Shown piece by piece: positions 1-64,000 of a DNA stretch of 64,000 nt (positions are counted from its first letter, which is position 1; every line of letters starts with the position of its first letter). Origin of the DNA: Aquimarina algicola. GTDB taxonomy: Bacteria; Bacteroidota; Bacteroidia; Flavobacteriales; Flavobacteriaceae. The stretch covers positions 434,001 through 498,000 of the forward strand of contig NZ_VFWZ01000001.1 in assembly GCF_006443095.1 (NCBI RefSeq), written 5' to 3'. The notes below the pieces were generated by a model. The model was not told the origin of the DNA. It ran no database searches and was given only the letters and a program-made list of their open reading frames with translations. A program made the position numbers and the translations under genes.

Positions 1-2418
1 TGTATTTTCATTAATGATATCCTTAAAAATATGGATATTGTCGTTTGCAAGTTTTTTTGCTTGCCCCAATAATCCTTTTGAGATAAAAGTCCTGCCACTC
101 TCTTTATGATCTATGATTTTGATTTCATAATTTAAATGAGTCAATAATTCAATAGCATCAATCCCAATAGTCGTATCTAGATGATTTGTAAACTCATCAA
201 TAAAAAAATAAACAGATTGTATTGGGTTACTAGGTTGTAGTTTTGGTAATTTCTTTTTTATCCAACTCTTAAGGGACTGTTTACTCAATAATGGCAAATC
301 TCTTTCTTTTGCAACTCCTAAAGAAGATTTTAAAATTTGTGCTGTTACTCTATTTTTGAAAAAGAAATTAGTGAGTCCGGGAGCTGTTCTCCCCAGATTA
401 TTTAATCTGTTATTGTAGGCAAACAATTTTGTTCTCAAAGACGTGCCGTTTTCTTTTTGGTATTGATATTCGAACTCGGCTTTTAGTGTTGCAACGTCTA
501 CATTAGAAGGACATTCACTAGAACACCCTTTACAACTGATACATAGATCAAAAACTTCTTTGAGTTCTTTGTGATCAAATTTATTAGCCTTTTCACTATT
601 GGTCAAAAATTCTCTTAGTGCATTAGCTCTTCCTCTAGTTGTATCTTTTTCATTTTTAGTGGCTCTGTAACTTGGGCACATTGTACCTCCTGCCTCAACA
701 GATTTACGACAATCACCGCTTCCATTACATTTTTCTGTGGCTCTCAAAATGCCTAGAGAATCGCTAAAATCCAGTAACGTTTGTACTTGTGGTTCTTTGC
801 GATCAACTTCATACCTAAGTTTTTGATCCATTGGGTAGGCATTTACAATTTTACCGGGATTAAAAATATAATCAGGATCAAAAACAGTTTTGATATTTTC
901 TATAATCTTGTAATTCGCTTCTCCTATCATATATGGGATATATTCAGCTCTTACGATTCCGTCCCCATGCTCTCCACTCATTGATCCATTATATTTTTTT
1001 ACAAGAGCAGCAACATCATCAGTTATTTTTTTGAATAACACCACATCTTCACTCTTTTTCAAATCCAAAATAGGGCGCAAATGTAATTCTCCAGCTCCTG
1101 CATGCGCATAGTAAACAGATTTTTGACCGTGCTTGTCCATTAAATCAGTAAACTCATGTATATAATTATCCAAATCAGATATGGCTACAGCGGTATCTTC
1201 AATACAAGCAACCGCTTTTTTGTCACCTACAATGTTTCCCAATAAACCCAATCCGGCTTTTCTGAGTTCTAGAGCCTGATCTATTTCTTTTCCGATAAGA
1301 ACGGGGTTAGCATAACTTAAGTCGGAAAGATTCAGCGTTTGTAATAATTCATCTTTTTGTATTTGAAGACTTTCTTTATCATGACTTCTAAGCTCTAACA
1401 TTAGTATCGCCTGTGGATCATCAACGATAAAAAATCTATTTTTGAGCTGTGATATGTTATTTTTTGTACAATCCAAGATGGTTTTATCCATCATTTCGCA
1501 AGTATATAACCCATGTTTCATTACAGGGGCAACTGCTTTCATACAATCTTCTATAGTTTTAAAATGGGCAGCGATCATCAACGCTTCTTTTGGAGGAAGA
1601 TCATCTATTTTTAGCGTAATTGCTGTTGTAAAAGCAAGAGTTCCTTCACTACCGGTCAAAAGTTCACACATATTAAACATTTTGTCTGTATTTGTGAATA
1701 TTTGAGTGTCAATTAGAGCATCTATCGCATATCCGGTATTACGACGATGTATTTCAGGCTTAGGGAAATGCTCAATAATCTGTTCTTTTATTTCTTCAGG
1801 AAAAAGTTCCTGATATATTGTATCGTAAATTTTACCTTCTAAGGTGTCTTGCTCTCTTTTTTTATCAAATGTTTCTTTTGTAATATTATTAAAAATAGCT
1901 TCGCTCCCATCTGATAAAATGGTTTGTATCTCAACAACTTTATCTCTTGTGACTCCATATTTAATAGAAGTGGTACCGCTACTATTATTACCAACCATAC
2001 CACCAATCATACACCGATTGGATGTAGAGGTATTTGGACCAAAAAACAATTGGTATGGAGCTAAATATCTATTTAAATCATCTCTTATAACACCCGGTTC
2101 TACGGTTACTGTTTTATTTACTTTATCTACAGAAAGTATTTTTGTAAAATGTTTGGAAACATCGACCACTATGCCCTCTCCTACACATTGACCTGCCAAA
2201 GAAGTACCTGCTGTTCTGGGAATTAAACCAATTTTATGCTTTTTAGCAAAGTCAATTAGGCTTTTGATATCCTTTTTATGTTTAGGAAAAGCAACTGCCA
2301 AAGGTATTCTTCTGTACACTGAAGCATCTGTAGCATACAATGATTTTGTAAGCTTGTCAAACTGCAATTCACCATCTAATTGGTGTTGCAAAGAAGTCAA
2401 AGTTTGATTATTGATCAT
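1..2418 (-). CDS. FAD-linked oxidase / Fe-S protein, probable D-2-hydroxyglutarate dehydrogenase (YdiJ type), 3' end cut by window
   Basis: The reading frame starts at ATG 2418 and stays open to the window edge (806 codons visible). The N-terminal half carries the FAD_binding_4 (PCMH) signature RTAGTSLAGQ near residue 70 and GGMVGNNSSG near 140, followed by an FAD-oxidase C-terminal domain with the GSMSGEHGDG motif. A ferredoxin-like section follows with CNGSGDCRKS, GGTMCPSY and CISCKGCSSECPS cysteine clusters. This domain order is that of YdiJ-type oxidases, which include D-2-hydroxyglutarate dehydrogenases; D-lactate dehydrogenase or GlpC-like activity is the alternative. The start overlaps the end of the upstream Lrp-type regulator by 11 bp, so the two are co-transcribed. 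The divergent gene encodes a DUF1338 enzyme, a family that can make D-2-hydroxyglutarate from 2-oxoadipate, which favours D-2-hydroxyglutarate as substrate (inference). The C-terminal CCG/heterodisulfide-reductase-like part lies outside the window. Confidence 0.85.
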   Translation of the reverse strand, partial: MINNQTLTSLQHQLDGELQFDKLTKSLYATDASVYRRIPLAVAFPKHKKDIKSLIDFAKKHKIGLIPRTAGTSLAGQCVGEGIVVDVSKHFTKILSVDKVNKTVTVEPGVIRDDLNRYLAPYQLFFGPNTSTSNRCMIGGMVGNNSSGTTSIKYGVTRDKVVEIQTILSDGSEAIFNNITKETFDKKREQDTLEGKIYDTIYQELFPEEIKEQIIEHFPKPEIHRRNTGYAIDALIDTQIFTNTDKMFNMCELLTGSEGTLAFTTAITLKIDDLPPKEALMIAAHFKTIEDCMKAVAPVMKHGLYTCEMMDKTILDCTKNNISQLKNRFFIVDDPQAILMLELRSHDKESLQIQKDELLQTLNLSDLSYANPVLIGKEIDQALELRKAGLGLLGNIVGDKKAVACIEDTAVAISDLDNYIHEFTDLMDKHGQKSVYYAHAGAGELHLRPILDLKKSEDVVLFKKITDDVAALVKKYNGSMSGEHGDGIVRAEYIPYMIGEANYKIIENIKTVFDPDYIFNPGKIVNAYPMDQKLRYEVDRKEPQVQTLLDFSDSLGILRATEKCNGSGDCRKSVEAGGTMCPSYRATKNEKDTTRGRANALREFLTNSEKANKFDHKELKEVFDLCISCKGCSSECPSNVDVATLKAEFEYQYQKENGTSLRTKLFAYNNRLNNLGRTAPGLTNFFFKNRVTAQILKSSLGVAKERDLPLLSKQSLKSWIKKKLPKLQPSNPIQSVYFFIDEFTNHLDTTIGIDAIELLTHLNYEIKIIDHKESGRTFISKGLLGQAKKLANDNIHIFKDIINENT

Positions 2419-2890
2419 GAGTATTTTTACCTAAAGTATTAAGAGAAACAGGTCTTTTAAAATTTGTATCGAAACAAATGAAACTATCAGTTCCGGCCAC
2501 ACCATCTATAAGATGAATTTGTTCGTATAAAATTCTTCTTAGATGATGATTATCTATTGCAAAAATAAGAATGAAAATCGCATAATACCCAGAAACATAG
2601 CTGCATTCTAGTATTTCGGGAATCTTTTTTAAATCTTCTACAACAGCGGTAGCGTATCTCGCTTCTCGAAGACGAATCCCTACATAGGATTTTGTACGAA
2701 AACCAATTTGTTTTTCATCAACAACAAATTCTGCTTTCTGTATTACCCCCTTTTGTTTCAGCTTTTTTATTCTTTGATGTACTAATGAATTTGAAATCTT
2801 CAAATCATCTGCTATTTGAGAAAAGGGTTTTCTTGCATCTTCTCGTATTTGTAATAAAATTTGCTGATCTATGTAATCAAAATGCTCCAT
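2408..2890 (-). CDS. Lrp/AsnC family transcriptional regulator
   Basis: This 160-residue protein has the usual Lrp length. An N-terminal winged helix-turn-helix (FDYIDQQILLQIREDARK onward, residues 4-60, with ISNSLVHQRIKKLKQKGVI as the recognition part) is followed by a RAM/AsnC ligand-binding domain with the IDGVAGTDSFI strand near the end. Lrp proteins bind amino acids and form octamers. It is the first gene of an operon with the FAD/Fe-S dehydrogenase, whose ATG lies inside its last codons, and it is divergent from the DUF1338 enzyme. This arrangement suggests a local regulator of a lysine or 2-oxoadipate catabolic module rather than global Lrp (inference). A second Lrp paralogue lies at 37014-37493. 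Confidence 0.88.
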   Translation of the reverse strand: MEHFDYIDQQILLQIREDARKPFSQIADDLKISNSLVHQRIKKLKQKGVIQKAEFVVDEKQIGFRTKSYVGIRLREARYATAVVEDLKKIPEILECSYVSGYYAIFILIFAIDNHHLRRILYEQIHLIDGVAGTDSFICFDTNFKRPVSLNTLGKNTHDQ

Positions 2891-2939
2891 ATGATTAAAA
2901 ATAATAGATTCGATAGTATCAATTAAACACTTTAAAGTG

Positions 2940-2970
2940 ATAAAAGATGTAAAATTAACATAAAAGATGT
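2940..2970. promoter_or_regulatory. Direct repeat, candidate Lrp-type operator in divergent intergenic region
   Basis: The 11-mer ATAAAAGATGT occurs at 2940-2950 and again at 2960-2970. The start-to-start spacing is exactly 20 bp, about two helical turns, which places both copies on the same face of the DNA. They lie midway between the divergent Lrp-type regulator and DUF1338 gene. Binding by the neighbouring Lrp protein is inference; AT-rich background could produce such a repeat by chance. Confidence 0.35.
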
Positions 2971-3077
2971 TTTTTTATAATTAAATCAATTCTCTATGTT
3001 TAAAAATATAATCAAAACTAATAATTTTGTTCTGATTTTATATGTTTTTTAAATAATTTATCATAAGCTTTAGACAA

Positions 3078-3893
3078 ATGAATACTAATAACTTCTTTGA
3101 AGAACTTTGGAAACAATACACTACTAAAACTCCATCCGCTCAAAAAATAAAAACATTATTCGAGACTGAAGGGAATATTATATACAATGATCATATCGCT
3201 ATCCGTACATTTAACGATAAAAGAGTCAATATTGATATTTTAGAGAAGCCTTTTCTTGCAATGGGTTATAAACCAATGGGTGAGTATCATTTTGAAACTA
3301 AAAAACTATATGCCAAACATTTTGAGCATGAAACAGATACCGAAGCGCCAAAAATATTTATCAGCGAACTGCTGTTAGAGCATTTTTCAGAAACATTACA
3401 ATCAACAGTCAAAAATATACTCGGTCAAGTTGATCAAGAACAATTTGAAGATGAAGATTTAATCTTGAAAGGACGTGTTTGGGATTCTATATCTTATGAA
3501 ACCTATGAAACTCTTCTCGAAGAATCAGAATATGCAGCTTGGATGTACGTAAATGGGTTTTGCTCAAATCATTTTACTGTAGACGTCAACAAATTAAAAA
3601 CCTTTGATTCTCTCAATGAGGTTAATGAGTTCTTAAAAGCAAATGGTTTCAAAATGAATACCTCTGGTGGAGAGATAAAAGGATCTCCAGAAGTATTGCT
3701 AGAACAATCAAGTATTCTTGCTGATGCAATTGAAATAGCTTTTGAAGAGAAAAAAGAAAAAATCACTACTTGTTATTATGAATTTTCATATCGACATCCA
3801 CAAGATGATGGTACTCTATTTAAAGGTTTTATAGCAGATTCTGCCGACAAAATATTTGAAAGTACTGATATGGGATTACAAAAATCTTCATAA
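3078..3893 (+). CDS. DUF1338 protein, HglS-like 2-oxoadipate dioxygenase/decarboxylase
   Basis: This 271-residue protein matches the DUF1338 family, whose studied member HglS is a non-haem iron enzyme converting 2-oxoadipate to D-2-hydroxyglutarate in lysine breakdown. The expected metal ligands can be placed at His39 (in NDHIAIRTF), His165 (in SNHFTVDV) and Glu235 (in YYEFSYR). The protein is shorter than the Pseudomonas enzyme (over 400 residues), which appears usual for the short DUF1338 form. It is divergent from an Lrp-type regulator and an FAD/Fe-S dehydrogenase of the type that oxidises D-2-hydroxyglutarate, so the three genes form a plausible 2-oxoadipate to 2-oxoglutarate route. The family call is firm; the exact reaction is inferred from family and context. 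Confidence 0.85.
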   Translation: MNTNNFFEELWKQYTTKTPSAQKIKTLFETEGNIIYNDHIAIRTFNDKRVNIDILEKPFLAMGYKPMGEYHFETKKLYAKHFEHETDTEAPKIFISELLLEHFSETLQSTVKNILGQVDQEQFEDEDLILKGRVWDSISYETYETLLEESEYAAWMYVNGFCSNHFTVDVNKLKTFDSLNEVNEFLKANGFKMNTSGGEIKGSPEVLLEQSSILADAIEIAFEEKKEKITTCYYEFSYRHPQDDGTLFKGFIADSADKIFESTDMGLQKSS

Positions 3894-3932
3894 AAAAATG
3901 GATTCCTCGTATTAAAAACAGATATGTAACGT

Positions 3933-3940
3933 TATATTTG
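3933..3940 (+). promoter_or_regulatory. Predicted -7 promoter element
   Basis: TATATTTG matches the Bacteroidota -7 consensus TAnnTTTG, 29 bp before the ATG of the outer-membrane protein at 3970. No clear TTG was found at the -33 position. Confidence 0.45.
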
Positions 3941-3969
3941 ACGACAATTAACCTAAAATCTATTTTACT

Positions 3970-4458
3970 ATGACGAATCGTATTTTGATCATTGCTGCTT
4001 TTTTAATAGCATCAATAAGTACTGTTCAATCACAAGAAATTGCAAAACATGCCTTAGGTCTTCGTTTGGGAGATAACGATGGGTTTGGTGTAGAAGCCTC
4101 TTATCAATTGGGTATAGGCGGTAATAATCGTTTAGAATTTGACCTTGGATGGAGAGACGAAGATAATTTTGACGCTATAAAAGCAGCGGGGATCTACCAG
4201 TGGGTATTTAATCTAGACAAAGGATTTAACTGGTATGTTGGTCCTGGTGGGGGACTTATCTTTGTGGATTATGATAATGATCGTATTACAGGTGATGATG
4301 GTGATACCTTTGTATTTATAGCAGGAGATATAGGAATTGAATATAATTTTGATATTCCGTTATTGATCTCATTGGACTTAAGACCAGAGATTGTATTTGG
4401 AAATGACGATGATGATTTAGATTTCGATATAGGAATCGGTATCCGTTACCAATTCTAA
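3970..4458 (+). CDS. Small outer-membrane beta-barrel protein
   Basis: This 162-residue protein has an N-terminal signal peptide (MTNRILIIAAFLIASIS, cleavage probably after VQSQ near residue 22). The rest alternates hydrophobic and polar residues in strand-like stretches rich in Gly, Asp and aromatics, and it ends in YQF, an aromatic terminal residue typical of proteins inserted by BamA. It resembles the small eight-stranded OmpA/OmpX-like barrels common in flavobacteria. It stands alone between the DUF1338 gene and the convergent bshA. Specific function is unknown. Confidence 0.7.
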   Translation: MTNRILIIAAFLIASISTVQSQEIAKHALGLRLGDNDGFGVEASYQLGIGGNNRLEFDLGWRDEDNFDAIKAAGIYQWVFNLDKGFNWYVGPGGGLIFVDYDNDRITGDDGDTFVFIAGDIGIEYNFDIPLLISLDLRPEIVFGNDDDDLDFDIGIGIRYQF

Positions 4459-4490
4459 ACTTAGTTATATATAAAAGAACAAATCGTTCC

Positions 4491-5618
4491 TTAATGTATA
4501 GCCAATGCGCTCTCGTAAATGGCTACATATTTGGGAACGATTTCGTTTACATCAAACCTTTCTGCCTGTTCGTAGGCTTTTTCTTTAAAAATTTCTAATG
4601 TAATATCGTCTTTCAAAATATCTATTGCATGTTTTGACATTTGTTCGATATCTCCTACGTCACTCAAATATCCTGAAATTCCATTTAGATTTACTTCTGG
4701 GATACCACCTGCATTACTAGAAATAACAGGCACTTTATTCATCATAGCCTCAAGAGCCGCTAATCCAAAACTTTCCCTTTCTGAAGGAAGTAAAAACAGG
4801 TCAGAAAAACATAAAATCTTATCTACTTCATTACTATTACCCAAAAAGATAACTTTGTCTTTAATACCTAATTCTTTACATTTTTGTTCGGCAGGTTTTC
4901 TTTCTGGCCCATCACCTACCATTAATAATTTAGCCGGTATTTCTTTCTGAATATTATAAAATATATCAATCACATCAGAAATACGTTTTACAGGTCTAAA
5001 GTTACTAATGTGAGTAACAATACGTTCGTCAGGAGTAGCCATTAATTCTCGTTGACAATCGGTAAAACTTGTCTTTTTTTGACTTATATCTATAAAATTA
5101 GGTACAACTTCAATTTCTTTTTTGATGTTAAATAAACGTAGCGTATCGTCTTTCAGACTTTGTGAAACAGAAGTTACTACATCACTTTTATTAATACTAA
5201 AGGTTACTGCAGGCTTATAATTAGGGTGATTTCCTACAAGTGTGATATCTGTTCCATGTAATGTTGTTACCATTGGGATATGAATGCCTTCTTCTGCCAA
5301 CATCTTTTTTGCCATGTAACCTGCATAAGCATGCGGAATCGCATAATGAACATGCAGTATATCTATATCATATTTTTTAATACTTTCTACTAATTTACTT
5401 GACAGCGCTAATTCATATGGCTGATATAAGAAAAGAGGATATTGAGGAACATTAACTTCATGAAAATGAATATTTGGATTTAGAAGATTAAGGCGTACAG
5501 GTTGCTTATACGACATAAAATGTATTTGATGACCTAATTTGGCAAGTGCAATCCCAAGTTCTGTAGCCACTACTCCACTCCCTCCAAATGTGGGATAACA
5601 TACAATAGCAATATTCAT
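4491..5618 (-). CDS. bshA: N-acetyl-alpha-D-glucosaminyl L-malate synthase BshA
   Basis: BshA catalyses the first step of bacillithiol synthesis, joining GlcNAc from UDP-GlcNAc to L-malate. The protein is 375 residues, the family length, and has a GT4 (GT-B) fold. Visible motifs are the N-terminal glycine-rich loop YPTFGGSGVVATELG (residues 8-22), HGTD at 121-124, ISNFRPVKR at 204-212, and the donor-site E-x7-E motif at Glu282 and Glu290 (in SERESFGLAALEAM). These match BshA more closely than a generic glycosyltransferase. It is monocistronic and convergent with the outer-membrane protein gene. bshB and bshC are not in the window, as is usual where these genes are dispersed. Confidence 0.93.
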   Translation of the reverse strand: MNIAIVCYPTFGGSGVVATELGIALAKLGHQIHFMSYKQPVRLNLLNPNIHFHEVNVPQYPLFLYQPYELALSSKLVESIKKYDIDILHVHYAIPHAYAGYMAKKMLAEEGIHIPMVTTLHGTDITLVGNHPNYKPAVTFSINKSDVVTSVSQSLKDDTLRLFNIKKEIEVVPNFIDISQKKTSFTDCQRELMATPDERIVTHISNFRPVKRISDVIDIFYNIQKEIPAKLLMVGDGPERKPAEQKCKELGIKDKVIFLGNSNEVDKILCFSDLFLLPSERESFGLAALEAMMNKVPVISSNAGGIPEVNLNGISGYLSDVGDIEQMSKHAIDILKDDITLEIFKEKAYEQAERFDVNEIVPKYVAIYESALAIH

Positions 5619-5785
5619 GAATTCAATTTTCCTTTTTATTACTTATAGAAAACAGGTGTATCAATTACCTATTCCCAGAAGTATATTAATTTTTCTAAAA
5701 TACTTTGTCGTAACAGTTTTGTAACGGCTTACAATGTACGAGAAAATTGGTGTTTTAATTTGTTAAAGTAATTCTAAAAGAGAAA

Positions 5786-6220
5786 TTAAATTTTTGTCAA
5801 AATAAGTTTTGAAGAGCTTTCTTTCTTTATTTTAAAGGATTTACTTCTCAACAGCCTTGGATGTGTAACTTTTAAAATTCCATTAAAAGTATCATAGTTC
5901 CAAACAGCTTGATCGGCTCCAACTAGGCTTCCCGGGTGAAAAGGACTATAATTTCCACAACGTTTTATTTCTTTGTAATTCTTAAAATGTTTAATTCGGG
6001 TTTTTCCTGTATACTTTCCTTTAAAAAATTCGATACCATTCTTTTTGACCTTATTATACCTTTCGGAACGAATTAAATGAATGGTGTTATCATTACTTGG
6101 ACTATTTGATATAACCACCCATTTATCAAATAATTCTCTTTTGGTAGGGAGAAAATCTTGTGCTGTTAGAAAATAAATTGAAAAGAGGAAGAAGACTAAA
6201 GTTATTTTGCTATTATTCAT
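5786..6220 (-). CDS. Predicted secreted protein of unknown function
   Basis: This 144-residue protein starts with a signal peptide (hydrophobic run KITLVFFLFSIYFLTAQ, residues 5-21). The mature part is basic and strand-rich, with a single cysteine (RCGNYSPFHPG). It reads like a small periplasmic or lipocalin-like domain. The gene lies just downstream of rnpB on the same strand, and the T-rich end of rnpB separates the two. I do not recognise a family. Confidence 0.6.
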   Translation of the reverse strand: MNNSKITLVFFLFSIYFLTAQDFLPTKRELFDKWVVISNSPSNDNTIHLIRSERYNKVKKNGIEFFKGKYTGKTRIKHFKNYKEIKRCGNYSPFHPGSLVGADQAVWNYDTFNGILKVTHPRLLRSKSFKIKKESSSKLILTKI

Positions 6221-6282
6221 TACAGTTGGTTTAAAAAGAACTGTATCAAATAATGTGCCTATAACACTTCATTTGTAAAAAA

Positions 6283-6593
6283 GAAAAAGCAGATCATAAG
6301 CCGGATTCTGTAACTTTATTAATAAAGCCCTTATCATTTATCTAGTCTTGACATTACTATCAAGATCAAACCGCCTACCCTCCAACGTTAGGCGCACAAC
6401 CTTCAAATGCTGGTTTACATGGCGTTGCACCGCATAGAGTTTACCTGATTTCACTACAGCATTACCTGTACATTCTTTCTGTTGCACTTGTCCTCGTCTT
6501 TCGACGGACGGGCGTTACCCGCTATACTGTGCTACGGTGTCCGGACTTTCCTCTCTTTAATAATATAAAGAGCGATAAGGTGATCTGCTCTGC
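6283..6593 (-). ncRNA. rnpB: RNase P RNA (bacterial type A)
   Basis: Read on the minus strand, the segment has the two halves of the universally conserved P4 core: GAGGAAAGTCCGGAC near the 5' end (about 6555-6541) and CAGAATCCGGCTTA near the 3' end (about 6313-6298). The end helix P1 is visible as AGCAGATC at the 5' end pairing with GATCTGCT at the 3' end. The length of about 310 nt fits a Bacteroidota RNase P RNA. The 3' end runs into a T-rich stretch (6281-6288), consistent with termination. The gene is divergent from dnaX. The ends are accurate to a few bases. Confidence 0.95.
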
Positions 6594-6594
6594 G

Positions 6595-6602
6595 CAAAAA
6601 TA
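6595..6602 (-). promoter_or_regulatory. Predicted -7 promoter element for rnpB
   Basis: On the minus strand TATTTTTG matches TAnnTTTG and ends a few bases before the predicted 5' end of RNase P RNA, the expected distance for a -7 element. A clear -33 TTG was not found. Confidence 0.5.
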
Positions 6603-6695
6603 TTATTTTTTTCTGATCCTATAACGTATTAATCGTATTTTGAACAGATAATACTATTGTTAATAACTCAAAATAAAAAGCAGAGGCTTACATTT

Positions 6696-6703
6696 TATAT
6701 TTG
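6696..6703 (+). promoter_or_regulatory. Predicted -7 promoter element for dnaX
   Basis: TATATTTG matches TAnnTTTG and lies 24 bp before the ATG at 6728. It overlaps an in-frame upstream TTG codon at 6701, which argues against starting dnaX there. A second match, TAACTTTG at 6715-6722, is too close to the ATG to be preferred. Confidence 0.45.
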
Positions 6704-6727
6704 TATGCAATTTATAACTTTGTAGCA

Positions 6728-8518
6728 ATGGAGCATTTTATAGTATCAGCACGTAAATATCGACCACAAACATTCAAAGATGTTGTGGGGCAGCAAGCGA
6801 TTACTAATACGCTCCTTAATGCTATAGAGAATAATCATCTCGCCCAAGCGCTACTATTTACCGGTCCCAGAGGGGTAGGAAAAACTTCTTGTGCAAGAAT
6901 TCTGGCAAAAACGATTAACCAAGATGATCAACAAGATCCTGATGAAGATTTTGCATTTAATATTTTTGAACTTGATGCCGCTTCTAACAATTCTGTAGAT
7001 GATATAAGAAGTTTGATCGACCAAGTACGTATCCCTCCTCAGGTTGGAAAATACAAAGTATATATAATAGACGAGGTTCATATGCTATCGCAGGCGGCTT
7101 TCAACGCTTTTTTGAAAACATTAGAAGAACCTCCAAAACATGCTATATTCATCTTAGCCACTACTGAAAAACATAAAATTATACCTACAATTCTCTCTAG
7201 ATGTCAAATATTTGATTTCAAAAGAATTACCGTTACAGATGCAAAAAATCATTTGATGCAGGTAGCAGAACAGGAAGGAATTATTGCTGATGAAGATGCT
7301 TTGCAAATTATCGCTCAAAAAGCAGACGGTGCTATGCGTGATGCGCTCTCTATTTTTGATCGTGTAGTAAGTTTTAGTGGAAAAAACTTAACTCGCCAAG
7401 CCGTTACAGAAAATCTAAATGTTTTAGATTATGAAACCTATTTCTCTGTTACAGATCTTATTTTAGAGAACAATATTCCTCAATTACTAGTTTCATTCAA
7501 TGATATTTTGGCTCAAGGATTTGATGGGCATCATTTTATTGCAGGATTAGCTTCTCATTTTAGAGATCTTTTGGTTTGTAAAAATCAAGAAACTATTGCT
7601 TTGTTAGAAGTTGGAGAACAAACAAAAGCCAAATACCTCAATCAATCACAAAGGGCTACCCATCAATTTCTTATAAGAGGCATTGAACTTGCAAATGACT
7701 GTGATTTGAAATATAAAACCAGTCGGAATCAAAGATTGCTCGTAGAGCTTTGCTTAATGCAGCTAGCCTCTATCCTTGTTAAGGATGGAGAAAAAAAAAA
7801 TGACCCACATTACATAATACCTCCTTCATATTTCAAAGAAAAAGGAATAACGCCTGTAAAAGTTTCTTTACAACAAAAAGAAAAATCTCAACAAATTCAT
7901 TCAGAGGCATCATCTGATGCAAGTGATAATACTATTGATGTTAAGCAGGAACATAAAAATGAGGAACCTGCAATTAGTACTATTGATCAAAACAGTACGG
8001 TTTCAAATACCTCTTCTTCTTCAATAGATAAGAAATCTGATATTCCTCAAAGACAACGAAAAACCTCTGGTTTGTCATTGAGTAGTATTAGAAAAAAGAA
8101 AGAACATCAAGAAAGCAAAGTAGAGAAAGTTGTTGATCCCAAAAATCTACCTACATCAGCATTTTCTGAATCTGAAATGAAAGCGGCATGGATCGAATAT
8201 GGAAAAATGCAAGATAAAAAAGGGGAACGAATTATTGGTTCTATGTTTGCTATGAATATCCCCAAACTCAAGGGTAAAGATGTTGTGGCTCTAGAGCTTC
8301 CTAATCAATCTATGAAAGTTGATATGGAGGCGGCACAAGCTGGATTACTACAATTTTTATACAAAAAACTAGACAACTATAGCATTACGATTGATATTAC
8401 TGTAAATGAAGAGGCTTCAAAAAAATATGCGTTTACTCCTCAGGATAAATATGAAAAGCTTAGAGAAAAAAATCCTCTTATTGATAAATTACGCTCTTCT
8501 TTTGATTTAGATATCTAA
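6728..8518 (+). CDS. dnaX: DNA polymerase III subunit gamma/tau
   Basis: DnaX is the AAA+ subunit of the clamp loader. I chose ATG 6728 (596 residues) over the in-frame TTG at 6701 because the conserved family start is MEHFIVSARKYRPQTF and the predicted promoter overlaps the TTG. Visible motifs are Walker A GPRGVGKTS (46-54), Walker B IIDEVH (113-118), sensor ILATTEKHK (142-150) and arginine-finger SRC (157-159). The cysteine zinc module that normally follows Walker A is absent; a Gln/Asp-rich loop sits there instead. Domain III ends around residue 350. It is followed at 7791-7800 by ten consecutive A within codons 355-358, with TGA immediately after in the -1 frame and TAA a few codons on in the +1 frame, so slippage would give a gamma-like product of about 358 residues. 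The tau-specific tail from about 360 has a low-complexity linker and a conserved C-terminal domain from about 480. Confidence 0.95.
   Translation: MEHFIVSARKYRPQTFKDVVGQQAITNTLLNAIENNHLAQALLFTGPRGVGKTSCARILAKTINQDDQQDPDEDFAFNIFELDAASNNSVDDIRSLIDQVRIPPQVGKYKVYIIDEVHMLSQAAFNAFLKTLEEPPKHAIFILATTEKHKIIPTILSRCQIFDFKRITVTDAKNHLMQVAEQEGIIADEDALQIIAQKADGAMRDALSIFDRVVSFSGKNLTRQAVTENLNVLDYETYFSVTDLILENNIPQLLVSFNDILAQGFDGHHFIAGLASHFRDLLVCKNQETIALLEVGEQTKAKYLNQSQRATHQFLIRGIELANDCDLKYKTSRNQRLLVELCLMQLASILVKDGEKKNDPHYIIPPSYFKEKGITPVKVSLQQKEKSQQIHSEASSDASDNTIDVKQEHKNEEPAISTIDQNSTVSNTSSSSIDKKSDIPQRQRKTSGLSLSSIRKKKEHQESKVEKVVDPKNLPTSAFSESEMKAAWIEYGKMQDKKGERIIGSMFAMNIPKLKGKDVVALELPNQSMKVDMEAAQAGLLQFLYKKLDNYSITIDITVNEEASKKYAFTPQDKYEKLREKNPLIDKLRSSFDLDI
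7791..7803 (+). promoter_or_regulatory. A10 slippery run with immediate out-of-frame stop in dnaX
   Basis: Ten consecutive A (7791-7800) follow G7790 and are followed at once by TGA (7801-7803). In frame 0 this reads Glu355-Lys-Lys-Asn358-Asp. A -1 ribosomal slip, or insertion of one A by RNA polymerase, gives Lys-Lys-Lys-stop; loss of one A gives stop TAA within five further codons. Programmed frameshifting in E. coli dnaX and transcriptional slippage at an A9 run in Thermus dnaX are established precedents. No strong downstream hairpin was seen, which favours transcriptional slippage. Confidence 0.6.
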
Positions 8519-8655
8519 AAAACCTGTTTTTTGAACTATTTATTTTACCTTCTTTACCATATAAAAATCACTCTTATGCCTTTCTATTTCAAGGGTTGTT
8601 ATTTTAAACTCAACTGATCAAAAAATTGTTTTTCAGTAGTTTATACAAAAAACAC

Positions 8656-8686
8656 TTGCAATAAATACGGTTTTTCCGTAATTTTA
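8656..8686 (+). promoter_or_regulatory. Promoter with palindromic operator between -33 and -7
   Basis: TTG (8656-8658) is followed by exactly 20 bp and then TAATTTTA (8679-8686), one mismatch from TAnnTTTG. The palindrome TACGG-TTTTT-CCGTA (8666-8680) fills the spacer and its right arm touches the -7 element. The ATG of the 84-residue protein lies 33 bp downstream. A protein bound here would block or bend the promoter. The hairpin could alternatively serve as a weak terminator for dnaX. Confidence 0.45.
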
Positions 8687-8718
8687 TCATAACCCAAAAT
8701 TTAAAAAATTGACTACTT

Positions 8719-8973
8719 ATGTATAAAATTACTCCCGATCAAGAATTTAACAATAGAAGTTTAGATTCAAAATATCATGAAATGTGGAATCGAGGAAAGC
8801 ACATTCTTACAATAAATGATAGAAACAGAGATTTTTATTATTGTTTTTTCTCTATAGATAACCTTTTTTACGTTAAAGCTGTTTACAATAAAGTTAATGA
8901 AAAAATTATTGCCATCAAAAGCTTTACCGACACTAGTGAATTGCTTTTTTACCTAAGAGAAGATTTTTCTTAA
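8719..8973 (+). CDS. Small protein of unknown function, 84 residues
   Basis: This is a small, soluble, aromatic-rich protein with no signal peptide or membrane segment. Its N-terminal part (residues 1-35) is polar, and the remainder forms predicted strands (DFYYCFFSIDN, LFYVKAVYNK) ending in a helix (SELLFYLREDF). I recognise no family. It sits alone behind dnaX with its own predicted promoter carrying a palindrome, and its stop is one base before the stop of the convergent proline dehydrogenase gene. The frame has a plausible start and codon use like its neighbours, so it is likely real. Confidence 0.6.
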   Translation: MYKITPDQEFNNRSLDSKYHEMWNRGKHILTINDRNRDFYYCFFSIDNLFYVKAVYNKVNEKIIAIKSFTDTSELLFYLREDFS

Positions 8974-8974
8974 T

Positions 8975-10147
8975 TTATAGTTTTCTCCTTTTTTTCTCGT
9001 GAGATAACAGGTTTAATTCTCTGCTGGTCTGCCCTGCTACAGAGGTATTTTCTTCTGCTCTACGGATTAGATACGGCATTACATCTCTTACCGGTCCAAA
9101 AGGAAGGTACTTGGCCACATTATAACCATCAGCAGCTTGATTAAAACTGATATGATCACTCATGCCATACAACTGTCCGAACCATACTCTGGCATCGTCT
9201 TTTGCAATAGCAAGCTCATTCATGATTTGCATGGCTAGATAACTACTTTCTTCATTGTGAGTACCTACGAATACAGATATATCTTTAATGTTTTCTAGAA
9301 TATACCGTAATGTAGTATTAAAATTTGCATCGGTATGTGCTTTATCTTTGCAAATCGGTGTAGGATATCCTTTCTCTATAGCGCGTTCATTTTCCTTTTC
9401 CATATACGCACCGCGAACAATTTTAACTCCAATTTTATATCCGTATACTCTTGCTTCTTCATGCAAACGCTGTAAATACTGAAAACGATCGTGTCTATAC
9501 AATTGCAATGTATTGTAAATAATCACATTTTCTCGATTGTATTTTCGCATCATTTTGGCTACTACTTCGTCTGCTGCATCCTGCATCCAACTTTCTTCTG
9601 CATCAATGAGCAGGGCAACACCACAATCATAAGCTTTCTTGCATAGGATATCAAAACGTTCTTCTATTCTCTCCCATTCTTTTGTTTCGCTATCTGTTAA
9701 TGGTGTTCCTTCAGACTTTTTTTGCCAGATTAAAAACCTTCCTAATCCTGTGGGTTTAAAAACCCCAAAGGGCATAGCATCTTTTTGATCAGCAAATTCT
9801 AGTAGTTCTATAGTTTTTTGTAAAACCGCATCAAATTGAGCCTCTTCTTCTTTACCCTCTACAGAATAATCTAGTACAGAGCATACTTTTTTTGCATACA
9901 TCTTATCAACAACGGGTAAACAATCTTCTTCATTAACGCCTCCACAAAAATGATCAAATACTGTAGCTCTTATCAATCCTTGTACAGGTAAATGTGCCTT
10001 GATTGCAAAATTAGTTACAGCAGTACCAATTCGTACAAGAGGTTCATTGGCAATCATTTTAAATAAAAAATATGCTCTCTCTAATTCTGAATCACTTTTG
10101 AGAGAGAATGCTACTTCTGTATTTTCAAACAGTTGATTTTGACTCAT
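8975..10147 (-). CDS. Proline dehydrogenase
   Basis: This 390-residue, stand-alone proline dehydrogenase oxidises L-proline to 1-pyrroline-5-carboxylate and passes electrons to quinone via FAD. The (beta/alpha)8 barrel motifs are visible: IDAEESW (181-187), KIVRGAYMEKE (242-252), FGQLYGMSD (323-331), YLPFGPVRDVMPYL (347-360) and the proline-carboxylate-binding Arg pair RR at 362-363. It is not fused to P5C dehydrogenase as in PutA. The gene is divergent from aroB; a TAnnTTTG element lies upstream on the minus strand. Confidence 0.93.
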   Translation of the reverse strand: MSQNQLFENTEVAFSLKSDSELERAYFLFKMIANEPLVRIGTAVTNFAIKAHLPVQGLIRATVFDHFCGGVNEEDCLPVVDKMYAKKVCSVLDYSVEGKEEEAQFDAVLQKTIELLEFADQKDAMPFGVFKPTGLGRFLIWQKKSEGTPLTDSETKEWERIEERFDILCKKAYDCGVALLIDAEESWMQDAADEVVAKMMRKYNRENVIIYNTLQLYRHDRFQYLQRLHEEARVYGYKIGVKIVRGAYMEKENERAIEKGYPTPICKDKAHTDANFNTTLRYILENIKDISVFVGTHNEESSYLAMQIMNELAIAKDDARVWFGQLYGMSDHISFNQAADGYNVAKYLPFGPVRDVMPYLIRRAEENTSVAGQTSRELNLLSHEKKRRKL

Positions 10148-10242
10148 TAATGCTTTTTTTTAAGAATCTTTAATTTTTGGCTAAACATAATGCAAATACC
10201 ATTACTTTTTAACCATAATTAATGATTAATTTATCATATCTG

Positions 10243-10250
10243 CAAATATA
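10243..10250 (-). promoter_or_regulatory. Predicted -7 promoter element for proline dehydrogenase
   Basis: On the minus strand TATATTTG matches TAnnTTTG, with a TTG 23 bp further upstream (10274-10276), within the range reported for Flavobacterium promoters. It lies about 95 bp before the start codon. Confidence 0.45.
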
Positions 10251-10316
10251 GAACTTGTGAGTTTATTTTATTGCAAATTCTACTTAATTTCGCGGTCTAT
10301 TATATAATCATAAGTA

Positions 10317-11390
10317 ATGAAACCTATAATTTCTAAAGATTCTACCGTATACTTTGGTAATGAGTGTTATAATGCTCTTAATACTTATCTTTCATCAGCA
10401 AATCATTCTAAAATCTGCATTTTGGTAGATAATAATACGCATGAGTATTGTTTGTCATTATTCATGAGTAAAATTGAAGGCGAATATGATATAGAAGTTA
10501 TAGAGATTGAAGCAGGAGAAATACATAAAAATATTGAAACCTGTAGTGGTGTCTGGAATGCTCTTGCAGAATTAGGCATGGATCGTAAAAGCCTTTTAAT
10601 AAATTTAGGAGGTGGCGTGATTACTGATCTTGGAGGATTTATTGCCTGTACTTATAAAAGAGGAATTAATTATATTAATATCCCTACTTCATTATTAGCT
10701 ATGGTAGACGCTTCTGTTGGAGGCAAGACAGGAGTTGATTTAGGCAATCTGAAAAATATGGTTGGTGTCATTAGTGAATCTGAAATGGTTTTGATCGATA
10801 CTGAGTATTTACACACTTTACCAATTAATCAAATGTGTAGCGGATTTGCAGAAATTTTGAAACATGGGCTTATTCAAGATAGGCAATACTGGAATACTAT
10901 TAGCGATCTCTCACAGCTACAACTTGAAGATCTTGATATAATGATCTATGATTCTGTTGTGATTAAAAATAATATCGTCAAAAAAGATCCTACTGAGCAA
11001 AATATCAGAAAATATTTGAATTTTGGGCATACACTAGGTCATGCAATAGAATCTTTTTATTTGACTCATCCCGAAAAACCAACTTTACTACATGGTGAAG
11101 CAATTGCTATCGGAATGATCATGGAATCATTTTTATCTACAGAAGTATCTTCTTTGACAAAAGATGAACTAGAGGAAATTACAACTATTATTTTGGCTAC
11201 TTTTTCTAAAATTGACATAGATCCAGAAGATTACAAAGCAATAATCGAACTTCTTGTATATGATAAAAAGAATGAAAATGGTAATGTCTATTTTGTTTTG
11301 CTAAATACCATCGGAGAAGCAAAATACAACTGTACTGTCCCAGAAGAGTTGGTTTTTAAAGCTTTTGATTACTACGCTTCAATACAATAA
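10317..11390 (+). CDS. aroB: 3-dehydroquinate synthase
   Basis: AroB makes 3-dehydroquinate from DAHP in the shikimate pathway, using NAD and zinc. At 357 residues it has family length. The NAD-binding section LLINLGGGVITDLGGFIA is at 93-110, followed by SVGGKTGVDLGNLKN (133-147). The three zinc ligands are visible in GFAEILKHG (Glu), FGHTLGHAIE (His) and LLHGEAIAIGM (His). It starts at ATG 10317. It is divergent from proline dehydrogenase and followed after 53 bp by an unknown membrane-anchored protein. Confidence 0.95.
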   Translation: MKPIISKDSTVYFGNECYNALNTYLSSANHSKICILVDNNTHEYCLSLFMSKIEGEYDIEVIEIEAGEIHKNIETCSGVWNALAELGMDRKSLLINLGGGVITDLGGFIACTYKRGINYINIPTSLLAMVDASVGGKTGVDLGNLKNMVGVISESEMVLIDTEYLHTLPINQMCSGFAEILKHGLIQDRQYWNTISDLSQLQLEDLDIMIYDSVVIKNNIVKKDPTEQNIRKYLNFGHTLGHAIESFYLTHPEKPTLLHGEAIAIGMIMESFLSTEVSSLTKDELEEITTIILATFSKIDIDPEDYKAIIELLVYDKKNENGNVYFVLLNTIGEAKYNCTVPEELVFKAFDYYASIQ

Positions 11391-11443
11391 CTAAGAAATG
11401 TAACGTATATTTTTACTTATACATTCGCTAAACAGGACTTATT

Positions 11444-12157
11444 TTGAAAAAGAAACTGCTCAAAATTCTTAAAATTACCATACTAAGTGTAGTAATTGTT
11501 GTTACCCTGGTAATATCATTGACATATTTTATTTTGAATGAAGAACTCCCGACAGGAGAAAGAGGAAAAGTAGCAGATGATTTTGCTCTAAAAGTTTTGG
11601 AGGCTGTTCAACATGATGCTTATGTAAAGACAGAACATTTTCAATGGACGTTTAGAAATCAGCATCATTATACTTGGGATCGTAATCAAAATATCGTATT
11701 GGTACAATGGGAGGATTATGAAATACTATTACATCTTAATAATCATTCAAAAAGCTATGTAAAAAAGCCTTCGAATATAGCAGAAAAAGAAAAACAAAAG
11801 CTACTTAATAAAGCATTAGATTTTTTTAATAATGATTCTTTTTGGGTTGTTGCACCACATAAGCTTTTTGACAAAGGAACTACAAGACAGTTAATACCTT
11901 TAGATAATGATCAAAAAGGATTACTTGTCACATATGCCTCTGGAGGATCTACACCCGGAGATTCTTATTTATGGAAAGTAGATAAAAATTATCTTCCTAC
12001 AAGCTATAAAATGTGGGTGTCTATTATTCCTATTGGTGGTCTTGAAGCCACATGGGAAGATTGGATGACCACAGAAAGCGGCGCATATTTGTCGCAAGCA
12101 CACAAATTATTAGGATTAGAAATTCCTATTTCTAATATGAGAGCGTGGAACAACTAA
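11444..12157 (+). CDS. Membrane-anchored protein of unknown function
   Basis: This 237-residue protein starts at a TTG (11444); no suitable ATG lies near, and the N-terminus MKKKLLKILK followed by a hydrophobic segment (residues 10-32) supports that start. One transmembrane helix anchors a periplasmic domain rich in Trp and aromatics (WTFRNQHHYTWDR, SFWVVAPHKLFDKG, TYASGGSTPGDSYLWKVD). The pattern is reminiscent of LolA/outer-membrane sorting folds, but I cannot confirm this. It follows aroB on the same strand and may be co-transcribed. Confidence 0.7.
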   Translation: MKKKLLKILKITILSVVIVVTLVISLTYFILNEELPTGERGKVADDFALKVLEAVQHDAYVKTEHFQWTFRNQHHYTWDRNQNIVLVQWEDYEILLHLNNHSKSYVKKPSNIAEKEKQKLLNKALDFFNNDSFWVVAPHKLFDKGTTRQLIPLDNDQKGLLVTYASGGSTPGDSYLWKVDKNYLPTSYKMWVSIIPIGGLEATWEDWMTTESGAYLSQAHKLLGLEIPISNMRAWNN

Positions 12158-12170
12158 TCCTCGTTTTAAT

Positions 12171-12701
12171 TTATGATTTACCTTTGCTACTCCCTACAAA
12201 TTGATGTGACTTATTTTTGAATAAGACATTAAATGTTGTTAAACTACCATAAATTCGAGTAATATATTGTTGTAAATCCACTTTTTCCTGATCATCAAGA
12301 GAAGAACTACTATTAATTTTCTGTTCCATTACACGAATTCTATCTCGAACCATTACAATTTTGTGAAAAAATGTCTCAATAGGAATTTCTTTAGACGCTA
12401 GATTGGTATCATTTGGTTCTAAAATGAGTTTTCCTCCCTTCCATTTATCAGCTATCGTTACAATTTCAGAAATATCACTATAGTTTTTTATAATTTGTTT
12501 TAATGTTTTTTCTACTTCATAAAAACTTATAGTATCAACTTCATCTTCTACTCCTTCTATCACCTCAAAATCCTCATTTACATCTATCGTTTCTAATCCA
12601 TTTTCAATAAAAGTTACCCAATACATCTTAGAAGTAACATTAGTAACTACTCCTAAACCGTATTTTTCGTGTTTAATTCGTGATCCTATACCTAATATCA
12701 T
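12171..12701 (-). CDS. Tudor/SH3-like protein of unknown function
   Basis: This is a 176-residue cytoplasmic protein. Residues 1-45 (IGSRIKHEKYGLGVVTNV onward) resemble the SH3/Tudor-like module found at the end of PcrA/UvrD helicases and in other nucleic-acid-associated proteins, which typically reads 'G..V.H..YG.G.V'. The rest is helical (residues 55-170) with no motif I recognise. It is convergent with the upstream membrane protein gene and divergent from uvrA. Location beside uvrA might hint at a DNA-related role, but this is weak inference. Confidence 0.65.
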   Translation of the reverse strand: MILGIGSRIKHEKYGLGVVTNVTSKMYWVTFIENGLETIDVNEDFEVIEGVEDEVDTISFYEVEKTLKQIIKNYSDISEIVTIADKWKGGKLILEPNDTNLASKEIPIETFFHKIVMVRDRIRVMEQKINSSSSLDDQEKVDLQQYITRIYGSLTTFNVLFKNKSHQFVGSSKGKS

Positions 12702-12826
12702 ATTTTTATAATTTTAAGGCTAAAATACTAAAGTGGCTTCAAAAAACTTGAATCAACATTAGGTAATAGTAAAGCTTTTAACAAAAACCTAAAGTAAAGC
12801 TATTTTAGAAAAAGAATTCAAATACC

Positions 12827-12834
12827 TACATTTG
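12827..12834 (+). promoter_or_regulatory. Predicted -7 promoter element for uvrA
   Basis: TACATTTG, followed by C, matches TAnnTTTG and lies 19 bp before the uvrA ATG at 12854, which predicts a very short leader. Confidence 0.45.
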
Positions 12835-12853
12835 CAATCTTGGTTTAGAATTT

Positions 12854-15694
12854 ATGGTTGTATCAGAAGAAAATATTAAAGTTTTAGGGGCTAGAGTTCA
12901 TAACTTAAAAAATATAGATGTAACAATTCCTCGCGAAAAACTAGTCGTTATTACCGGTTTATCAGGTTCAGGCAAATCATCTTTGGCATTTGATACCATT
13001 TATGCAGAAGGTCAAAGAAGGTATATCGAAACATTTTCGGCTTATGCAAGACAATTTTTGGGAGGTTTAGAACGTCCGGACGTTGATAAAATTGATGGAC
13101 TGTCTCCAGTTATAGCAATAGAGCAGAAAACAACCAGTAAAAGCCCGAGAAGTACCGTAGGAACAATTACGGAGATTTACGATTTTTTAAGGTTACTATT
13201 TGCAAGAGCCAGCGATGCTTATAGTTACAATACCGGAGAAAAAATGGTAAGTTATAGTGATGAGCAAATAAAAGATCTTATCATACAAGATTTTTCCGGA
13301 AAAAAAATTAATATCCTTGCTCCAATTATAAGATCTCGAAAAGGGCATTATCGAGAATTATTTGAACAAATTGCAAAACAAGGATTTGTAAAAGTACGTA
13401 CTGATGGCGAAATAAGAGATATAACCAAGGGGATGAAACTTGATCGATACAAAACCCATGATATCGAAATCGTTATTGATCGATTACAAGTAGCAGAAGA
13501 TCAAGAGAATTCTAAACGACTCATGGAAACCATTAATACAGCAATGTATCATGGTGATGATGTATTAATGGTTATAGAACAAGGAGCTAAAGAAGCTAGA
13601 TTTTTTAGCCGTAGTTTAATGTGTCCTTCTAGTGGAATCTCTTATCCCAATCCAGAGCCCAATAATTTTTCATTCAATTCTCCTAAAGGAGCATGTCCTA
13701 AGTGTAATGGAATTGGTAGTCTATATGAAGTAAATATCAAAAAAATTATACCTGACGATAGTAAATCTATCAAAAACGGAGGACTCGTTCCGCAAGGGCC
13801 GCAAAAAAACAATTGGATTTTCAAACAATTAGAACTGATTGCACAACGATTCAATTTCAAATTAAGTGATCCTATACATTCTATACCAGAAGAAGCCATG
13901 GAGATCATTCTATATGGAGGGAAAGAAAAGTTTACGGTAAATAGTAAAACTTTAGGAGTAAAACGCGACTATAAAATTGATTTTGAAGGAGTTGCTACTT
14001 TTATAGAAAACACCTACAAGAATAGTGATTCTACCTCTTTAAAAAGATGGGCTAAAGACTTTATGGACAATATAGAATGTCCGGAATGTAATGGATCAAG
14101 ATTACGCAAAGAATCTCTTTATTTTAAGGTAAATGGAAAAAATATTGCAGAATTAGCTGCAATGGATATTATAGAACTTTCTGATTGGTTTAGAGAGTTA
14201 CCAAATGCTCTTACAGAAAAACAAAAAAAGATATCAGGAGAGATTTTAAAAGAAATTAATGCTCGTTTACAGTTCTTGGTTGATGTTGGGCTTACATACC
14301 TTTCTCTTAACCGAAGTAGTAAATCTTTATCCGGTGGAGAAGCGCAACGCATTCGCCTAGCAACACAAATAGGATCTCAATTAGTTGGAGTATTATACAT
14401 TCTTGATGAACCTAGCATAGGTTTACACCAGAGAGATAATGAAAAACTAATCAATTCTTTGGTTCAACTTAGAGATATTGGTAATTCTGTTATTGTAGTA
14501 GAACATGACAAAGATATGATCGAGCGAGCTGATCATGTAATTGATATTGGCCCTTTTGCAGGTAAGCATGGAGGAGAAATCATAAGCGAAGGCACTCCAA
14601 AACAACTTGAGGCACACAATACTTTAACCGCAGACTATCTGAACGGAAAAAAGCAAATTGAAGTTCCTAAAAAAAGACGAAAAGGAAATGGTAAAACTAT
14701 TTCTTTGAAAGGAGCCTCAGGAAACAATCTCAAAAATGTATCTATAGATATTCCTTTAGGAAAAATGATTGCAGTTACAGGAGTTTCAGGAAGTGGAAAA
14801 TCTACACTTATCAATGAGACCTTATACCCTATTCTGAATGCACATTACTTTAATGGTGTAAAGAAACCTATGCCTTATAAGAGCATAAAAGGTTTAGAGC
14901 ATGCAGACAAAGTAATTGACATCAATCAATCTCCTATCGGAAGAACTCCAAGATCAAACCCTGCTACATATACAGGTGTATTCTCTGAGATTAGAAGTCT
15001 CTTTGCAAAGACGCCAGAAGCGATGATTCGTGGTTATAAACCCGGTCGTTTTAGTTTTAATGTTCAAGGCGGTAGATGCGAAACATGTAAGGGAGGTGGA
15101 TTACGAGTAATCGAAATGAATTTTTTACCCGACGTATATGTAGAATGCGAAACCTGTCAAGGTAAACGATTTAACAGAGAAACACTAGAAATCAGATACA
15201 AAGGAAAATCAATTTCTGACGTTTTGGAAATGACAATTAATGAAGCTTGCCTATTTTTTGAACATATCCCCAAAATTTTCAGAAAACTAAAGACAATACA
15301 AAATGTAGGATTAGGTTATATAACTCTTGGGCAACAATCTACTACTCTATCTGGTGGAGAAGCACAAAGAATTAAATTAGCTACAGAATTATCAAAAAGA
15401 GATACAGGTAATACCTTTTACATTTTAGATGAACCTACGACAGGGCTTCATTTTGAAGACATTCGCGTACTCATGGAAGTGCTGAATGAACTTGTTGACA
15501 AGGGAAATACAGTACTCATCATAGAACACAATTTAGATGTGATTAAAATGGCTGATCATATCATTGATATCGGTTACGAAGGTGGAAAAAATGGAGGAAA
15601 AGTAGTAGCAAAAGGTACTCCTGAACAAATTATTAAAGATAAAAAAAGTTATACTGCACGATTCTTAAAGAAAGAATTAGGCGTTTTACAATAA
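12854..15694 (+). CDS. uvrA: Excinuclease ABC subunit A
   Basis: UvrA is the damage-recognition ATPase of nucleotide excision repair. The 946-residue length is typical. Both ABC modules are complete: Walker [10 protein letters not shown] near residue 35 and GVSGSGKST near 645, and ABC signatures [13 protein letters not shown] and [13 protein letters not shown]. The first zinc module shows CPKCNGIGS and CPECNGSR, and the second CETCKGGG and CETCQGKRF. The UvrB-interacting region lies between the first Walker A and first zinc module. The LOG-family gene starts 14 bp downstream, so the two probably form an operon. No SOS box was sought or seen. Confidence 0.97.
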
Positions 15695-15708
15695 AAAGAA
15701 AATATTTT

Positions 15709-16398
15709 ATGAGAAAAGAACAACATCATAAAGGTTGGAATGAAATCAAAACTAATGATTCATGGGCAATTTTTAAAATCATGGGAGAATTCGTTAACGG
15801 ATTTGAAAAAATGAGTAAAATAGGTCCTTGTGTATCAATATTTGGATCTGCCAGAACAAAAACAGATAATAAATATTATGAATTAGCAGTTCAAGTAGCA
15901 AAAGAAATTGTAGATCATGGTTATGGTGTGATTACAGGAGGTGGTCCCGGAATAATGGAAGCAGGAAATAAAGGTGCTCATCTGGGAGGTGGAACTTCTG
16001 TAGGACTTAATATCGATTTACCATTTGAGCAACATAATAATCCATATATAGACAGTGATAAGAGTCTTGATTTTGATTACTTTTTTGTTCGTAAAGTAAT
16101 GTTTGTTAAATATTCACAAGGATTTGTAGTCATGCCAGGAGGATTTGGTACCCTAGATGAGCTTTTTGAAGCAATGACATTAATTCAAACAAAAAAAATA
16201 GATAAATTTCCTATTATATTAGTAAGTACTGAGTTTTGGGGAGGACTTATTGACTGGGTTAAAAATACACTTTTAGAAAAATTTGGAAATATTAGTCCAG
16301 AAGATTTAAATCTTATACACATGGTAGATACTCCCGAAGAAGTACTACAAATATTAGATAAATTCTATGCTGAATATAATTTAAGTCCTAATTTTTAA
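15709..16398 (+). CDS. LOG family protein (TIGR00730), probable nucleotide phosphoribohydrolase
   Basis: This 229-residue Rossmann-fold protein carries the LOG family signatures GGGPGIMEAGNKGA (about residues 77-90) and PGGFGTLDELFE (about 142-153). Characterised members cleave cytokinin or purine nucleoside 5'-monophosphates to free base and ribose 5-phosphate; many are still labelled 'lysine decarboxylase', which is incorrect. The gene is 14 bp downstream of uvrA and likely co-transcribed. An 11-bp inverted repeat follows the stop. Confidence 0.9.
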   Translation: MRKEQHHKGWNEIKTNDSWAIFKIMGEFVNGFEKMSKIGPCVSIFGSARTKTDNKYYELAVQVAKEIVDHGYGVITGGGPGIMEAGNKGAHLGGGTSVGLNIDLPFEQHNNPYIDSDKSLDFDYFFVRKVMFVKYSQGFVVMPGGFGTLDELFEAMTLIQTKKIDKFPIILVSTEFWGGLIDWVKNTLLEKFGNISPEDLNLIHMVDTPEEVLQILDKFYAEYNLSPNF

Positions 16399-16411
16399 CC
16401 AATAAGTGGTA

Positions 16412-16440
16412 TAGAGTCTATTTTATAATAATAGACTCTA
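16412..16440 (+). terminator. Hairpin after the uvrA-LOG operon
   Basis: TAGAGTCTATT (16412-16422) and AATAGACTCTA (16430-16440) form a perfect 11-bp stem with a 7-nt loop, 14 bp after the LOG stop codon. It lacks a clear T-tract on the plus strand, so it may terminate weakly or protect the 3' end. Confidence 0.5.
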
Positions 16441-16548
16441 AAGCTAAAAAAACACAAATTATCTTTTATTTAGGAACGTTTTTTGATAACATTTCAATTA
16501 TTTTACGGTCTCTATATAAATAGCACAAATTAAACTCTAGAACTGAAC

Positions 16549-19374
16549 TTGAAAAAATTACACCTTTTTTTAATTATTTCTTTTGCATGTATATATGTAT
16601 CTGCACAGCATGATATAAGTATTAGTGCTGAAATAGATGTAGAAAAAAAAGTCTTAACTATTGATCAAGAAATTCAGTTTTTTAATACCTCTCAAGATAC
16701 ACTTAATAAAGTAGTATTTCATGATTGGGCGAACGCTTTTTCTAATAAAACAACACCTCTTGGAGAGCGTTTTTCTGAAGATTTTTTAAAGCGTTTTTAT
16801 TTTGCTAAGGATTATGAGAGAGGCAGTACTATAATTCAAAAGATTACGGACACCCCTTTACAAAAACCGCTTTCTTGGGGCAGACAGGATGGTAATCCTG
16901 ATATTTTGTGGGTAGAAACTGCTACCCCACTCTATCCTGGAGATAGCTACACATTTTCTTTTCAATATAAAGTAAAAATACCGAGTAGTAAATTTACCAG
17001 ATTTGGTTATCATGACAATGGTAATTTTAGCCTAAAATATTGGCACTTAGTTCCTGCTATATACGACAAAGAGTGGAAAACATACAGCCATAAAAACCTA
17101 GATGATTTATATGCTCCTGCATCTAATTACAACATCAATTTTACAATTCCTGAAAACTATTATATAGTTAGTGAACTCTCACAAGATGTAAAAGTATCAA
17201 GCAAAGGAGACAACTATAAATCTGTAGTACTAGATGGACTTAAGAGAAACGAAGTAAAACTTTTTATAGAAAAAAATCCTACTTTTTATAGTTTTTCTAC
17301 AGACAAAGTAGATTTTATCAGCAATATTTATGACAATCATCTAATGCCCGAGATGAAATCTGTCGCTATTAAAAGAATTCTTAACTTTTTAGAAGATCGT
17401 TTAGGCCCCTATCCTTTTGATAAAATTCTGGTATCTCAAAATGAGTATAAAAGTAATCCTGTTTATGGGTTAAATCAACTTCCGGATATCGTGAGACCTT
17501 TTCCAGACGGTTTTCAATACGAAATCAAACAATTAAAAACTATTACAGAAAATTATCTCGAAAATACGCTATTGATCAACCCTCGCTATGATGCCTGGAT
17601 CAAAGATGCTATTCATATCTATCTAATGATGGAATATACAGAGCAATTTTATCCAGATATGAAAATTATTGGTAAGCTAAGTAAGGTTATAGGAATTAGA
17701 TGGTTTCATGCGGCAGATCTTAAATTTAATGATCAATATTTTTTAGGATACAAAAATATGATGAGGCTATTTCTGGATCAACCTCTATTATCGCAGCAAG
17801 ACAAATTAGTAAAATTCAATCAAAATATTGCAAATGCTTATAAAGCAGGTGTTGGTTTTAAATACTTGGAAGATTACTTAGAAGACGATGAAATTATTCA
17901 TCAGAGTATTAGAAATTTTTACCAAAACAGTTTACTAAAACCAACAAATTCTTTAGAATACAAAAAAGCTTTGTCTGATTTATCCCCTAAAAAGGTAGAT
18001 TGGTTTTTTGAAGATTTTATAAAAACTAATACAAAATTAGATTTTAAGATCAAATCTGTAAAAAGAAAACAAGATTCTCTGGAAGTAACTATTAAAAATT
18101 TAGGGAGTCACGCTATGCCAGTCTCTTTATATGGTTTCAACAAAAAGAATCTAATATCAAAAACTTGGATCAGTGATATTGATGAGACTAAAAAAGTTAA
18201 AATTGCTAATGACAACTTAACCAAATTAGTCTTAGATCATGATCAAAAAATCCCCGAGGTCAATAGGCGTAATAATTATAGAAATCTAAAATGGATTTTC
18301 AATAAGCCTTTTCAATTCAGGTTTTTAGATGACATTGAAGATCCTAGATATCATCAAGTATTTTTTATCCCAGAGTTTGAGTTTAATGTTTACGATGGTT
18401 TTACAATTGCGTCAAAATTCTACAATAGAACATTCATAAGAAGAAATTTTGAATACAATGTTTCCCCTGCATATGGTTTCAAATCAAAAAAATTACTAGG
18501 GTCAGCCTCTTTCTTTAATAGACATCAAATTGCAGAACATGGTTTATATGAAATACGTTATGGAGTAAATGGTAGTATGTTTAGTTATGCACCTGATTTA
18601 TTATTCAGACGATTTTCTTCCTCTGTAAATTTTAGATTTAGACCCAAGGACCTAAGATCGAATCAAAAACAAAGACTAATCATACGTAATGTAAATGTTT
18701 TTAGAGATAGAGATGAAGAAAACCCTGTAGAAACTCCTGATTATAATGTTTTTAATGTAAAATATCGTTACTCTGACTTTAACTTATTGAACTTTTTAGG
18801 ATATACCATAGATTATCAAATCTCAAAAAACTTTAGTAAATTTTCTGCAACCGTCAATTACAGAAAGTTATTCCTTAATAATAGACAATTAAATCTTAGA
18901 CTATTTGCAGGTACTTTTTTGTTTAACGATACAGAAAAAGATGGTGATTTCTTCAGTTTTGCTTTAGATAGACCCACAGACTATCTTTTTGATTACAATT
19001 ATTTAGGACGTAGTGAAGATACAGGTTTTGTAAGTCAGCAAATCATTCTTGCCGAAGGTGGTTTCAAATCAAGACTAGACTATCCTTTTGCTAATCAATG
19101 GATTACTACTTTTAATGCAAATACCAATATCTGGAATTGGATTTATGCATATGGAGATGTTGGGTTTGTAAAAAATAGGAATGTTTCACCAAAATTCGTC
19201 TATGATGCAGGCGTTCGATTAAGTTTGGTAGCAGACTTTTTTGAGCTTTTCTTTCCTGTGGTTTCTAATAATGGTTTTGAAGTCACACAAGCTGATTACG
19301 AAGAAAAAATAAGGTTTATAATTACATTAAGTCCCGAGACACTAATAGGACTGTTCACCCGAGAATGGTATTAA
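16549..19374 (+). CDS. Surface protein: degenerate M1-like peptidase domain plus C-terminal beta barrel
   Basis: This 941-residue protein starts at TTG 16549 with a signal peptide (KKLHLFLIISFACIYVSAQ, residues 2-20). Residues 20-480 follow the M1 gluzincin layout: an N-terminal beta domain, then a region with VYGLNQLP (305-312) where active enzymes have the GxMEN motif. The zinc motif HExxH is replaced by TENYLEN (333-339), and the downstream WxxEG segment by WIKDAIHIYLMMEY (350-363). All zinc ligands and the catalytic Glu are therefore missing. From about residue 590 to the aromatic C-terminus (REWY) the sequence is strand-rich, with alternating aromatics, like an outer-membrane beta barrel. 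I infer an outer-membrane protein with a non-catalytic, possibly binding, M1-like domain. It is monocistronic. NCBI-style names such as 'gluzincin family metallopeptidase' would overstate its activity. Confidence 0.75.
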   Translation: MKKLHLFLIISFACIYVSAQHDISISAEIDVEKKVLTIDQEIQFFNTSQDTLNKVVFHDWANAFSNKTTPLGERFSEDFLKRFYFAKDYERGSTIIQKITDTPLQKPLSWGRQDGNPDILWVETATPLYPGDSYTFSFQYKVKIPSSKFTRFGYHDNGNFSLKYWHLVPAIYDKEWKTYSHKNLDDLYAPASNYNINFTIPENYYIVSELSQDVKVSSKGDNYKSVVLDGLKRNEVKLFIEKNPTFYSFSTDKVDFISNIYDNHLMPEMKSVAIKRILNFLEDRLGPYPFDKILVSQNEYKSNPVYGLNQLPDIVRPFPDGFQYEIKQLKTITENYLENTLLINPRYDAWIKDAIHIYLMMEYTEQFYPDMKIIGKLSKVIGIRWFHAADLKFNDQYFLGYKNMMRLFLDQPLLSQQDKLVKFNQNIANAYKAGVGFKYLEDYLEDDEIIHQSIRNFYQNSLLKPTNSLEYKKALSDLSPKKVDWFFEDFIKTNTKLDFKIKSVKRKQDSLEVTIKNLGSHAMPVSLYGFNKKNLISKTWISDIDETKKVKIANDNLTKLVLDHDQKIPEVNRRNNYRNLKWIFNKPFQFRFLDDIEDPRYHQVFFIPEFEFNVYDGFTIASKFYNRTFIRRNFEYNVSPAYGFKSKKLLGSASFFNRHQIAEHGLYEIRYGVNGSMFSYAPDLLFRRFSSSVNFRFRPKDLRSNQKQRLIIRNVNVFRDRDEENPVETPDYNVFNVKYRYSDFNLLNFLGYTIDYQISKNFSKFSATVNYRKLFLNNRQLNLRLFAGTFLFNDTEKDGDFFSFALDRPTDYLFDYNYLGRSEDTGFVSQQIILAEGGFKSRLDYPFANQWITTFNANTNIWNWIYAYGDVGFVKNRNVSPKFVYDAGVRLSLVADFFELFFPVVSNNGFEVTQADYEEKIRFIITLSPETLIGLFTREWY

Positions 19375-19511
19375 AATAATAGTCCTTTTTAGGAGTGTGA
19401 AAATTTTGAATATTTGTTAATCAATACTTAAAAAAACACTCTAAAACGATAATTCCTTAATAAAAATTAGCTTTTACTGAATAGTTTTCAATAAAATTAA
19501 GATTCTCTCTC

Positions 19512-19542
19512 TTGCATTTGGTTTTAATTTTAACTAAATTTG
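19512..19542 (+). promoter_or_regulatory. Predicted promoter of the 2-oxoacid dehydrogenase E1 gene
   Basis: TTG (19512-19514), a 20-bp spacer and TAAATTTG (19535-19542), followed by C, match the Bacteroidota -33/-7 promoter in both elements and spacing. The start codon is 24 bp downstream of the -7 element. Confidence 0.6.
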
Positions 19543-19565
19543 CAATCATTTAAAAATCCGTTCAC

Positions 19566-21980
19566 ATGCAGTCTGAAACCCTTAGTACATCTAATATTTC
19601 ATTTGAAGAATATAGAAATCAAATACTTAATGACTACAAAACAGCTCTAATAAGTAGAGAATGTAGTTTATTAGGCCGACGAGAAGTATTAACGGGAAAA
19701 TCGAAATTCGGAATTTTTGGTGGAGGTAAAGAATTACCTCAATTAGCGATGGCCAGAGTATTCAAAAACGGAGACTTCAGATCTGGTTATTATAGAGATC
19801 AAACATTTATGATGGCTATTGGCAAATTAACTGTTGAGCAGTTTTTTGCTGGATTATACGCGCATACAGATATAAATAGAGAGCCTTTTGCAGCAGGAAG
19901 ACAGATGGGAGGACATTTTGCAACTCACAGTCTTAATGAAGATGGGAGCTGGAAAAAATTAACAGAACAAAAAAATTCTAGTTCTGATATTTCACCTACT
20001 GCCGGACAAATGCCCAGACTGCTAGGATTAGCACAAGCATCAAAAGTATATCGTGAAGAAAAAGGTGTATCTCATTTTTCTGATTTTTCTATTAACGGAA
20101 ACGAAATCGCTTGGGGTACTATTGGTAACGCTAGTACAAGTGAAGGATTGTTTTGGGAAACGGTAAATGCTGGTGGTGTACTACAAGTACCAATGGTTAT
20201 TAGTATTTGGGACGATGAGTATGGTATTTCTGTTCATGCAAAGCACCAAACCACAAAAGAAGACATTTCTCTTATCTTAGAAGGTTTTAGAAGAGATGAA
20301 AAACATGAGGGTTACGAAATTTTAAAAGTAAATGGTTGGTCATATCCTGAGTTAATGGAAGCCTACCAAAAGGCTGAAAAATTAGCTAGAGATAAACATA
20401 TACCTGTTATTATTCATGTTAAAGAATTAACGCAACCACAAGGTCATTCTACTTCTGGATCGCATGAGCGATACAAAAGTGAAGAGCGTTTGAACTGGGA
20501 GCGTGAGCATGATTGTAATAAAAAATTCAAAGAGTGGATTATAGAGCGTAACATCGCTACAGCAGAAGAATTGTTAGATCTTGAAAAACAAGCTAAAAAA
20601 GAAGTCAGAAAAGGAAAACAACAAGCATGGAGTGCTTATCTATCTGAAATTAAGTCAGAATGTGAGGAAGCTTTAACACTATTGACTGCTGTAGAGCAAA
20701 AAAGTCAAAACAAAAACTTCATCTCTCCTCTTTTACACACACTAAATAGTAAAGAAGATCCTATTAGAAAAGATATTCTTGAGGCTACAAGAAAAGCGCT
20801 ACGCTATGTTGCAAAAGAAAGTTTTGAAGAAAAAGTAGCTTTACAAAATTGGGTAAATGCATATATCGCAAAGATACAACCAAAATACAGCGCTCATCTT
20901 CATAACGAAAATGAAAACAATGCAATTAATGTTAAAGAAGTAAAGCCTATCTACGAACATGATTCTTCAACAGTAGACGGCAGAATCATTATCAGAGACA
21001 ATTTTGAAAAATTGTTTAGTAAATTCCCTGAAACCTTAATTTTTGGAGAAGATAGTGGTAAGATTGGTGATGTTAACCAAGGATTAGAAGGTTTACAAGA
21101 AAAATTTGGAGAAACTAGAGTCTCAGATACAGGGATTAGAGAAGCTACTATCATTGGTCAAGGAATTGGTATGGCAATGAGAGGACTAAGACCAATAGCA
21201 GAGATACAATATCTAGATTATATTTTATATTGTGTACAAGGACTCAGCGATGATTTAGCAACATTACGATACAGAACGTTTGCAAAACAAAAAGCTCCTT
21301 TGATCATAAGAACAAGAGGTCACAGATTAGAAGGAATATGGCATTCTGGTTCTCAAATGGGTGGTTTGATTCACCTTCTAAGAGGGATTCATATTTTGGT
21401 TCCTAGAGATATGACAAAAGCAGCCGGTTTCTATAATACTTTAATGGATAGTGATGAACCTGCATTAGTGGTAGAGTGTCTAAATGGTTATCGTTTAAAA
21501 GAGCAGATGCCTTCTAATTTATCAGAAATCAGAACTCCGATAGGTGTTGTAGAAACTGTAAAAGAAGGATCAGATATTACTTTGGTATCTTATGGCTCTA
21601 CTCTTAGATTAGTAGAACAAGCAGCAAAAGAATTATTATCAGTAGGAATAAATGCAGAAGTTATAGATGTACAATCGTTACTTCCTTTTGATCTCAATCA
21701 TGATATTTCTAAAAGCGTTGCCAAAACAAATAGATTACTCATCATTGATGAAGATGTTCCAGGAGGTGCTACAGGATATATTTTACATAAATTAATGGAT
21801 GAGCAAAATGTATATCAATTTTTAGATAGCAAACCTCAAACATTAAGTGCACAACCACATAGACCAGCATTCGGTACAGACGGGGATTACTTTAGTAAAC
21901 CATCTGTAGAAGATATTTTTGAGAAAGTTTATGATATAATAAGTGAAACAGATCCTAATTCTTATCCTGAAATAAGATAA
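19566..21980 (+). CDS. 2-oxoacid dehydrogenase E1, alpha and beta subunits fused (branched-chain type)
   Basis: This 804-residue protein joins E1-alpha (about residues 20-330) and E1-beta (about 470-795) of a thiamine-diphosphate 2-oxoacid dehydrogenase. The alpha half has FRSGYYRDQTFMMAIG and the TPP/Mg region GNASTSEGLFWETVNAGG; the beta half has VFGEDSGKIGDVNQG, the acidic REATIIGQGIGMAMRG segment and DEDVPGGATGYI. The best fit is the branched-chain (2-oxoisovalerate) dehydrogenase E1 common in Bacteroidota, which makes branched acyl-CoA primers for iso-fatty acids. Pyruvate dehydrogenase E1 is less likely. No E2 or E3 gene is adjacent, so the complex is encoded in scattered loci. It has its own strong predicted promoter. 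Confidence 0.9.
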   Translation: MQSETLSTSNISFEEYRNQILNDYKTALISRECSLLGRREVLTGKSKFGIFGGGKELPQLAMARVFKNGDFRSGYYRDQTFMMAIGKLTVEQFFAGLYAHTDINREPFAAGRQMGGHFATHSLNEDGSWKKLTEQKNSSSDISPTAGQMPRLLGLAQASKVYREEKGVSHFSDFSINGNEIAWGTIGNASTSEGLFWETVNAGGVLQVPMVISIWDDEYGISVHAKHQTTKEDISLILEGFRRDEKHEGYEILKVNGWSYPELMEAYQKAEKLARDKHIPVIIHVKELTQPQGHSTSGSHERYKSEERLNWEREHDCNKKFKEWIIERNIATAEELLDLEKQAKKEVRKGKQQAWSAYLSEIKSECEEALTLLTAVEQKSQNKNFISPLLHTLNSKEDPIRKDILEATRKALRYVAKESFEEKVALQNWVNAYIAKIQPKYSAHLHNENENNAINVKEVKPIYEHDSSTVDGRIIIRDNFEKLFSKFPETLIFGEDSGKIGDVNQGLEGLQEKFGETRVSDTGIREATIIGQGIGMAMRGLRPIAEIQYLDYILYCVQGLSDDLATLRYRTFAKQKAPLIIRTRGHRLEGIWHSGSQMGGLIHLLRGIHILVPRDMTKAAGFYNTLMDSDEPALVVECLNGYRLKEQMPSNLSEIRTPIGVVETVKEGSDITLVSYGSTLRLVEQAAKELLSVGINAEVIDVQSLLPFDLNHDISKSVAKTNRLLIIDEDVPGGATGYILHKLMDEQNVYQFLDSKPQTLSAQPHRPAFGTDGDYFSKPSVEDIFEKVYDIISETDPNSYPEIR

Positions 21981-22013
21981 GGTGAATTGTTGGTTGAATC
22001 GAATTTTGCTTAT

Positions 22014-22622
22014 TTATTGAAAATCTTCAATTTTTAGTCGTTTCCCTTCTTTATAGGAAATCACAAAAATTCTTTCGTCAAAACCAGATTCCATAAGGGT
22101 TTTTCTGAATTCTTGTGCTTCATGAAGGGTTTCAAAAATACCTAAACTCATTCTATATAATGTAGAATCATTATAAAACAAAGAGTTTGTGTATTTTTTC
22201 GAAATTGAAGGTACTTTATTGGTGTTAAATGCCTTTACTTGAACAGAATAAACGGTGTCTTTATTTATAAGGCTTCGATAAAGGTATAAATCTTTTATTT
22301 GTTGTAAGTCATACTTTTCTTGCTTAAGAGATGTAAGTTCTTCCCTTGTTTGCAGGAGTTCTTTTTGAGCAACACTAAGTGTCTCATCAAAAGTCTTATT
22401 TGCTTTTGATCGTTTGCTGAAATAGAACGAATTTGCAACAAGAAAAACCGTCAAAAGAAAAAAAGCTAAAGTTAAAGAGCCTAAGAATCTATTAGATTTC
22501 TTACTTTTTTTAAGCTTATCTGTTTTTTCTTTTAATGAATCTTCAAGTTTTTTTTGCTGTACTTCAGCTTTCTCTATTTGATAATGTAAATAAAGAAGAT
22601 CTTCATCTTTAATAACTTTCAT
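22014..22622 (-). CDS. Single-pass membrane protein with coiled coil and SPOR-like C-terminus
   Basis: This is a 202-residue protein. Residues 1-45 form a charged cytoplasmic coiled coil (YQIEKAEVQQKKLED), followed by one transmembrane helix (about 46-68), a second coiled coil (70-115), and a C-terminal domain (about 120-195) with VYSVQVKAF and YRMSLGIFETLHEAQEFRK. The last part resembles SPOR, a peptidoglycan-binding fold. The N-terminal 45 residues resemble those of the next upstream gene (22673-23455): both share YQIEK, a Gln-rich turn, LED and LKKSK. The genes are 50 bp apart on the same strand. I infer tandem duplicates of a membrane-anchored periplasmic sensor or cell-wall protein. Confidence 0.7.
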   Translation of the reverse strand: MKVIKDEDLLYLHYQIEKAEVQQKKLEDSLKEKTDKLKKSKKSNRFLGSLTLAFFLLTVFLVANSFYFSKRSKANKTFDETLSVAQKELLQTREELTSLKQEKYDLQQIKDLYLYRSLINKDTVYSVQVKAFNTNKVPSISKKYTNSLFYNDSTLYRMSLGIFETLHEAQEFRKTLMESGFDERIFVISYKEGKRLKIEDFQ

Positions 22623-22672
22623 GGGGTTAATTTTTTAGTTATTTAAAAGATATTATTTAATCTACGTTATGC

Positions 22673-23455
22673 TTAAGGGAGTTTTTGTTCAATTATTTCA
22701 TAAACAATGCTATTATTCATTTTCAAAATAAATATAGGCCTATCTAAAATAATCTGATTTAGGGCTTTTATTGAAAAATCTTTCGAAATTTGATTAATCT
22801 TATTTGCCTTTACCCTCGCTCTATCATCTAATTCTAATATTCTTAATTTAGGATTTTTATTTTTAATATAGTAATTATTATATAAAAAATATAATGTATC
22901 ACCACTTTTGTTTATATCGAATTCTGCATCACCGTATTCTTTGGCTTTTTGAACAGCTTTTTTTCCTTTAAAAAATTCTATAAAGTCTGCTTCTATAAAA
23001 ACAACACCATTTCTTTTATGAACTTTATTAATATAGCAATATTGTTTTTCGAATTTTAAATTGGATTTATCTTTTATAGCTGAAAGACCAATATTGGTAT
23101 CTTTAAGTTGATGATCTTCTTTTACAGCATCTACCGTTGTAATATTTGATTTTATTTTATTTAGTTCCTGTTTTAAAGAATCGTTTGTTATCATTAACTT
23201 TTTTACCATAGATTGATTTTCTGTAATAATATTTTCAGGTATCTTTCTATGAGTATTATTCATAACATATATCCCTCCTATTGTTAAAATCGAAATCAAT
23301 ATGATGATAAAAACAAAATAAACATTTCTTATGTTTTTACTCTTTTTTAAATCATTAGTGATGGATACAAAACGATCCTCTAACCGCTGTTGATTTACAT
23401 CGGTTTTTTCTATCTGATATTTTATCGATATGAGTTCTTCTTTTTTTCTATCCAT
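22673..23455 (-). CDS. Single-pass membrane coiled-coil protein, paralogue of its neighbour
   Basis: I take ATG 23455 as the start; a GTG one codon upstream is in frame. The 260-residue protein has an N-terminal coiled coil (residues 1-42, with KYQIEKTDVNQQRLEDR), one membrane helix (about 43-64), a periplasmic coiled coil and then a strand-rich domain (about 120-260) unlike the SPOR-like domain of the neighbour. The shared N-terminal and membrane module with divergent tails suggests a duplicated anchor carrying different output domains. It lies 22 bp downstream of menB on the same strand and could be transcribed with it. Function unknown. Confidence 0.68.
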   Translation of the reverse strand: MDRKKEELISIKYQIEKTDVNQQRLEDRFVSITNDLKKSKNIRNVYFVFIIILISILTIGGIYVMNNTHRKIPENIITENQSMVKKLMITNDSLKQELNKIKSNITTVDAVKEDHQLKDTNIGLSAIKDKSNLKFEKQYCYINKVHKRNGVVFIEADFIEFFKGKKAVQKAKEYGDAEFDINKSGDTLYFLYNNYYIKNKNPKLRILELDDRARVKANKINQISKDFSIKALNQIILDRPIFILKMNNSIVYEIIEQKLP

Positions 23456-23477
23456 CACTAATCACATAAATACACTT

Positions 23478-24320
23478 TTATGGAATCCATTTAATGTCCT
23501 TGAAATTTGGTTTTCTTTTTTCCAAAAATGCGTTTCTTCCCTCTTTTGCTTCATCTGTCATATATGCTAATCGAGTAGCTTCACCCGCAAAAACTTGCTG
23601 CCCTACCATACCATCATCGGTAAGATTCATCGCAAACTTCAACATTTTTATTGAAGTAGGAGATTTTTCGAGTATTTCCTGAGCCCATTGATACGCAGTA
23701 TCTTCTAATTCGTTATGAGGGATTACGGCATTTACCATTCCCATTTCATAGGCATCCTGAGCAGAATAATTTCTTCCTAAAAAGAAAATTTCTCTTGCCT
23801 TTTTCTGCCCTACCATTTTTGCTAAATATGCAGAACCATATCCTCCATCAAAACTTGTAACATCTGCATCTGTTTGTTTGAATATTGCATGTTCTTTGCT
23901 TGCCAATGTAAGATCACAAACAACATGAAGGCTATGCCCTCCTCCTACTGCCCAACCTGGTACAACAGCAATAACCACTTTTGGCATAAACCGAATTAAT
24001 CGTTGAACTTCGAGTATATTTAATCGATGCATTCCATCTGTTCCAACATAACCTTGATGTCCTCTTGCATTTTGATCACCACCGCTACAAAAACTGTATA
24101 CCCCATCTTTTGTAGATGGTCCTTCGGCAGATAACAATATTACTCCTATAGAGGTGTCTTCTTGTGCATCATAAAATGCATCATAAAGTTCACTAGTGGT
24201 TTGTGGACGAAAAGCGTTGCGTACATTTGGCCTGTTAAAAGCTATACGAGCAACACCATTTGATTTTTTATATGTTATATCTTGATACTCTTTGGCAGTT
24301 TTCCAATCTATTGAATTCAT
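23478..24320 (-). CDS. menB: 1,4-dihydroxy-2-naphthoyl-CoA synthase
   Basis: MenB closes the naphthoate ring of menaquinone from o-succinylbenzoyl-CoA. The 280-residue crotonase-fold protein has the family-specific segments YSFCSGGDQNARG (oxyanion hole), AVGGGHSLHVVCDLTLAS and TDADVTSFDGGYGSAYLAK, and ends in FKDIKWIP, close to the usual MenB C-terminus. These motifs separate MenB from general enoyl-CoA hydratases. It belongs to the cluster with menD, menF and the thioesterase 2-5 kb upstream on the same strand. A -7 element lies directly upstream, so it may also be transcribed alone. Confidence 0.95.
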   Translation of the reverse strand: MNSIDWKTAKEYQDITYKKSNGVARIAFNRPNVRNAFRPQTTSELYDAFYDAQEDTSIGVILLSAEGPSTKDGVYSFCSGGDQNARGHQGYVGTDGMHRLNILEVQRLIRFMPKVVIAVVPGWAVGGGHSLHVVCDLTLASKEHAIFKQTDADVTSFDGGYGSAYLAKMVGQKKAREIFFLGRNYSAQDAYEMGMVNAVIPHNELEDTAYQWAQEILEKSPTSIKMLKFAMNLTDDGMVGQQVFAGEATRLAYMTDEAKEGRNAFLEKRKPNFKDIKWIP

Positions 24321-24340
24321 TTTTGATATTTTTATTCCCT

Positions 24341-24348
24341 CAAAAATA
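24341..24348 (-). promoter_or_regulatory. Predicted -7 promoter element for menB
   Basis: On the minus strand TATTTTTG matches TAnnTTTG, 20 bp before the menB start codon. No convincing -33 TTG was found. Confidence 0.4.
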
Positions 24349-24474
24349 ATACAATATAGGATACTTTATGATATCTTTTATCAGGTAAATCCCCCTAAAT
24401 TGATGTTATTATGAATTGATGTAAGAATTTTAGCATAGTTTTTGATAAAAATTTTTATATTAACCCTTAAATTT

Positions 24475-24921
24475 ATGAAGATGAAAGGTTTTTGTATATT
24501 CTTATTTCTAGGTTTTGGCATTTGTTATTCTTATGCTCAAGAAAATAAAATTGCTCCCATTGCTATCGAATGGGAAGTGCTTTCTTCTCCTCTACGAATG
24601 ACACCTCAAGAAATATCAACAACAAATACTGTATATCATTTACAAGAAGTTGACTTAAGTATCGATTTAAGAAAAAAAGCATTACGAAATGAAGAGTTTA
24701 TGTTTGTAAAAGCTTCACCAGTACAATCAAACTCTGATAAATATAATTTTACAGTATCAAAGCCTAAAAAATCAAGTGGTTTTTCTATTTCTGGGCGAAG
24801 TAATCTCTCTTCACTTCAAAATAATACTAATTCTGGAGAGATTAAAAATACGGCTTACAAAGATGCAAGTTTATATAGTGGTGCTTTTTGCCCTATAACA
24901 GGTCTTCCTTTGAACTATTAA
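24475..24921 (+). CDS. Small secreted protein of unknown function
   Basis: I choose ATG 24475 (148 residues), which places a signal peptide at the start (MKMKGFCIFLFLGFGICYSYAQ split at about residue 21-22); an in-frame TTG at 24442 would add eleven residues before it. The mature protein is Ser/Lys/Asn-rich, with a low-complexity middle (KPKKSSGFSISGRSNLSS) and a C-terminus GAFCPITGLPLNY. No domain is recognised. It is the only plus-strand gene inside the menaquinone cluster, and its TAA shares the bases TTAA with the stop of the convergent cvfB gene. Confidence 0.6.
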   Translation: MKMKGFCIFLFLGFGICYSYAQENKIAPIAIEWEVLSSPLRMTPQEISTTNTVYHLQEVDLSIDLRKKALRNEEFMFVKASPVQSNSDKYNFTVSKPKKSSGFSISGRSNLSSLQNNTNSGEIKNTAYKDASLYSGAFCPITGLPLNY

Positions 24922-25757
24922 CCTTTTTCTACAAGACGTATTCCATCATTTTCTAAAATAATTTTTCTGGCTTTGTATAAAGATCCGATGGCTTTTTTAA
25001 AACTTTTTTTACTTAATTGAAATACCTCTTTAATCGTTTCAGGGTCTGACTTATCATTGATATCAATAAATCCTCCACTAGCTTTCAATTCTTTCAGTAC
25101 AAGTTGGGCATTAGGTTCGATGCTCCTATATCCATGACGTTGTAAAGTCAGATCTATTTTACCGTCAGGACGTACTTTTTTAACAAATCCTTTGAATTGA
25201 TCGCCTGCATTTATTTTTTGAAATATTTCATCACTATATACTAATCCCAAATATTTTTGATTGACAATCATATTCCATCCTTGAGGAGAGGGGTGCGAAG
25301 CTATCAAATCAACTTCATCATAAGAAGATAATAAAACTAAAGAATTATCCAGGAAAGCGTTGGTTTTGCTCGAAGCAACAAGACGATTTGTTTTCTCATC
25401 CAGATACACATATACCAAATACCAATTTCCTTTTTTCATCTTAAAGGCTTGTTCTTTAAAAGGAACAAAAAGATCTTTTTCTAGTCCCCAATCCAGAAAA
25501 GCGCCTATTTCTGAGGTATTTGTGCATTTGAGATATGCAAAGGAGTTAACAGTTGTGTATGGTTCTAATGTTGTAGATACAATACGCTCAGAGCTATCTA
25601 GATAAACAAACACTTTAAGCTCATCACCTATTTCAAAATCTTCAGGAACATATTTGTTTGGAAGCAGCACTTCATTTCCTTCACTATCTCCAAGATATAA
25701 TCCTGGTTCTCTATCTCTTAATATCTCTAAAGTATTATACTTCCCTAAAGCTAGCAT
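24918..25757 (-). CDS. cvfB: S1 RNA-binding domain protein, CvfB family
   Basis: This 279-residue protein matches CvfB/YitL: three S1-like OB modules and a C-terminal winged helix. The first is seen in GLYLGDSEGNEVLLPNKYVP (residues 20-39), the central S1 in IGAFLDWGLEKDLFVPFKEQ and the third in FKGFVKKVRPDGKIDLTLQRHGY. The winged helix covers about 215-279 (FQLSKKSFKKAIGSLYKA). In Staphylococcus CvfB binds RNA and affects virulence gene expression; the role elsewhere is unclear. Its presence between menB and menD on the same strand is probably an operon habit of flavobacteria. Confidence 0.88.
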   Translation of the reverse strand: MLALGKYNTLEILRDREPGLYLGDSEGNEVLLPNKYVPEDFEIGDELKVFVYLDSSERIVSTTLEPYTTVNSFAYLKCTNTSEIGAFLDWGLEKDLFVPFKEQAFKMKKGNWYLVYVYLDEKTNRLVASSKTNAFLDNSLVLLSSYDEVDLIASHPSPQGWNMIVNQKYLGLVYSDEIFQKINAGDQFKGFVKKVRPDGKIDLTLQRHGYRSIEPNAQLVLKELKASGGFIDINDKSDPETIKEVFQLSKKSFKKAIGSLYKARKIILENDGIRLVEKG

Positions 25758-25820
25758 ATCTATCTAAATTTTTGCGCAAAGATACTTTTAAATATTCTAT
25801 ATCTATACATTAGATAAAAA

Positions 25821-25860
25821 AGAGATCAAATATCTCATCTAAATAAGATATTTGATCTCT
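25821..25860 (-). terminator. Intrinsic terminator after the DUF2853 gene
   Basis: AGAGATCAAATATCT (25821-25835) and AGATATTTGATCTCT (25846-25860) form a perfect 15-bp stem with a 10-nt loop. Read on the minus strand it is followed by a run of six T, as expected for termination of the menI-menF-menD-DUF2853 unit. Confidence 0.85.
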
Positions 25861-25890
25861 TTAAAAGGTATTCTAAATATAAGTTCTATA

Positions 25891-26232
25891 CTATTTGTAT
25901 ACAGATTCTTTTTTGAAGTGTTTTGCTAATAAATAATATACAACTGCTCTATATTTATTACGGTTTGATTTACCATACTGCTCTATTACAGAAGCAATTG
26001 CTTCATCTAATTCTGGTCCATCAGAAAGACCTAATTTCTTGATTAAAAAGTTTTTCTTTACAGTTTCAAGTTCGCTTTTATCGCTTCCTGATACTGTTGC
26101 AGCATCTGCATTGTAGATTGACGGTCCACAACCGATAGTTACTTTAGTCAAAAAATCCATATCCGGAGTTTGACCAATTTTGTCTTTAATATCTGCTGCG
26201 TACTTTGTAATTAATTCGTCTCTTTTGCTCAT
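25891..26232 (-). CDS. DUF2853 family protein
   Basis: This 113-residue, mostly helical cytoplasmic protein fits DUF2853 (start MSKRDELITKYAADIK, central TIGCGPSIYNADAATVSG, C-terminal NKYRAVVYYLLAKHF). The family has a solved structure in other bacteria but no known function. It sits 109 bp downstream of menD on the same strand and is followed by a strong terminator. The context might suggest a link to menaquinone synthesis, but no catalytic motif supports that. Confidence 0.85.
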   Translation of the reverse strand: MSKRDELITKYAADIKDKIGQTPDMDFLTKVTIGCGPSIYNADAATVSGSDKSELETVKKNFLIKKLGLSDGPELDEAIASVIEQYGKSNRNKYRAVVYYLLAKHFKKESVYK

Positions 26233-26341
26233 AAGATGTAAGTGTTTTTTACAGGTTTCTCTAGTTAATTCTTAAATATATTCAAATATAGATACTTTAT
26301 TAATGAATTTTTAATATTAAAAGTATATAATTTGCCTTTTT

Positions 26342-28066
26342 TTAGACAAAGTATTTAAAATAATCGATTAAAGTACTATCATTTTTTCCTCTTGGTGTAA
26401 AAACTTCTAATATTTGTGGAGATTCATTGTTTTGATACATTTTTATAATTGCCTCCAAAAGCTGTTCTTTATTAGTTGCTTTTTGATATCCTAAACCATA
26501 CATTTTAGATAAATGCAGAGCTGTAAGGTGATGTGTCGTCTCAAAATACGTTTCAAAATTTGTACTCTCTTCTTTACCTGGCAAGATTCTAAAAATTCCT
26601 CCTCCTTCATTATTAATTATAATAATTTTAAAATTAGAAGGGATATAACTATTCCAAAGTGCATTACTATCATAAAAGAAGCTCAAATCTCCTGTTATTA
26701 AAGTCGTAGGTATTTGTGAGGCTAATGCCGCACCTATAGCTGTAGATGTACTACCATCTATACCACTAGTACCTCTGTTACAGTATACTTTGAAGGATTT
26801 GTTTATAGAGAATAATTGTGCATACCTAACTGTAGAACTATTACTTAGTTGTATCATTTGATTATCCGGAATATGATTAAACATGATTTCGAATACTTTT
26901 AAATCTGTAAAAGCTACCCGCTGCAAATATTCAGTATGCCTTTCTCTCCTTTGGTCTCTAATTTGCAACCACTGCGACTTATAAGAGCTATTATTGTCTT
27001 TTACATGAGGCAGAAATTCTGAAAAAAAGAGATTCGGTTTTAGTTTTATATGTTCTGTTAGACAAAAATATGTGTCTAATGCTTTTTTTGCATCAATATG
27101 CCAGTGACAACGAGGTTGATGTGTCCTTAAAAAGGCTTTTATTCTTTTAGAAACTACCATTCCTCCAATAGTTAAGAGGATATCGGGTTGTAGCTCTTTA
27201 AACTCTTCTACCGTTAATGTTGATATGAGTTGATCTATACAGTTGATATGAGAAGCATGATGGATATTTGAGGTTGTCTCTGTTAAAACTAATACCGAAG
27301 GATCATCTGCAAAATGATCAATCCATTTTTGATCTACAACTTCGGGGGGATTTACCCCAATCAAAACCATTTTTCGTTTTGCAGTATTCCAATCTGATAT
27401 CATCTTACCTTGCAAAATATTAGAAAATTGATATACAGGTGTTTCTAAAGGAACGTTAATAGGATCAACTGTTGTTTTTTCTATTTTATCATAAAGTGGT
27501 TCATAAAATGGAACATTGATGTGTACAGGCCCTTGTTTTTCTATTGCCTTATTAAGGGCAAGATTTACTTCTCTTTGGTTGTGTTTTTGTGCTTCGTGTT
27601 GTTTTTGTCTAACTTGCTGATCTTCTATTGTTTTTTCTGAAAAAATTTCTGAATATAAGTTAGCGGAATATAAAATATGGTTTTCAAATACGTTTTTTTG
27701 ACGTATTGTTTGTCCGTCACCAATATCTATTCTTTCTATAGGTCTATCTGCACTTAATACTACTAATGGTACATCACTATAAAAGGCTTCGGAAATAGCG
27801 GGATAATAATTCAATAAAGCGCTACCAGAAGTACATACTAAAACGACAGGCTCATGAATTTGTTGGGCGATCCCTAAAGCAAAAAATGCTGCACATCTTT
27901 CATCAACAATACTATAACATTTCATTTCAGGGTTTTCACTAAACCCAATAGTTAATGGAGCATTACGAGATCCCGGAGAGATGACAATATGCTTTATCCC
28001 CTTTACTTCACATAAGGTTACAATAGATTGTGCTAAAGGAATTTTAGAAAATAAGCGTTTTTTCAT
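26342..28066 (-). CDS. menD: MenD, 2-succinyl-5-enolpyruvyl-6-hydroxy-3-cyclohexene-1-carboxylate synthase
   Basis: MenD is a thiamine-diphosphate enzyme that adds a succinic semialdehyde unit from 2-oxoglutarate to isochorismate. The 574-residue protein begins with the family's substrate-binding region (GIKHIVISPGSRNAPLTIGF, split at residues 23-42), includes VDERCAAFFALGIAQ with the catalytic Glu, and has the Mg-TPP motif GDLSFFYDSNALWN running to IIIINNEGGGIFR. Length and motifs are typical. The gene is 62 bp downstream of menF and upstream of DUF2853. Confidence 0.96.
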   Translation of the reverse strand: MKKRLFSKIPLAQSIVTLCEVKGIKHIVISPGSRNAPLTIGFSENPEMKCYSIVDERCAAFFALGIAQQIHEPVVLVCTSGSALLNYYPAISEAFYSDVPLVVLSADRPIERIDIGDGQTIRQKNVFENHILYSANLYSEIFSEKTIEDQQVRQKQHEAQKHNQREVNLALNKAIEKQGPVHINVPFYEPLYDKIEKTTVDPINVPLETPVYQFSNILQGKMISDWNTAKRKMVLIGVNPPEVVDQKWIDHFADDPSVLVLTETTSNIHHASHINCIDQLISTLTVEEFKELQPDILLTIGGMVVSKRIKAFLRTHQPRCHWHIDAKKALDTYFCLTEHIKLKPNLFFSEFLPHVKDNNSSYKSQWLQIRDQRRERHTEYLQRVAFTDLKVFEIMFNHIPDNQMIQLSNSSTVRYAQLFSINKSFKVYCNRGTSGIDGSTSTAIGAALASQIPTTLITGDLSFFYDSNALWNSYIPSNFKIIIINNEGGGIFRILPGKEESTNFETYFETTHHLTALHLSKMYGLGYQKATNKEQLLEAIIKMYQNNESPQILEVFTPRGKNDSTLIDYFKYFV

Positions 28067-28128
28067 TCGAATAGCTAAATTACAATATCGTATGTATTAA
28101 CACCAAGCTTTTTTTGAATTTTAAACCC

Positions 28129-29220
28129 TTATTGAAATAAAACTTTCTTCATTGTAGCAGTCTTTTTAATTGTTTCTTGCCATTCTTTTTCAGGAATTGA
28201 ATCTTTAGTAATCCCACCACCTACATAAATAATTGCTTTATCTTGTTTTAGTTGCATACATCTCAGGTTTACAAAGAGATCAGAATTTACCTGTTCTTTG
28301 TTATTTATGTTAAGCTCTCCTAAAAAGCCGGTATAATAACTACGATCATATCCCTCTTCTTTCAAAATAAAATCAAATGCTTTATCTCTCGGAAATCCAC
28401 AGACGGCAGGCGTGGGATGTAAAGCAGAAATTATGGATTTTAAAACAGTAGATGTATCTTTTATAACACCTTTTATATCAGTACGTATATGCAATAAAGT
28501 AGCTGCTTGGTGTGTATACGCTTCAGAAGATTGAATATCATCTATTAATGGTGTTACTTTTTCTAAAATAAAATCTGTGACCAATTGTTGTTCTTCTAGC
28601 TCTTTACTCCCCCATTCTACTTTTTCTTTCCCATTTACATTTGGTTGTGTTCCTGCCAATGCCATTGTAGAAAACCGACGATCTTGTACCTGTAATAATG
28701 TTTCGGGAGTTGCTCCTAACCATGTTCCAATTTTAGGATGATACCACAAATACACGAAAGCATTTGAATAGGTATGTAAAAGTCTATCAAAAATTTGTAA
28801 ACTACTCAAATGGTCAGCGATTTTTACTTCTTCTTTCCGAGAAACAACTATTTTTTTTATTCCTTTGGTTTTAATCGCGTCTATAGCTTTTTGAACTAAA
28901 TCCTCATGATTTTTTTGAATTTCTTTATCACTTATAATATGCTCTAAAGGCGTTCTAACATTACTAGATTTTGCATTTTTTTCGACCGTTACAGAATGAT
29001 GATCACTATATTGAACCGGAATAATAATTTGCTGTTGTAAGGCATCAAAAGGAGCAAATACAAAGCCTGCATCTGAATATCCTTTTTCAATAGTATACAC
29101 AATATCAGACTCTTGAAAAAAAGCGTTCAATTGATCTGAATTAGCCTTTCTGTAGAGCACAAAAGGTAATTCTTGATCCAAATGTTTCTGAGCTCTTGTA
29201 TAAACATTATCTATGCTCAT
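28129..29220 (-). CDS. menF: Isochorismate synthase
   Basis: This enzyme converts chorismate to isochorismate, the first step of menaquinone synthesis. The 363-residue chorismate-binding domain shows KIVVSRKEEV (catalytic Lys region), TWLGATPETLLQV, FSTMALAGT, HPTPAVCGFPRD and YTGFLGELN, all typical of MenF/EntC/DhbC. Context with menD identifies it as MenF rather than a siderophore enzyme. Its ATG overlaps the stop of the upstream thioesterase gene by 4 bp (29217-29220), so the two are translationally coupled. Confidence 0.95.
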   Translation of the reverse strand: MSIDNVYTRAQKHLDQELPFVLYRKANSDQLNAFFQESDIVYTIEKGYSDAGFVFAPFDALQQQIIIPVQYSDHHSVTVEKNAKSSNVRTPLEHIISDKEIQKNHEDLVQKAIDAIKTKGIKKIVVSRKEEVKIADHLSSLQIFDRLLHTYSNAFVYLWYHPKIGTWLGATPETLLQVQDRRFSTMALAGTQPNVNGKEKVEWGSKELEEQQLVTDFILEKVTPLIDDIQSSEAYTHQAATLLHIRTDIKGVIKDTSTVLKSIISALHPTPAVCGFPRDKAFDFILKEEGYDRSYYTGFLGELNINNKEQVNSDLFVNLRCMQLKQDKAIIYVGGGITKDSIPEKEWQETIKKTATMKKVLFQ

Positions 29221-29648
29221 ACATTTTTATTTTTTGGAAGTGCAATTGTAGTTAACTTTACTATTGAGATTAACCGATCTTCTTCATCTCTGATTTTGAT
29301 ATCCCACAATTGAGTAGTTCTCCCCTTGTGTAAAATCTCTGCTTTTGCAAACACATACCCTTCGCTTACACTTTTGACATGATTAGCCGAAATCTCGATA
29401 CCCCGGATATAAAATTCTTTGGCATCTAGAAACATATGAGAAGCAGCGCTACCAACACTTTCGGCAAGAGCTACCATTGCACCACCATGTAATACCCCAT
29501 CTGGTTGGTGAACTCTTGGAGTTACCGGCATTTTGGCAACCAAATAATCTTTTCCAATTTCGCAGAACGAAATATCAAGAGTTTCCATCAAGGTATTCTT
29601 ACAGATTTTATCTGATACTTCTTTTAATTCTTCTTTTGTCAAAGTCAT
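29217..29648 (-). CDS. Hotdog-fold thioesterase, probable DHNA-CoA thioesterase
   Basis: This 143-residue PaaI/YbgC-type protein has the hotdog signature HQPDGVLHGGAMVALAES (about residues 48-65), with the catalytic Glu in VALAES. The last strand reads KAEILHKGRTTQLWDIKI. It is the first gene of the menF-menD operon and overlaps menF by 4 bp. Menaquinone synthesis needs a thioesterase to release 1,4-dihydroxy-2-naphthoate from its CoA ester, so that role (MenI-like) is a strong inference, though PaaI-like specificity cannot be excluded. Confidence 0.85.
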   Translation of the reverse strand: MTLTKEELKEVSDKICKNTLMETLDISFCEIGKDYLVAKMPVTPRVHQPDGVLHGGAMVALAESVGSAASHMFLDAKEFYIRGIEISANHVKSVSEGYVFAKAEILHKGRTTQLWDIKIRDEEDRLISIVKLTTIALPKNKNV

Positions 29649-29688
29649 CTTTTATGTTTTAAATTTTCAATTATCAAAATATAATTGT

Positions 29689-30111
29689 TTATGTTATTCT
29701 TTTTGCAATTGGATGCTCCTTATTCAATTCCAATAAATCCCATAGATTACCATATAAATCTTTAAAAACAGCTACCATTCCATAAGATGCTTTTTTCGGT
29801 GCTCTTACAAATTCAATACCGCTATCCTTCATATCATTGTAATCTCTCCAAAAGTTATCGGAATTTAAAAATAGAAAAACTCTACCACCTGTTTGGTTCC
29901 CTATAAAATTTGCTTGTTCAGGATTTGATGCTCTTGCTAGAAGAATTGTAGCACCTAAAGAATTTGGAGGAGCTATAACTACCCATCTTTTATCTTGTTC
30001 TGGTTGGTATGTATCTTCTATAAGTTCAAAATGTAGTTTTTGAGTATAAAACTCAATAGCTTCATCATACTCTTTCACTAACAAAGCGATATGAACAATA
30101 GATTGTTTCAT
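29689..30111 (-). CDS. VOC (glyoxalase/bleomycin-resistance) family protein
   Basis: This 140-residue protein has two beta-alpha-beta-beta-beta modules. The start KQSIVHIALLVKEYDEAIEF is the classic VOC opening with His7, and AVFKDLYGNLWDLLE near the C-terminus is the classic second metal-site strand with a terminal Glu. It is a likely metal-dependent lyase, isomerase or dioxygenase; substrate unknown. It lies 40 bp upstream of the thioesterase gene on the same strand and may be the first gene of that operon. Confidence 0.88.
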   Translation of the reverse strand: MKQSIVHIALLVKEYDEAIEFYTQKLHFELIEDTYQPEQDKRWVVIAPPNSLGATILLARASNPEQANFIGNQTGGRVFLFLNSDNFWRDYNDMKDSGIEFVRAPKKASYGMVAVFKDLYGNLWDLLELNKEHPIAKRIT

Positions 30112-30142
30112 TATAATTTAATATTCAGTAATCTATTCAAAC

Positions 30143-30718
30143 CTAATTAAGTTTAATTCCTCTTTTTTGTCTTATGCTATAAACAATACCAGCGATCAAA
30201 CCCAATAATCCACCCAAATAGCTAAAGTTGTGCATAGAACCTACCATTATAAAACTATCAATATCAATAAGATTTTTGGGTAGAAACCAGCTTGGTGGAC
30301 TGTCGATTAAAAAAAACTTACCATATCCCAGACCAATCATCCCGGTTAATAAAGCAACCCCAATAGTTAATACAAATGCTTTGATGGTTGATACCAACAT
30401 TTTCTTTCCGGTTTTGTGAATCAATCCTAAGAGCCCAAGAAGTACTCCGATGATCATACCCACCCACCAGGTTGCCATAACCCCTACTACCGATACTCCT
30501 AATCTAGGTTGTCGTAATTGGATTTCCGGGAGTTCTTCGGTTCCTATATTTCGACCCATTGCCCAGTAATCTTCACTCAATCCAAATTGTACAAACTTAA
30601 ATTTTGTATAATATTCTTCAGAAATGGTATATGTAATTTGATCATGTAATATACCATAAATACCACCTAAAATTGGAGCGATAAGTAAGATTAATAATAA
30701 AGTAATAAATTTATGCAT
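30143..30718 (-). CDS. Four-helix membrane protein of unknown function
   Basis: I take ATG 30718 as the start (191 residues); an in-frame TTG two codons upstream is less likely. Membrane segments lie at about residues 4-24, 83-103 (VVGVMATWWVGMIIGVLLGLL), 110-130 and 160-180 (YLGGLLGLIAGIVYSI). A soluble stretch (30-75) lies between the first and second helices and contains FGLSEDYWAMGRNIG. No family recognised. It is divergent from the TetR regulator. Confidence 0.72.
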   Translation of the reverse strand: MHKFITLLLILLIAPILGGIYGILHDQITYTISEEYYTKFKFVQFGLSEDYWAMGRNIGTEELPEIQLRQPRLGVSVVGVMATWWVGMIIGVLLGLLGLIHKTGKKMLVSTIKAFVLTIGVALLTGMIGLGYGKFFLIDSPPSWFLPKNLIDIDSFIMVGSMHNFSYLGGLLGLIAGIVYSIRQKRGIKLN

Positions 30719-30797
30719 ATTCAAATTTTAATGATACAAACAAAAATATGTAATGCATATTAAAAATTCTAACTATATTTAACTCTAATTTTAACGA

Positions 30798-31370
30798 ATG
30801 TTCAATAAAATGCCTAAAATTAAAACATCAAAAGAAGAAGTATTACAAAGCGTTATTCCTATTTTACGATCAAGAGGTATACAAAACAGCAGTATGAGCG
30901 AGCTCGCCAAAGCATGTGGCATACAAAAATCTCATTTTTATTATTATTTCAATAACAAAGAAGCATTAATCCATGAAGTGATTCATACCGTATACAACTA
31001 CTTTAATTATAATTTCTTTAGAATCATAAAAAACGATACGCTTACTCTAGATGAAAAACTAGCACGTATCAAAAAACTATTTGATACTGTATTTACCTCT
31101 ACAGAAGGAGGATGTATTATGGCAAAAACAGCTTTAGAAACAATACATTTAAATCCGACATACAAAGAAGAAATACAATTATTTTTTCAAGACTTTATTT
31201 TTGGCATACAACAATTATTAGAACCTGCTCATTCTGATGATCCCCTGTCTCTTGCAGAACAAATCGTTCAGGATATTGAAGGTGGAATTCTTTTAATGCA
31301 GATCTATGATGATCGAAAATATCTTGATAATGCTATTATCAGAATGGAAAAAATCATACTAAACTCTTAA
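30798..31370 (+). CDS. TetR/AcrR family transcriptional regulator
   Basis: This 190-residue protein has an N-terminal TetR HTH (about residues 13-60) with RGIQNSSMSELAKACGI and KSHFYYYFNNKEALIHEV, the most conserved TetR segment. The C-terminal helical domain includes CIMAKTALETIHL. I keep ATG 30798; ATG 30810 is an alternative. The gene is 10 bp upstream of an alpha/beta hydrolase and divergent from a membrane protein, so it probably regulates one or both. Confidence 0.9.
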   Translation: MFNKMPKIKTSKEEVLQSVIPILRSRGIQNSSMSELAKACGIQKSHFYYYFNNKEALIHEVIHTVYNYFNYNFFRIIKNDTLTLDEKLARIKKLFDTVFTSTEGGCIMAKTALETIHLNPTYKEEIQLFFQDFIFGIQQLLEPAHSDDPLSLAEQIVQDIEGGILLMQIYDDRKYLDNAIIRMEKIILNS

Positions 31371-31380
31371 ACAAAAGCAT

Positions 31381-32229
31381 ATGCAATCTTATTCCATCCC
31401 TTCTTTTGATGATTACCCAATTGCTGTAAATGAATTTATTCCGGAAAACCCTAAAAGAATAACAATTGTATTTGCACCAGCTATTGCTATTCCTCAGAAA
31501 TTTTATTTTAATATGGCTACTCATTATGCTACCAAAGGGTGCCATGTATTTACTTTTGATTTTCGTGGTATTGGAGATTCTAATTCAAAAAACATTACCT
31601 CTCTAAAAAAACATGGTTTTTTCTCCTGGGCAAGAGATTTCAAAACGGTTTCAGCGTATTGTAATTCAAAATACCATGATCATGAACAATATATGATCGG
31701 ACATAGTTTTGGCGGAAATAGTGTTGGATTTAGTGATGCTCATCAGTATTATGACAAATACCTTACAATTGGATCTCAGTTTGGGTTTTATAAATATTTT
31801 GCATTGAAAATGAAATGGCTTATTTATCTCAACTTCAAGTTTTTTATTCCTATTACTACATCAATACTAGGCTATTATCCTTCTGGTTGGTTCGGGCTTG
31901 GGCATCCTCTTCCTGCTAAAGCTGCCAGAGACTGGTCTATATATCTTTTACATCCTGATTCTATGCTACATTTTACAAAGGGAAAAGAAGAAACATATTA
32001 TAATGAAATTGAATCGTCGATGCTACTTGTTAGTATAGATGATGATCTTTTTGCTCCAAAAATATGTGTTGATATTCTAGGAGATCGAGTATACAAAAAC
32101 GCCAAAGTAACTAGAAAACATCTTTTACCCTCAGAATATAGTTTAAAAAATATTGGACATTTTGATTTTTTTAGGAAGAAAAATCAGGATATCTTGTGGC
32201 CAATAATTGATGAATGGTTTAATTTATAA
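31381..32229 (+). CDS. Alpha/beta hydrolase
   Basis: This 282-residue hydrolase has a nucleophile elbow GHSFGG (about residues 106-111), an oxyanion region FAPAIAIPQ, FDFRGIGDS, and a plausible catalytic Asp and His in SIDDDLFAP and IGHFDFFR. It resembles the serine-aminopeptidase/lysophospholipase-type family that contains predicted 'hydrolase, alpha/beta fold' proteins in flavobacteria. Substrate unknown. It lies 10 bp after the TetR gene, indicating a shared transcript. Confidence 0.88.
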   Translation: MQSYSIPSFDDYPIAVNEFIPENPKRITIVFAPAIAIPQKFYFNMATHYATKGCHVFTFDFRGIGDSNSKNITSLKKHGFFSWARDFKTVSAYCNSKYHDHEQYMIGHSFGGNSVGFSDAHQYYDKYLTIGSQFGFYKYFALKMKWLIYLNFKFFIPITTSILGYYPSGWFGLGHPLPAKAARDWSIYLLHPDSMLHFTKGKEETYYNEIESSMLLVSIDDDLFAPKICVDILGDRVYKNAKVTRKHLLPSEYSLKNIGHFDFFRKKNQDILWPIIDEWFNL

Positions 32230-32263
32230 TTAACACGATCACTATTTTTAGAATAATTTAGAT

Positions 32264-32896
32264 ATGCAAGAAAAAGAGATTTCTTATCAGACAACAAACA
32301 CCTACTCTACTCTAAATACATTGACTTCAAAAACAAAAAATGTCTGGTTAGTTTTTCATGGTATTGGTTATTTAAGCAGGTATTTTATACGATTATTTGA
32401 AGGGTTTGATAAAGATGAGAACTATTTCATAGCGCCTCAAGCTCCTTCTAAATATTATAAAGGAGACGATTACAGAAGGGTTGGTTCGAGCTGGTTAACC
32501 AAAGAAAATACAAAAACAGACACGGGTAATGTTCTGAATTATATTGATGCTATTGTTGCTACTGAACATATCCCTAATCATGTACGGTTTATTATTTTGG
32601 GGTATTCGCAAGGGGTTAGCATTGCCAGTCGTTGGATTGCTCGCAATCAAGTGCCTTGTACTTCATTAGTACTTGTTTCAGGAGGGTTTCCCAAAGAATT
32701 GACCAAAAATGACTTTACTTTTTTACATTCAGATACAAAAATTACGCATATTTTGGGCGAGAAAGATCCTTATTTTGAGAAAGCAAAAGTTGATGCTGAA
32801 AAAATAAGAGTAAAAGAAATACTGCCTCAGATAGAATTCAGATTACATCCTGGAGGTCATGAGCTAGATCCAAATACTTTGACAGTGTTGTATTAG
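32264..32896 (+). CDS. Phospholipase/carboxylesterase-like alpha/beta hydrolase
   Basis: This 210-residue protein has the shape of the YpfH/carboxylesterase 2 family: VWLVFHGIGYLSRYF (oxyanion loop), GYSQGVSIASRW (nucleophile Ser), ILGEKDPYF (catalytic Asp) and HPGGHEL (catalytic His). It starts at ATG 32264, 34 bp after the previous hydrolase on the same strand, so a TetR-hydrolase-hydrolase operon is likely. Substrate unknown; short-chain or phospholipid esters are typical of the family. Confidence 0.88.
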   Translation: MQEKEISYQTTNTYSTLNTLTSKTKNVWLVFHGIGYLSRYFIRLFEGFDKDENYFIAPQAPSKYYKGDDYRRVGSSWLTKENTKTDTGNVLNYIDAIVATEHIPNHVRFIILGYSQGVSIASRWIARNQVPCTSLVLVSGGFPKELTKNDFTFLHSDTKITHILGEKDPYFEKAKVDAEKIRVKEILPQIEFRLHPGGHELDPNTLTVLY

Positions 32897-32902
32897 AATA
32901 GA

Positions 32903-33292
32903 TCATATTTTGGTATTGTTTTTAAGCTCGTTTAAAACAGCTCTGCTATGCACAGTATCATAAATGATAGTTAGTTTTTCTATTTTATTTTCAATGTTAA
33001 ATTCAATAAGATCAACAACTTTGAATTGTACTGTTTTATGATTTTTTAAAATCCATGTGTAATTAAAAAGCAATGTGATTCGAGAAGTATTTTCTTCTTG
33101 AAAAATACCGTCAAATTCTAATATAGATTCACTCGTGTCTGAAGCTAAAGCAGTATAAAAATCTGTAGCAGGCATTGTACCGTACAACGGCGATATAACC
33201 GTACCTGTTTCTGAAAACAAATCTACAATCTTACTGATTTGTCCTTTTTCTAAATAAGTAAGATAATTATGTGCTATCTCTTTACTATTCAT
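32903..33292 (-). CDS. SnoaL/NTF2-like domain protein
   Basis: This 129-residue protein has the NTF2-like pattern: N-terminal helix (IAHNYLTYLEKGQISKIVDLF), SETGTVISPLYG, and long strands ending in VVDLIEFNIENKIEKLTIIYD. Members are often isomerases, hydratases or pocket-forming binding proteins. It is 6 bp downstream of the 124-residue cysteine-rich gene on the same strand. Its specific role is unknown. Confidence 0.78.
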   Translation of the reverse strand: MNSKEIAHNYLTYLEKGQISKIVDLFSETGTVISPLYGTMPATDFYTALASDTSESILEFDGIFQEENTSRITLLFNYTWILKNHKTVQFKVVDLIEFNIENKIEKLTIIYDTVHSRAVLNELKNNTKI

Positions 33293-33298
33293 ATCGTT

Positions 33299-33673
33299 TT
33301 AATCATCTAATCTTTTTTCATGTCCATTAGGGCATATTCCTCTTGTCTCATCATAAAAACCATCTTCGTAGACAACCTGACGTGTCCAATGCTCTGTACA
33401 ATAGCATTTTTTACATTCTTTACAATAAAAAGATGCATATTCCTGATCTATATCCTGTATTTTCTCGAATGCTTCTTTTTCAAAATACTGTAATAGGGTA
33501 TTAAAATTGCTTTTTTTTATTGCATACTTAGTATCACCAATAAAACCTTTTATTAGAAGAGAACAAACAGTGCCTCTTAGTAATGAAAACTCTTTTAACA
33601 ATACAATTTTAGCACAATTATTACCACATACATCACAAGGAATATTTTTTGATTTTTTATGTAGAACTATCAT
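33299..33673 (-). CDS. Cysteine-rich, probably zinc-binding protein of unknown function
   Basis: This 124-residue protein has two clusters suited to zinc: Cys13, Cys16, Cys20 and Cys37 at the N-terminus (PCDVCGNNC), and Cys84, Cys87, Cys90, Cys92, His95, Cys114 and His118 (CKECKKCYC, CPNGH) at the C-terminus. The central helix (NTLLQYFEKEAFEKIQDID) separates them. The second cluster resembles treble-clef or ribbon folds. No family recognised. It is followed by the NTF2-like gene after 6 bp, likely one operon. Confidence 0.7.
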   Translation of the reverse strand: MIVLHKKSKNIPCDVCGNNCAKIVLLKEFSLLRGTVCSLLIKGFIGDTKYAIKKSNFNTLLQYFEKEAFEKIQDIDQEYASFYCKECKKCYCTEHWTRQVVYEDGFYDETRGICPNGHEKRLDD

Positions 33674-33731
33674 ACTTCAAAAATAAAGAACCTCGGAGCA
33701 TTTAAATCTCGATTATCGAGTAAAATTTATT

Positions 33732-34244
33732 TTACAGATACTTTTCTGCAATCACTTCAAAATGATGGTTTTGATGCCCTTGCAAAATATATCCTACAGC
33801 TCTTGTACTCATAGGACTCCCACTAGCCTCACCTACTCGAATAAGCATCTCGGTTGTAAAATTTTTAAATAATGAAATTGTACATGTCCTTACAGCTTCA
33901 AAATCATCTATAATTTCTTGGACCGTGTATTGATTTGCATTAGAATATGGCACATAATCATCTTGCTCAAAACCTATAATAGGTGTTTTGTCATTTCTTG
34001 CAAATCGTAATGCTCTGTAAGCAAATATGCGTTCTGCATCAATAAGATGTAGTAATACCTCTGCTATTGTCCATTTACCTTCTTGATATGCGTAATTCAT
34101 CTTTTCTTGTGAAATTGCCGCAACAAATTCCTTGAATTGAACTTTACCATTCTCTAAACCCAATATAATGTCTTCATGCATAGCTTTTTTGATATAAGCA
34201 GCATAGTATGGATGGTATTCTATCTCTGTCAATTGTGTGATCAT
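33732..34244 (-). CDS. DinB superfamily protein
   Basis: I use ATG 34244 (170 residues); a longer frame from 34298 would run into the terminator of the upstream gene. The protein has the four-helix DinB/DUF664 fold pattern, with GKWTIAEVLLHLIDAERIFAYRALRF carrying the first metal-site His and the C-terminal GHQNHHFEVIAEKY carrying the others. DinB-like proteins include bacillithiol- or mycothiol-dependent S-transferases; the genome has BshA, so a bacillithiol transferase is possible (inference). Confidence 0.85.
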   Translation of the reverse strand: MITQLTEIEYHPYYAAYIKKAMHEDIILGLENGKVQFKEFVAAISQEKMNYAYQEGKWTIAEVLLHLIDAERIFAYRALRFARNDKTPIIGFEQDDYVPYSNANQYTVQEIIDDFEAVRTCTISLFKNFTTEMLIRVGEASGSPMSTRAVGYILQGHQNHHFEVIAEKYL

Positions 34245-34283
34245 GTAATTATATAATTTTTGATGATATAAAAATCCAAAAAC

Positions 34284-34311
34284 AAAAGCAGAAACCAAAA
34301 GGTTTCTGCTT
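34284..34311 (-). terminator. Intrinsic terminator after ppc
   Basis: AAAGCAGAAACC and GGTTTCTGCTTT form a perfect 12-bp stem with an AAAA loop. Read on the minus strand it is followed by TTTTGTTTTTGG, placing it 26 bp after the ppc stop and just before the DinB gene. Confidence 0.85.
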
Positions 34312-34337
34312 TATTATTTATAAAATGAAAAATCAAA

Positions 34338-36923
34338 CTAAGCAGAGTTACGACTCGCATTTATGTTGCCAAAAAGAGAACGTGTTACTAGTTTTTCATA
34401 CACTTCTAATTCTTGAGCACTTAAATTTCCTGTTTTGTTATGTTCCTGAATTTTTCTTAATGCATATTGCTGAATCGTCAATAACGGTAAAACAATATTT
34501 TCTCGTGCATTAACAGAGGCTTTTCCTGCTAATTCATTTTGCATTAGTTCTGAATACCCTGTTAACTTTAATAATAATGTTTTTGTCAGTTCATATTCGT
34601 CATGAATCATATTCCAAAACTCACTATACTCGGGATCTTCACTCATATATGCTGTCAACTGAAAAAATGATTTGGTTAAACTCATCATACTATTACCAAC
34701 GAGCGCTCTAAAAAATGCCGAATTTTTATATAGTTGGGTTACTTTATCGAATTCATTACGATCTTCAAAAGCTTTTAAAGCTGTTCCAACTCCATAAAAT
34801 CCAGGTACATTTTGTTTAAGTTGGCTCCAACTCCCTACAAAAGGTATGGCTCGCAATGCTCTAAAATCAAGAGTGTCGCTCTGGTTTCTTTTAGAAGGCC
34901 TACTACCGATATTAGCTTTTCCATAATATTTTAAAGTACTCATATGTTCTAAATATGGAAGAAACTTTGGATGCGCTTTAAAATCTGAATAAGTAGCATA
35001 GCTTATATCTGCTAGCTCTTGCATTGTAGATTCATCGTCTTCAGAGAATACTTTATTAGTATTGTATTCTAACTCATTTTCTACTCCTGCTCCTAATAAC
35101 TGTTCAAGATTATATTGGCAGGAATCCAACATTCCAAAATTAGAACTGATGGTTTGTCCTTGTATTGTTAATTGTATTTCTTCATTCTCTATTTTTGGTC
35201 CTAAAGAAGCATAAAATTGGTGTGTATTTCCTCCTCCTCTTGCTGGAGGTCCTCCTCTACCATCAAAAAAGACTACATCAATATCATATTTACGAGATAT
35301 TTCTGTCAAAGCTTCTTTTGCTTTAAAAATCCCCCAATTCGCCATTAGATATCCTCCATCTTTTGTACCATCAGAGAAGCCTAACATGATAGTTTGTTTT
35401 CTTTTTCTACGTTCTAGATGTTGCATATAGACAGGGTTCTTATACAGTGTTTCCATTACTTGATCTGCAACCTGAAGATCAGAAACCGTTTCAAACAAAG
35501 GAATAACATCAACTGTAGGATGTTGCCAATCACAAAGTCTAATCATTGCAAAAGTCTCCATGACATTTAATACGCTACCATTATTGCTAATTATATATCG
35601 ATGCGCTCCTCTTTCTCCATTTTTTTGTTGTATCGTTTTAATCGCATAAATAGATTCTATGGTTGATCGCGAAATATCATCTTCAAAAACTGTTGGGTCT
35701 AATGTTCCTTTTACATTTGATAAAACCGCTATTTGTTCACTTTCAGAAAGAGTATTATAATCTTTAGGAAATATATCCAGACCTAATTTGTAAGATGTAT
35801 TTACAATATTCGTAAGTACTTTGTGGTGTACTCTAGAATCTTGACGGATATCTAGTGTTGCAAAATGAAAACCAAAAATCTTTATTCTATCGATTAAGTC
35901 TTGAAGGTCTGTTAAAAATAAAGATTGGTGATGTTCTATCAACTCTTCTTTTATTTCTAACAATCCATTAATCAAAGTTTCTTGAGACAAGGGTATTGCT
36001 GTTTTAGCGTAATAGAAATTATCATATAGAGCATTTTCTAAGACCGTAATTTTTTCTGGAAGGCTTCCAAATGTAAGTCGTCTTTTTAATGCTCTTATAT
36101 CTCTGTAATAATTTAATAAAATAGATTTCCTAAGTTTTTTAGCAACTTTAAGAGTAGTTTCGGTTGTTACAAATGGGTTTCCATCTCTATCGCCTCCCGG
36201 CCAAAAACCAAGATTGATCAAGTCGTTACCCAAATCTTCTCCAGGAAATATATTCTGTTGTATATAATTATAGATGGTTCCTACAGAATTGTAAAAGACA
36301 TTTTCCAGATACCATATTAAACTTACAGCCTCATCATAAGGGGTTGGTTTTTGTTTTTTAAAGAAAGATGTTTTACCCAACTGAGTCAGTAACTTTTTGA
36401 TCATAATCAAATTTTCATCTCGAATTGCCTGATCCAGATCATGTATAATCCCTAATACAGTTCCCGGGTAAAATTGGGTAGGATGTGCTGTTAACGTTAT
36501 TCTAATCTTGAAACGCCTTAAATATTCTTTAAGTTTTTCAGACTGTCCTTTGGCTTGTGCTTCTTCTTTAATACTCCTTAAAGTTCCTCTACCATCCATA
36601 TTATGAACAATATGAAAAGCAGAATCCTCTATGGCATCAAACAAAACAACTTGTCTTTCTATTAGTTGTATAAACTGAAAAAGTAAATCGCGTTGTTCTT
36701 TTTCATTTCTTTGATCCCCATATCGATCAAAAAACTCTTTAATTATCTCTGTTGGGTTTTTCTTTTCTTCATACCCTTTTTCGCAAACTTCTGTAAAAAG
36801 GGGTAATAATGTACCTGTTCTTGTAAGTGTATTAAACGGTAAGGTAATAAATATACTATTGTATATTTGATACTTTGACAGAACGTTTTCATTGAAACGT
36901 TCAATTTTTGGTTTTCTTGGCAT
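34338..36923 (-). CDS. ppc: Phosphoenolpyruvate carboxylase
   Basis: Ppc carboxylates PEP to oxaloacetate, replenishing the TCA cycle. The 861-residue protein has the first active-site block LTAHPTQFYPGT with His147, GGDRDGNPFVTTE from 243, and MLGFSDGTKDGGYLMANW (513-530). In canonical enzymes the first block reads TAHPTE and the glycine loop FHGRGG; here they read TAHPTQ and FDGRGG (Asp554). These changes are probably a lineage feature rather than loss of function, because all other blocks are intact. The C-terminus is SRNSA. It is flanked by terminators on both sides and so is monocistronic. Confidence 0.9.
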   Translation of the reverse strand: MPRKPKIERFNENVLSKYQIYNSIFITLPFNTLTRTGTLLPLFTEVCEKGYEEKKNPTEIIKEFFDRYGDQRNEKEQRDLLFQFIQLIERQVVLFDAIEDSAFHIVHNMDGRGTLRSIKEEAQAKGQSEKLKEYLRRFKIRITLTAHPTQFYPGTVLGIIHDLDQAIRDENLIMIKKLLTQLGKTSFFKKQKPTPYDEAVSLIWYLENVFYNSVGTIYNYIQQNIFPGEDLGNDLINLGFWPGGDRDGNPFVTTETTLKVAKKLRKSILLNYYRDIRALKRRLTFGSLPEKITVLENALYDNFYYAKTAIPLSQETLINGLLEIKEELIEHHQSLFLTDLQDLIDRIKIFGFHFATLDIRQDSRVHHKVLTNIVNTSYKLGLDIFPKDYNTLSESEQIAVLSNVKGTLDPTVFEDDISRSTIESIYAIKTIQQKNGERGAHRYIISNNGSVLNVMETFAMIRLCDWQHPTVDVIPLFETVSDLQVADQVMETLYKNPVYMQHLERRKRKQTIMLGFSDGTKDGGYLMANWGIFKAKEALTEISRKYDIDVVFFDGRGGPPARGGGNTHQFYASLGPKIENEEIQLTIQGQTISSNFGMLDSCQYNLEQLLGAGVENELEYNTNKVFSEDDESTMQELADISYATYSDFKAHPKFLPYLEHMSTLKYYGKANIGSRPSKRNQSDTLDFRALRAIPFVGSWSQLKQNVPGFYGVGTALKAFEDRNEFDKVTQLYKNSAFFRALVGNSMMSLTKSFFQLTAYMSEDPEYSEFWNMIHDEYELTKTLLLKLTGYSELMQNELAGKASVNARENIVLPLLTIQQYALRKIQEHNKTGNLSAQELEVYEKLVTRSLFGNINASRNSA

Positions 36924-36962
36924 GACAGTGTGGTTAAAATTTGGTCAATAAACATAAAAAAG

Positions 36963-36987
36963 CCCTTTAAGATTTTGTCTTAAAGGG
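36963..36987 (-). terminator. Intrinsic terminator after the second Lrp gene
   Basis: CCCTTTAAGA and TCTTAAAGGG form a 10-bp stem with a 5-nt loop. On the minus strand it is followed by a T-run, 27 bp after the stop of the Lrp gene at 37014. Confidence 0.85.
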
Positions 36988-37013
36988 TTTGTAAATTTTA
37001 ATTAAAAAACCCT

Positions 37014-37493
37014 TTACAACTCTTGAAAAATTGAGTGCATTAAGCGTTTTTTATCATTGATACTTTCTTCTAAAGAAATCATAGTTTCAGTACGATAAAC
37101 TCCATCAATATCATCTAATTGAAAAATAATCTCCTTTGCATGGTTAGTGTCTTTGGCTCTTACTTTACAAAAAATATTAAATTTACCCGTAGTGATGTGT
37201 GCTACGGTTACATATGGAATTTCATTAATTCTTTCTAAAACAAATTTGGTTTGAGATGTATTTTGAAGGTAGATCCCTACATACGCAATAAACGAATACC
37301 CTAATTTTTTATAATCCAATGTTAAAGAAGAACCTTCTATAATGCCGGCTTCTTCCATTTTTTTAACACGTACATGAACAGTACCGGCAGAAATCAATAA
37401 TTTCTTTGCGATATCCGTAAAAGGTGTACGAGTATTTTCAATCAACATGTCTAAAATCTGGTGGTCAACTTCGTCTAATTTAAATTTTGCCAT
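37014..37493 (-). CDS. Lrp/AsnC family transcriptional regulator
   Basis: This 159-residue protein has the N-terminal winged HTH (LDEVDHQILDMLIENTRTPF, ISAGTVHVRVKKMEEAGII) and the C-terminal RAM domain with IDGVYRTETMISLEE. It is nearer to the standard Lrp/AsnC sequence than the protein at 2408 and may be a broader-acting regulator. It is monocistronic, followed by a clear terminator, and downstream of the M14 carboxypeptidase on the same strand. No operator was identified. Confidence 0.9.
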   Translation of the reverse strand: MAKFKLDEVDHQILDMLIENTRTPFTDIAKKLLISAGTVHVRVKKMEEAGIIEGSSLTLDYKKLGYSFIAYVGIYLQNTSQTKFVLERINEIPYVTVAHITTGKFNIFCKVRAKDTNHAKEIIFQLDDIDGVYRTETMISLEESINDKKRLMHSIFQEL

Positions 37494-37573
37494 AATTTCG
37501 TGTTCTTAAATATTTTTCCCGATTATTTACATTGCAAATTTAGCAGAAAAATACAGTATTCACACCTTTTATT

Positions 37574-38737
37574 TTAACTTTTTATTGATTCTATTAAGAA
37601 TAATTCAGAATCAAGGTGAAATTTTAACAGCTTTACGCTTGGAACTATCTCTACTGTAACGTTTTCGTTCTGTATTACCCTTTTTTGACCCAAAATTTCT
37701 TTATGACCAATATAATTTTGAAGAGCGCCAATTTTTGCAACTTTCGGCAAGAAATTAATATGATTATCGATCAATTTTTCTTCGTATTGAATAGCAATAT
37801 CTACATTTTTACCATCTAGAATTACATTTCTAATGATAATATCATAGAATAATTTTTCGTTTTCTGGGATCAAAAAATAATCTTTGTAATGTTGCCCGGT
37901 AATTACATTTGTAGCTATAAAATGTGAAGAAACAAGCAGTGCATAAAAAATAAATGACCTAGTCTTATCACGATCCCAATCATCAGGATAATGCCCAGCT
38001 TCAAAAAGAATGGTAGGAATACCTCTATTAGCTAATGTATCGCCCACACAATTAATATTAAAACTATCATCATATCGCCCTACCTGATTTGGGATAAATT
38101 GCTGGACAGTATCATTCATTTTAGAAATAATCTCCATGGCAATCTTACGATCGGCTGTAATAGTACGTTCGTGATCTCCTGCCGGTGATAAAAATGATAC
38201 AGTAGCCGGATATTTGGTCGCACCTACAGCAAAAATAGTTCGTTGACCATGAAGATTAAAAGCGACATCTGGTTGTATATCTTTGATTAGCTTATCTAAT
38301 ACGTTACTTTCTTTCTGTGTTCTATCCTGGGCATCTCTATTAAGGTCCACTTTATTATGATTAAGCCTTGTATACGTTTTTGCACCATCTGGACTTAATA
38401 TAGGTATAATGTAAAGTGTACAGTTTTCTAAAATAGTATTTGCAATGTCATTAGAAGGATCTATAAGCAAATGCAAAAAGTCTACTACTGCTTTTGTAGT
38501 TGTGCTTTCATTACCATGCATTTGTGACCAAAACAATAATTTTTTGGTTCCTTTTCCTAATTTTAAAAGATATATAGGCAGTTTATCTTCAGAAAAACCA
38601 ATTTCACTGACTTCAACTCTTGAAGATTGAGATAATTCATTTAAAATAGGTGATATATGGTCCAAGTGTATATATCGACCTGATAAAGACGAATTACTAT
38701 ACTTATGAAACCAATCTTGTAAATTTTGAATGTTCAT
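37574..38737 (-). CDS. M14-family zinc carboxypeptidase
   Basis: This 387-residue protein has the M14 zinc site HGNES with His74 and Glu77, the third ligand His163 (FNLHGQRT) and the catalytic Glu246 in LFEAGHYPDDW. Arg-rich substrate contacts include DLNRDAQ (131-137). No signal peptide is evident, so it may act in the cytoplasm on peptides or muropeptides, as for some M14 amidases and deacylases. It is divergent from an XRE regulator across a 365-bp region with a palindrome array, and the outermost palindrome overlaps its predicted -7 element. Confidence 0.88.
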   Translation of the reverse strand: MNIQNLQDWFHKYSNSSLSGRYIHLDHISPILNELSQSSRVEVSEIGFSEDKLPIYLLKLGKGTKKLLFWSQMHGNESTTTKAVVDFLHLLIDPSNDIANTILENCTLYIIPILSPDGAKTYTRLNHNKVDLNRDAQDRTQKESNVLDKLIKDIQPDVAFNLHGQRTIFAVGATKYPATVSFLSPAGDHERTITADRKIAMEIISKMNDTVQQFIPNQVGRYDDSFNINCVGDTLANRGIPTILFEAGHYPDDWDRDKTRSFIFYALLVSSHFIATNVITGQHYKDYFLIPENEKLFYDIIIRNVILDGKNVDIAIQYEEKLIDNHINFLPKVAKIGALQNYIGHKEILGQKRVIQNENVTVEIVPSVKLLKFHLDSELFLIESIKS

Positions 38738-38800
38738 TTTTTGTCTAATAAGTTGTAAAAATACTATTGTTTATGAAGGATTCAAATCAAATAAATATAA

Positions 38801-39077
38801 GTTACAAACGTAAACATTTATATAATTTACTTCTGTAAACAAGACTTATTTACATTTGTAAACACAACTAATATCAAGTTTTCATCATTAAGTAATCTCT
38901 AAAGATTTATTTATTCTACAAGTGTAAACAGTATTTAACAAATTATTTATGTTTATAGTTAATAAACTAATTATAAGTAAATTAAATAATCTTACTTAAA
39001 GTTTAAAATCATACTTTATTTCATGCATTCACATTTGTAAACTCATTATTTACCATTAATTGTTTACATTTGTATTG
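38801..39077. promoter_or_regulatory. Array of six palindromic operators between M14 peptidase and XRE regulator
   Basis: Six 15-bp copies close to TTTACATTTGTAAAC occur at 38801-38815, 38826-38840, 38849-38863, 38915-38929, 39028-39042 and 39063-39077; a half-site GTTTACAATG sits at 39096-39105 across the XRE start codon. The copy at 38801 contains TACGTTTG on the minus strand and the one at 39063 contains TACATTTG on the plus strand, each a TAnnTTTG -7 element facing its own gene. The neighbouring XRE protein is the natural candidate to bind them. The rest of the 365-bp gap is AT-rich with no gene. Confidence 0.6.
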
Positions 39078-39102
39078 ACTAATCAAACACCTATTGTTTA
39101 CA

Positions 39103-39576
39103 ATGCTGAACACTTCCCATTTTGGTGAAAGAATCCAAAAACTAATGAATTATTACAATGTATCTGCATCTTCATTTGCAGATTATATGGGTGTAGGACG
39201 ATCTTCTATTTCTCATATTTTGAGTGGAAGAAATAAACCTAGTCTTGATTTTGTAATGAAAGTTGTCGAAGCATATACCGATGTAGATTTATTATGGCTA
39301 CTCTATGGCGAAGGATCGTTTCCTAAATCTCAAAAGATAGAGACTATAGAAAAACAAATTCCTATAGAAACTCCTCCTCCTTTACTTGAAGAAGAAAAAA
39401 AAATCGAACATGATTTATTTTCTCAAAATACCTCTGATAAAGAAGATGAAAATATAAGATCTGAAATATCTAACAATATTCCTGCATTAAACATAAATGA
39501 AGAACAAAAAATTGAAAAAATTATTATTTTATATTCAGATGGTACTTTTGATTCCTACAAAATGAAAAAAAAGTAA
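39103..39576 (+). CDS. XRE-family helix-turn-helix regulator
   Basis: I use ATG 39103 (157 residues); an in-frame TTG at 39094 would lie in the half-operator. The HTH is at about residues 5-60: FGERIQKLMNYYNVSASSF, then YMGVGRSSISHILSGRNKPS. It is followed by an acidic, Lys/Glu-rich linker (residues 75-135) and a C-terminal strand segment (KIIILYSDGTFDSYKMKKK). No peptidase domain is present. The gene is divergent from an M14 peptidase and preceded by the palindrome array, suggesting autoregulation. The linker contains a run of nine A (39395-39403), another possible slippage site. Confidence 0.88.
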   Translation: MLNTSHFGERIQKLMNYYNVSASSFADYMGVGRSSISHILSGRNKPSLDFVMKVVEAYTDVDLLWLLYGEGSFPKSQKIETIEKQIPIETPPPLLEEEKKIEHDLFSQNTSDKEDENIRSEISNNIPALNINEEQKIEKIIILYSDGTFDSYKMKKK

Positions 39577-39652
39577 AAAGATTTTTATCTTCTACTCTTT
39601 ATTTTTAAGAAATAGATTTATTTTCGTCATCTATTTTAAGGGGTGGTATGCT

Positions 39653-40024
39653 ATGAAAAAAATATTCTTGCTTTTTTCTTGTTCTTTATTACTAAGTTGC
39701 TACAATCAGGAACGAAATTGTGAAAATTTTCGAACAGGGACCTTTGAGTTTGAGACATTTTTGAATGGAGAGCTTGTTAAGACGACTTTTATTCGAAATG
39801 ATACTATTGAAATTGATTACTTTAAAGGAAAAAGTGATACGGCAAGTATAAGATGGATAAATGATTGCGAATATATCTTGCAAAAATTACACCCAAAAAG
39901 TATGTCTGAGGAAAAGGCAATACATATGAAGATATTAAGTACAGACTACGATACTTACACTTTTGAATATGGTCTTGTAGACAATGCTAATAAACAACGT
40001 GGAACCGCTAAAAAAATTAAATAA
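39653..40024 (+). CDS. Small lipoprotein of unknown function
   Basis: This 123-residue protein has a lipoprotein signal peptide (MKKIFLLFSCSLLLSC, lipobox LLSC, lipid Cys16). The mature domain is strand-rich with two cysteines (NCENFRTGTF, NDCEYILQK). Its TAA overlaps the ATG of terC by one base (40022-40026, TAATG), showing tight translational coupling. Homologues in flavobacteria are sometimes labelled 'DNA topoisomerase IV', for which I see no support here. Function unknown. Confidence 0.75.
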   Translation: MKKIFLLFSCSLLLSCYNQERNCENFRTGTFEFETFLNGELVKTTFIRNDTIEIDYFKGKSDTASIRWINDCEYILQKLHPKSMSEEKAIHMKILSTDYDTYTFEYGLVDNANKQRGTAKKIK

Positions 40025-40827
40025 TGTTTGAAATATTTGCTTCTGCAGATGCATGGGTTGCTTTATTAACCCTTACTTTTTTAGAAATAGTTCTTGGTAT
40101 AGATAATATTATTTTTATCTCCTTGGCCTCTAGTAAATTACCAGATAATCAACAAAAAAAAGCTACAAATATAGGGTTGATATTAGCTATGGTTATGCGG
40201 ATACTTTTATTATTTGGTATCTCTCTATTAGTTGCTATGGAAGCTCCCTTTTGGCATATCAACTTACCATGGATCGAAGCAGGAATTAGCGGACAATCAT
40301 TAATTCTCTTTGGAGGAGGTATATTTCTACTTTACAAAAGTGTTCACGAAATTCATGATAAGGTTGAAGAAAAAGGTGAAGAAGAAAAAGAAATAAAAGC
40401 CAAAAGCTCTTCTTCTCTATCCAATGCTATAATGCAGATTACATTAATCAATATTGTATTTTCGTTTGACTCTATACTTACTGCTGTGGGAATGACAAAT
40501 GGGTTAAGCGATGATCCAAATGATGCATTAATCATTATGATTGTTGCTGTTGTTATATCAGTTTTAATCATGATGCTTTTTGCAACTCCTGTTGGACGAT
40601 TTGTTAATAAGCATCCTTCTGTACAAATTCTTGGATTATCATTCCTTATTTTGATCGGTTTTATGCTTATTGCTGAAGCTGCACATCTTGCTCATCTTGA
40701 AATTTTTGAAACAGAAGTAGGAACAATCCCCAAAGGATATTTATATTTTACTATAGCTTTCTCTTTATTCATAGAATTCTTGAACTTCAAACTTAGAAAA
40801 AAGAATAAGCGTAGTCGTAGTGCATAG
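40024..40827 (+). CDS. TerC family integral membrane protein
   Basis: This 267-residue protein has seven predicted membrane helices and the TerC signatures FLEIVLGIDNIIFISL near residue 20 and IVFSFDSILTAVGMT near residue 145; the acidic residues in the helices are the conserved ion-site positions. TerC proteins have been linked to metal (including Mn) export and to metallation of exported proteins. A charged cytoplasmic loop (about residues 115-135, EEKGEEEKEIKAK) lies between helices. It overlaps an upstream small lipoprotein gene by one base. Confidence 0.92.
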   Translation: MFEIFASADAWVALLTLTFLEIVLGIDNIIFISLASSKLPDNQQKKATNIGLILAMVMRILLLFGISLLVAMEAPFWHINLPWIEAGISGQSLILFGGGIFLLYKSVHEIHDKVEEKGEEEKEIKAKSSSSLSNAIMQITLINIVFSFDSILTAVGMTNGLSDDPNDALIIMIVAVVISVLIMMLFATPVGRFVNKHPSVQILGLSFLILIGFMLIAEAAHLAHLEIFETEVGTIPKGYLYFTIAFSLFIEFLNFKLRKKNKRSRSA

Positions 40828-40885
40828 TCCTTTGAATTATAATTTCTCATTTCATCAATGAAATTTAAAATCAGTTTTTTGATAT

Positions 40886-41461
40886 ATGAATCTTGAAAAA
40901 GAATTGCATAAGCGTAGTGAATCTACTTGTGAACTATCTGGTAACAAAGAAGATTTAATAGTTTACGAAGTACCTCAATCTCCTGGTAGTGGATTAGATT
41001 CTCATATTTTGATTTCTAAGGTTTGTTTTGAGCAAATTGAGAATAATAAAGAAATCGATCCTAATTTTTGGCGTTGTTTAAATGATAGCATGTGGAGTGA
41101 AATACCTGCTGTACAAGTAGTGGCGTACAGAATGTTATATCGTTTAAGAAATGAAGGCTGGCCTCAAGATCTTATTGATATGTTGTATCTAGATGATGAA
41201 ACATTAGCATGGGCAAAAGCTACAATTGAAGATGATACAGAAGATAATATCAAACACCTTGATTCAAACGGAGTAACCCTTCAAAAAGGAGATAATGTAG
41301 TGTTGATTAAAGATCTGGACGTAAAAGGTGCTAATTTTACTGCAAAACGAGGAACAGCTGTTAGAAATATTTCGTTAGTACACGATAATCCAGAACATAT
41401 AGAAGGACGTGTAAATGGGCAACATATTGTGATTCTTACAAAATATGTCAAAAAATCTTAA
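40886..41461 (+). CDS. PhnA-domain protein
   Basis: This 191-residue protein has the C-terminal PhnA domain (DSNGVTLQKGDNVVLIKDL, GRVNGQHIVILTKYVKK) and an N-terminal Cys-containing segment (STCELSGNKEDL) that may bind metal or an HNH-like site. PhnA/YjdM members were once linked to phosphonate use, but no phosphonate genes are present, so the function is unknown. It starts at ATG 40886, 59 bp after terC on the same strand. Confidence 0.85.
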   Translation: MNLEKELHKRSESTCELSGNKEDLIVYEVPQSPGSGLDSHILISKVCFEQIENNKEIDPNFWRCLNDSMWSEIPAVQVVAYRMLYRLRNEGWPQDLIDMLYLDDETLAWAKATIEDDTEDNIKHLDSNGVTLQKGDNVVLIKDLDVKGANFTAKRGTAVRNISLVHDNPEHIEGRVNGQHIVILTKYVKKS

Positions 41462-41487
41462 GAAATATAAAAGTCGATCTTTTATAC

Positions 41488-41838
41488 CTAAAATTTATGG
41501 GTAAATTGTAAGCCTCCGTAATAAAAAAGTTGTAGCCAATAAAAAAGTTGAAAAGGCAAAGAAATAAAAAATTGCTTCCATAATATTTCTTGCTTAGACA
41601 TTAATAAAATACCTCCTGTAAGAGCTAATAGTTGAAGTACACAAAATATTACGAATAATTCTGTTTCAAATTTTTGTGAAGTGAATGGAGAACAAATTGT
41701 TGCAATCACAAAAAGGATCAACATAATTGCAGAAGGCAATAATATATTGATATTCAATTTAAAAATAAATTTCATAACTAGAACTGCTGTAACTAGTGGT
41801 AAGACAAAATATAAAATATTAAAAAAAGTTGTATTCAT
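41488..41838 (-). CDS. Small four-helix membrane protein of unknown function
   Basis: This 116-residue protein consists almost wholly of four hydrophobic helices (about 6-26, 28-48, 56-78 and 87-108). No family recognised. It is convergent with the PhnA gene. The short 212-bp stretch upstream (41839-42050) holds no convincing gene. Confidence 0.6.
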   Translation of the reverse strand: MNTTFFNILYFVLPLVTAVLVMKFIFKLNINILLPSAIMLILFVIATICSPFTSQKFETELFVIFCVLQLLALTGGILLMSKQEILWKQFFISLPFQLFYWLQLFYYGGLQFTHKF

Positions 41839-42050
41839 CTTAACTGCATTTAGGTTTTTTAAATGTAATTATTGGATATATCTCAGACATAATTTCCCCT
41901 TGTTTATTAAATGCCTCAATATTCACTTTTTTATAATTTTAATCTTGATGATCTCACCAGTATAAAGCTTAGTTTATTAAAAGACGCTCTCTTTTGGATT
42001 AACACAAACCTTCCATTTTTGCATTGATTCGCTGTAGTTTTATATACTAA

Positions 42051-42671
42051 CTAGCAAATGTTACACGAGCAATTAGTTAAATTATTTCCACAGAGCCATT
42101 TACTTTCAATCCATCCAATAGCACCATTACATTCAACTTTTACCCATTCACCACAAAGATCTTTTAACCTAAGCCCTATTTCTTCTTCTTTAATAACTTT
42201 AATAACTTTTTTACCTTTTGGCTTATCTAAGAGATTTAGGTGTTGACCCTCATAATTCCTAGTATCAACAGAGATCACTGAGCCATGAATCCACCCTTCT
42301 CCATTTGGTATTTTAATATCACCCTTTGCACTCTGTATAGGGCTTTCAATCTTGAACCAGCCATTTTTTGCTTCTGTTAGTATTATAAAATAAAAGTAAT
42401 TTGCATCGTCTAAAATCAATTTTGTGACAATATCTCCCTTAGGAGTTTTACGAATATTAGTACCAGATTTATTAGAGTTATTTAAGTATACACGTAACTT
42501 ACTCGGGGAACATTCTTTAGTTTGATTTTTTTCAGATGAACTCTTATTTATGAATTTTATATCTGTATTTGATGCTATTAGCTTTGATTCACCTCCGCTA
42601 ATTGCTCTCAAATTTTGCCCATGAGAGCTAAAAAATAATATAAGAATACTATAAACAATTAAATTTTTCAT
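42051..42671 (-). CDS. Secreted protein with two SH3-like domains
   Basis: This 206-residue protein has a signal peptide (MKNLIVYSILILFFSSHGQ). Two SH3b-like repeats follow: residues about 60-130 (NKSGTNIRKTPKGDIVTKL, GWFKIESP) and 135-195 (HLNLLDKPKGKKVIKVI, EWVKVECNGAIGWIESKW). SH3b domains usually bind cell-wall peptides. The C-terminus is cysteine-rich (LCGNNLTNCSCNIC), suggesting disulfides or a metal site. It is monocistronic as far as can be seen. Confidence 0.78.
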   Translation of the reverse strand: MKNLIVYSILILFFSSHGQNLRAISGGESKLIASNTDIKFINKSSSEKNQTKECSPSKLRVYLNNSNKSGTNIRKTPKGDIVTKLILDDANYFYFIILTEAKNGWFKIESPIQSAKGDIKIPNGEGWIHGSVISVDTRNYEGQHLNLLDKPKGKKVIKVIKEEEIGLRLKDLCGEWVKVECNGAIGWIESKWLCGNNLTNCSCNIC

Positions 42672-42998
42672 CGTTTCTTTTTAAATATTACCCATATAAA
42701 TATGTATAGCCTTTTATTGTGTAAAATTAAATTTCTATTCTTGTAAAATAATCACTGTTTTCAGTGAGATTATATTTTTAATTCTACAATATTTAAACCA
42801 CGATTCTTTAAAATGAAGTTACTAGCTTTATTAAGACAAATAATAAAACCATTATGTCTAAACTATGAGTTTTGGATATGTGCTATTGAAGATAACAGCT
42901 CTTATAAAAACAAAAATCTTTTAAAATCAAAACACAATATTTATTTAAATAAAAACTTTATATAATTTTATTTAAGTATTTATAAATCAAAAAATTAA
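42672..42998. other. Gene-free AT-rich stretch between SH3 gene and parC
   Basis: This 327-bp stretch has no supported gene. A 6-bp hairpin, TCACTG-TTTT-CAGTGA (42752-42767), followed on the minus strand by TTATTTT, could be a weak terminator of the topoisomerase IV operon, but it lies about 230 bp after the parC stop. A plus-strand frame at 42813-42965 (50 codons) lacks a convincing ribosome site and is probably chance. Confidence 0.5.
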
Positions 42999-45680
42999 TT
43001 AAAATAAACTTGCTTGCTCTCCGTCGCCAGTATTTGTGTCTTCGTCAAACGAATTTGTCTCACCTGGCTTAGATTCACTTTGAGATACATTACCATTTTG
43101 AGGAGAAATATTTTCTTCTTCCACTACTTCAATTTCTTCTACAGGCAATGGTTCAGGTTCTTCGTAAGGTAGAGGTTCTAATAAATTTACTTGTTTTACT
43201 TTGTGAGTTGTTAATTGATTGCCTTGCGCTTTGATTCCTTTTATTGCAATAAATTCCTCAATATTTATTTCTTCATTAGGTCTTTGATCCTTACCTCTTA
43301 GTTTATTAAAAACAATTTCTATCAAAGGTTTAAAATCTGTAGAAACTACTTCTAAAAAGGATTTTGGATGTTCTGAAATAAAATTTTCTTCACGATCAGG
43401 GTTTTCAATCAAAAATCGTTTTACATAATATTTTTCTCTCTCACCATCCCAGTATATTGCAGAAATCGGTTTTTTGGGTTTCCATTTTTCTAACACTATC
43501 ATATCTGAACTAAAATGAAGTGTCATCTCAGGAATAATAGTTTTTACAATTCCTTTTTGATCTATGACTAATAAACGATCTTCTCCTCTAAATTCTCCTA
43601 GAATTTCTCCTCGACCATCAACATTAAGTCGTTGCACTGTATCATCAAACCAGATTTTTCTAGGTTTTAATGTAGAAACTCCTTGTTCTTTTAATTCGAT
43701 TCGTTTGATATTATATTTCGTAACAATATTTCCTTTTACCCCTCTTCCCTTAATCAATAAATCTGCAAAATCAAGATCAAATTTTAGCTTTTTAATACTT
43801 CCAGCTTGGCGCAAAAATATAGTAACAACTTCTGCTTCACCATTTGGGTTAGCAGAAAAATATGTGATTTTTGAACTTTTTTTTCCTTGTGTAAGATCAT
43901 ATTCTTTGTCTCTTGTTACACTTGTAACGGCAAATCGCTTAACGTATGACGCGCCTCCTCTGCCATCTTGATAAATCATATTATATATCGTACGTTTATC
44001 TTTTTTCTTAAAAATGGCAATATGAATGATATTTTTACCAATAAACGTTTTACTACCAACTTTGGTAATCATCATTTTACCATCTCCGGTAAAACAAATT
44101 ACATCATCAATATCAGAACAATCTGTTACATATTCATCTCTACGTAGTGATGTCCCTACAAATCCTTCTTCTCGATTGACATATAATTTTGTATTTCGAA
44201 TCACTACTTTGGTAGCTTCAATATCATCAAAAATCTTAATTTCTGTTTTACGCTCTTTATCTTTGCCGTAAGTAGTTTTAAGTCTTTTAAAATAATCAAT
44301 TGCAAACTCAATAAGGTGATCTAAATTATGTTTTACTTGAGCAATTTCTTCTTCTAGCGCTTCAATTTTTTGTTGTGCCTTATCAATATCAAATTTTGAT
44401 ATGCGTTTTATTCTGATTTCTGTAAGACGAACGATATCATCTTCTGTGACTTCTCTTTTTAAATGTTTGACATGTGGTTTTAATCCTTGGTCGATGGCTT
44501 CTATAACACCTTCCCAAGTCTCTACTTCTTCGATATCGCGATAAATTCTATTTTCGATAAAAATTCTTTCTAGAGAAGCAAAATGCCATTGTTCTTGTAG
44601 TTCTCCAAGTTGAATTTCAAGTTCTTTCTTAAGAAGATCAACGGTATTATCTGTAGACCGTCTTAAAATTTCTGAAACTCCTATAAAATTAGGCTTGTTG
44701 TCTTCTATCACACATCCTAATGGAGAGATTGAAACTTCACAATTTGTAAAGGCATACAGTGCATCTATAGTTTTATCAGGCGAAATACCTGATGGTAAAT
44801 GAATAAGAATTTCTACTTCTGCAGCAGTATTATCTTCAATTTTTTTGATTTTTATTTTTCCCTTATCATTCGCTTTTAATATCGAGTCTATTAAAGAAGT
44901 GGTTGTTGTCGAAAAAGGGATTTCACTTATTTTTAGTGTATTTTTATCTAATTGAGAGATTTTTGCTCTTACTCTTGCTTTTCCTCCTCTATTTCCATCA
45001 TTATAATTGGTAAAGTCCGCAATTCCTGCTGTTGGAAAATCAGGAAGAAGTGTGAATTTTTTACCTTGTAGATGTTTGATAGAAGCATTAATAAGCTCTA
45101 TAAAATTGTGTGGTAAGACTTTTGTGCTCAACCCTACTGCGATTCCTTCTGCTCCTTGCACTAATAACAAAGGAAATTTTACAGGCAAATTGATGGGTTC
45201 TTTTTTTCTCCCATCATACGATAATTGCCATTCTGTTACCTTTGGATTATATACAACATCTAATGCAAATTTTGACAATCGTGCTTCTATATATCGGGAT
45301 GCTGCTGCTCTATCTCCTGTAAGGATATTTCCCCAGTTCCCTTGCATATCGATCAATAAGTCTTTTTGACCTATTTGCACCATAGCATCAGAAATACTTG
45401 CATCACCATGAGGGTGATATTGCATCGTATGCCCAACAATATTAGCCACCTTATTATACCTACCATCGTCTAAATCTTTCATCGAGTGAAGTATTCGACG
45501 TTGTACCGGTTTTAATCCATCTTCTATTGCAGGAACGGCACGTTCTAGGATTACATAAGATGCATAATCCAAAAACCAATCTTTATACATTCCTGTTACC
45601 TTGGTAATCACTTCTTGTGGTTGGTGATCTTCTGGCATTGAGTCGCTATGTAATTCTTCGTTTTCGTTTTCCAAATCCAT
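42999..45680 (-). CDS. parC: DNA topoisomerase IV subunit A
   Basis: The A subunit cuts and rejoins DNA to decatenate chromosomes. The 893-residue protein has the breakage-reunion domain with the catalytic Tyr130 (AAASRYIEARL) and the sequence HPHGDASISDAMV (89-101). The GyrA Ser83 position is Ala94 and the Asp87 position is Asp98. The C-terminal domain has variable blades and an acidic, Pro/Glu-rich tail (SLF end). It lies downstream of parE on the same strand, which identifies the pair as topoisomerase IV rather than gyrase. Confidence 0.93.
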   Translation of the reverse strand: MDLENENEELHSDSMPEDHQPQEVITKVTGMYKDWFLDYASYVILERAVPAIEDGLKPVQRRILHSMKDLDDGRYNKVANIVGHTMQYHPHGDASISDAMVQIGQKDLLIDMQGNWGNILTGDRAAASRYIEARLSKFALDVVYNPKVTEWQLSYDGRKKEPINLPVKFPLLLVQGAEGIAVGLSTKVLPHNFIELINASIKHLQGKKFTLLPDFPTAGIADFTNYNDGNRGGKARVRAKISQLDKNTLKISEIPFSTTTTSLIDSILKANDKGKIKIKKIEDNTAAEVEILIHLPSGISPDKTIDALYAFTNCEVSISPLGCVIEDNKPNFIGVSEILRRSTDNTVDLLKKELEIQLGELQEQWHFASLERIFIENRIYRDIEEVETWEGVIEAIDQGLKPHVKHLKREVTEDDIVRLTEIRIKRISKFDIDKAQQKIEALEEEIAQVKHNLDHLIEFAIDYFKRLKTTYGKDKERKTEIKIFDDIEATKVVIRNTKLYVNREEGFVGTSLRRDEYVTDCSDIDDVICFTGDGKMMITKVGSKTFIGKNIIHIAIFKKKDKRTIYNMIYQDGRGGASYVKRFAVTSVTRDKEYDLTQGKKSSKITYFSANPNGEAEVVTIFLRQAGSIKKLKFDLDFADLLIKGRGVKGNIVTKYNIKRIELKEQGVSTLKPRKIWFDDTVQRLNVDGRGEILGEFRGEDRLLVIDQKGIVKTIIPEMTLHFSSDMIVLEKWKPKKPISAIYWDGEREKYYVKRFLIENPDREENFISEHPKSFLEVVSTDFKPLIEIVFNKLRGKDQRPNEEINIEEFIAIKGIKAQGNQLTTHKVKQVNLLEPLPYEEPEPLPVEEIEVVEEENISPQNGNVSQSESKPGETNSFDEDTNTGDGEQASLF

Positions 45681-45778
45681 ATATAATACTGGGGCGTACT
45701 TTTAAAATTGTAGTTTATACTTTGAGTAATTAAAATCTATATATCAAAAAAGGTTTTGATTACTCACGAAATTATTTT

Positions 45779-47635
45779 TTATGCTTCTTCTACTGTATCC
45801 AATTCAACTTTGAGATTATCTATAATAAATTCTTGTCGTTGAGGCGTGTTTTTTCCCATGTAGAACGATAACAACTCTTCAATAGATTTATCTTTATCCA
45901 ACATTACCGGATCCAAACGAATATCATCTCCTATAAAATGAACAAACTCATTTGGTGAAATTTCTCCTAATCCTTTAAATCGAGTAATTTCAGGTTTACC
46001 AGACAGTTTTTGTATTGCATTTTGTTTTTCTTGTTCAGAATAGCAGTAAATGGTTTCTTTTTTATTTCTTACTCTAAACAATGGTGTTTGCAAAATATAC
46101 AAATGCCCTTCTTTTATTACTTCGGGAAAAAACTGTAAAAAGAATGTTATTAATAATAATCGTATATGCATCCCATCTACATCGGCATCGGTAGCAATTA
46201 CAATATTATTATATCTTAAATCTTCTAATGATTCTTCTATATTGAGTGCCGCCTGTAAAAGATTGAATTCTTCATTTTCATATACAATCTTTTTGGTCAT
46301 ATTATAACTGTTCAGCGGTTTTCCTCTTAAACTAAAAACAGCTTGTGTATTAACATCTCTGGATTTGGTAATCGATCCACTTGCAGAATCTCCCTCTGTA
46401 ATAAATAATGTGCTTTCCAGGTTTCGTTCATTTTTACTGTCTGTAAGATGAACACGGCAGTCTCTTAGTTTTTTATTGTGTAAACTTGCTTTTTTTGCTC
46501 GTTCTTTTGCAAGTTTACGTATTCCTGACAAGTCTTTTCGTTCTCGCTCAGCTTGTAGAATTTTACGTTGTAAACTCTCTGCAATATCAGCATTCTTGTG
46601 TAAGAAATTATCGAGTTTTGTCTTGATAAAATCATTTATATACGTTCTTACCGTTGGCAAATCTCCTCCCATTTCTGTAGAACCTAGTTTAGTCTTGGTT
46701 TGACTTTCAAAAACAGGTTCCATTACTTTTATACTTATAGCAGAGACTATAGATTTACGAATATCGCTAGCTTCATAATTTTTACCATAAAATTCTCTTA
46801 CCGTTTTTACAACAGACTCTCTAAAGGCTGCTTGATGGGTTCCTCCTTGTGTAGTATGCTGTCCATTTACAAAAGAATGGTATTCTTCGCTATACTGAGT
46901 TTTACTATGCGTCAACGCTATCTCTATATCATCTCCTTTGAGGTGAATAATATTATATAAGCGATCTTCTTCTTTAATATTGTCTGATAATAAATCTTTT
47001 AACCCGTTTTCTGAAACATATTTTTCTCCATTGAAGATAATAGTAAGTCCGGGATTGAGATAGACATAGTTTTTAAGCATCTTGATTACATACTCTGTAC
47101 GGTATTTAAAATGCTTAAATATGGTATTATCAGGGATAAAAGAAACTTTCGTACCTCTTCTTCGTGAGGTTTCTTCTAGTTTTTCTTCGTTGACTAAATT
47201 TCCTTTTTCAAATTCTGCTGAAGCCGATTTTCCATCTCTTGATGATTCTACTCTAAAATAAGTTGATAACGCATTTACAGCTTTGGTACCTACACCATTA
47301 AGACCAACAGACTTTTTGAATGCTCTCGAATCGTATTTTCCACCTGTATTCATTTTGGAAACAACATCAACAACTTTTCCCAGAGGAATTCCACGACCAT
47401 AATCTCTTACGATAACTTTATCTCCTTGTATAGAAATTTCTATTGTTTTACCCACGCCCATCACAAACTCATCAATAGAGTTATCCATTACTTCTTTGAG
47501 CAAAATATAAATTCCATCATCTGCAGAAGAACCATCTCCTAACTTTCCGATATACATTCCTGGTCGCATACGTATATGCTCTTTCCAATCGAGGGATCGT
47601 ATATTATCTTCGGTATATTTAGTCTCTTTACTCAT
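45779..47635 (-). CDS. parE: DNA topoisomerase IV subunit B
   Basis: The B subunit supplies the ATPase. The 618-residue protein has the GHKL ATP-binding motifs [22 protein letters not shown] and [15 protein letters not shown], and the TOPRIM metal site with [14 protein letters not shown] and DADVDGMHI. The length and KPLNSYN region fit ParE. parC starts 98 bp downstream on the same strand. A -7 element lies about 42 bp before the start codon. Confidence 0.94.
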
Positions 47636-47676
47636 AAATTTAGGGTAGAATGCTTGCTAATATAATATTTCACTCA

Positions 47677-47684
47677 CAAAATTA
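47677..47684 (-). promoter_or_regulatory. Predicted -7 promoter element for parE-parC
   Basis: On the minus strand TAATTTTG matches TAnnTTTG, followed about 40 bp later by the parE ATG at 47635. No TTG stands at a standard spacing. Confidence 0.4.
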
Positions 47685-47884
47685 AAATAACCCAAAGACA
47701 AAGTAATTAACAAATATGCTATCAATTTTGTTGATTAATTGATATACAAGGATTTAAAAAACACTTTAATAAGTAGGTAACGGTTTTTATCAATATCCCA
47801 AAAGTTATATTATTCAAGAATCTAAAAAATATTTTTAAACAGTTTTATTATATTTAGAATCAAAAAACCTAACAAAACTCATTT

Positions 47885-48283
47885 ATGAAATATTCTGTAT
47901 TTATTATTGCTTGTCTCATCAGTATATCATCTTTTGCTCAAGCTATCGAAGATACTAAAGAAATTAAGGGAAATCTTGTACACAATGTATTTTTCTGGCT
48001 TAAAAATCCTGATAATCAAACAGAAAGAAAAGCTTTTGAAAAAGGCGTAAAAGACTTACTAAGTCAGTGTAAGTTTATTACATCGAGTCATATAGGATCT
48101 ACTGCTAATACTGCTAAAAGAGACGTGGTTGATGCTTCTTTTACATATTGTGTGGTGATCACTTTTGATTCTAAAGAAGCTCATGATAATTATCAAGTTG
48201 ATCCTTTACACAAAAAATTTATAAAAGAAAATGAAATGCTCTGGAGTAAAGTACTTGTGTATGATTCGCAAAAATTAAAATAA
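47885..48283 (+). CDS. Dabb (stress-responsive alpha/beta barrel) domain protein, secreted
   Basis: This 132-residue protein has a signal peptide (KYSVFIIACLISISSFAQ, residues 2-19) and a Dabb ferredoxin-like domain: LVHNVFFWLKNPDNQTER, HIGSTANTAKRDVVDASF, and AHDNYQVDPLHKKFIKEN. Dabb proteins are usually dimeric and of uncertain role. Export to the periplasm is unusual for plant-type members but common in bacteroidal ones. It ends in a strong hairpin terminator. Confidence 0.82.
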   Translation: MKYSVFIIACLISISSFAQAIEDTKEIKGNLVHNVFFWLKNPDNQTERKAFEKGVKDLLSQCKFITSSHIGSTANTAKRDVVDASFTYCVVITFDSKEAHDNYQVDPLHKKFIKENEMLWSKVLVYDSQKLK

Positions 48284-48296
48284 CCTTTTAAATACT

Positions 48297-48331
48297 AAAA
48301 GGCTGAATAGAGATATTCTATCCAGCCTTTT
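48297..48331 (+). terminator. Intrinsic terminator between Dabb gene and M61 gene
   Basis: AAAAGGCTGAATAGA (48297-48311) pairs with TCTATCCAGCCTTTT (48317-48331) with one mismatch and a 5-nt loop, followed by TTATTTTTTAATC on the plus strand. The reverse strand also has a short T-run, so it may serve both convergent genes. Confidence 0.85.
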
Positions 48332-48361
48332 TATTTTTTAATCAATTATATCGTAATACAC

Positions 48362-50245
48362 CTACCCTTTTAACCAGGCATTTCTAAGACTTACTTGTTC
48401 TTTTGAAGCATTTTGATTTTCAACAATCTTTTTTCCTTTGGTATACGACTTTTTTACCTTGGTTTTAATCATAATATCCTCTCCTGCTCTACTTAGTTTT
48501 ACTTCTACATCATCTCCTTCTTGCCATTGAAATGTAGCTGCCAGAACGCTATTTGCGTTTTGTAATGTTAGTTGAGTTCCGTTGATCTCTATAATATCAT
48601 CATTAGGTTTAACACCATTTTCTGCCCAAAAACTATTTTCTAAAACCAAATCTGTAAAAAACAAGGTTCCTTTTTCTTGATTTCCTGCAACTATCAACGC
48701 TCCAGAATTCTGAATATAATTAGTCTCAACTTTATCTGATTTTATTGTCAATCCAACTTTTGTAAAGAAGTCTTCGTAATTGATAGGTGTATTCCCTTCA
48801 ACATGAGTTTTTAGAAATTCACCAATAGATGGATATGTCATTTCTGTAATTTCTTGTATGATTTTATCATCTTCAAAAGGTTTGTCTTTACCATATTTTG
48901 CAGATAATTCTTTCATTAAAGATAAGATCCCTCTTTCTCCATTACTTTCTTCTCTCATCAAAATATCAATACACATTCCTATTAAAGCTCCTTTTTCGTA
49001 TACGTTTACATAATTAGAAGCATATGGTTGGTCTAGTATATTTTCACTCATTTTGGTAAAACTCATCGCGTCATCAAAACCACTTGCGCTTTGTATCTTA
49101 CCCATTACTTTTTTATAAAACTCCTCTTCCTGTACCAATCCTTGATCTACTTGAAAAAGTGTGGCAAAATATTCTGTAACTCCTTCATACATCCATAAAT
49201 GTTTAGAGAATGTAGGATTGTTATAATCAAAATAATGTACATCTTCAGAATGTATACTCAAAGGTGTCACAATATGAAAGAACTCGTGTGATACAACATC
49301 TATCATAGCTTCAGCTAAAGCTTCATCAGGCATTTGCTCTGGTAAAACCACTACTGTAGATGTATGATGTTCTAATGCACCAAAACCAGTAGGAGCGTTT
49401 TCGTCACCAGTAGCCAGATATAAATAAATGTCATATCGTGGCGTACTATTAATATCTCCCAAATATGCTTTTTGTGCTTTCATCATTTTGAATACTGTTT
49501 CTTTTATCTTAGAAGCAGTATGTACTTGGTTTGGTGAATATACACTTAAAACAATTTTGATATCTCCAACCATAAATTCTTCAACATCAAGATTACCATA
49601 CATCATAGGGTTATCTGTTATATCAAAATATCTGGAAGCAAAATATCGATCTATAGTAATAGAGCCATCATCACTAGCTTCAGAATCGATCTTCTGTAAT
49701 GCAGAAGTTCTTTTCATAGATGTTGGAGCTTTTACTTCTAAAGCATATTGATTATTCTTCAATATGTCAAAATACCCAATAAAACCGTGTAAGTTCAATA
49801 CAAAATTTTCTGGTTCTATATTAGTTCCTGAAGGTGAAAATGGAGTTTCTGTAGTACCTGCATTTTCAATATCATAAGTATCATTAACTTGATATGTTAT
49901 TTTATCTAATTGCTTTGCATTGTAAATGATCCAGGAATTTGTATCCTTTTTTTCAATTTTAAGCTGATTCCCTTCATAATCTAATGCTGTAAAGTCATCA
50001 ACAAATTTACCAAAATCACTTACAGAATATGTTCCTTGCACCACTTTGGGCAAAAAATAAGTAATTGTATCTTGAACAAACCTTCCAGGATTTATAACCA
50101 CAGGTACTTTATCATCTTTTGTGTCTGTCAAATCTATAGATGTTTGTATAGGTGTGCTGGTTGCAATATCATTTCCCGTATTCTTTGTTCCGCACCCAAC
50201 CAATAATAAAGCAATAAAAAATTTTGCTATTATGAATTTTCTCAT
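48362..50245 (-). CDS. M61-family peptidase with PDZ domain, lipoprotein
   Basis: This 627-residue protein has a lipoprotein signal (FIALLLVGC, lipid Cys18). The zinc motif is HEFFH at residues 320-324 with a downstream Glu354 in LWMYEGVTEYF, and the PDZ domain lies at about 520-590. This is the M61 glycyl aminopeptidase layout, related to gluzincins. It is anchored to the outer or inner membrane and acts in the periplasm. It is monocistronic and convergent with the Dabb gene. Confidence 0.92.
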   Translation of the reverse strand: MRKFIIAKFFIALLLVGCGTKNTGNDIATSTPIQTSIDLTDTKDDKVPVVINPGRFVQDTITYFLPKVVQGTYSVSDFGKFVDDFTALDYEGNQLKIEKKDTNSWIIYNAKQLDKITYQVNDTYDIENAGTTETPFSPSGTNIEPENFVLNLHGFIGYFDILKNNQYALEVKAPTSMKRTSALQKIDSEASDDGSITIDRYFASRYFDITDNPMMYGNLDVEEFMVGDIKIVLSVYSPNQVHTASKIKETVFKMMKAQKAYLGDINSTPRYDIYLYLATGDENAPTGFGALEHHTSTVVVLPEQMPDEALAEAMIDVVSHEFFHIVTPLSIHSEDVHYFDYNNPTFSKHLWMYEGVTEYFATLFQVDQGLVQEEEFYKKVMGKIQSASGFDDAMSFTKMSENILDQPYASNYVNVYEKGALIGMCIDILMREESNGERGILSLMKELSAKYGKDKPFEDDKIIQEITEMTYPSIGEFLKTHVEGNTPINYEDFFTKVGLTIKSDKVETNYIQNSGALIVAGNQEKGTLFFTDLVLENSFWAENGVKPNDDIIEINGTQLTLQNANSVLAATFQWQEGDDVEVKLSRAGEDIMIKTKVKKSYTKGKKIVENQNASKEQVSLRNAWLKG

Positions 50246-50372
50246 ATTTAATATACTATTTATATAATGCTAACTGAAAAAAAAGTATGTTGTTTCAATT
50301 TTAGTGGCGCAAAATATACAATTGTAATGACTTTAGCTTATTTTTAGCATTTTTTATATAAAAACTTCTGTT

Positions 50373-51152
50373 TTGCTTATTAAAATTGATCAAAATCTAT
50401 TGGATTTCTCTAAAAACCCGGAACTTTTATCAACTGATAATCATACTATTATTTTCTTACATGATTCTTTAGGTTGTAATGCCCTTTGGAGAGACTTTCC
50501 TAAAAAGTTAGGTATGAAGACCAAATGTGATGTACTCTCATACGATAGACAAGGATATGGAGGCTCTGCTCCTTTTTTAATCAAACATAGAGATCATGAT
50601 TATCTAAAAAATGAAGCTGAATTATTAGGTAAAATTATCAATAAATTTAATTTGCAAAATGTCATTTTATTTGGCCACAGTGATGGGGGGAGTATTGCAC
50701 TTCTAACTGCAGCTTTGTTTCCTGAAAAGATAGCTGGAATTATAACTGAAGGAGCACACATTTTTGTTGAGCAAGAAACGATCAATGGTATTAAAGATGC
50801 TGTATTGGCGTATAAGCATACAAACTTAAAAAGCAAGTTAGAAAAATATCATAAAGAAAAAACAGATGATGTTTTTAATATGTGGACAAAGACATGGCTT
50901 TCGGAATCTTACCAATCATGGAATATAGAACAGTATTTACATCACATACAATGCCCATCATTAATCATCCAAGGGGTGAATGATGAATATGGTACTCAAA
51001 AACAAGTAGAAAACATTGTAAATAAAACTTCTGGTCATTCTATACCATTACTAATCCCTGAGATTGGACATACGCCTCATAAAGAAAATCCAACTATTGT
51101 GATTAAAGAAACAACTAAGTTTTTAAAAAATAATGTATTGATTTCCCAATAA
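50373..51152 (+). CDS. Alpha/beta hydrolase
   Basis: This 259-residue hydrolase starts at TTG 50373; no nearby ATG fits. It has TIIFLHDSLGCNALWRDF (oxyanion loop), YDRQGYGGS, the nucleophile elbow GHSDGG (Ser near residue 98), IIQGVNDEYGT (Asp) and IPEIGHTPH (His). Substrate unknown; it resembles haloperoxidase-like or 2-succinyl-6-hydroxy-2,4-cyclohexadiene-carboxylate-type hydrolases (MenH-like), though the men cluster is 20 kb away. It is divergent from the M61 peptidase and convergent with the histidine kinase. Confidence 0.85.
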   Translation: MLIKIDQNLLDFSKNPELLSTDNHTIIFLHDSLGCNALWRDFPKKLGMKTKCDVLSYDRQGYGGSAPFLIKHRDHDYLKNEAELLGKIINKFNLQNVILFGHSDGGSIALLTAALFPEKIAGIITEGAHIFVEQETINGIKDAVLAYKHTNLKSKLEKYHKEKTDDVFNMWTKTWLSESYQSWNIEQYLHHIQCPSLIIQGVNDEYGTQKQVENIVNKTSGHSIPLLIPEIGHTPHKENPTIVIKETTKFLKNNVLISQ

Positions 51153-51176
51153 CCATGAGTTTCTTTAGATAAAGAC

Positions 51177-52673
51177 TTAACGAGATAAGTGTTTTGAAAT
51201 TATATTTTTTAAATCATTTTTATCAAGTGGTTTATTGATCACATCATTCATTCCTATAGAAAGACATTCTTCTCTTATTTCACTTAATTCTGAAGCTGTT
51301 AATGCTATAATTGGTATCTCCTGATCAAATTCCCGGATTCTTTTTGTAGCTTCTGTACCATTAAGGTATGGCATATTTAAATCCATTAAAATAAGGTCAA
51401 AATCCTCTTTTTGCACCATTTGTATGGCATTAAATCCATTTTCTACAATAGTACAATCATATCCTATTATATTAAGAAGATTTTTAGTCACAATTTGATT
51501 GATTTTATTGTCTTCTGCAACTAATATCCTACGATAAATAGTATTGATATTACTAGTATTCGGATGAATTTCTTTTTCTTCTTTTTCGTCTATGATTTCT
51601 AATTCCAAATCAAAATAAAACCTTGTTCCTCTGCCTTCTTTACTATCTAAATGAATCTCGCTATCCATCATTTCAAGAAGATTTTTTACGATTGACAACC
51701 CCAAACCTGTTCCCTCAGATTTATTAGCTTCTCTGCCAATTTGAGAAAATTTTTCAAATACAAATTCTTTTTTATCTTCTGGTATCCCTACGCCATCATC
51801 CTCGACTTCATATCGTATAGTTACTGAATCTTTACTTATAGATAATATCTTTATTCTAAGCCAAATTGTACCATTTTCAGTAAATTTTGATGAGTTTCCG
51901 ATCAAATTAATTAAAACTTCAGATATTTTTAAAGAGTCTATATTTAATACATCTGGTAATTCATCTGGTATTTCTAACGCTAACTTATTTTTTTTGTTTT
52001 TTGCCTGGTATTCAAAAGAAAATAAGAGATTTTGAGAGAGCTTAGCTAAATTAGTAGGTGTTTTTGTTATTTTCTCATTATTAGATTCTATTTTACTAAT
52101 TTTCAAAACCTTATTAATCAAATCAAGCAAATAATCTCCAGAAAATTTTAGTGAATTTAATAGCTTCTTGTGTTTATCTGCAATATCAGTATCTTCTAAC
52201 AGCAAGGTCGATATCCCGACGACTCCATAGAGAGGGGTTCTGAGTTCATGACTAACTGTTGAAATGAATTGAGATTTGATGTTCGTAAGTTTCTCGGCTT
52301 CAATCTTCGCTTCTACTAATTGTTTATTTTCTTTCAGAAGAGAGTCACAATGTTTTTTTACAACTCTATATTTAATATAAAAAATTAAGGCTACTATAAC
52401 AAAAAGTAGTAAAAATGAAGACAAAAAATATACAATTTTATTGTTTTGATTATCTACATCTGTGTTTTTTGCATTTTGTAGATTGTATTTTTCGATAGAA
52501 ATAGAAGAAGCATAAAACAAGTAGTCATTCCCAAGTTTTGATCCTTGATTTGCACTTGCTTCAACATATTGATTTATATTATCAAGAATACTGTTTTCAT
52601 CTTTGTAGCTTCTTGTATCTACAGAAAAATGATGATACAGTATTATCATTATCCCTAAACCCCATTTAATCAT
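51177..52673 (-). CDS. Hybrid sensor histidine kinase with receiver domain
   Basis: I use ATG 52673 (498 residues); a TTG three codons upstream is in frame. A short N-terminus with one clear helix (about residues 82-104, VYFLSSFLLLFVIVALIF) precedes HisKA (FISTVSHELRTPLYGVV), HATPase with LINLIGNSSKF, DDGVGIPEDKKEFVFEKF and GTGLGLSIVKNLL, then a C-terminal receiver with the phospho-acceptor in LILMDLNMP. The usual TPR or PAS sensor domain is missing; only about 60 residues separate the start from the helix. It may sense through the membrane or a partner, or be a trimmed paralogue. It is monocistronic. Confidence 0.9.
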   Translation of the reverse strand: MIKWGLGIMIILYHHFSVDTRSYKDENSILDNINQYVEASANQGSKLGNDYLFYASSISIEKYNLQNAKNTDVDNQNNKIVYFLSSFLLLFVIVALIFYIKYRVVKKHCDSLLKENKQLVEAKIEAEKLTNIKSQFISTVSHELRTPLYGVVGISTLLLEDTDIADKHKKLLNSLKFSGDYLLDLINKVLKISKIESNNEKITKTPTNLAKLSQNLLFSFEYQAKNKKNKLALEIPDELPDVLNIDSLKISEVLINLIGNSSKFTENGTIWLRIKILSISKDSVTIRYEVEDDGVGIPEDKKEFVFEKFSQIGREANKSEGTGLGLSIVKNLLEMMDSEIHLDSKEGRGTRFYFDLELEIIDEKEEKEIHPNTSNINTIYRRILVAEDNKINQIVTKNLLNIIGYDCTIVENGFNAIQMVQKEDFDLILMDLNMPYLNGTEATKRIREFDQEIPIIALTASELSEIREECLSIGMNDVINKPLDKNDLKNIISKHLSR

Positions 52674-53154
52674 AATCTGCAAAAGTATAATTGTTCTATA
52701 AAATCTATTTTTTTGTTCCCCGATTAAAATGTAAGTAATAACTTATCATATTATTGTTAAATTAATAAAAAAAACACAAAAAAACTCATAAAATAAGAAT
52801 CGATAGTTCTTATATCACTATAAGTTTTACTTTTTCTTCTTGTATTATACTCATTAGAGAACCTTTAGAGCAGATATCTATCGTAAGTTCTTGAAATTAT
52901 TTTCTTTGATATCTTAAATTAAGAGTAGCATAATTAGTGAATTAAAAAAAATAACAAAGAAGCACTATGAACATACGATTAAATCATATACTTCATAAGC
53001 TGCTTAACTCCTTGTAACAGTTTAGTGGATTTTGTTATTATAGAGCATATATATGTAATGATATTTATTGAAATAGCAGATTGAAAAGAATTCAAATAAA
53101 AAATCTCTTTGACAACTACCAAAGAGATTTTACTAATATTAGATTTTGTTATTT
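52674..53154. other. Gene-free AT-rich stretch between histidine kinase and ychF
   Basis: This 481-bp stretch holds no supported gene. Two overlapping hairpins, TAAGAA/TTCTTA (52794-52812) and CTTATA/TATAAG (52809-52824), share bases and are mutually exclusive; the second is followed by a T-rich run. The plus-strand frame starting at 52968 has only 16 codons. A clear terminator of ychF lies at 53101-53130. Confidence 0.45.
53101..53130 (-). terminator. Intrinsic terminator after ychF
   Basis: AAATCTCTTTG (53101-53111) and CAAAGAGATTT (53120-53130) form an 11-bp stem with an 8-nt loop. On the minus strand it is followed by TTTATTTG, 25 bp past the ychF stop. Confidence 0.88.
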
Positions 53155-54249
53155 TTAAACATTAAATAAGAAATGCATTACATCTCCATCGTTTACAACA
53201 TATGTTTTTCCTTCAACACCAAGTTTTCCGGCTTCTTTAACCTTTGATTCACTTCCATACTCGACAAAGTCATCGTATTTGATTACTTCTGCCCGAATAA
53301 AACCTTTTTCAAAATCTGTATGAATAACGCCTGCAGCTTCTGGTGCTGTTGCTCCAATATTAATTGTCCACGCTCTCACCTCTTTTACTCCGGCAGTAAA
53401 ATATGTTTGTTGATTTAATAACTTGTATGCAGCTCTTATAAGAACTGAAGAGCCTGGTTCTTTGAGTCCCATATCTTGTAAAAACAATTGTCGTTCTTCA
53501 TAATCTTCTAATTCTGTGATATCTGCTTCTGTTCCTACTGCCAAAACAATAACTTCTGCCTGTTCTGAAACAACAGCATCACGAACCTTTTTTACATACT
53601 CATTTCCATCTACGGCAGATCCTTCGTCAACATTGCAAACATATAAAACCGGCTTGTCTGTTATCAATTGTAATGGTTTTACATACGCAACATGATCATC
53701 TTCAGAAACATCAATTGCACGAACAGAAGTACCTGATTCTAGTCCATTTTTGAGTTGCAAAAGAATTGCTTCTTCTTTTTGCGCTTCTTTATTACCTGTT
53801 TTGGCGGCACGCTTTACTTTATCGAGCTTTTTTTCTATACTTTCCAGATCTTTGAGCTGTAACTCTATATCAATAGTTTCTTTATCTCTAATAGGATCAA
53901 CAGATCCATCTACGTGTACGATATTATCATTATCAAAGCAACGTAATACATGTATTATTGCATCTGTTTCTCTGATATTACCCAAAAATTGATTTCCTAA
54001 ACCTTCTCCTTTGCTTGCTCCCTTTACTAAGCCGGCAATATCAACAATTTCGACAGTGGCTGGAATTACTTTTTCTGGATTGACAAGCTCTTCTAATTTC
54101 TCCAATCTTGTATCAGGAACATTGACTACACCAATATTAGGCTCTATAGTACAAAAAGGAAAGTTTGCACTTTGAGCTTTGGCATTAGACAAACAATTAA
54201 ACAGTGTTGATTTTCCAACATTTGGTAACCCTACAATTCCTGCTTTCAT
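53155..54249 (-). CDS. ychF: Redox-regulated ATPase YchF (OBG-like)
   Basis: This 364-residue YchF is an ATP-specific member of the TRAFAC G-protein class, binding ribosomes and modulating translation. It shows GLPNVGKSTLFN at residues 7-18, switch DIAGLVKGASKGEGLGNQFL and YVCNVDEGSAVDG (the NKxD position is altered to a Asn-Val-Asp-Glu motif, as usual for ATP-binding). The C-terminal TGS-like domain ends in YVVNDGDVMHFLFNV. It has its own terminator and starts at ATG 54249. Confidence 0.95.
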   Translation of the reverse strand: MKAGIVGLPNVGKSTLFNCLSNAKAQSANFPFCTIEPNIGVVNVPDTRLEKLEELVNPEKVIPATVEIVDIAGLVKGASKGEGLGNQFLGNIRETDAIIHVLRCFDNDNIVHVDGSVDPIRDKETIDIELQLKDLESIEKKLDKVKRAAKTGNKEAQKEEAILLQLKNGLESGTSVRAIDVSEDDHVAYVKPLQLITDKPVLYVCNVDEGSAVDGNEYVKKVRDAVVSEQAEVIVLAVGTEADITELEDYEERQLFLQDMGLKEPGSSVLIRAAYKLLNQQTYFTAGVKEVRAWTINIGATAPEAAGVIHTDFEKGFIRAEVIKYDDFVEYGSESKVKEAGKLGVEGKTYVVNDGDVMHFLFNV

Positions 54250-54477
54250 AATAAATAAATATATATTTACGTAATTACGTATTTTGTATTAATGTATTTT
54301 TAAAAAATGCAAAGATAACAGTATTCTATTATAGTAAACAAATAGAGTTTTACAAGATAATATTATAAATTACGTTATTAACTTTAATTTGAATATAAAC
54401 GTACTGATTGCTATCTAATAAGCCATATTTATTAGTAGATCATATTTTATAAACTATGAAACCTAAAAATAAGTAAA

Positions 54478-55023
54478 ATGAGAACCCTAACAATTTTAAC
54501 CAATGTAGTATGTATGACTTGTTTTTTGTTTACCCATGCACAAGCAGATAGTAGCAATACTAAAAACTCTTCTACAGAAGTAGTCACAAAAATAATCAGA
54601 ATTAAAGGTCCTAATGGAGAAGAAAAAGTAATTACAAAAAAAGAAGTTATTACTAAAAAAAGTAAAATTGAACTTAATCCTGAAGATGAAAATAAGACAA
54701 ATCAATCAGCCACTTATTCTGATGAAGAAGTTCAAATCGAAAAATCAAGTGATTCTTCTGCTGATCAGACCTACACAAAAGTAGCAGACGAAAATGGTTT
54801 TACCATGACTTTTTCTGATAAATCAAAAGATAATACATTCAAAGTAAGACCAATTAATAAAGAATACTACATCGTAAGTTTAGACAACAACAACAATTTT
54901 TTTGGTTATTTTGATACTGAAAACAACTTTATTATTGAAACATATGACCATAAAATAGACAAGGTCATTACAACCATATACAAAGAAGTAAAGTCAACAG
55001 AAGAAGAACAAACAAATGAATAA
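54478..55023 (+). CDS. Secreted protein of unknown function
   Basis: This 181-residue protein has a signal peptide (LTILTNVVCMTCFLFTHAQA, residues 3-22). The mature part is Lys/Ser/Glu-rich (residues 25-95, with a repetitive KVITKKEVITKKSK), followed by a small strand domain (VRPINKEYYIVSLDNNNNF, FGYFDTENNFIIETYDHK). It ends in EEEQTNE. No family recognised. It precedes the 55-residue GG peptide gene by about 145 bp but is separated by a terminator, so the two are probably not co-transcribed. Confidence 0.68.
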   Translation: MRTLTILTNVVCMTCFLFTHAQADSSNTKNSSTEVVTKIIRIKGPNGEEKVITKKEVITKKSKIELNPEDENKTNQSATYSDEEVQIEKSSDSSADQTYTKVADENGFTMTFSDKSKDNTFKVRPINKEYYIVSLDNNNNFFGYFDTENNFIIETYDHKIDKVITTIYKEVKSTEEEQTNE

Positions 55024-55048
55024 TTATCTATCCAGATAATCTTAAAGG

Positions 55049-55073
55049 ACCGAGTTTTTACTCGGTTTTTTTT
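55049..55073 (+). terminator. Intrinsic terminator
   Basis: ACCGAG (55049-55054) and CTCGGT (55061-55066) form a 6-bp GC-rich stem followed by an eight-T run on the plus strand, 26 bp after the secreted-protein stop codon. Confidence 0.9.
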
Positions 55074-55169
55074 ATGGTTTATCAATACTAAAATTGATTG
55101 TAAAACTCAACACAATCAACGTGAGAAATCATTATATTTAAATTACATAAATCTTAAAACTATAAAGTC

Positions 55170-55337
55170 ATGTTACAAAGCATTTTAAATTTAAATGGAG
55201 TTCAAAAATTAGATAAAAAATCACAAACTGTGATTAAAGGAGGCGGATGGCCTAGAACAGAAGAGGATTGTTTAGCTTGTGGTGGTGAATGGGGCGCTCC
55301 TTTATGCTTGTTACCTTCTAATTCGCCATGCGCTTAA
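55170..55337 (+). CDS. Double-glycine leader peptide, candidate RiPP or bacteriocin-like precursor
   Basis: This 55-codon frame is too short for most gene callers. The N-terminal 25 residues (MLQSILNLNGVQKLDKK, then SQTVIKGG) form an amphipathic leader ending in GG, as in GG-leader peptides processed by C39-type ABC transporters and in Bacteroidota natural-product precursors. The remaining 30 residues (GWPRTEED to NSPCA) have four cysteines at 34, 37, 46 and 54 (DCLACGGEWG, PLCLLPS, SPCA), which suits disulfides or thioether rings. No transporter, peptidase or modifying enzyme lies within several kilobases, so it would be an orphan. The terminator right after it and an independent upstream region support transcription as a single gene. 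I infer a RiPP-like or secreted-signal peptide, not a proven one. Confidence 0.7.
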   Translation: MLQSILNLNGVQKLDKKSQTVIKGGGWPRTEEDCLACGGEWGAPLCLLPSNSPCA

Positions 55338-55385
55338 AGAATATAAGATAATATATTCTTTATTTTAATATAGAATATTTACAAA

Positions 55386-55420
55386 AATAAAGGTCAAACA
55401 GTTAATGTTTGACCTTTATT
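55386..55420 (+). terminator. Hairpin terminator after the GG-leader peptide
   Basis: AATAAAGGTCAAAC (55386-55399) and GTTTGACCTTTATT (55407-55420) form a perfect 14-bp stem with a 7-nt loop, 49 bp after the peptide stop codon. Confidence 0.8.
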
Positions 55421-55513
55421 CATAAAAAACAAAAAACTATATAATAATTTAAGTTAATTTAACTCATAATATATATATTTAAAGCATTAACCATTTTAAA
55501 TATATATAGTTTT

Positions 55514-58333
55514 ATGAAAAAACTCACATTATTCGTATTCACATTATACACTCATCTTTTTTTTGCACAACAAACCGTCACCGGTACAGTATATGATTCC
55601 AATGGCTCTCCACTTCCAGGAGTTAATATCATTGAAAAAGGAACTCAGAATGGTTCCACTACAGATTTTGATGGCAAATACACTATAGAAGTAGTTAGTG
55701 ACGCTACATTAGTTTATACCTATATCGGGTTTGAAACACAAGAAATTGCAGTAAATTCTCAATCTTCAATAAACGTAACTTTAGTTAGCGGCTCTCAATT
55801 AGATGAAATTATTTTAGTAGGTTCTAGAGCATTACCAAGAAGTAATACAACGACTTCTTTACCTATCGATGTATTACCAGCAAAAGAACTAACCGCTACC
55901 GGTCAAATCACATTTGACAAGGCATTACAATACAAAATTCCTTCTTTTAATACCGTACAAACTCCGGTAAATGATGCTACTTCTTTATTGGACCCTTATG
56001 AGATAAGAAATATGGGACCTAGTAGAACACTTATTTTGATTAATGGAAAACGAAAAAACTTAAGCGCTCTATTATATACGCAAACTTCGCCTGGTAGAGG
56101 TGAAACCGGAGCAGATATATCCGTTATACCAACTGATGCTATTAAACGAGTAGAAATATTAAGGGATGGAGCTTCTGCACAATATGGATCTGATGCCATT
56201 GCCGGAGTAATGAATATTATTCTAAAAGATAGTCCGGACGAGGGAACTGCAATCTTAAGAACAGGAATAACCTCTGAAGGTGACGGCGAAACGATTGGTA
56301 TTAGTATTAATAACGGAAGTACTATTGGTGATAACAAAGGTTTTTTTAATTATACTTTGGACTTTTCAAAAGTTAATCTCGCTAACCGCCCGGGCACCGT
56401 AGATACTCTCGGAGAATCTGTTGATTTTGAAGCTAATATAAATGATGTTCAAAATTTTTTAAACCAATACCCTGATGCTTTGAATATTAATGGATCTCCC
56501 GAAACATCTTCTGCAAAATTTTTGGTTAACGGAGGGTACGACATCAATGAGAACATTCAAATTTATATGAATGCTGCCTATGTCTATAAAAAAGCAAATA
56601 GTTTTGCCAATTTCAGAACGCCATATTGGAGGACTTTAGATGACTTTCCTTATCTACAAGATTTTTTTCCAAATGGTCCGAATAGAGAATATATAGGGTA
56701 TTTACCTACTTTTGAAGGAAATCTGAATGATTATAATGGTACTATTGGCTTTAAAACACAAAAAAATGGCTGGAACTACGATGTTAGCTACACTACGGGA
56801 GGTAATTCTCAAGAATACACAGTAAATAACTCTCAAAACGGAAATTCTGTGTTTGCTCCCAGTTTTGATGATGCTAATAATAATGGTATCCCCGATCCTG
56901 GAGAAAATTTTATCCCAATAGAATTATATAGAGAAAATAGTCCTATATCTTTTGATCCCGGAGGAACAAAATTTAGACATAGTGTTGGTAATATCGATAT
57001 TGCCAAAGCACTTTCAGATTATGTAAGCATTGGATTTGGAGCAGAATTCAGAACAGAGACTTTTGAAATTCTAGAAGGTGACTTAGCTTCGTATGATGGT
57101 GGTGGTGCAGATTCTTTTGCAGGAAACAGACCTGAGAATTCAGGAAAATTTAATCGATACAATTTTGGAGGCTATTTTGATCTTTCGGCAGATATTACCA
57201 AAGATTTTTTAGTAAATGGAACCATAAGAGTAGAAGATTACAGTGATTTTGGAGAGGCTTTTGTTTGGAAACTGAGCTCTCGATATAAGTTTTTAGACGA
57301 TAGGCTTACACTTAGAGCATCTGTATCTACAGGGTTTAGAGCCCCTACTCTACATCAAATCTATACCCAAAGAACCCAGTTTTCTTTTGTCGCAGGACAA
57401 GGTATACAAGTTGGTGGTTTTATTAATAACGTTTCTCCACAAGCACGAATTTTAGGGATTCCTAGATTAGATGCAGAAGAATCCACTAATATTACTGCTG
57501 GTTTGGGAGTGAAGATTAATAAAAATATCAATTTTACAGTAGATTATTACAATATTCAGGTTGACGACAGAATCGTCCTAAGTACCGAAATAGGACCTAC
57601 AACACAAGGAAATACAGCTCTGGATCAAATTTTGCAAGACAACAACCTCTCTGATCTTAGCTTTTTTGTAAATGCTATAGACACTCGTACTTCTGGAATT
57701 GATGTAGTTGCAAATTACAGAAACATTGCAATTGCAAATGGCAATCTTGGGATTAGCTTATCTGGTAATTATACTTTTCAAAATGAAAGAGATGGTAATG
57801 TCAAAAATCCATCTTTGGTACAACAAGCTGGGCAATCTGTTGTAAATGATACTCAAGAAGCTTTGTTTTTTACGTCACGACCAGAATTCAAAGCAATACT
57901 AGGTGCAAATTACAATATTGGTAAATTCAATTTTGCGCTTAATAATACTTTATTTGGCCCTACTAAATTTAGAAATCAAGGTTTGCAAGACTTAGAAGAC
58001 TTAGTGGGTGGAAATCCTGCCGATAGCGACGGAGGTTCAGATTTGGGTGTAGAATTCATGACAAAAGTAGTTACTGATTTAGCAATAAACTTTGAAGCTA
58101 CAGACAAATTATCCGTTATTTTTAATGTAAATAATATATTTGATGTGTTACCTGAGTGGGAGTTTAAATCACTAACTCCCACAGGAGATGCTGTCTTAAA
58201 CGATCCCGATGCAACTAAAACAGCATTCAACTTAGTGACATTTAATGGTAGATATGAGCAAATGTCTTATGATGGCTTTCATTTTAGCCAATTAGGAACA
58301 TTATTTAATCTTTCTTTAAACTATAAATTATAA
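55514..58333 (+). CDS. TonB-dependent receptor with carboxypeptidase-regulatory-like N-terminal domain
   Basis: This 939-residue outer-membrane protein has a signal peptide (LTLFVFTLYTHLFFAQ, residues 4-19), a CarboxypepD_reg-like domain (about 20-95, VTGTVYDSNGSPLPGVNI), a plug (about 100-240, with IRNMGPSRTLILINGKR, IKRVEILRDGASAQYGSDAIAGVMNI split about residues 211-237) and a 22-strand barrel ending in YKL. The FRAPTLHQIY motif of the barrel is at about 615. No SusD-like partner lies downstream, so it is a stand-alone receptor, not a SusC; the ligand could be an iron chelate or small organic compound. It lies 176 bp after the GG peptide gene. Confidence 0.93.
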   Translation: MKKLTLFVFTLYTHLFFAQQTVTGTVYDSNGSPLPGVNIIEKGTQNGSTTDFDGKYTIEVVSDATLVYTYIGFETQEIAVNSQSSINVTLVSGSQLDEIILVGSRALPRSNTTTSLPIDVLPAKELTATGQITFDKALQYKIPSFNTVQTPVNDATSLLDPYEIRNMGPSRTLILINGKRKNLSALLYTQTSPGRGETGADISVIPTDAIKRVEILRDGASAQYGSDAIAGVMNIILKDSPDEGTAILRTGITSEGDGETIGISINNGSTIGDNKGFFNYTLDFSKVNLANRPGTVDTLGESVDFEANINDVQNFLNQYPDALNINGSPETSSAKFLVNGGYDINENIQIYMNAAYVYKKANSFANFRTPYWRTLDDFPYLQDFFPNGPNREYIGYLPTFEGNLNDYNGTIGFKTQKNGWNYDVSYTTGGNSQEYTVNNSQNGNSVFAPSFDDANNNGIPDPGENFIPIELYRENSPISFDPGGTKFRHSVGNIDIAKALSDYVSIGFGAEFRTETFEILEGDLASYDGGGADSFAGNRPENSGKFNRYNFGGYFDLSADITKDFLVNGTIRVEDYSDFGEAFVWKLSSRYKFLDDRLTLRASVSTGFRAPTLHQIYTQRTQFSFVAGQGIQVGGFINNVSPQARILGIPRLDAEESTNITAGLGVKINKNINFTVDYYNIQVDDRIVLSTEIGPTTQGNTALDQILQDNNLSDLSFFVNAIDTRTSGIDVVANYRNIAIANGNLGISLSGNYTFQNERDGNVKNPSLVQQAGQSVVNDTQEALFFTSRPEFKAILGANYNIGKFNFALNNTLFGPTKFRNQGLQDLEDLVGGNPADSDGGSDLGVEFMTKVVTDLAINFEATDKLSVIFNVNNIFDVLPEWEFKSLTPTGDAVLNDPDATKTAFNLVTFNGRYEQMSYDGFHFSQLGTLFNLSLNYKL

Positions 58334-58354
58334 CAATCTCATTTTAAAAACATT

Positions 58355-58444
58355 AGAACTGTTTATATTTGAATCATTGGTTTTAAAAATACCATTATTA
58401 ATCATATTGATTGATGATACTACATTCAAATTTTAAACAGTTCT
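58355..58444. repeat. Long inverted repeat (20-bp arms) after the TonB receptor gene
   Basis: AGAACTGTTTATATTTGAAT (58355-58374) is the near-perfect inverse of 58424-58444, with one substitution and one extra base. The 49-bp interior contains two smaller hairpins: TGGT...ACCA (58378-58394) and ATCAT...ATGAT (58401-58418). As RNA it would form a branched structure followed by a T-rich stretch, compatible with a terminator of the receptor gene. As DNA its ends resemble terminal inverted repeats of a tiny non-coding mobile element; no target-site duplication was identified. Confidence 0.6.
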
Positions 58445-58509
58445 TTGTTTTTACACAAAACTTTCGTTAAAAAATACTATATAATTTAGGCAACAAGTGG
58501 AATAGGTCT

Positions 58510-58517
58510 TAATTTTG
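58510..58517 (+). promoter_or_regulatory. Predicted -7 promoter element for the MscS gene
   Basis: TAATTTTG, followed by C, matches TAnnTTTG and lies 21 bp before the ATG at 58539. A matching -33 TTG was not seen. Confidence 0.4.
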
Positions 58518-58538
58518 CACGAAATTTAGAATTCATTC

Positions 58539-59777
58539 ATGAAAGATCTTACCCGTTATTTCTATAATCTTTTTATTTCTAATGGAGTATCTGAAAATAC
58601 CGCAGAATATTTAAATGTAATTATTGGGATTGTAATACTCGTCATCATTATATTCATTATAGATTTTGTAATGAAAAAAGTATTTGTAGCAATCTTCAGA
58701 GCATATGCTTCTCGATCTAAAAATACATTTGATGATTATCTGGTAAAAAACAAGACCTTTGATTATCTCGCACATATTGTACCTCTTTGGTTAATTATTT
58801 GGATAGTACCAAAGCTTTTTTTAGCATTTCCCAAAGCTGAAAAATACTTAGAAAACCTTTTTAATATCATGGCCGTTGTACTGGTTATTTGGATTTTAAG
58901 AAGTATCCTAAGAACATTCAGAGATTTTTTAAAATCGCTTCCTTCTTTCAAAGACAAACCAATTGACAGCTATGTACAGGTATTCATGATATTTGTATGG
59001 TTGATTGGGGGGATTTTGGTTTTTTCTCTTATGACAGGAAAATCTATTTGGGCATTTCTTACTGCACTAGGAGCAATGTCTGCTGTACTCTTGCTAATAT
59101 TCAAAGATACTATTCTTGGGTTTGTTGCCAGTATACAAGTAGCAGTAAATGATACTGTGAGGATTGGAGATTGGATAACGATGGAAAAATATGGTGCAGA
59201 TGGTGATGTGATCGAAATCAATTTATCATCTGTAAAAGTTCAAAATTTTGATAAAACTATTACCACTATACCAACCTATTACCTTACTTCAGAATCATTT
59301 AGAAACTGGCGAGGAATGATGAATTCTGGCGGGAGAAGAATCAAACGATCTTTATTAATAAAGACCTCTAGTATTACCTTTCTCTCTGATGATGATATCA
59401 AACAGCTTAAAAACATTGAAATCATCAAAGATTACCTTGAAAACCTTCAAGAAACTATAACAAAGCATAATACAGAGCAAAAAATAGATAAAAGCTTATT
59501 GATAAACGGTCGTAACTTATCCAACATGGGAATATTTAGAGTTTATGTAGAATTATATTTACAAAACCACCCATATATCAATAAAGAAATGACTATTATG
59601 AGTCGACAGCTTGCTCCTACTGCACAAGGAACACCTCTAGAGATCTATGCTTTTAGTAACGATAAGGTGTGGAAAAACTATGAAAAAATAATGGCAGATA
59701 TTTTTGATCATTTGCTTGCTGCTATTCCCTATTTTAAATTGGAAGTCTTTGAATTTAATTACAACACAGATATATAA
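58539..59777 (+). CDS. MscS family mechanosensitive ion channel
   Basis: This 412-residue protein resembles the YbdG-type small-conductance channels: helices at about 23-45, 85-110 (LAFPKAEKYLENLFNIMAV), 145-165 and the pore-lining one (MSAVLLLIFKDTILGFVASIQV split about 184-203). The MscS beta domain follows with DTVRIGDWITMEK and the family's VKVQNFDKTITTIPTYYL. A C-terminal alpha/beta domain (265-400) completes it. It protects against hypo-osmotic shock. It is followed after 6 bp by the DUF3817 gene. Confidence 0.92.
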   Translation: MKDLTRYFYNLFISNGVSENTAEYLNVIIGIVILVIIIFIIDFVMKKVFVAIFRAYASRSKNTFDDYLVKNKTFDYLAHIVPLWLIIWIVPKLFLAFPKAEKYLENLFNIMAVVLVIWILRSILRTFRDFLKSLPSFKDKPIDSYVQVFMIFVWLIGGILVFSLMTGKSIWAFLTALGAMSAVLLLIFKDTILGFVASIQVAVNDTVRIGDWITMEKYGADGDVIEINLSSVKVQNFDKTITTIPTYYLTSESFRNWRGMMNSGGRRIKRSLLIKTSSITFLSDDDIKQLKNIEIIKDYLENLQETITKHNTEQKIDKSLLINGRNLSNMGIFRVYVELYLQNHPYINKEMTIMSRQLAPTAQGTPLEIYAFSNDKVWKNYEKIMADIFDHLLAAIPYFKLEVFEFNYNTDI

Positions 59778-59783
59778 AATATT

Positions 59784-60056
59784 ATGATTAAAAGTTTTAG
59801 AATTATCAGTTATCTAGAAGGTATATCTTATCTTTTGATTCTTTTTGTGACTATGCCATTAAAATACATGTTCGAATCTCCCGAACCTAATAAGGTAATC
59901 GGTATGGCACATGGTTTTCTATTTTTGATCTATATCGTATTTGCTTTTCTTGTAAAACCTGAAAAACAGTGGGATAATAAAACATTGTTTATAGTTTTGT
60001 TATGTTCAATTATTCCTTTTGGAACCTTTTGGATGGACCGAAAGTATCTTACTTAA
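59784..60056 (+). CDS. DUF3817 family membrane protein
   Basis: This 90-residue protein has three hydrophobic helices (about 7-27, 43-62 and 70-88) with the DUF3817 pattern GISYLLILFVTMPLKY and MAHGFLFLIYIV; the C-terminus is PFGTFWMDRKYL. Function unknown. It is 6 bp downstream of the MscS gene and probably co-transcribed. Its stop shares the bases TTAA with the stop of the convergent gene. Confidence 0.88.
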   Translation: MIKSFRIISYLEGISYLLILFVTMPLKYMFESPEPNKVIGMAHGFLFLIYIVFAFLVKPEKQWDNKTLFIVLLCSIIPFGTFWMDRKYLT

Positions 60057-60625
60057 AAATCTATACTACCATTAAAATCTCCTTCATCAAAACTGTGCAA
60101 ATTAAGCACGCTATGTAGCCTTCCCCCTGGTTTAGGTTGTAGAGACAAACTACCTGTTTGTATCGCAATCGGACTACCATTAAACAAAACTTCTAAAATA
60201 GTATTACTTACTTGTTCACAATTACAATTTGGATTATAAAAATGGTAATTAAAATCATTAGGGTTTGACGTTGCAATAATCAACTCTAATATATCACCTG
60301 TATCTAGGTTATAGATAAGTCTCTCTTGTTCACTTTGATGAGAAGCCACCAAAGAAGCATTAGTAACTTGATAATGATAGTTACCAATTGGTGTATTCTG
60401 ATTATCAATAAAACCAAAAGTATGATGACATGTGTGATTACATCTATGCACGATTACTGGTCTTTTGGATGGAACAGGTCTTCTGCTTACTACGACAACA
60501 TCAGGTAATGGTAGCCCAATTTGAACTCCAATAGAGACTCCTCCTCCTATTCGAATTTGAGCACTGTTAAATTGAAAAGAAAAGACAAATAAAAATAATA
60601 CTAAAAAAGATTTTGTGTTTTTCAT
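60053..60625 (-). CDS. Secreted protein of unknown function
   Basis: I use ATG 60625 (190 residues), which puts the signal peptide first (MKNTKSFLVLFLFVFSFQF, cleavage near NSAQ at residue 23); an in-frame start at 60673 would add sixteen residues. The mature protein has a Gly/Pro/Val-rich start (GGGVSIGVQIGLPLPDVVVV), a His/Cys-rich segment (HRCNHTCHHTFG) that may bind metal, and a C-terminal strand region. No family recognised. It is convergent with DUF3817. Confidence 0.7.
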   Translation of the reverse strand: MKNTKSFLVLFLFVFSFQFNSAQIRIGGGVSIGVQIGLPLPDVVVVSRRPVPSKRPVIVHRCNHTCHHTFGFIDNQNTPIGNYHYQVTNASLVASHQSEQERLIYNLDTGDILELIIATSNPNDFNYHFYNPNCNCEQVSNTILEVLFNGSPIAIQTGSLSLQPKPGGRLHSVLNLHSFDEGDFNGSIDF

Positions 60626-60708
60626 GATTGTAGTCTTGATAATAATGTTGTTAATTATCAAACTATATGCCATGAATAAAAACTATTCTATTTCTAAATA
60701 AACTAAGG

Positions 60709-62754
60709 CTATTCAGGATATTCTATCCTAAGATGATATATATTGGTAAGCTTTCTTTTGAATACTTTTTTCACTTGTTGTATTTCTTTGAAAGTAATAT
60801 TAGCATTCAAAAATTGCCCCTCTTCCATTTGTTTATTTACTATTTTTTCTACAAAACTATCGATAAGACTACTTGTTGGGTTTTTAAGACTCTTAGAAGC
60901 AGCTTCTACACTATCACTCATCATCAAAATTGCGGTCTCTTTAGAAAAAGGCTTTGGACCGGGATATTGAAAATCTTCGATGTTTACATTTTCGTTATTT
61001 TCTTTTTCTTTTACATAAAAATAATAAACTGTACTTGTACCATGATGTGTTCTGATAAAATCAATTAATCGATCAGGTAAATTATACTTTTTTGCAATCT
61101 CGATCCCTTGTATTACATGATCAATAATAATTTTGGCACTTTCTTTTGGAGATAAGGTATCATGTGCACTACCCGAAGCCATTTGATTCTCTGTAAAGTA
61201 AGTTGGATTTGCCATTTTACCTATATCATGATATAGTGCACCTACCCTTACCAGCATTGCATTAGCTCCGATCTCATTTGCTGCTGCCTCAGCAATATTG
61301 GCTACATTAAGAGAGTGATGAAATGTACCCGGAGCTTTATTTGATAATTCTTTTAACAGTACAGAGTTTGTATCACTCAATTCTAATAGTGAAACATCAG
61401 AAATCAAACCAAAAACTTTTTCGTATGCATAAATAAGTGGATGCACAATCAAAGTTGCAAAACCACCTAATACAAATAACCCTATTGTTGCCCAGTCTAT
61501 ATTACTGATACTTCCTTCATGAATCACATGAAAAGCAACATATGCAATAATATATACCAGGGTAATTTGACCAACAGAGATAAAAAGATTTGCTCGCTTA
61601 AATGATTCCGAAATCGTTAATATCGTAACAATTCCTGCAATAATCTGCAAAAAGGTATATTCATAACTATTAGGAACAACAAAACCAAGTATCAAGACTG
61701 TAATGACATGTGTAAATAACCCTAATCGCGAGTCAAAAAAAGCTTTTAGAATCAAAGGAAGTATACATAAAGGAACTACATAAATAAAACTCGATCTATA
61801 CTTGACTACAAAAGTTGTAATCAGTACTAAAAACAAAACATTAAAAAATATAAATGTTATTTGCGTATTATTCTCATAAATATCAGCTCTGTATTTACGC
61901 ACAAACAATAGTAACATAGCCAAGGCTAAAGAGACAAGAAGGCAATATCCAAAAACAATCCAATAGAAATTTTTATCACTCCAAACTTGTGACTCATATT
62001 CTGATTTTAGTGAATTCAAAATTTGTAGTTTTTCGCCTTCAACAACCTCTCCTTTAGCGATAATTCGACTTCCTTTTGTCACTCCCCCTCTAGTAGTCAA
62101 TACTTTTGTTAGTTCACTTTCTAGCGTACTTTGTGTAAGTTTTTGATTACGCTTAACATTGGGCTTGATCAAATCATAAAACAATGCTATAAAATCACTT
62201 TTAAAATCTGCATAATCGCTCTTTTCTATTCTTGAATTTATTGTTTTTGTTACCTCATTAAGAGACAAAATTTGATCGTATGTAATAGCTTCTGCTTTGT
62301 TTCCTTTATTTAAAAAAACTTGTCTTTTTTTATCGTATGAGTAGTTTTCTTGTAGCACCCCATATCGATAGATATCATTTAGGATAATTCTTCCAAAAAC
62401 TCGTGCCTGATCACTAGAACTACTTTGATCAAGTTCTTTTAGGTAACTGGAAAAAGCTTTGTTATAAGATTCTTTAGCAGTATTTGCGACAATGGTATCA
62501 AATTCAAAATAAGGAATCACATTATCTGTAATTCGCTTTTTTTCTACTTCTATCTCTGCTTCTGTTTTGGCAATTGCAAAGTCAAAAGGAGCATATAGAT
62601 TTTCATATTGCCATGGTTTTCCTTTTGCAAATTCATATTTAAAAATACCTCCTTTAGGAAAAAGATATACAATAAGTGCAGTAGTACATAAAAAAAGAAA
62701 AAATCTATAGATTGTAGATTGACTTTTATAAAATGAATTTAAAAATGTTTTCAC
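60709..62754 (-). CDS. 7TM-HD phosphohydrolase, PgpH-type cyclic di-AMP phosphodiesterase
   Basis: This 681-residue protein begins at GTG 62754 and has the 7TMR-HDED layout: an N-terminal helix (about 16-33), a periplasmic domain (about 40-260), seven membrane helices (about 265-455), then an HD domain with HHSLNVANIAEAAANE, LYHDIGKMANP, HDTLSPKESAKIIIDHV and HHGTS. PgpH (YqfF) degrades cyclic di-AMP in the cytoplasm. Length and domain order are typical. The cyclase was not found in this window. Confidence 0.93.
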   Translation of the reverse strand: MKTFLNSFYKSQSTIYRFFLFLCTTALIVYLFPKGGIFKYEFAKGKPWQYENLYAPFDFAIAKTEAEIEVEKKRITDNVIPYFEFDTIVANTAKESYNKAFSSYLKELDQSSSSDQARVFGRIILNDIYRYGVLQENYSYDKKRQVFLNKGNKAEAITYDQILSLNEVTKTINSRIEKSDYADFKSDFIALFYDLIKPNVKRNQKLTQSTLESELTKVLTTRGGVTKGSRIIAKGEVVEGEKLQILNSLKSEYESQVWSDKNFYWIVFGYCLLVSLALAMLLLFVRKYRADIYENNTQITFIFFNVLFLVLITTFVVKYRSSFIYVVPLCILPLILKAFFDSRLGLFTHVITVLILGFVVPNSYEYTFLQIIAGIVTILTISESFKRANLFISVGQITLVYIIAYVAFHVIHEGSISNIDWATIGLFVLGGFATLIVHPLIYAYEKVFGLISDVSLLELSDTNSVLLKELSNKAPGTFHHSLNVANIAEAAANEIGANAMLVRVGALYHDIGKMANPTYFTENQMASGSAHDTLSPKESAKIIIDHVIQGIEIAKKYNLPDRLIDFIRTHHGTSTVYYFYVKEKENNENVNIEDFQYPGPKPFSKETAILMMSDSVEAASKSLKNPTSSLIDSFVEKIVNKQMEEGQFLNANITFKEIQQVKKVFKRKLTNIYHLRIEYPE

Positions 62755-62902
62755 AAAAAATATGCTATGTCTAATAAATATTCAAAAGTACTAAAAAAAT
62801 AAGTCTAAGCTGTTTTGTTCTCTTAACAGAAAGTTCACTGTGCATATCCTCTAAAAATGATTAAATTCGCAAAATAACAATACACATATTAAAATATACA
62901 TA

Positions 62903-64000
62903 ATGAGTAAAGAAGTAGTAATAGTATCTGCAGCGCGTACGCCTATTGGAAGTTTTATGGGAAGCCTATCGACTATCCCTGCGACCCAATTAGGAGCAAC
63001 TGCAATAAAAGGTGCTTTAGATAAAATAAATCTTAATCCGGATCTAGTGCAGGAAGTATTTATGGGTAATGTAGTACAAGCCGGAAATGGGCAAGCCCCC
63101 GCTAGACAAGCTGCAATAGCTGCCGGGATTCCAGATCATGTACCTTGTACAACTGTGAATAAAGTTTGTGCCAGTGGTATGAAAGCTGTAATGCATGCTG
63201 CACAAACCATAGCATTGGGAGATGCAGACATTGTTGTTGCCGGCGGAATGGAAAATATGAGTCTTATCCCGCATTATGTACGATTAAGAGCTGGTCATAA
63301 ATTTGGTCCTCAAACATTTGAAGATGGAATGCAACGTGATGGATTAGTAGATGCTTATGATCAAAACGCCATGGGGGTATGTGCCGATCTGTGTGCGAGC
63401 GAATATGATTTCAGTCGTGAAGACCAAGATGCCTTTGCTATACAGTCATATGAACGTTCTGCAAAAGCATGGGCAGAAGGAAAATTTGCTAATGAAGTAG
63501 TTCCTGTAGCTGTTCCCCAAAGAAGAGGAGAACCTATAATGGTAACAGAAGACGAAGAATATAAAAATGTAAAAATAGAAAAAGTACCTGCTCTAAGACC
63601 TGCATTTACCAAAGATGGAACTGTTACTGCTGCCAATGCTTCTACTATTAATGATGGTGCTGGAGCCGTTGTGGTAATGAGTGCAGAAAAAGCTGAAGAA
63701 CTAGGGTTAACTCCTTTGGTAAAAATAAAAAGCTATGCAGATGCTGCTCACGAACCTAAATGGTTTACTACTGCTCCTGCAAAAGCGCTACCAAAAGCAA
63801 TAGAAAAAGCAGGTATTAGCTTAGATGATGTTGATTATTTTGAGTTTAATGAAGCTTTTTCGGTAGTAGGATTAGCAAATCTAAAAATATTAGGTCTCAA
63901 TGATACTAATACTAATGTAAATGGTGGAGCAGTATCTCTTGGTCACCCGCTAGGATGTTCTGGAGTACGAATATTAATTACATTGATGAATGTATTAGAG
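62903..64000 (+). CDS. Acetyl-CoA acetyltransferase (thiolase), 3' end cut by window
   Basis: The reading frame begins at ATG 62903 and remains open to the window end (366 codons of about 392). It shows the thiolase opening VVIVSAARTPIGSF, the nucleophile Cys89 in NKVCASGMKA, NEAFSVVG and GGAVSLGHPLGCSG with the His. The final GGGQG-type active-site Cys motif lies beyond the window. It belongs to the biosynthetic/degradative acetyl-CoA acetyltransferase class (AtoB-like). A variant -7 element TAAATTCG lies upstream. Confidence 0.93.
   Translation, partial: MSKEVVIVSAARTPIGSFMGSLSTIPATQLGATAIKGALDKINLNPDLVQEVFMGNVVQAGNGQAPARQAAIAAGIPDHVPCTTVNKVCASGMKAVMHAAQTIALGDADIVVAGGMENMSLIPHYVRLRAGHKFGPQTFEDGMQRDGLVDAYDQNAMGVCADLCASEYDFSREDQDAFAIQSYERSAKAWAEGKFANEVVPVAVPQRRGEPIMVTEDEEYKNVKIEKVPALRPAFTKDGTVTAANASTINDGAGAVVVMSAEKAEELGLTPLVKIKSYADAAHEPKWFTTAPAKALPKAIEKAGISLDDVDYFEFNEAFSVVGLANLKILGLNDTNTNVNGGAVSLGHPLGCSGVRILITLMNVLE

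What the first reader, a model, noticed from the sequence alone, without database searches (positions are those of the whole stretch)
7791..7803. dnaX has an A10 run with stop codons in both shifted frames: predicted slippage to a gamma-like product
Seen: ten consecutive A within codons 355-358 of dnaX, followed directly by TGA in the -1 frame and, in the +1 frame, by TAA five codons later. Either kind of slip would end the protein at about residue 358-362, at the end of AAA+ domain III and before the tau tail. Known: E. coli makes gamma by programmed -1 frameshifting and Thermus thermophilus by transcriptional slippage on an A9 run in dnaX. This is the longest A or T run that I noticed inside any gene in the window. 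Long A runs in coding DNA are normally selected against. Inferred: tau/gamma dual output in this lineage, probably by transcriptional slippage, since no downstream stimulatory hairpin is visible.
Basis: partly seen in the sequence, partly recalled or inferred. Interest (0 to 1): 0.72.

Follow-up and report, generated by a model that had tools for sequence, protein, structure and literature searches.

The report
Conserved A10 slippage site in dnaX
A run of ten A's in the DNA-polymerase clamp-loader gene dnaX is kept nearly unchanged across much of a bacterial phylum while the reading frame behind it flips between species, which is best explained by the RNA polymerase stuttering there to make a long and a short protein from one gene.

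Summary
It is not chance. In 464 kb of this genome it is the only A/T run of 10 or more (29 expected). In its genus the run is A10 or longer in 62 of 62 readable genes; across sampled Bacteroidota 208 of 240 genes have A9 or more (157 exactly A10), only 5 have A6-A8. The tau tail is in frame in 139 of these 208, in -1 in 60, in +1 in 9. Architecture changes at least 8 times on the genus tree and 39 times on a rough phylum tree. The tail stays under purifying selection in split genes, and both other frames are nearly always closed. Best reading: programmed transcriptional slippage on A10 yields tau and gamma whatever the DNA frame. Ribosomal -1 shifting alone fits less well but is not excluded: all nine +1 tails have a possible start codon just before the run. 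Thermus slippage and split A10 dnaX are prior art. No RNA or protein data were available.

The parts
6728..8518 (+). dnaX, full-length tau reading frame, 596 aa
   Evidence: NCBIfam PRK14971 726 bits (cut-off 685), TIGR02397 385 bits (cut-off 250)
6728..7771 (+). part shared by gamma and tau: AAA+ domains I-III (residues 1-348)
   Evidence: Pfam DNA_pol3_delta2 22-167, DNAX_ATPase_lid 173-218, DNA_pol3_gamma3 222-348
7791..7800 (+). A10 slippage tract, codons 355-358
   Evidence: A10 or longer in 62 of 62 readable genus genes, A9 or longer in 208 of 240 phylum-wide
7801..7803 (+). TGA, stop of the -1 frame (an mRNA with A11 would give a 358-aa gamma)
   Evidence: this frame is closed within 30 nt in 40 of 40 intact genus genes, 30.9 expected
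7815..7817 (+). TAA, stop of the +1 frame (an mRNA with A9 would give a 362-aa gamma); formed by the first Ile codon after the run (ATA, 7814-7816) and the next base
   Evidence: ATA is the first Ile codon after the run in 61 of 62 genus genes, against 491 of 1886 Ile codons (26%) in the N part
7811..7837 (+). YIIPPSYFK motif at the start of the tail, read in the tail frame in intact and split relatives
   Evidence: tail-frame translations right after the run, 62 genus genes
7802..8518 (+). tau-specific tail
   Evidence: open frame; tail dN/dS 0.05-0.20 in ten split pairs, 0.08-0.22 in five intact pairs

Best explanation
The A10 tract is a programmed transcriptional slippage site. RNA polymerase slips while copying the T10 template and makes dnaX mRNAs with 9, 10, 11 or more A's. 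In this species A10 mRNA gives the 596-aa tau; A11 mRNA ends at TGA (358 aa) and A9 mRNA at TAA (362 aa), and both give a gamma-like clamp-loader subunit made of domains I-III. All length classes are made from every allele, so the DNA frame of the tail can drift: in relatives the tail lies in another frame, tau comes from slipped mRNA and gamma from the unslipped one. Shown by sequence: the tract, its length constraint, the closed off-frames, the frame toggling, selection on the tail. Inferred: that slippage happens, that RNA polymerase rather than the ribosome does it, and that both products work in the replisome.
For: (1) Length: 208 of 240 dnaX genes have A9 or more, 157 exactly A10, only 5 A6-A8. 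In 534 kb of 78 named loci outside the site there are 3 A/T runs of 10 and none longer; 64 of the 78 sites have A10 or more. (2) This genome avoids A/T runs from length 9 upward. (3) The run is kept while position, phase and frame change; in the family coded f15 it is A9-A10 in 21 of 21 genes examined at 46-64% local GC. (4) Tail in frame in 139, in -1 in 60, in +1 in 9 of 208; at least 8 intact/split changes on the genus tree (bootstrap 7-9, 4 forced by well supported branches) and 39 on a rough phylum tree (15 forced). (5) Tail dN/dS 0.05-0.20 in ten split pairs, as in intact pairs (pairs share species and several dS exceed 1), and the YIIPP motif right after the run is read in the tail frame in both types. 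(6) Both off-frames closed within 30 nt in 62/62 genus, 77/77 family, 15/17 class, 48/52 other-phylum genes, against 40, 39, 19 and 20% at matched positions of the same genes. In intact genes the +1 frame, which -1 shifting would not need closed, is closed in 40/40, 54/54, 8/10 and 31/35 (19.9, 28.9, 3.7 and 14.6 expected). (7) No consistent downstream structure. Bacteroidia ribosomes do not recognise Shine-Dalgarno sequences (abstract starts of PMC6847099 and PMC9976891 in the listing).
Against: No transcript or protein data. 60 of the 69 split genes have the tail in -1, the direction of classical ribosomal shifting (insertion-biased RNA polymerase slippage would look the same). The nine +1 tails, which -1 shifting cannot make, all have a possible start codon in the tail frame shortly before the run (7 ATG, 2 GTG/TTG only), so a separate tail protein is not excluded there; an ATG in that frame is also common in intact genes (27 of 40 genus, 39 of 54 family), so it may be a by-product of the codons. 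A10 also holds A_AAA_AAA heptamers. In the genus 21% of downstream windows have z below -2 against 10% of controls. Closure of the +1 frame in intact genes could partly be inherited from split ancestors. 32 of 240 genes lack the run. Avoidance of long A runs can also come from replication slippage.
Confidence: 0.76

Rival explanations
1. Programmed -1 ribosomal frameshifting on A_AAA_AAA makes gamma in intact species and tau in split species, as in E. coli dnaX but without strong stimulators.
For: The tail is in -1 in 60 of 69 split genes; TGA directly after the window's run in the -1 frame; the two tRNA-Lys genes found are both UUU, though not all tRNAs were typed; mild excess of stable downstream windows in the genus; a Chlorobium dnaX with E. 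coli-like stimulators is mentioned as unpublished in PMC5009743 (section 21). The +1 tails might be separate proteins from a start codon before the run.
Against: Seven A's would suffice for the heptamer, yet A6-A8 are rare (5 of 240). The +1 frame is also closed in intact genes (40/40, 19.9 expected). 9 genes have the tail in +1, where -1 shifting cannot give tau. No consistent stem. Shine-Dalgarno pairing is not used in Bacteroidia. PMC5009743 (passage) says A_AAA_AAA is much less shift-prone than A_AAA_AAG in E. coli constructs; the window's run is followed by T.
Confidence: 0.15
2. Both act: RNA polymerase slippage supplies most shifted mRNA and ribosomes add -1 shifting on the same tract, which explains the excess of -1 tails.
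For: Excess of -1 over +1 tails (60 vs 9); the tract suits both.
Against: Nothing requires the ribosomal part; the excess also fits insertion-biased RNA polymerase slippage.
Confidence: 0.2
3. In split species the tail is a separate protein from internal initiation.
For: All nine +1 tails have a possible start codon in the tail frame before the run: 7 an ATG within 30 nt, 2 only GTG/TTG.
Against: 54 of the 60 -1 tails have no ATG, GTG or TTG in the tail frame between its last upstream stop and the run; 2 have an ATG, 4 only GTG/TTG. In the 17 genus genes with -1 tails the first ATG behind the run is 169-396 nt away and the first GTG/TTG not before 96 nt, after the conserved YIIPP motif. A tail-only protein would not be joined to the clamp loader.
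Confidence: 0.04
4. Replication-level phase variation: A10 is a contingency tract that switches dnaX; or the splits are assembly errors.
For: Homopolymers mutate and are misread; a few genus runs differ in length (A11 twice, A12, A14).
Against: 58 of 62 genus runs are exactly A10, also in 18 of the 22 split genes, where the bases beside the run differ instead. Splits cluster on the tree and occur in assemblies listed with one contig (G024, G033). The shared N part has dN/dS 0.01-0.05 in 15 pairs.
Confidence: 0.02

Closest known systems
Thermus thermophilus dnaX transcriptional slippage (Larsen 2000, not read; as described in passages of PMC1088944 and section 21 of PMC5009743)
   Same: A run at the end of the shared part, tau in frame, stops close by in both other frames, gamma from slipped mRNA.
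   Different: A9 in Thermus, A10 here; slippage shown by experiment there, only inferred here; the tail frame flips among close relatives here.
Two-ORF dnaX genes found by GeneTack (PMC3711429: 17 genes, 12 genera, nine with A10)
   Same: A run of mostly 10, tail in -1, tau needs recoding; transcriptional slippage proposed.
   Different: The window's gene is the intact form. The passages read describe -1 split genes; they do not describe interconversion with intact orthologues, +1 tails or a phylum-wide length constraint. The species with A10 are in a supplement I could not read.
E. coli dnaX -1 programmed ribosomal frameshifting (A_AAA_AAG with Shine-Dalgarno-like element and stem-loop)
   Same: gamma and tau from one gene; stop right after the shift site.
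   Different: No consistent stem found, Shine-Dalgarno sequences not recognised in Bacteroidia, run of 10 A's, tails of relatives in both shifted frames.

Membership tests
dnaX transcriptional slippage (Thermus type) | homopolymer of at least 9 A's at the end of the gamma/tau shared part | tested here: met
   A10 at residues 355-358, domain III ends at 348
dnaX transcriptional slippage (Thermus type) | stops close by in both non-tau frames | tested here: met
   TGA at nt 1-3 and TAA at nt 15-17 after the run; conserved
dnaX transcriptional slippage (Thermus type) | conserved as a nucleotide feature beyond codon needs | tested here: met
   A10 or longer in 62 of 62 readable genus genes; elsewhere in the N part Lys is AAA in 81% and none of 12 conserved Lys columns is all AAA
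dnaX transcriptional slippage (Thermus type) | mRNAs of different A number | not testable with these tools
   no RNA data
dnaX transcriptional slippage (Thermus type) | gamma protein present | not testable with these tools
   no protein data
Two-ORF dnaX (GeneTack type) | tail in another frame than the N part | tested here: not met
   the window gene is intact; 22 of 62 genus genes do meet it
E. coli type -1 ribosomal frameshifting | downstream stem-loop | tested here: not met
   window z -1.19; 208 genes near controls, the genus mildly above; no consensus fold, but many control windows gave none either
E. coli type -1 ribosomal frameshifting | 5' Shine-Dalgarno-like stimulator that works | tested here: inconclusive
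   GGAG directly abuts the run, but Bacteroidia ribosomes do not recognise such elements (abstract start of PMC9976891); function not tested
E. coli type -1 ribosomal frameshifting | one shift direction only among orthologues | tested here: inconclusive
   tails in -1 (60) and +1 (9), but all nine +1 tails have a possible start codon before the run

The most novel reading that the evidence does not exclude
A10 acts as a frame randomiser: RNA polymerase slips so often that all three frames are populated to similar degrees, so which frame the tail occupies in the DNA has become nearly neutral. The tau:gamma ratio is then a property of the RNA polymerase and the tract length, not of the gene's reading frame, and dnaX is a gene of an essential machine whose reading frame natural selection no longer fixes.
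Probability: 0.36. Interest if true: 0.82.

Novelty: new variant of a known kind. Interest (0 to 1): 0.62.

Why it matters
PMC1088944 (passage) notes that when slippage truncates a product, as in Thermus dnaX, comparative sequence analysis can hardly show that it is functional. Split orthologues in the same genus get round this: there the product that needs the frame change is tau, with a long conserved tail. Many natural role reversals between close species make the question whether gamma is needed, and in what ratio, testable by comparing sister species. It also warns annotators that split dnaX genes in this phylum are probably neither pseudogenes nor sequencing errors.

Tried and rejected
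A downstream hairpin as stimulator: single-sequence folding, z-scores for 208 genes against control windows and consensus folding of four groups gave no consistent structure. The consensus folding is weak evidence, since many control windows gave no fold either. The genus alone showed a mild excess of stable windows (21% vs 10%).

Internal initiation: my first check looked only downstream of the run. While checking this report I repeated it upstream and found possible start codons before the run in all nine +1 tails and in 6 of 60 -1 tails.

Assembly error was considered for split genes and rejected for most; it stays possible for the odd lengths A12 and A14.

The tRNA-Lys argument from PMC5009743 (section 21) was not settled: the two tRNA-Lys genes found have anticodon UUU, but not all of the 55 tRNA matches were typed.

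Other A10 runs of the genome: of 18 other places, five lie in a stop-to-stop frame of 80 codons or more on the run's own strand (in one, L325, that frame has no ATG) and two in such a frame on the other strand; none was tested for conservation.

Not representative: in the family set I used 10 loci, the 29 best new loci and 40 chosen mostly for truncated matches, and left 27 of its 97 matching genomes unfetched, so 23 split of 77 there is not a rate. In the phylum search 110 of 115 matching genomes were examined. In the genus 64 of 66 were examined; 2 of the 64 could not be read at the site (L135, L136). The 80 named loci (L033-L112) are kept out of the 240; L033 and L043 were dropped from the count as likely copies of genus genomes.

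Full report
THE OBSERVATION. The window carries dnaX at 6728-8518, 596 aa. NCBIfam PRK14971 and TIGR02397 score it over their cut-offs. The run 7791-7800 is ten A's in codons 355-358, seven residues behind the end of Pfam domain III at residue 348. TGA follows at once in the -1 frame and TAA comes at 7815-7817 in the +1 frame.

CHANCE. In 464 kb of this genome (20 stretches plus the window) A/T runs of length 8 are as expected (131 vs 130), those of 9 are depleted (12 vs 49), one of 10 is present (18 expected) and none longer (11 expected), under an order-1 model. The one is this run. The whole genome has 19 places with A10 or longer. In 534 kb of 78 named relatives' loci outside the site there are two A10, one T10 and nothing longer, while at the site 64 of 78 have A10 or more and 68 of 78 have A9 or more.

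CONSERVATION. The genus is Aquimarina by the names of its nearest records (A. mytili, Aquimarina sp. RZ0). 64 of its 66 genomes were examined; L135 was unusable and L136 has no readable site. The 62 others all have A10 or longer: 58 A10, two A11, one A12, one A14. Codon choice does not explain this: conserved Lys columns in the N part use AAA in 81%, and none of 12 is all AAA (61 genes). Over the whole set 208 of 240 genes have A9 or more (157 A10, 30 A9, 17 A11, four longer), 5 have A6-A8 and 27 have shorter runs. Position drifts by tens of bases and all three codon phases occur. In the family coded f15 A9-A10 persists in 21 of 21 genes examined at 46-64% local GC. Losses exist: 29 of 81 genes from other classes lack A9 or more, and so do several named Bacteroidales loci.

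FRAME TOGGLING. In the genus 40 genes are intact, 17 have the tail in -1 and 5 in +1. In 18 of these 22 split genes the run is still exactly A10: intact genes mostly read A10-TGACC or similar, -1 split ones A10-GACC, A10-GGCC and the like. The TAA that closes the +1 frame in intact genes closes the zero frame in many split genes. Over all 208 genes 139 are intact, 60 have -1 and 9 have +1 tails. On the genus tree, built from the part upstream of the run, at least 8 intact/split changes are needed (bootstrap 7-9; 4 forced by well supported branches) and 11 for three states; the outgroup rows did not form one side, and L148 falls inside with a long branch. On a rough 240-row FastTree 39 changes are needed, at least 15 forced; many branches of that tree are weak.

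THE TAIL IS EXPRESSED. In ten split pairs tail dN/dS is 0.05-0.20, against 0.08-0.22 in five intact pairs; in the first 100 codons it is 0.17-0.55 and 0.21-0.68 (pairs share species, several dS exceed 1 and one is 5.3). The YIIPP motif directly after the run is read in the tail frame in both types. For -1 tails this means fusion in most cases: 54 of 60 have no ATG, GTG or TTG between the last tail-frame stop and the run, and in the 17 of the genus the first ATG behind the run is 169-396 nt away and the first GTG/TTG not before 96 nt. For +1 tails it does not: all nine have a possible start codon before the run, seven of them an ATG within 30 nt. Such an ATG is also common in the +1 frame of intact genes (27 of 40 genus, 39 of 54 family), where it opens onto the +1 stop.

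BOTH OTHER FRAMES ARE SHUT. Within 30 nt of the run both off-frames are closed in 62/62 genus, 77/77 family, 15/17 class, 48/52 other-phylum and 64/70 named genes, against 40, 39, 19, 20 and 28% at matched positions of the same genes. The first Ile codon after the run is ATA in 61 of 62 genus genes, though ATA is 26% of Ile codons in the N part (491 of 1886); with the next base it makes the off-frame TAA. Related species are not independent, so these are counts, not probabilities.

MECHANISM. For the RNA polymerase speak the length floor of 9, which matches the length at which this genome begins to avoid A/T runs and the length PMC1088944 reports for many bacteria (abstract); the closed +1 frame in intact genes (40/40 in the genus, 19.9 expected), unless inherited from split ancestors; and tails in both shifted frames, which PMC3711429 (section 10) takes as a mark of transcriptional slippage, weakened here by the start codons. 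For the ribosome speak the excess of -1 tails (60 of 69) and a mild excess of stable downstream windows in the genus. I put transcriptional slippage as the main mechanism at 0.76, ribosomal -1 shifting alone at 0.15, and some ribosomal contribution at 0.2; the last overlaps with the first.

PRIOR ART. Thermus dnaX slippage on A9 is described in PMC1088944 (passages) and PMC5009743 (passages and section 21). Two-ORF dnaX genes needing recoding for tau, nine with A10, are in PMC3711429 (passages and section 10); the species list is in a supplement not readable here and may include relatives of this genus. [quoted passage not shown] In the listings I saw no paper announced as describing the phylum-wide length constraint or repeated toggling in Bacteroidota; I opened only three of the listed papers, and subscription papers are mostly not held.

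VERDICT. The window's gene is a Thermus-type slippage dnaX by every feature that sequence could test. As a lineage-wide system it is a variant in which tract length is held and reading frame is not. It is not shown that mRNAs of other lengths exist or that gamma is made.

Noticed in passing
6282-6591, - strand: Bacterial RNase P RNA class A (208 bits), divergent from dnaX and directly upstream of it.
   Followed up: no
6893-6997 (dnaX residues 56-90): No cysteine is present where DnaX of E. coli has its zinc module (module recalled, not compared by a tool).
   Followed up: no
L344:515-665 (G000 C1, two adjacent tRNA genes): ARAGORN calls two tandem tRNAs with four-base anticodons (cttt, cttg) and no assigned amino acid; both score 59-62 bits with the Rfam tRNA model.
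   Followed up: no
L326, L328, L341, L342 (own genome): Four other A10 runs lie inside open frames of 219-367 codons with an ATG before the run; one looks like a LytS-type sensor kinase and one like a PxpB-like protein (names recalled, not searched). Conservation of these runs was not tested.
   Followed up: partly
L069, L077, L086, L090 and others: Several named Bacteroidales dnaX genes show no long A run within the stretch scanned behind domain III; whether they still make gamma is open.
   Followed up: no
L117, L123: Two genus genes carry A14 and A12 instead of A10, which changes the frame through the run itself; an assembly error cannot be excluded for these two.
   Followed up: no
L117, L119, L122, L124, L129, L155, L309, L312, L314: All nine +1-tail genes have a possible start codon in the tail frame within 10 nt before the A run, so a free-standing tau tail is conceivable there.
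   Followed up: partly
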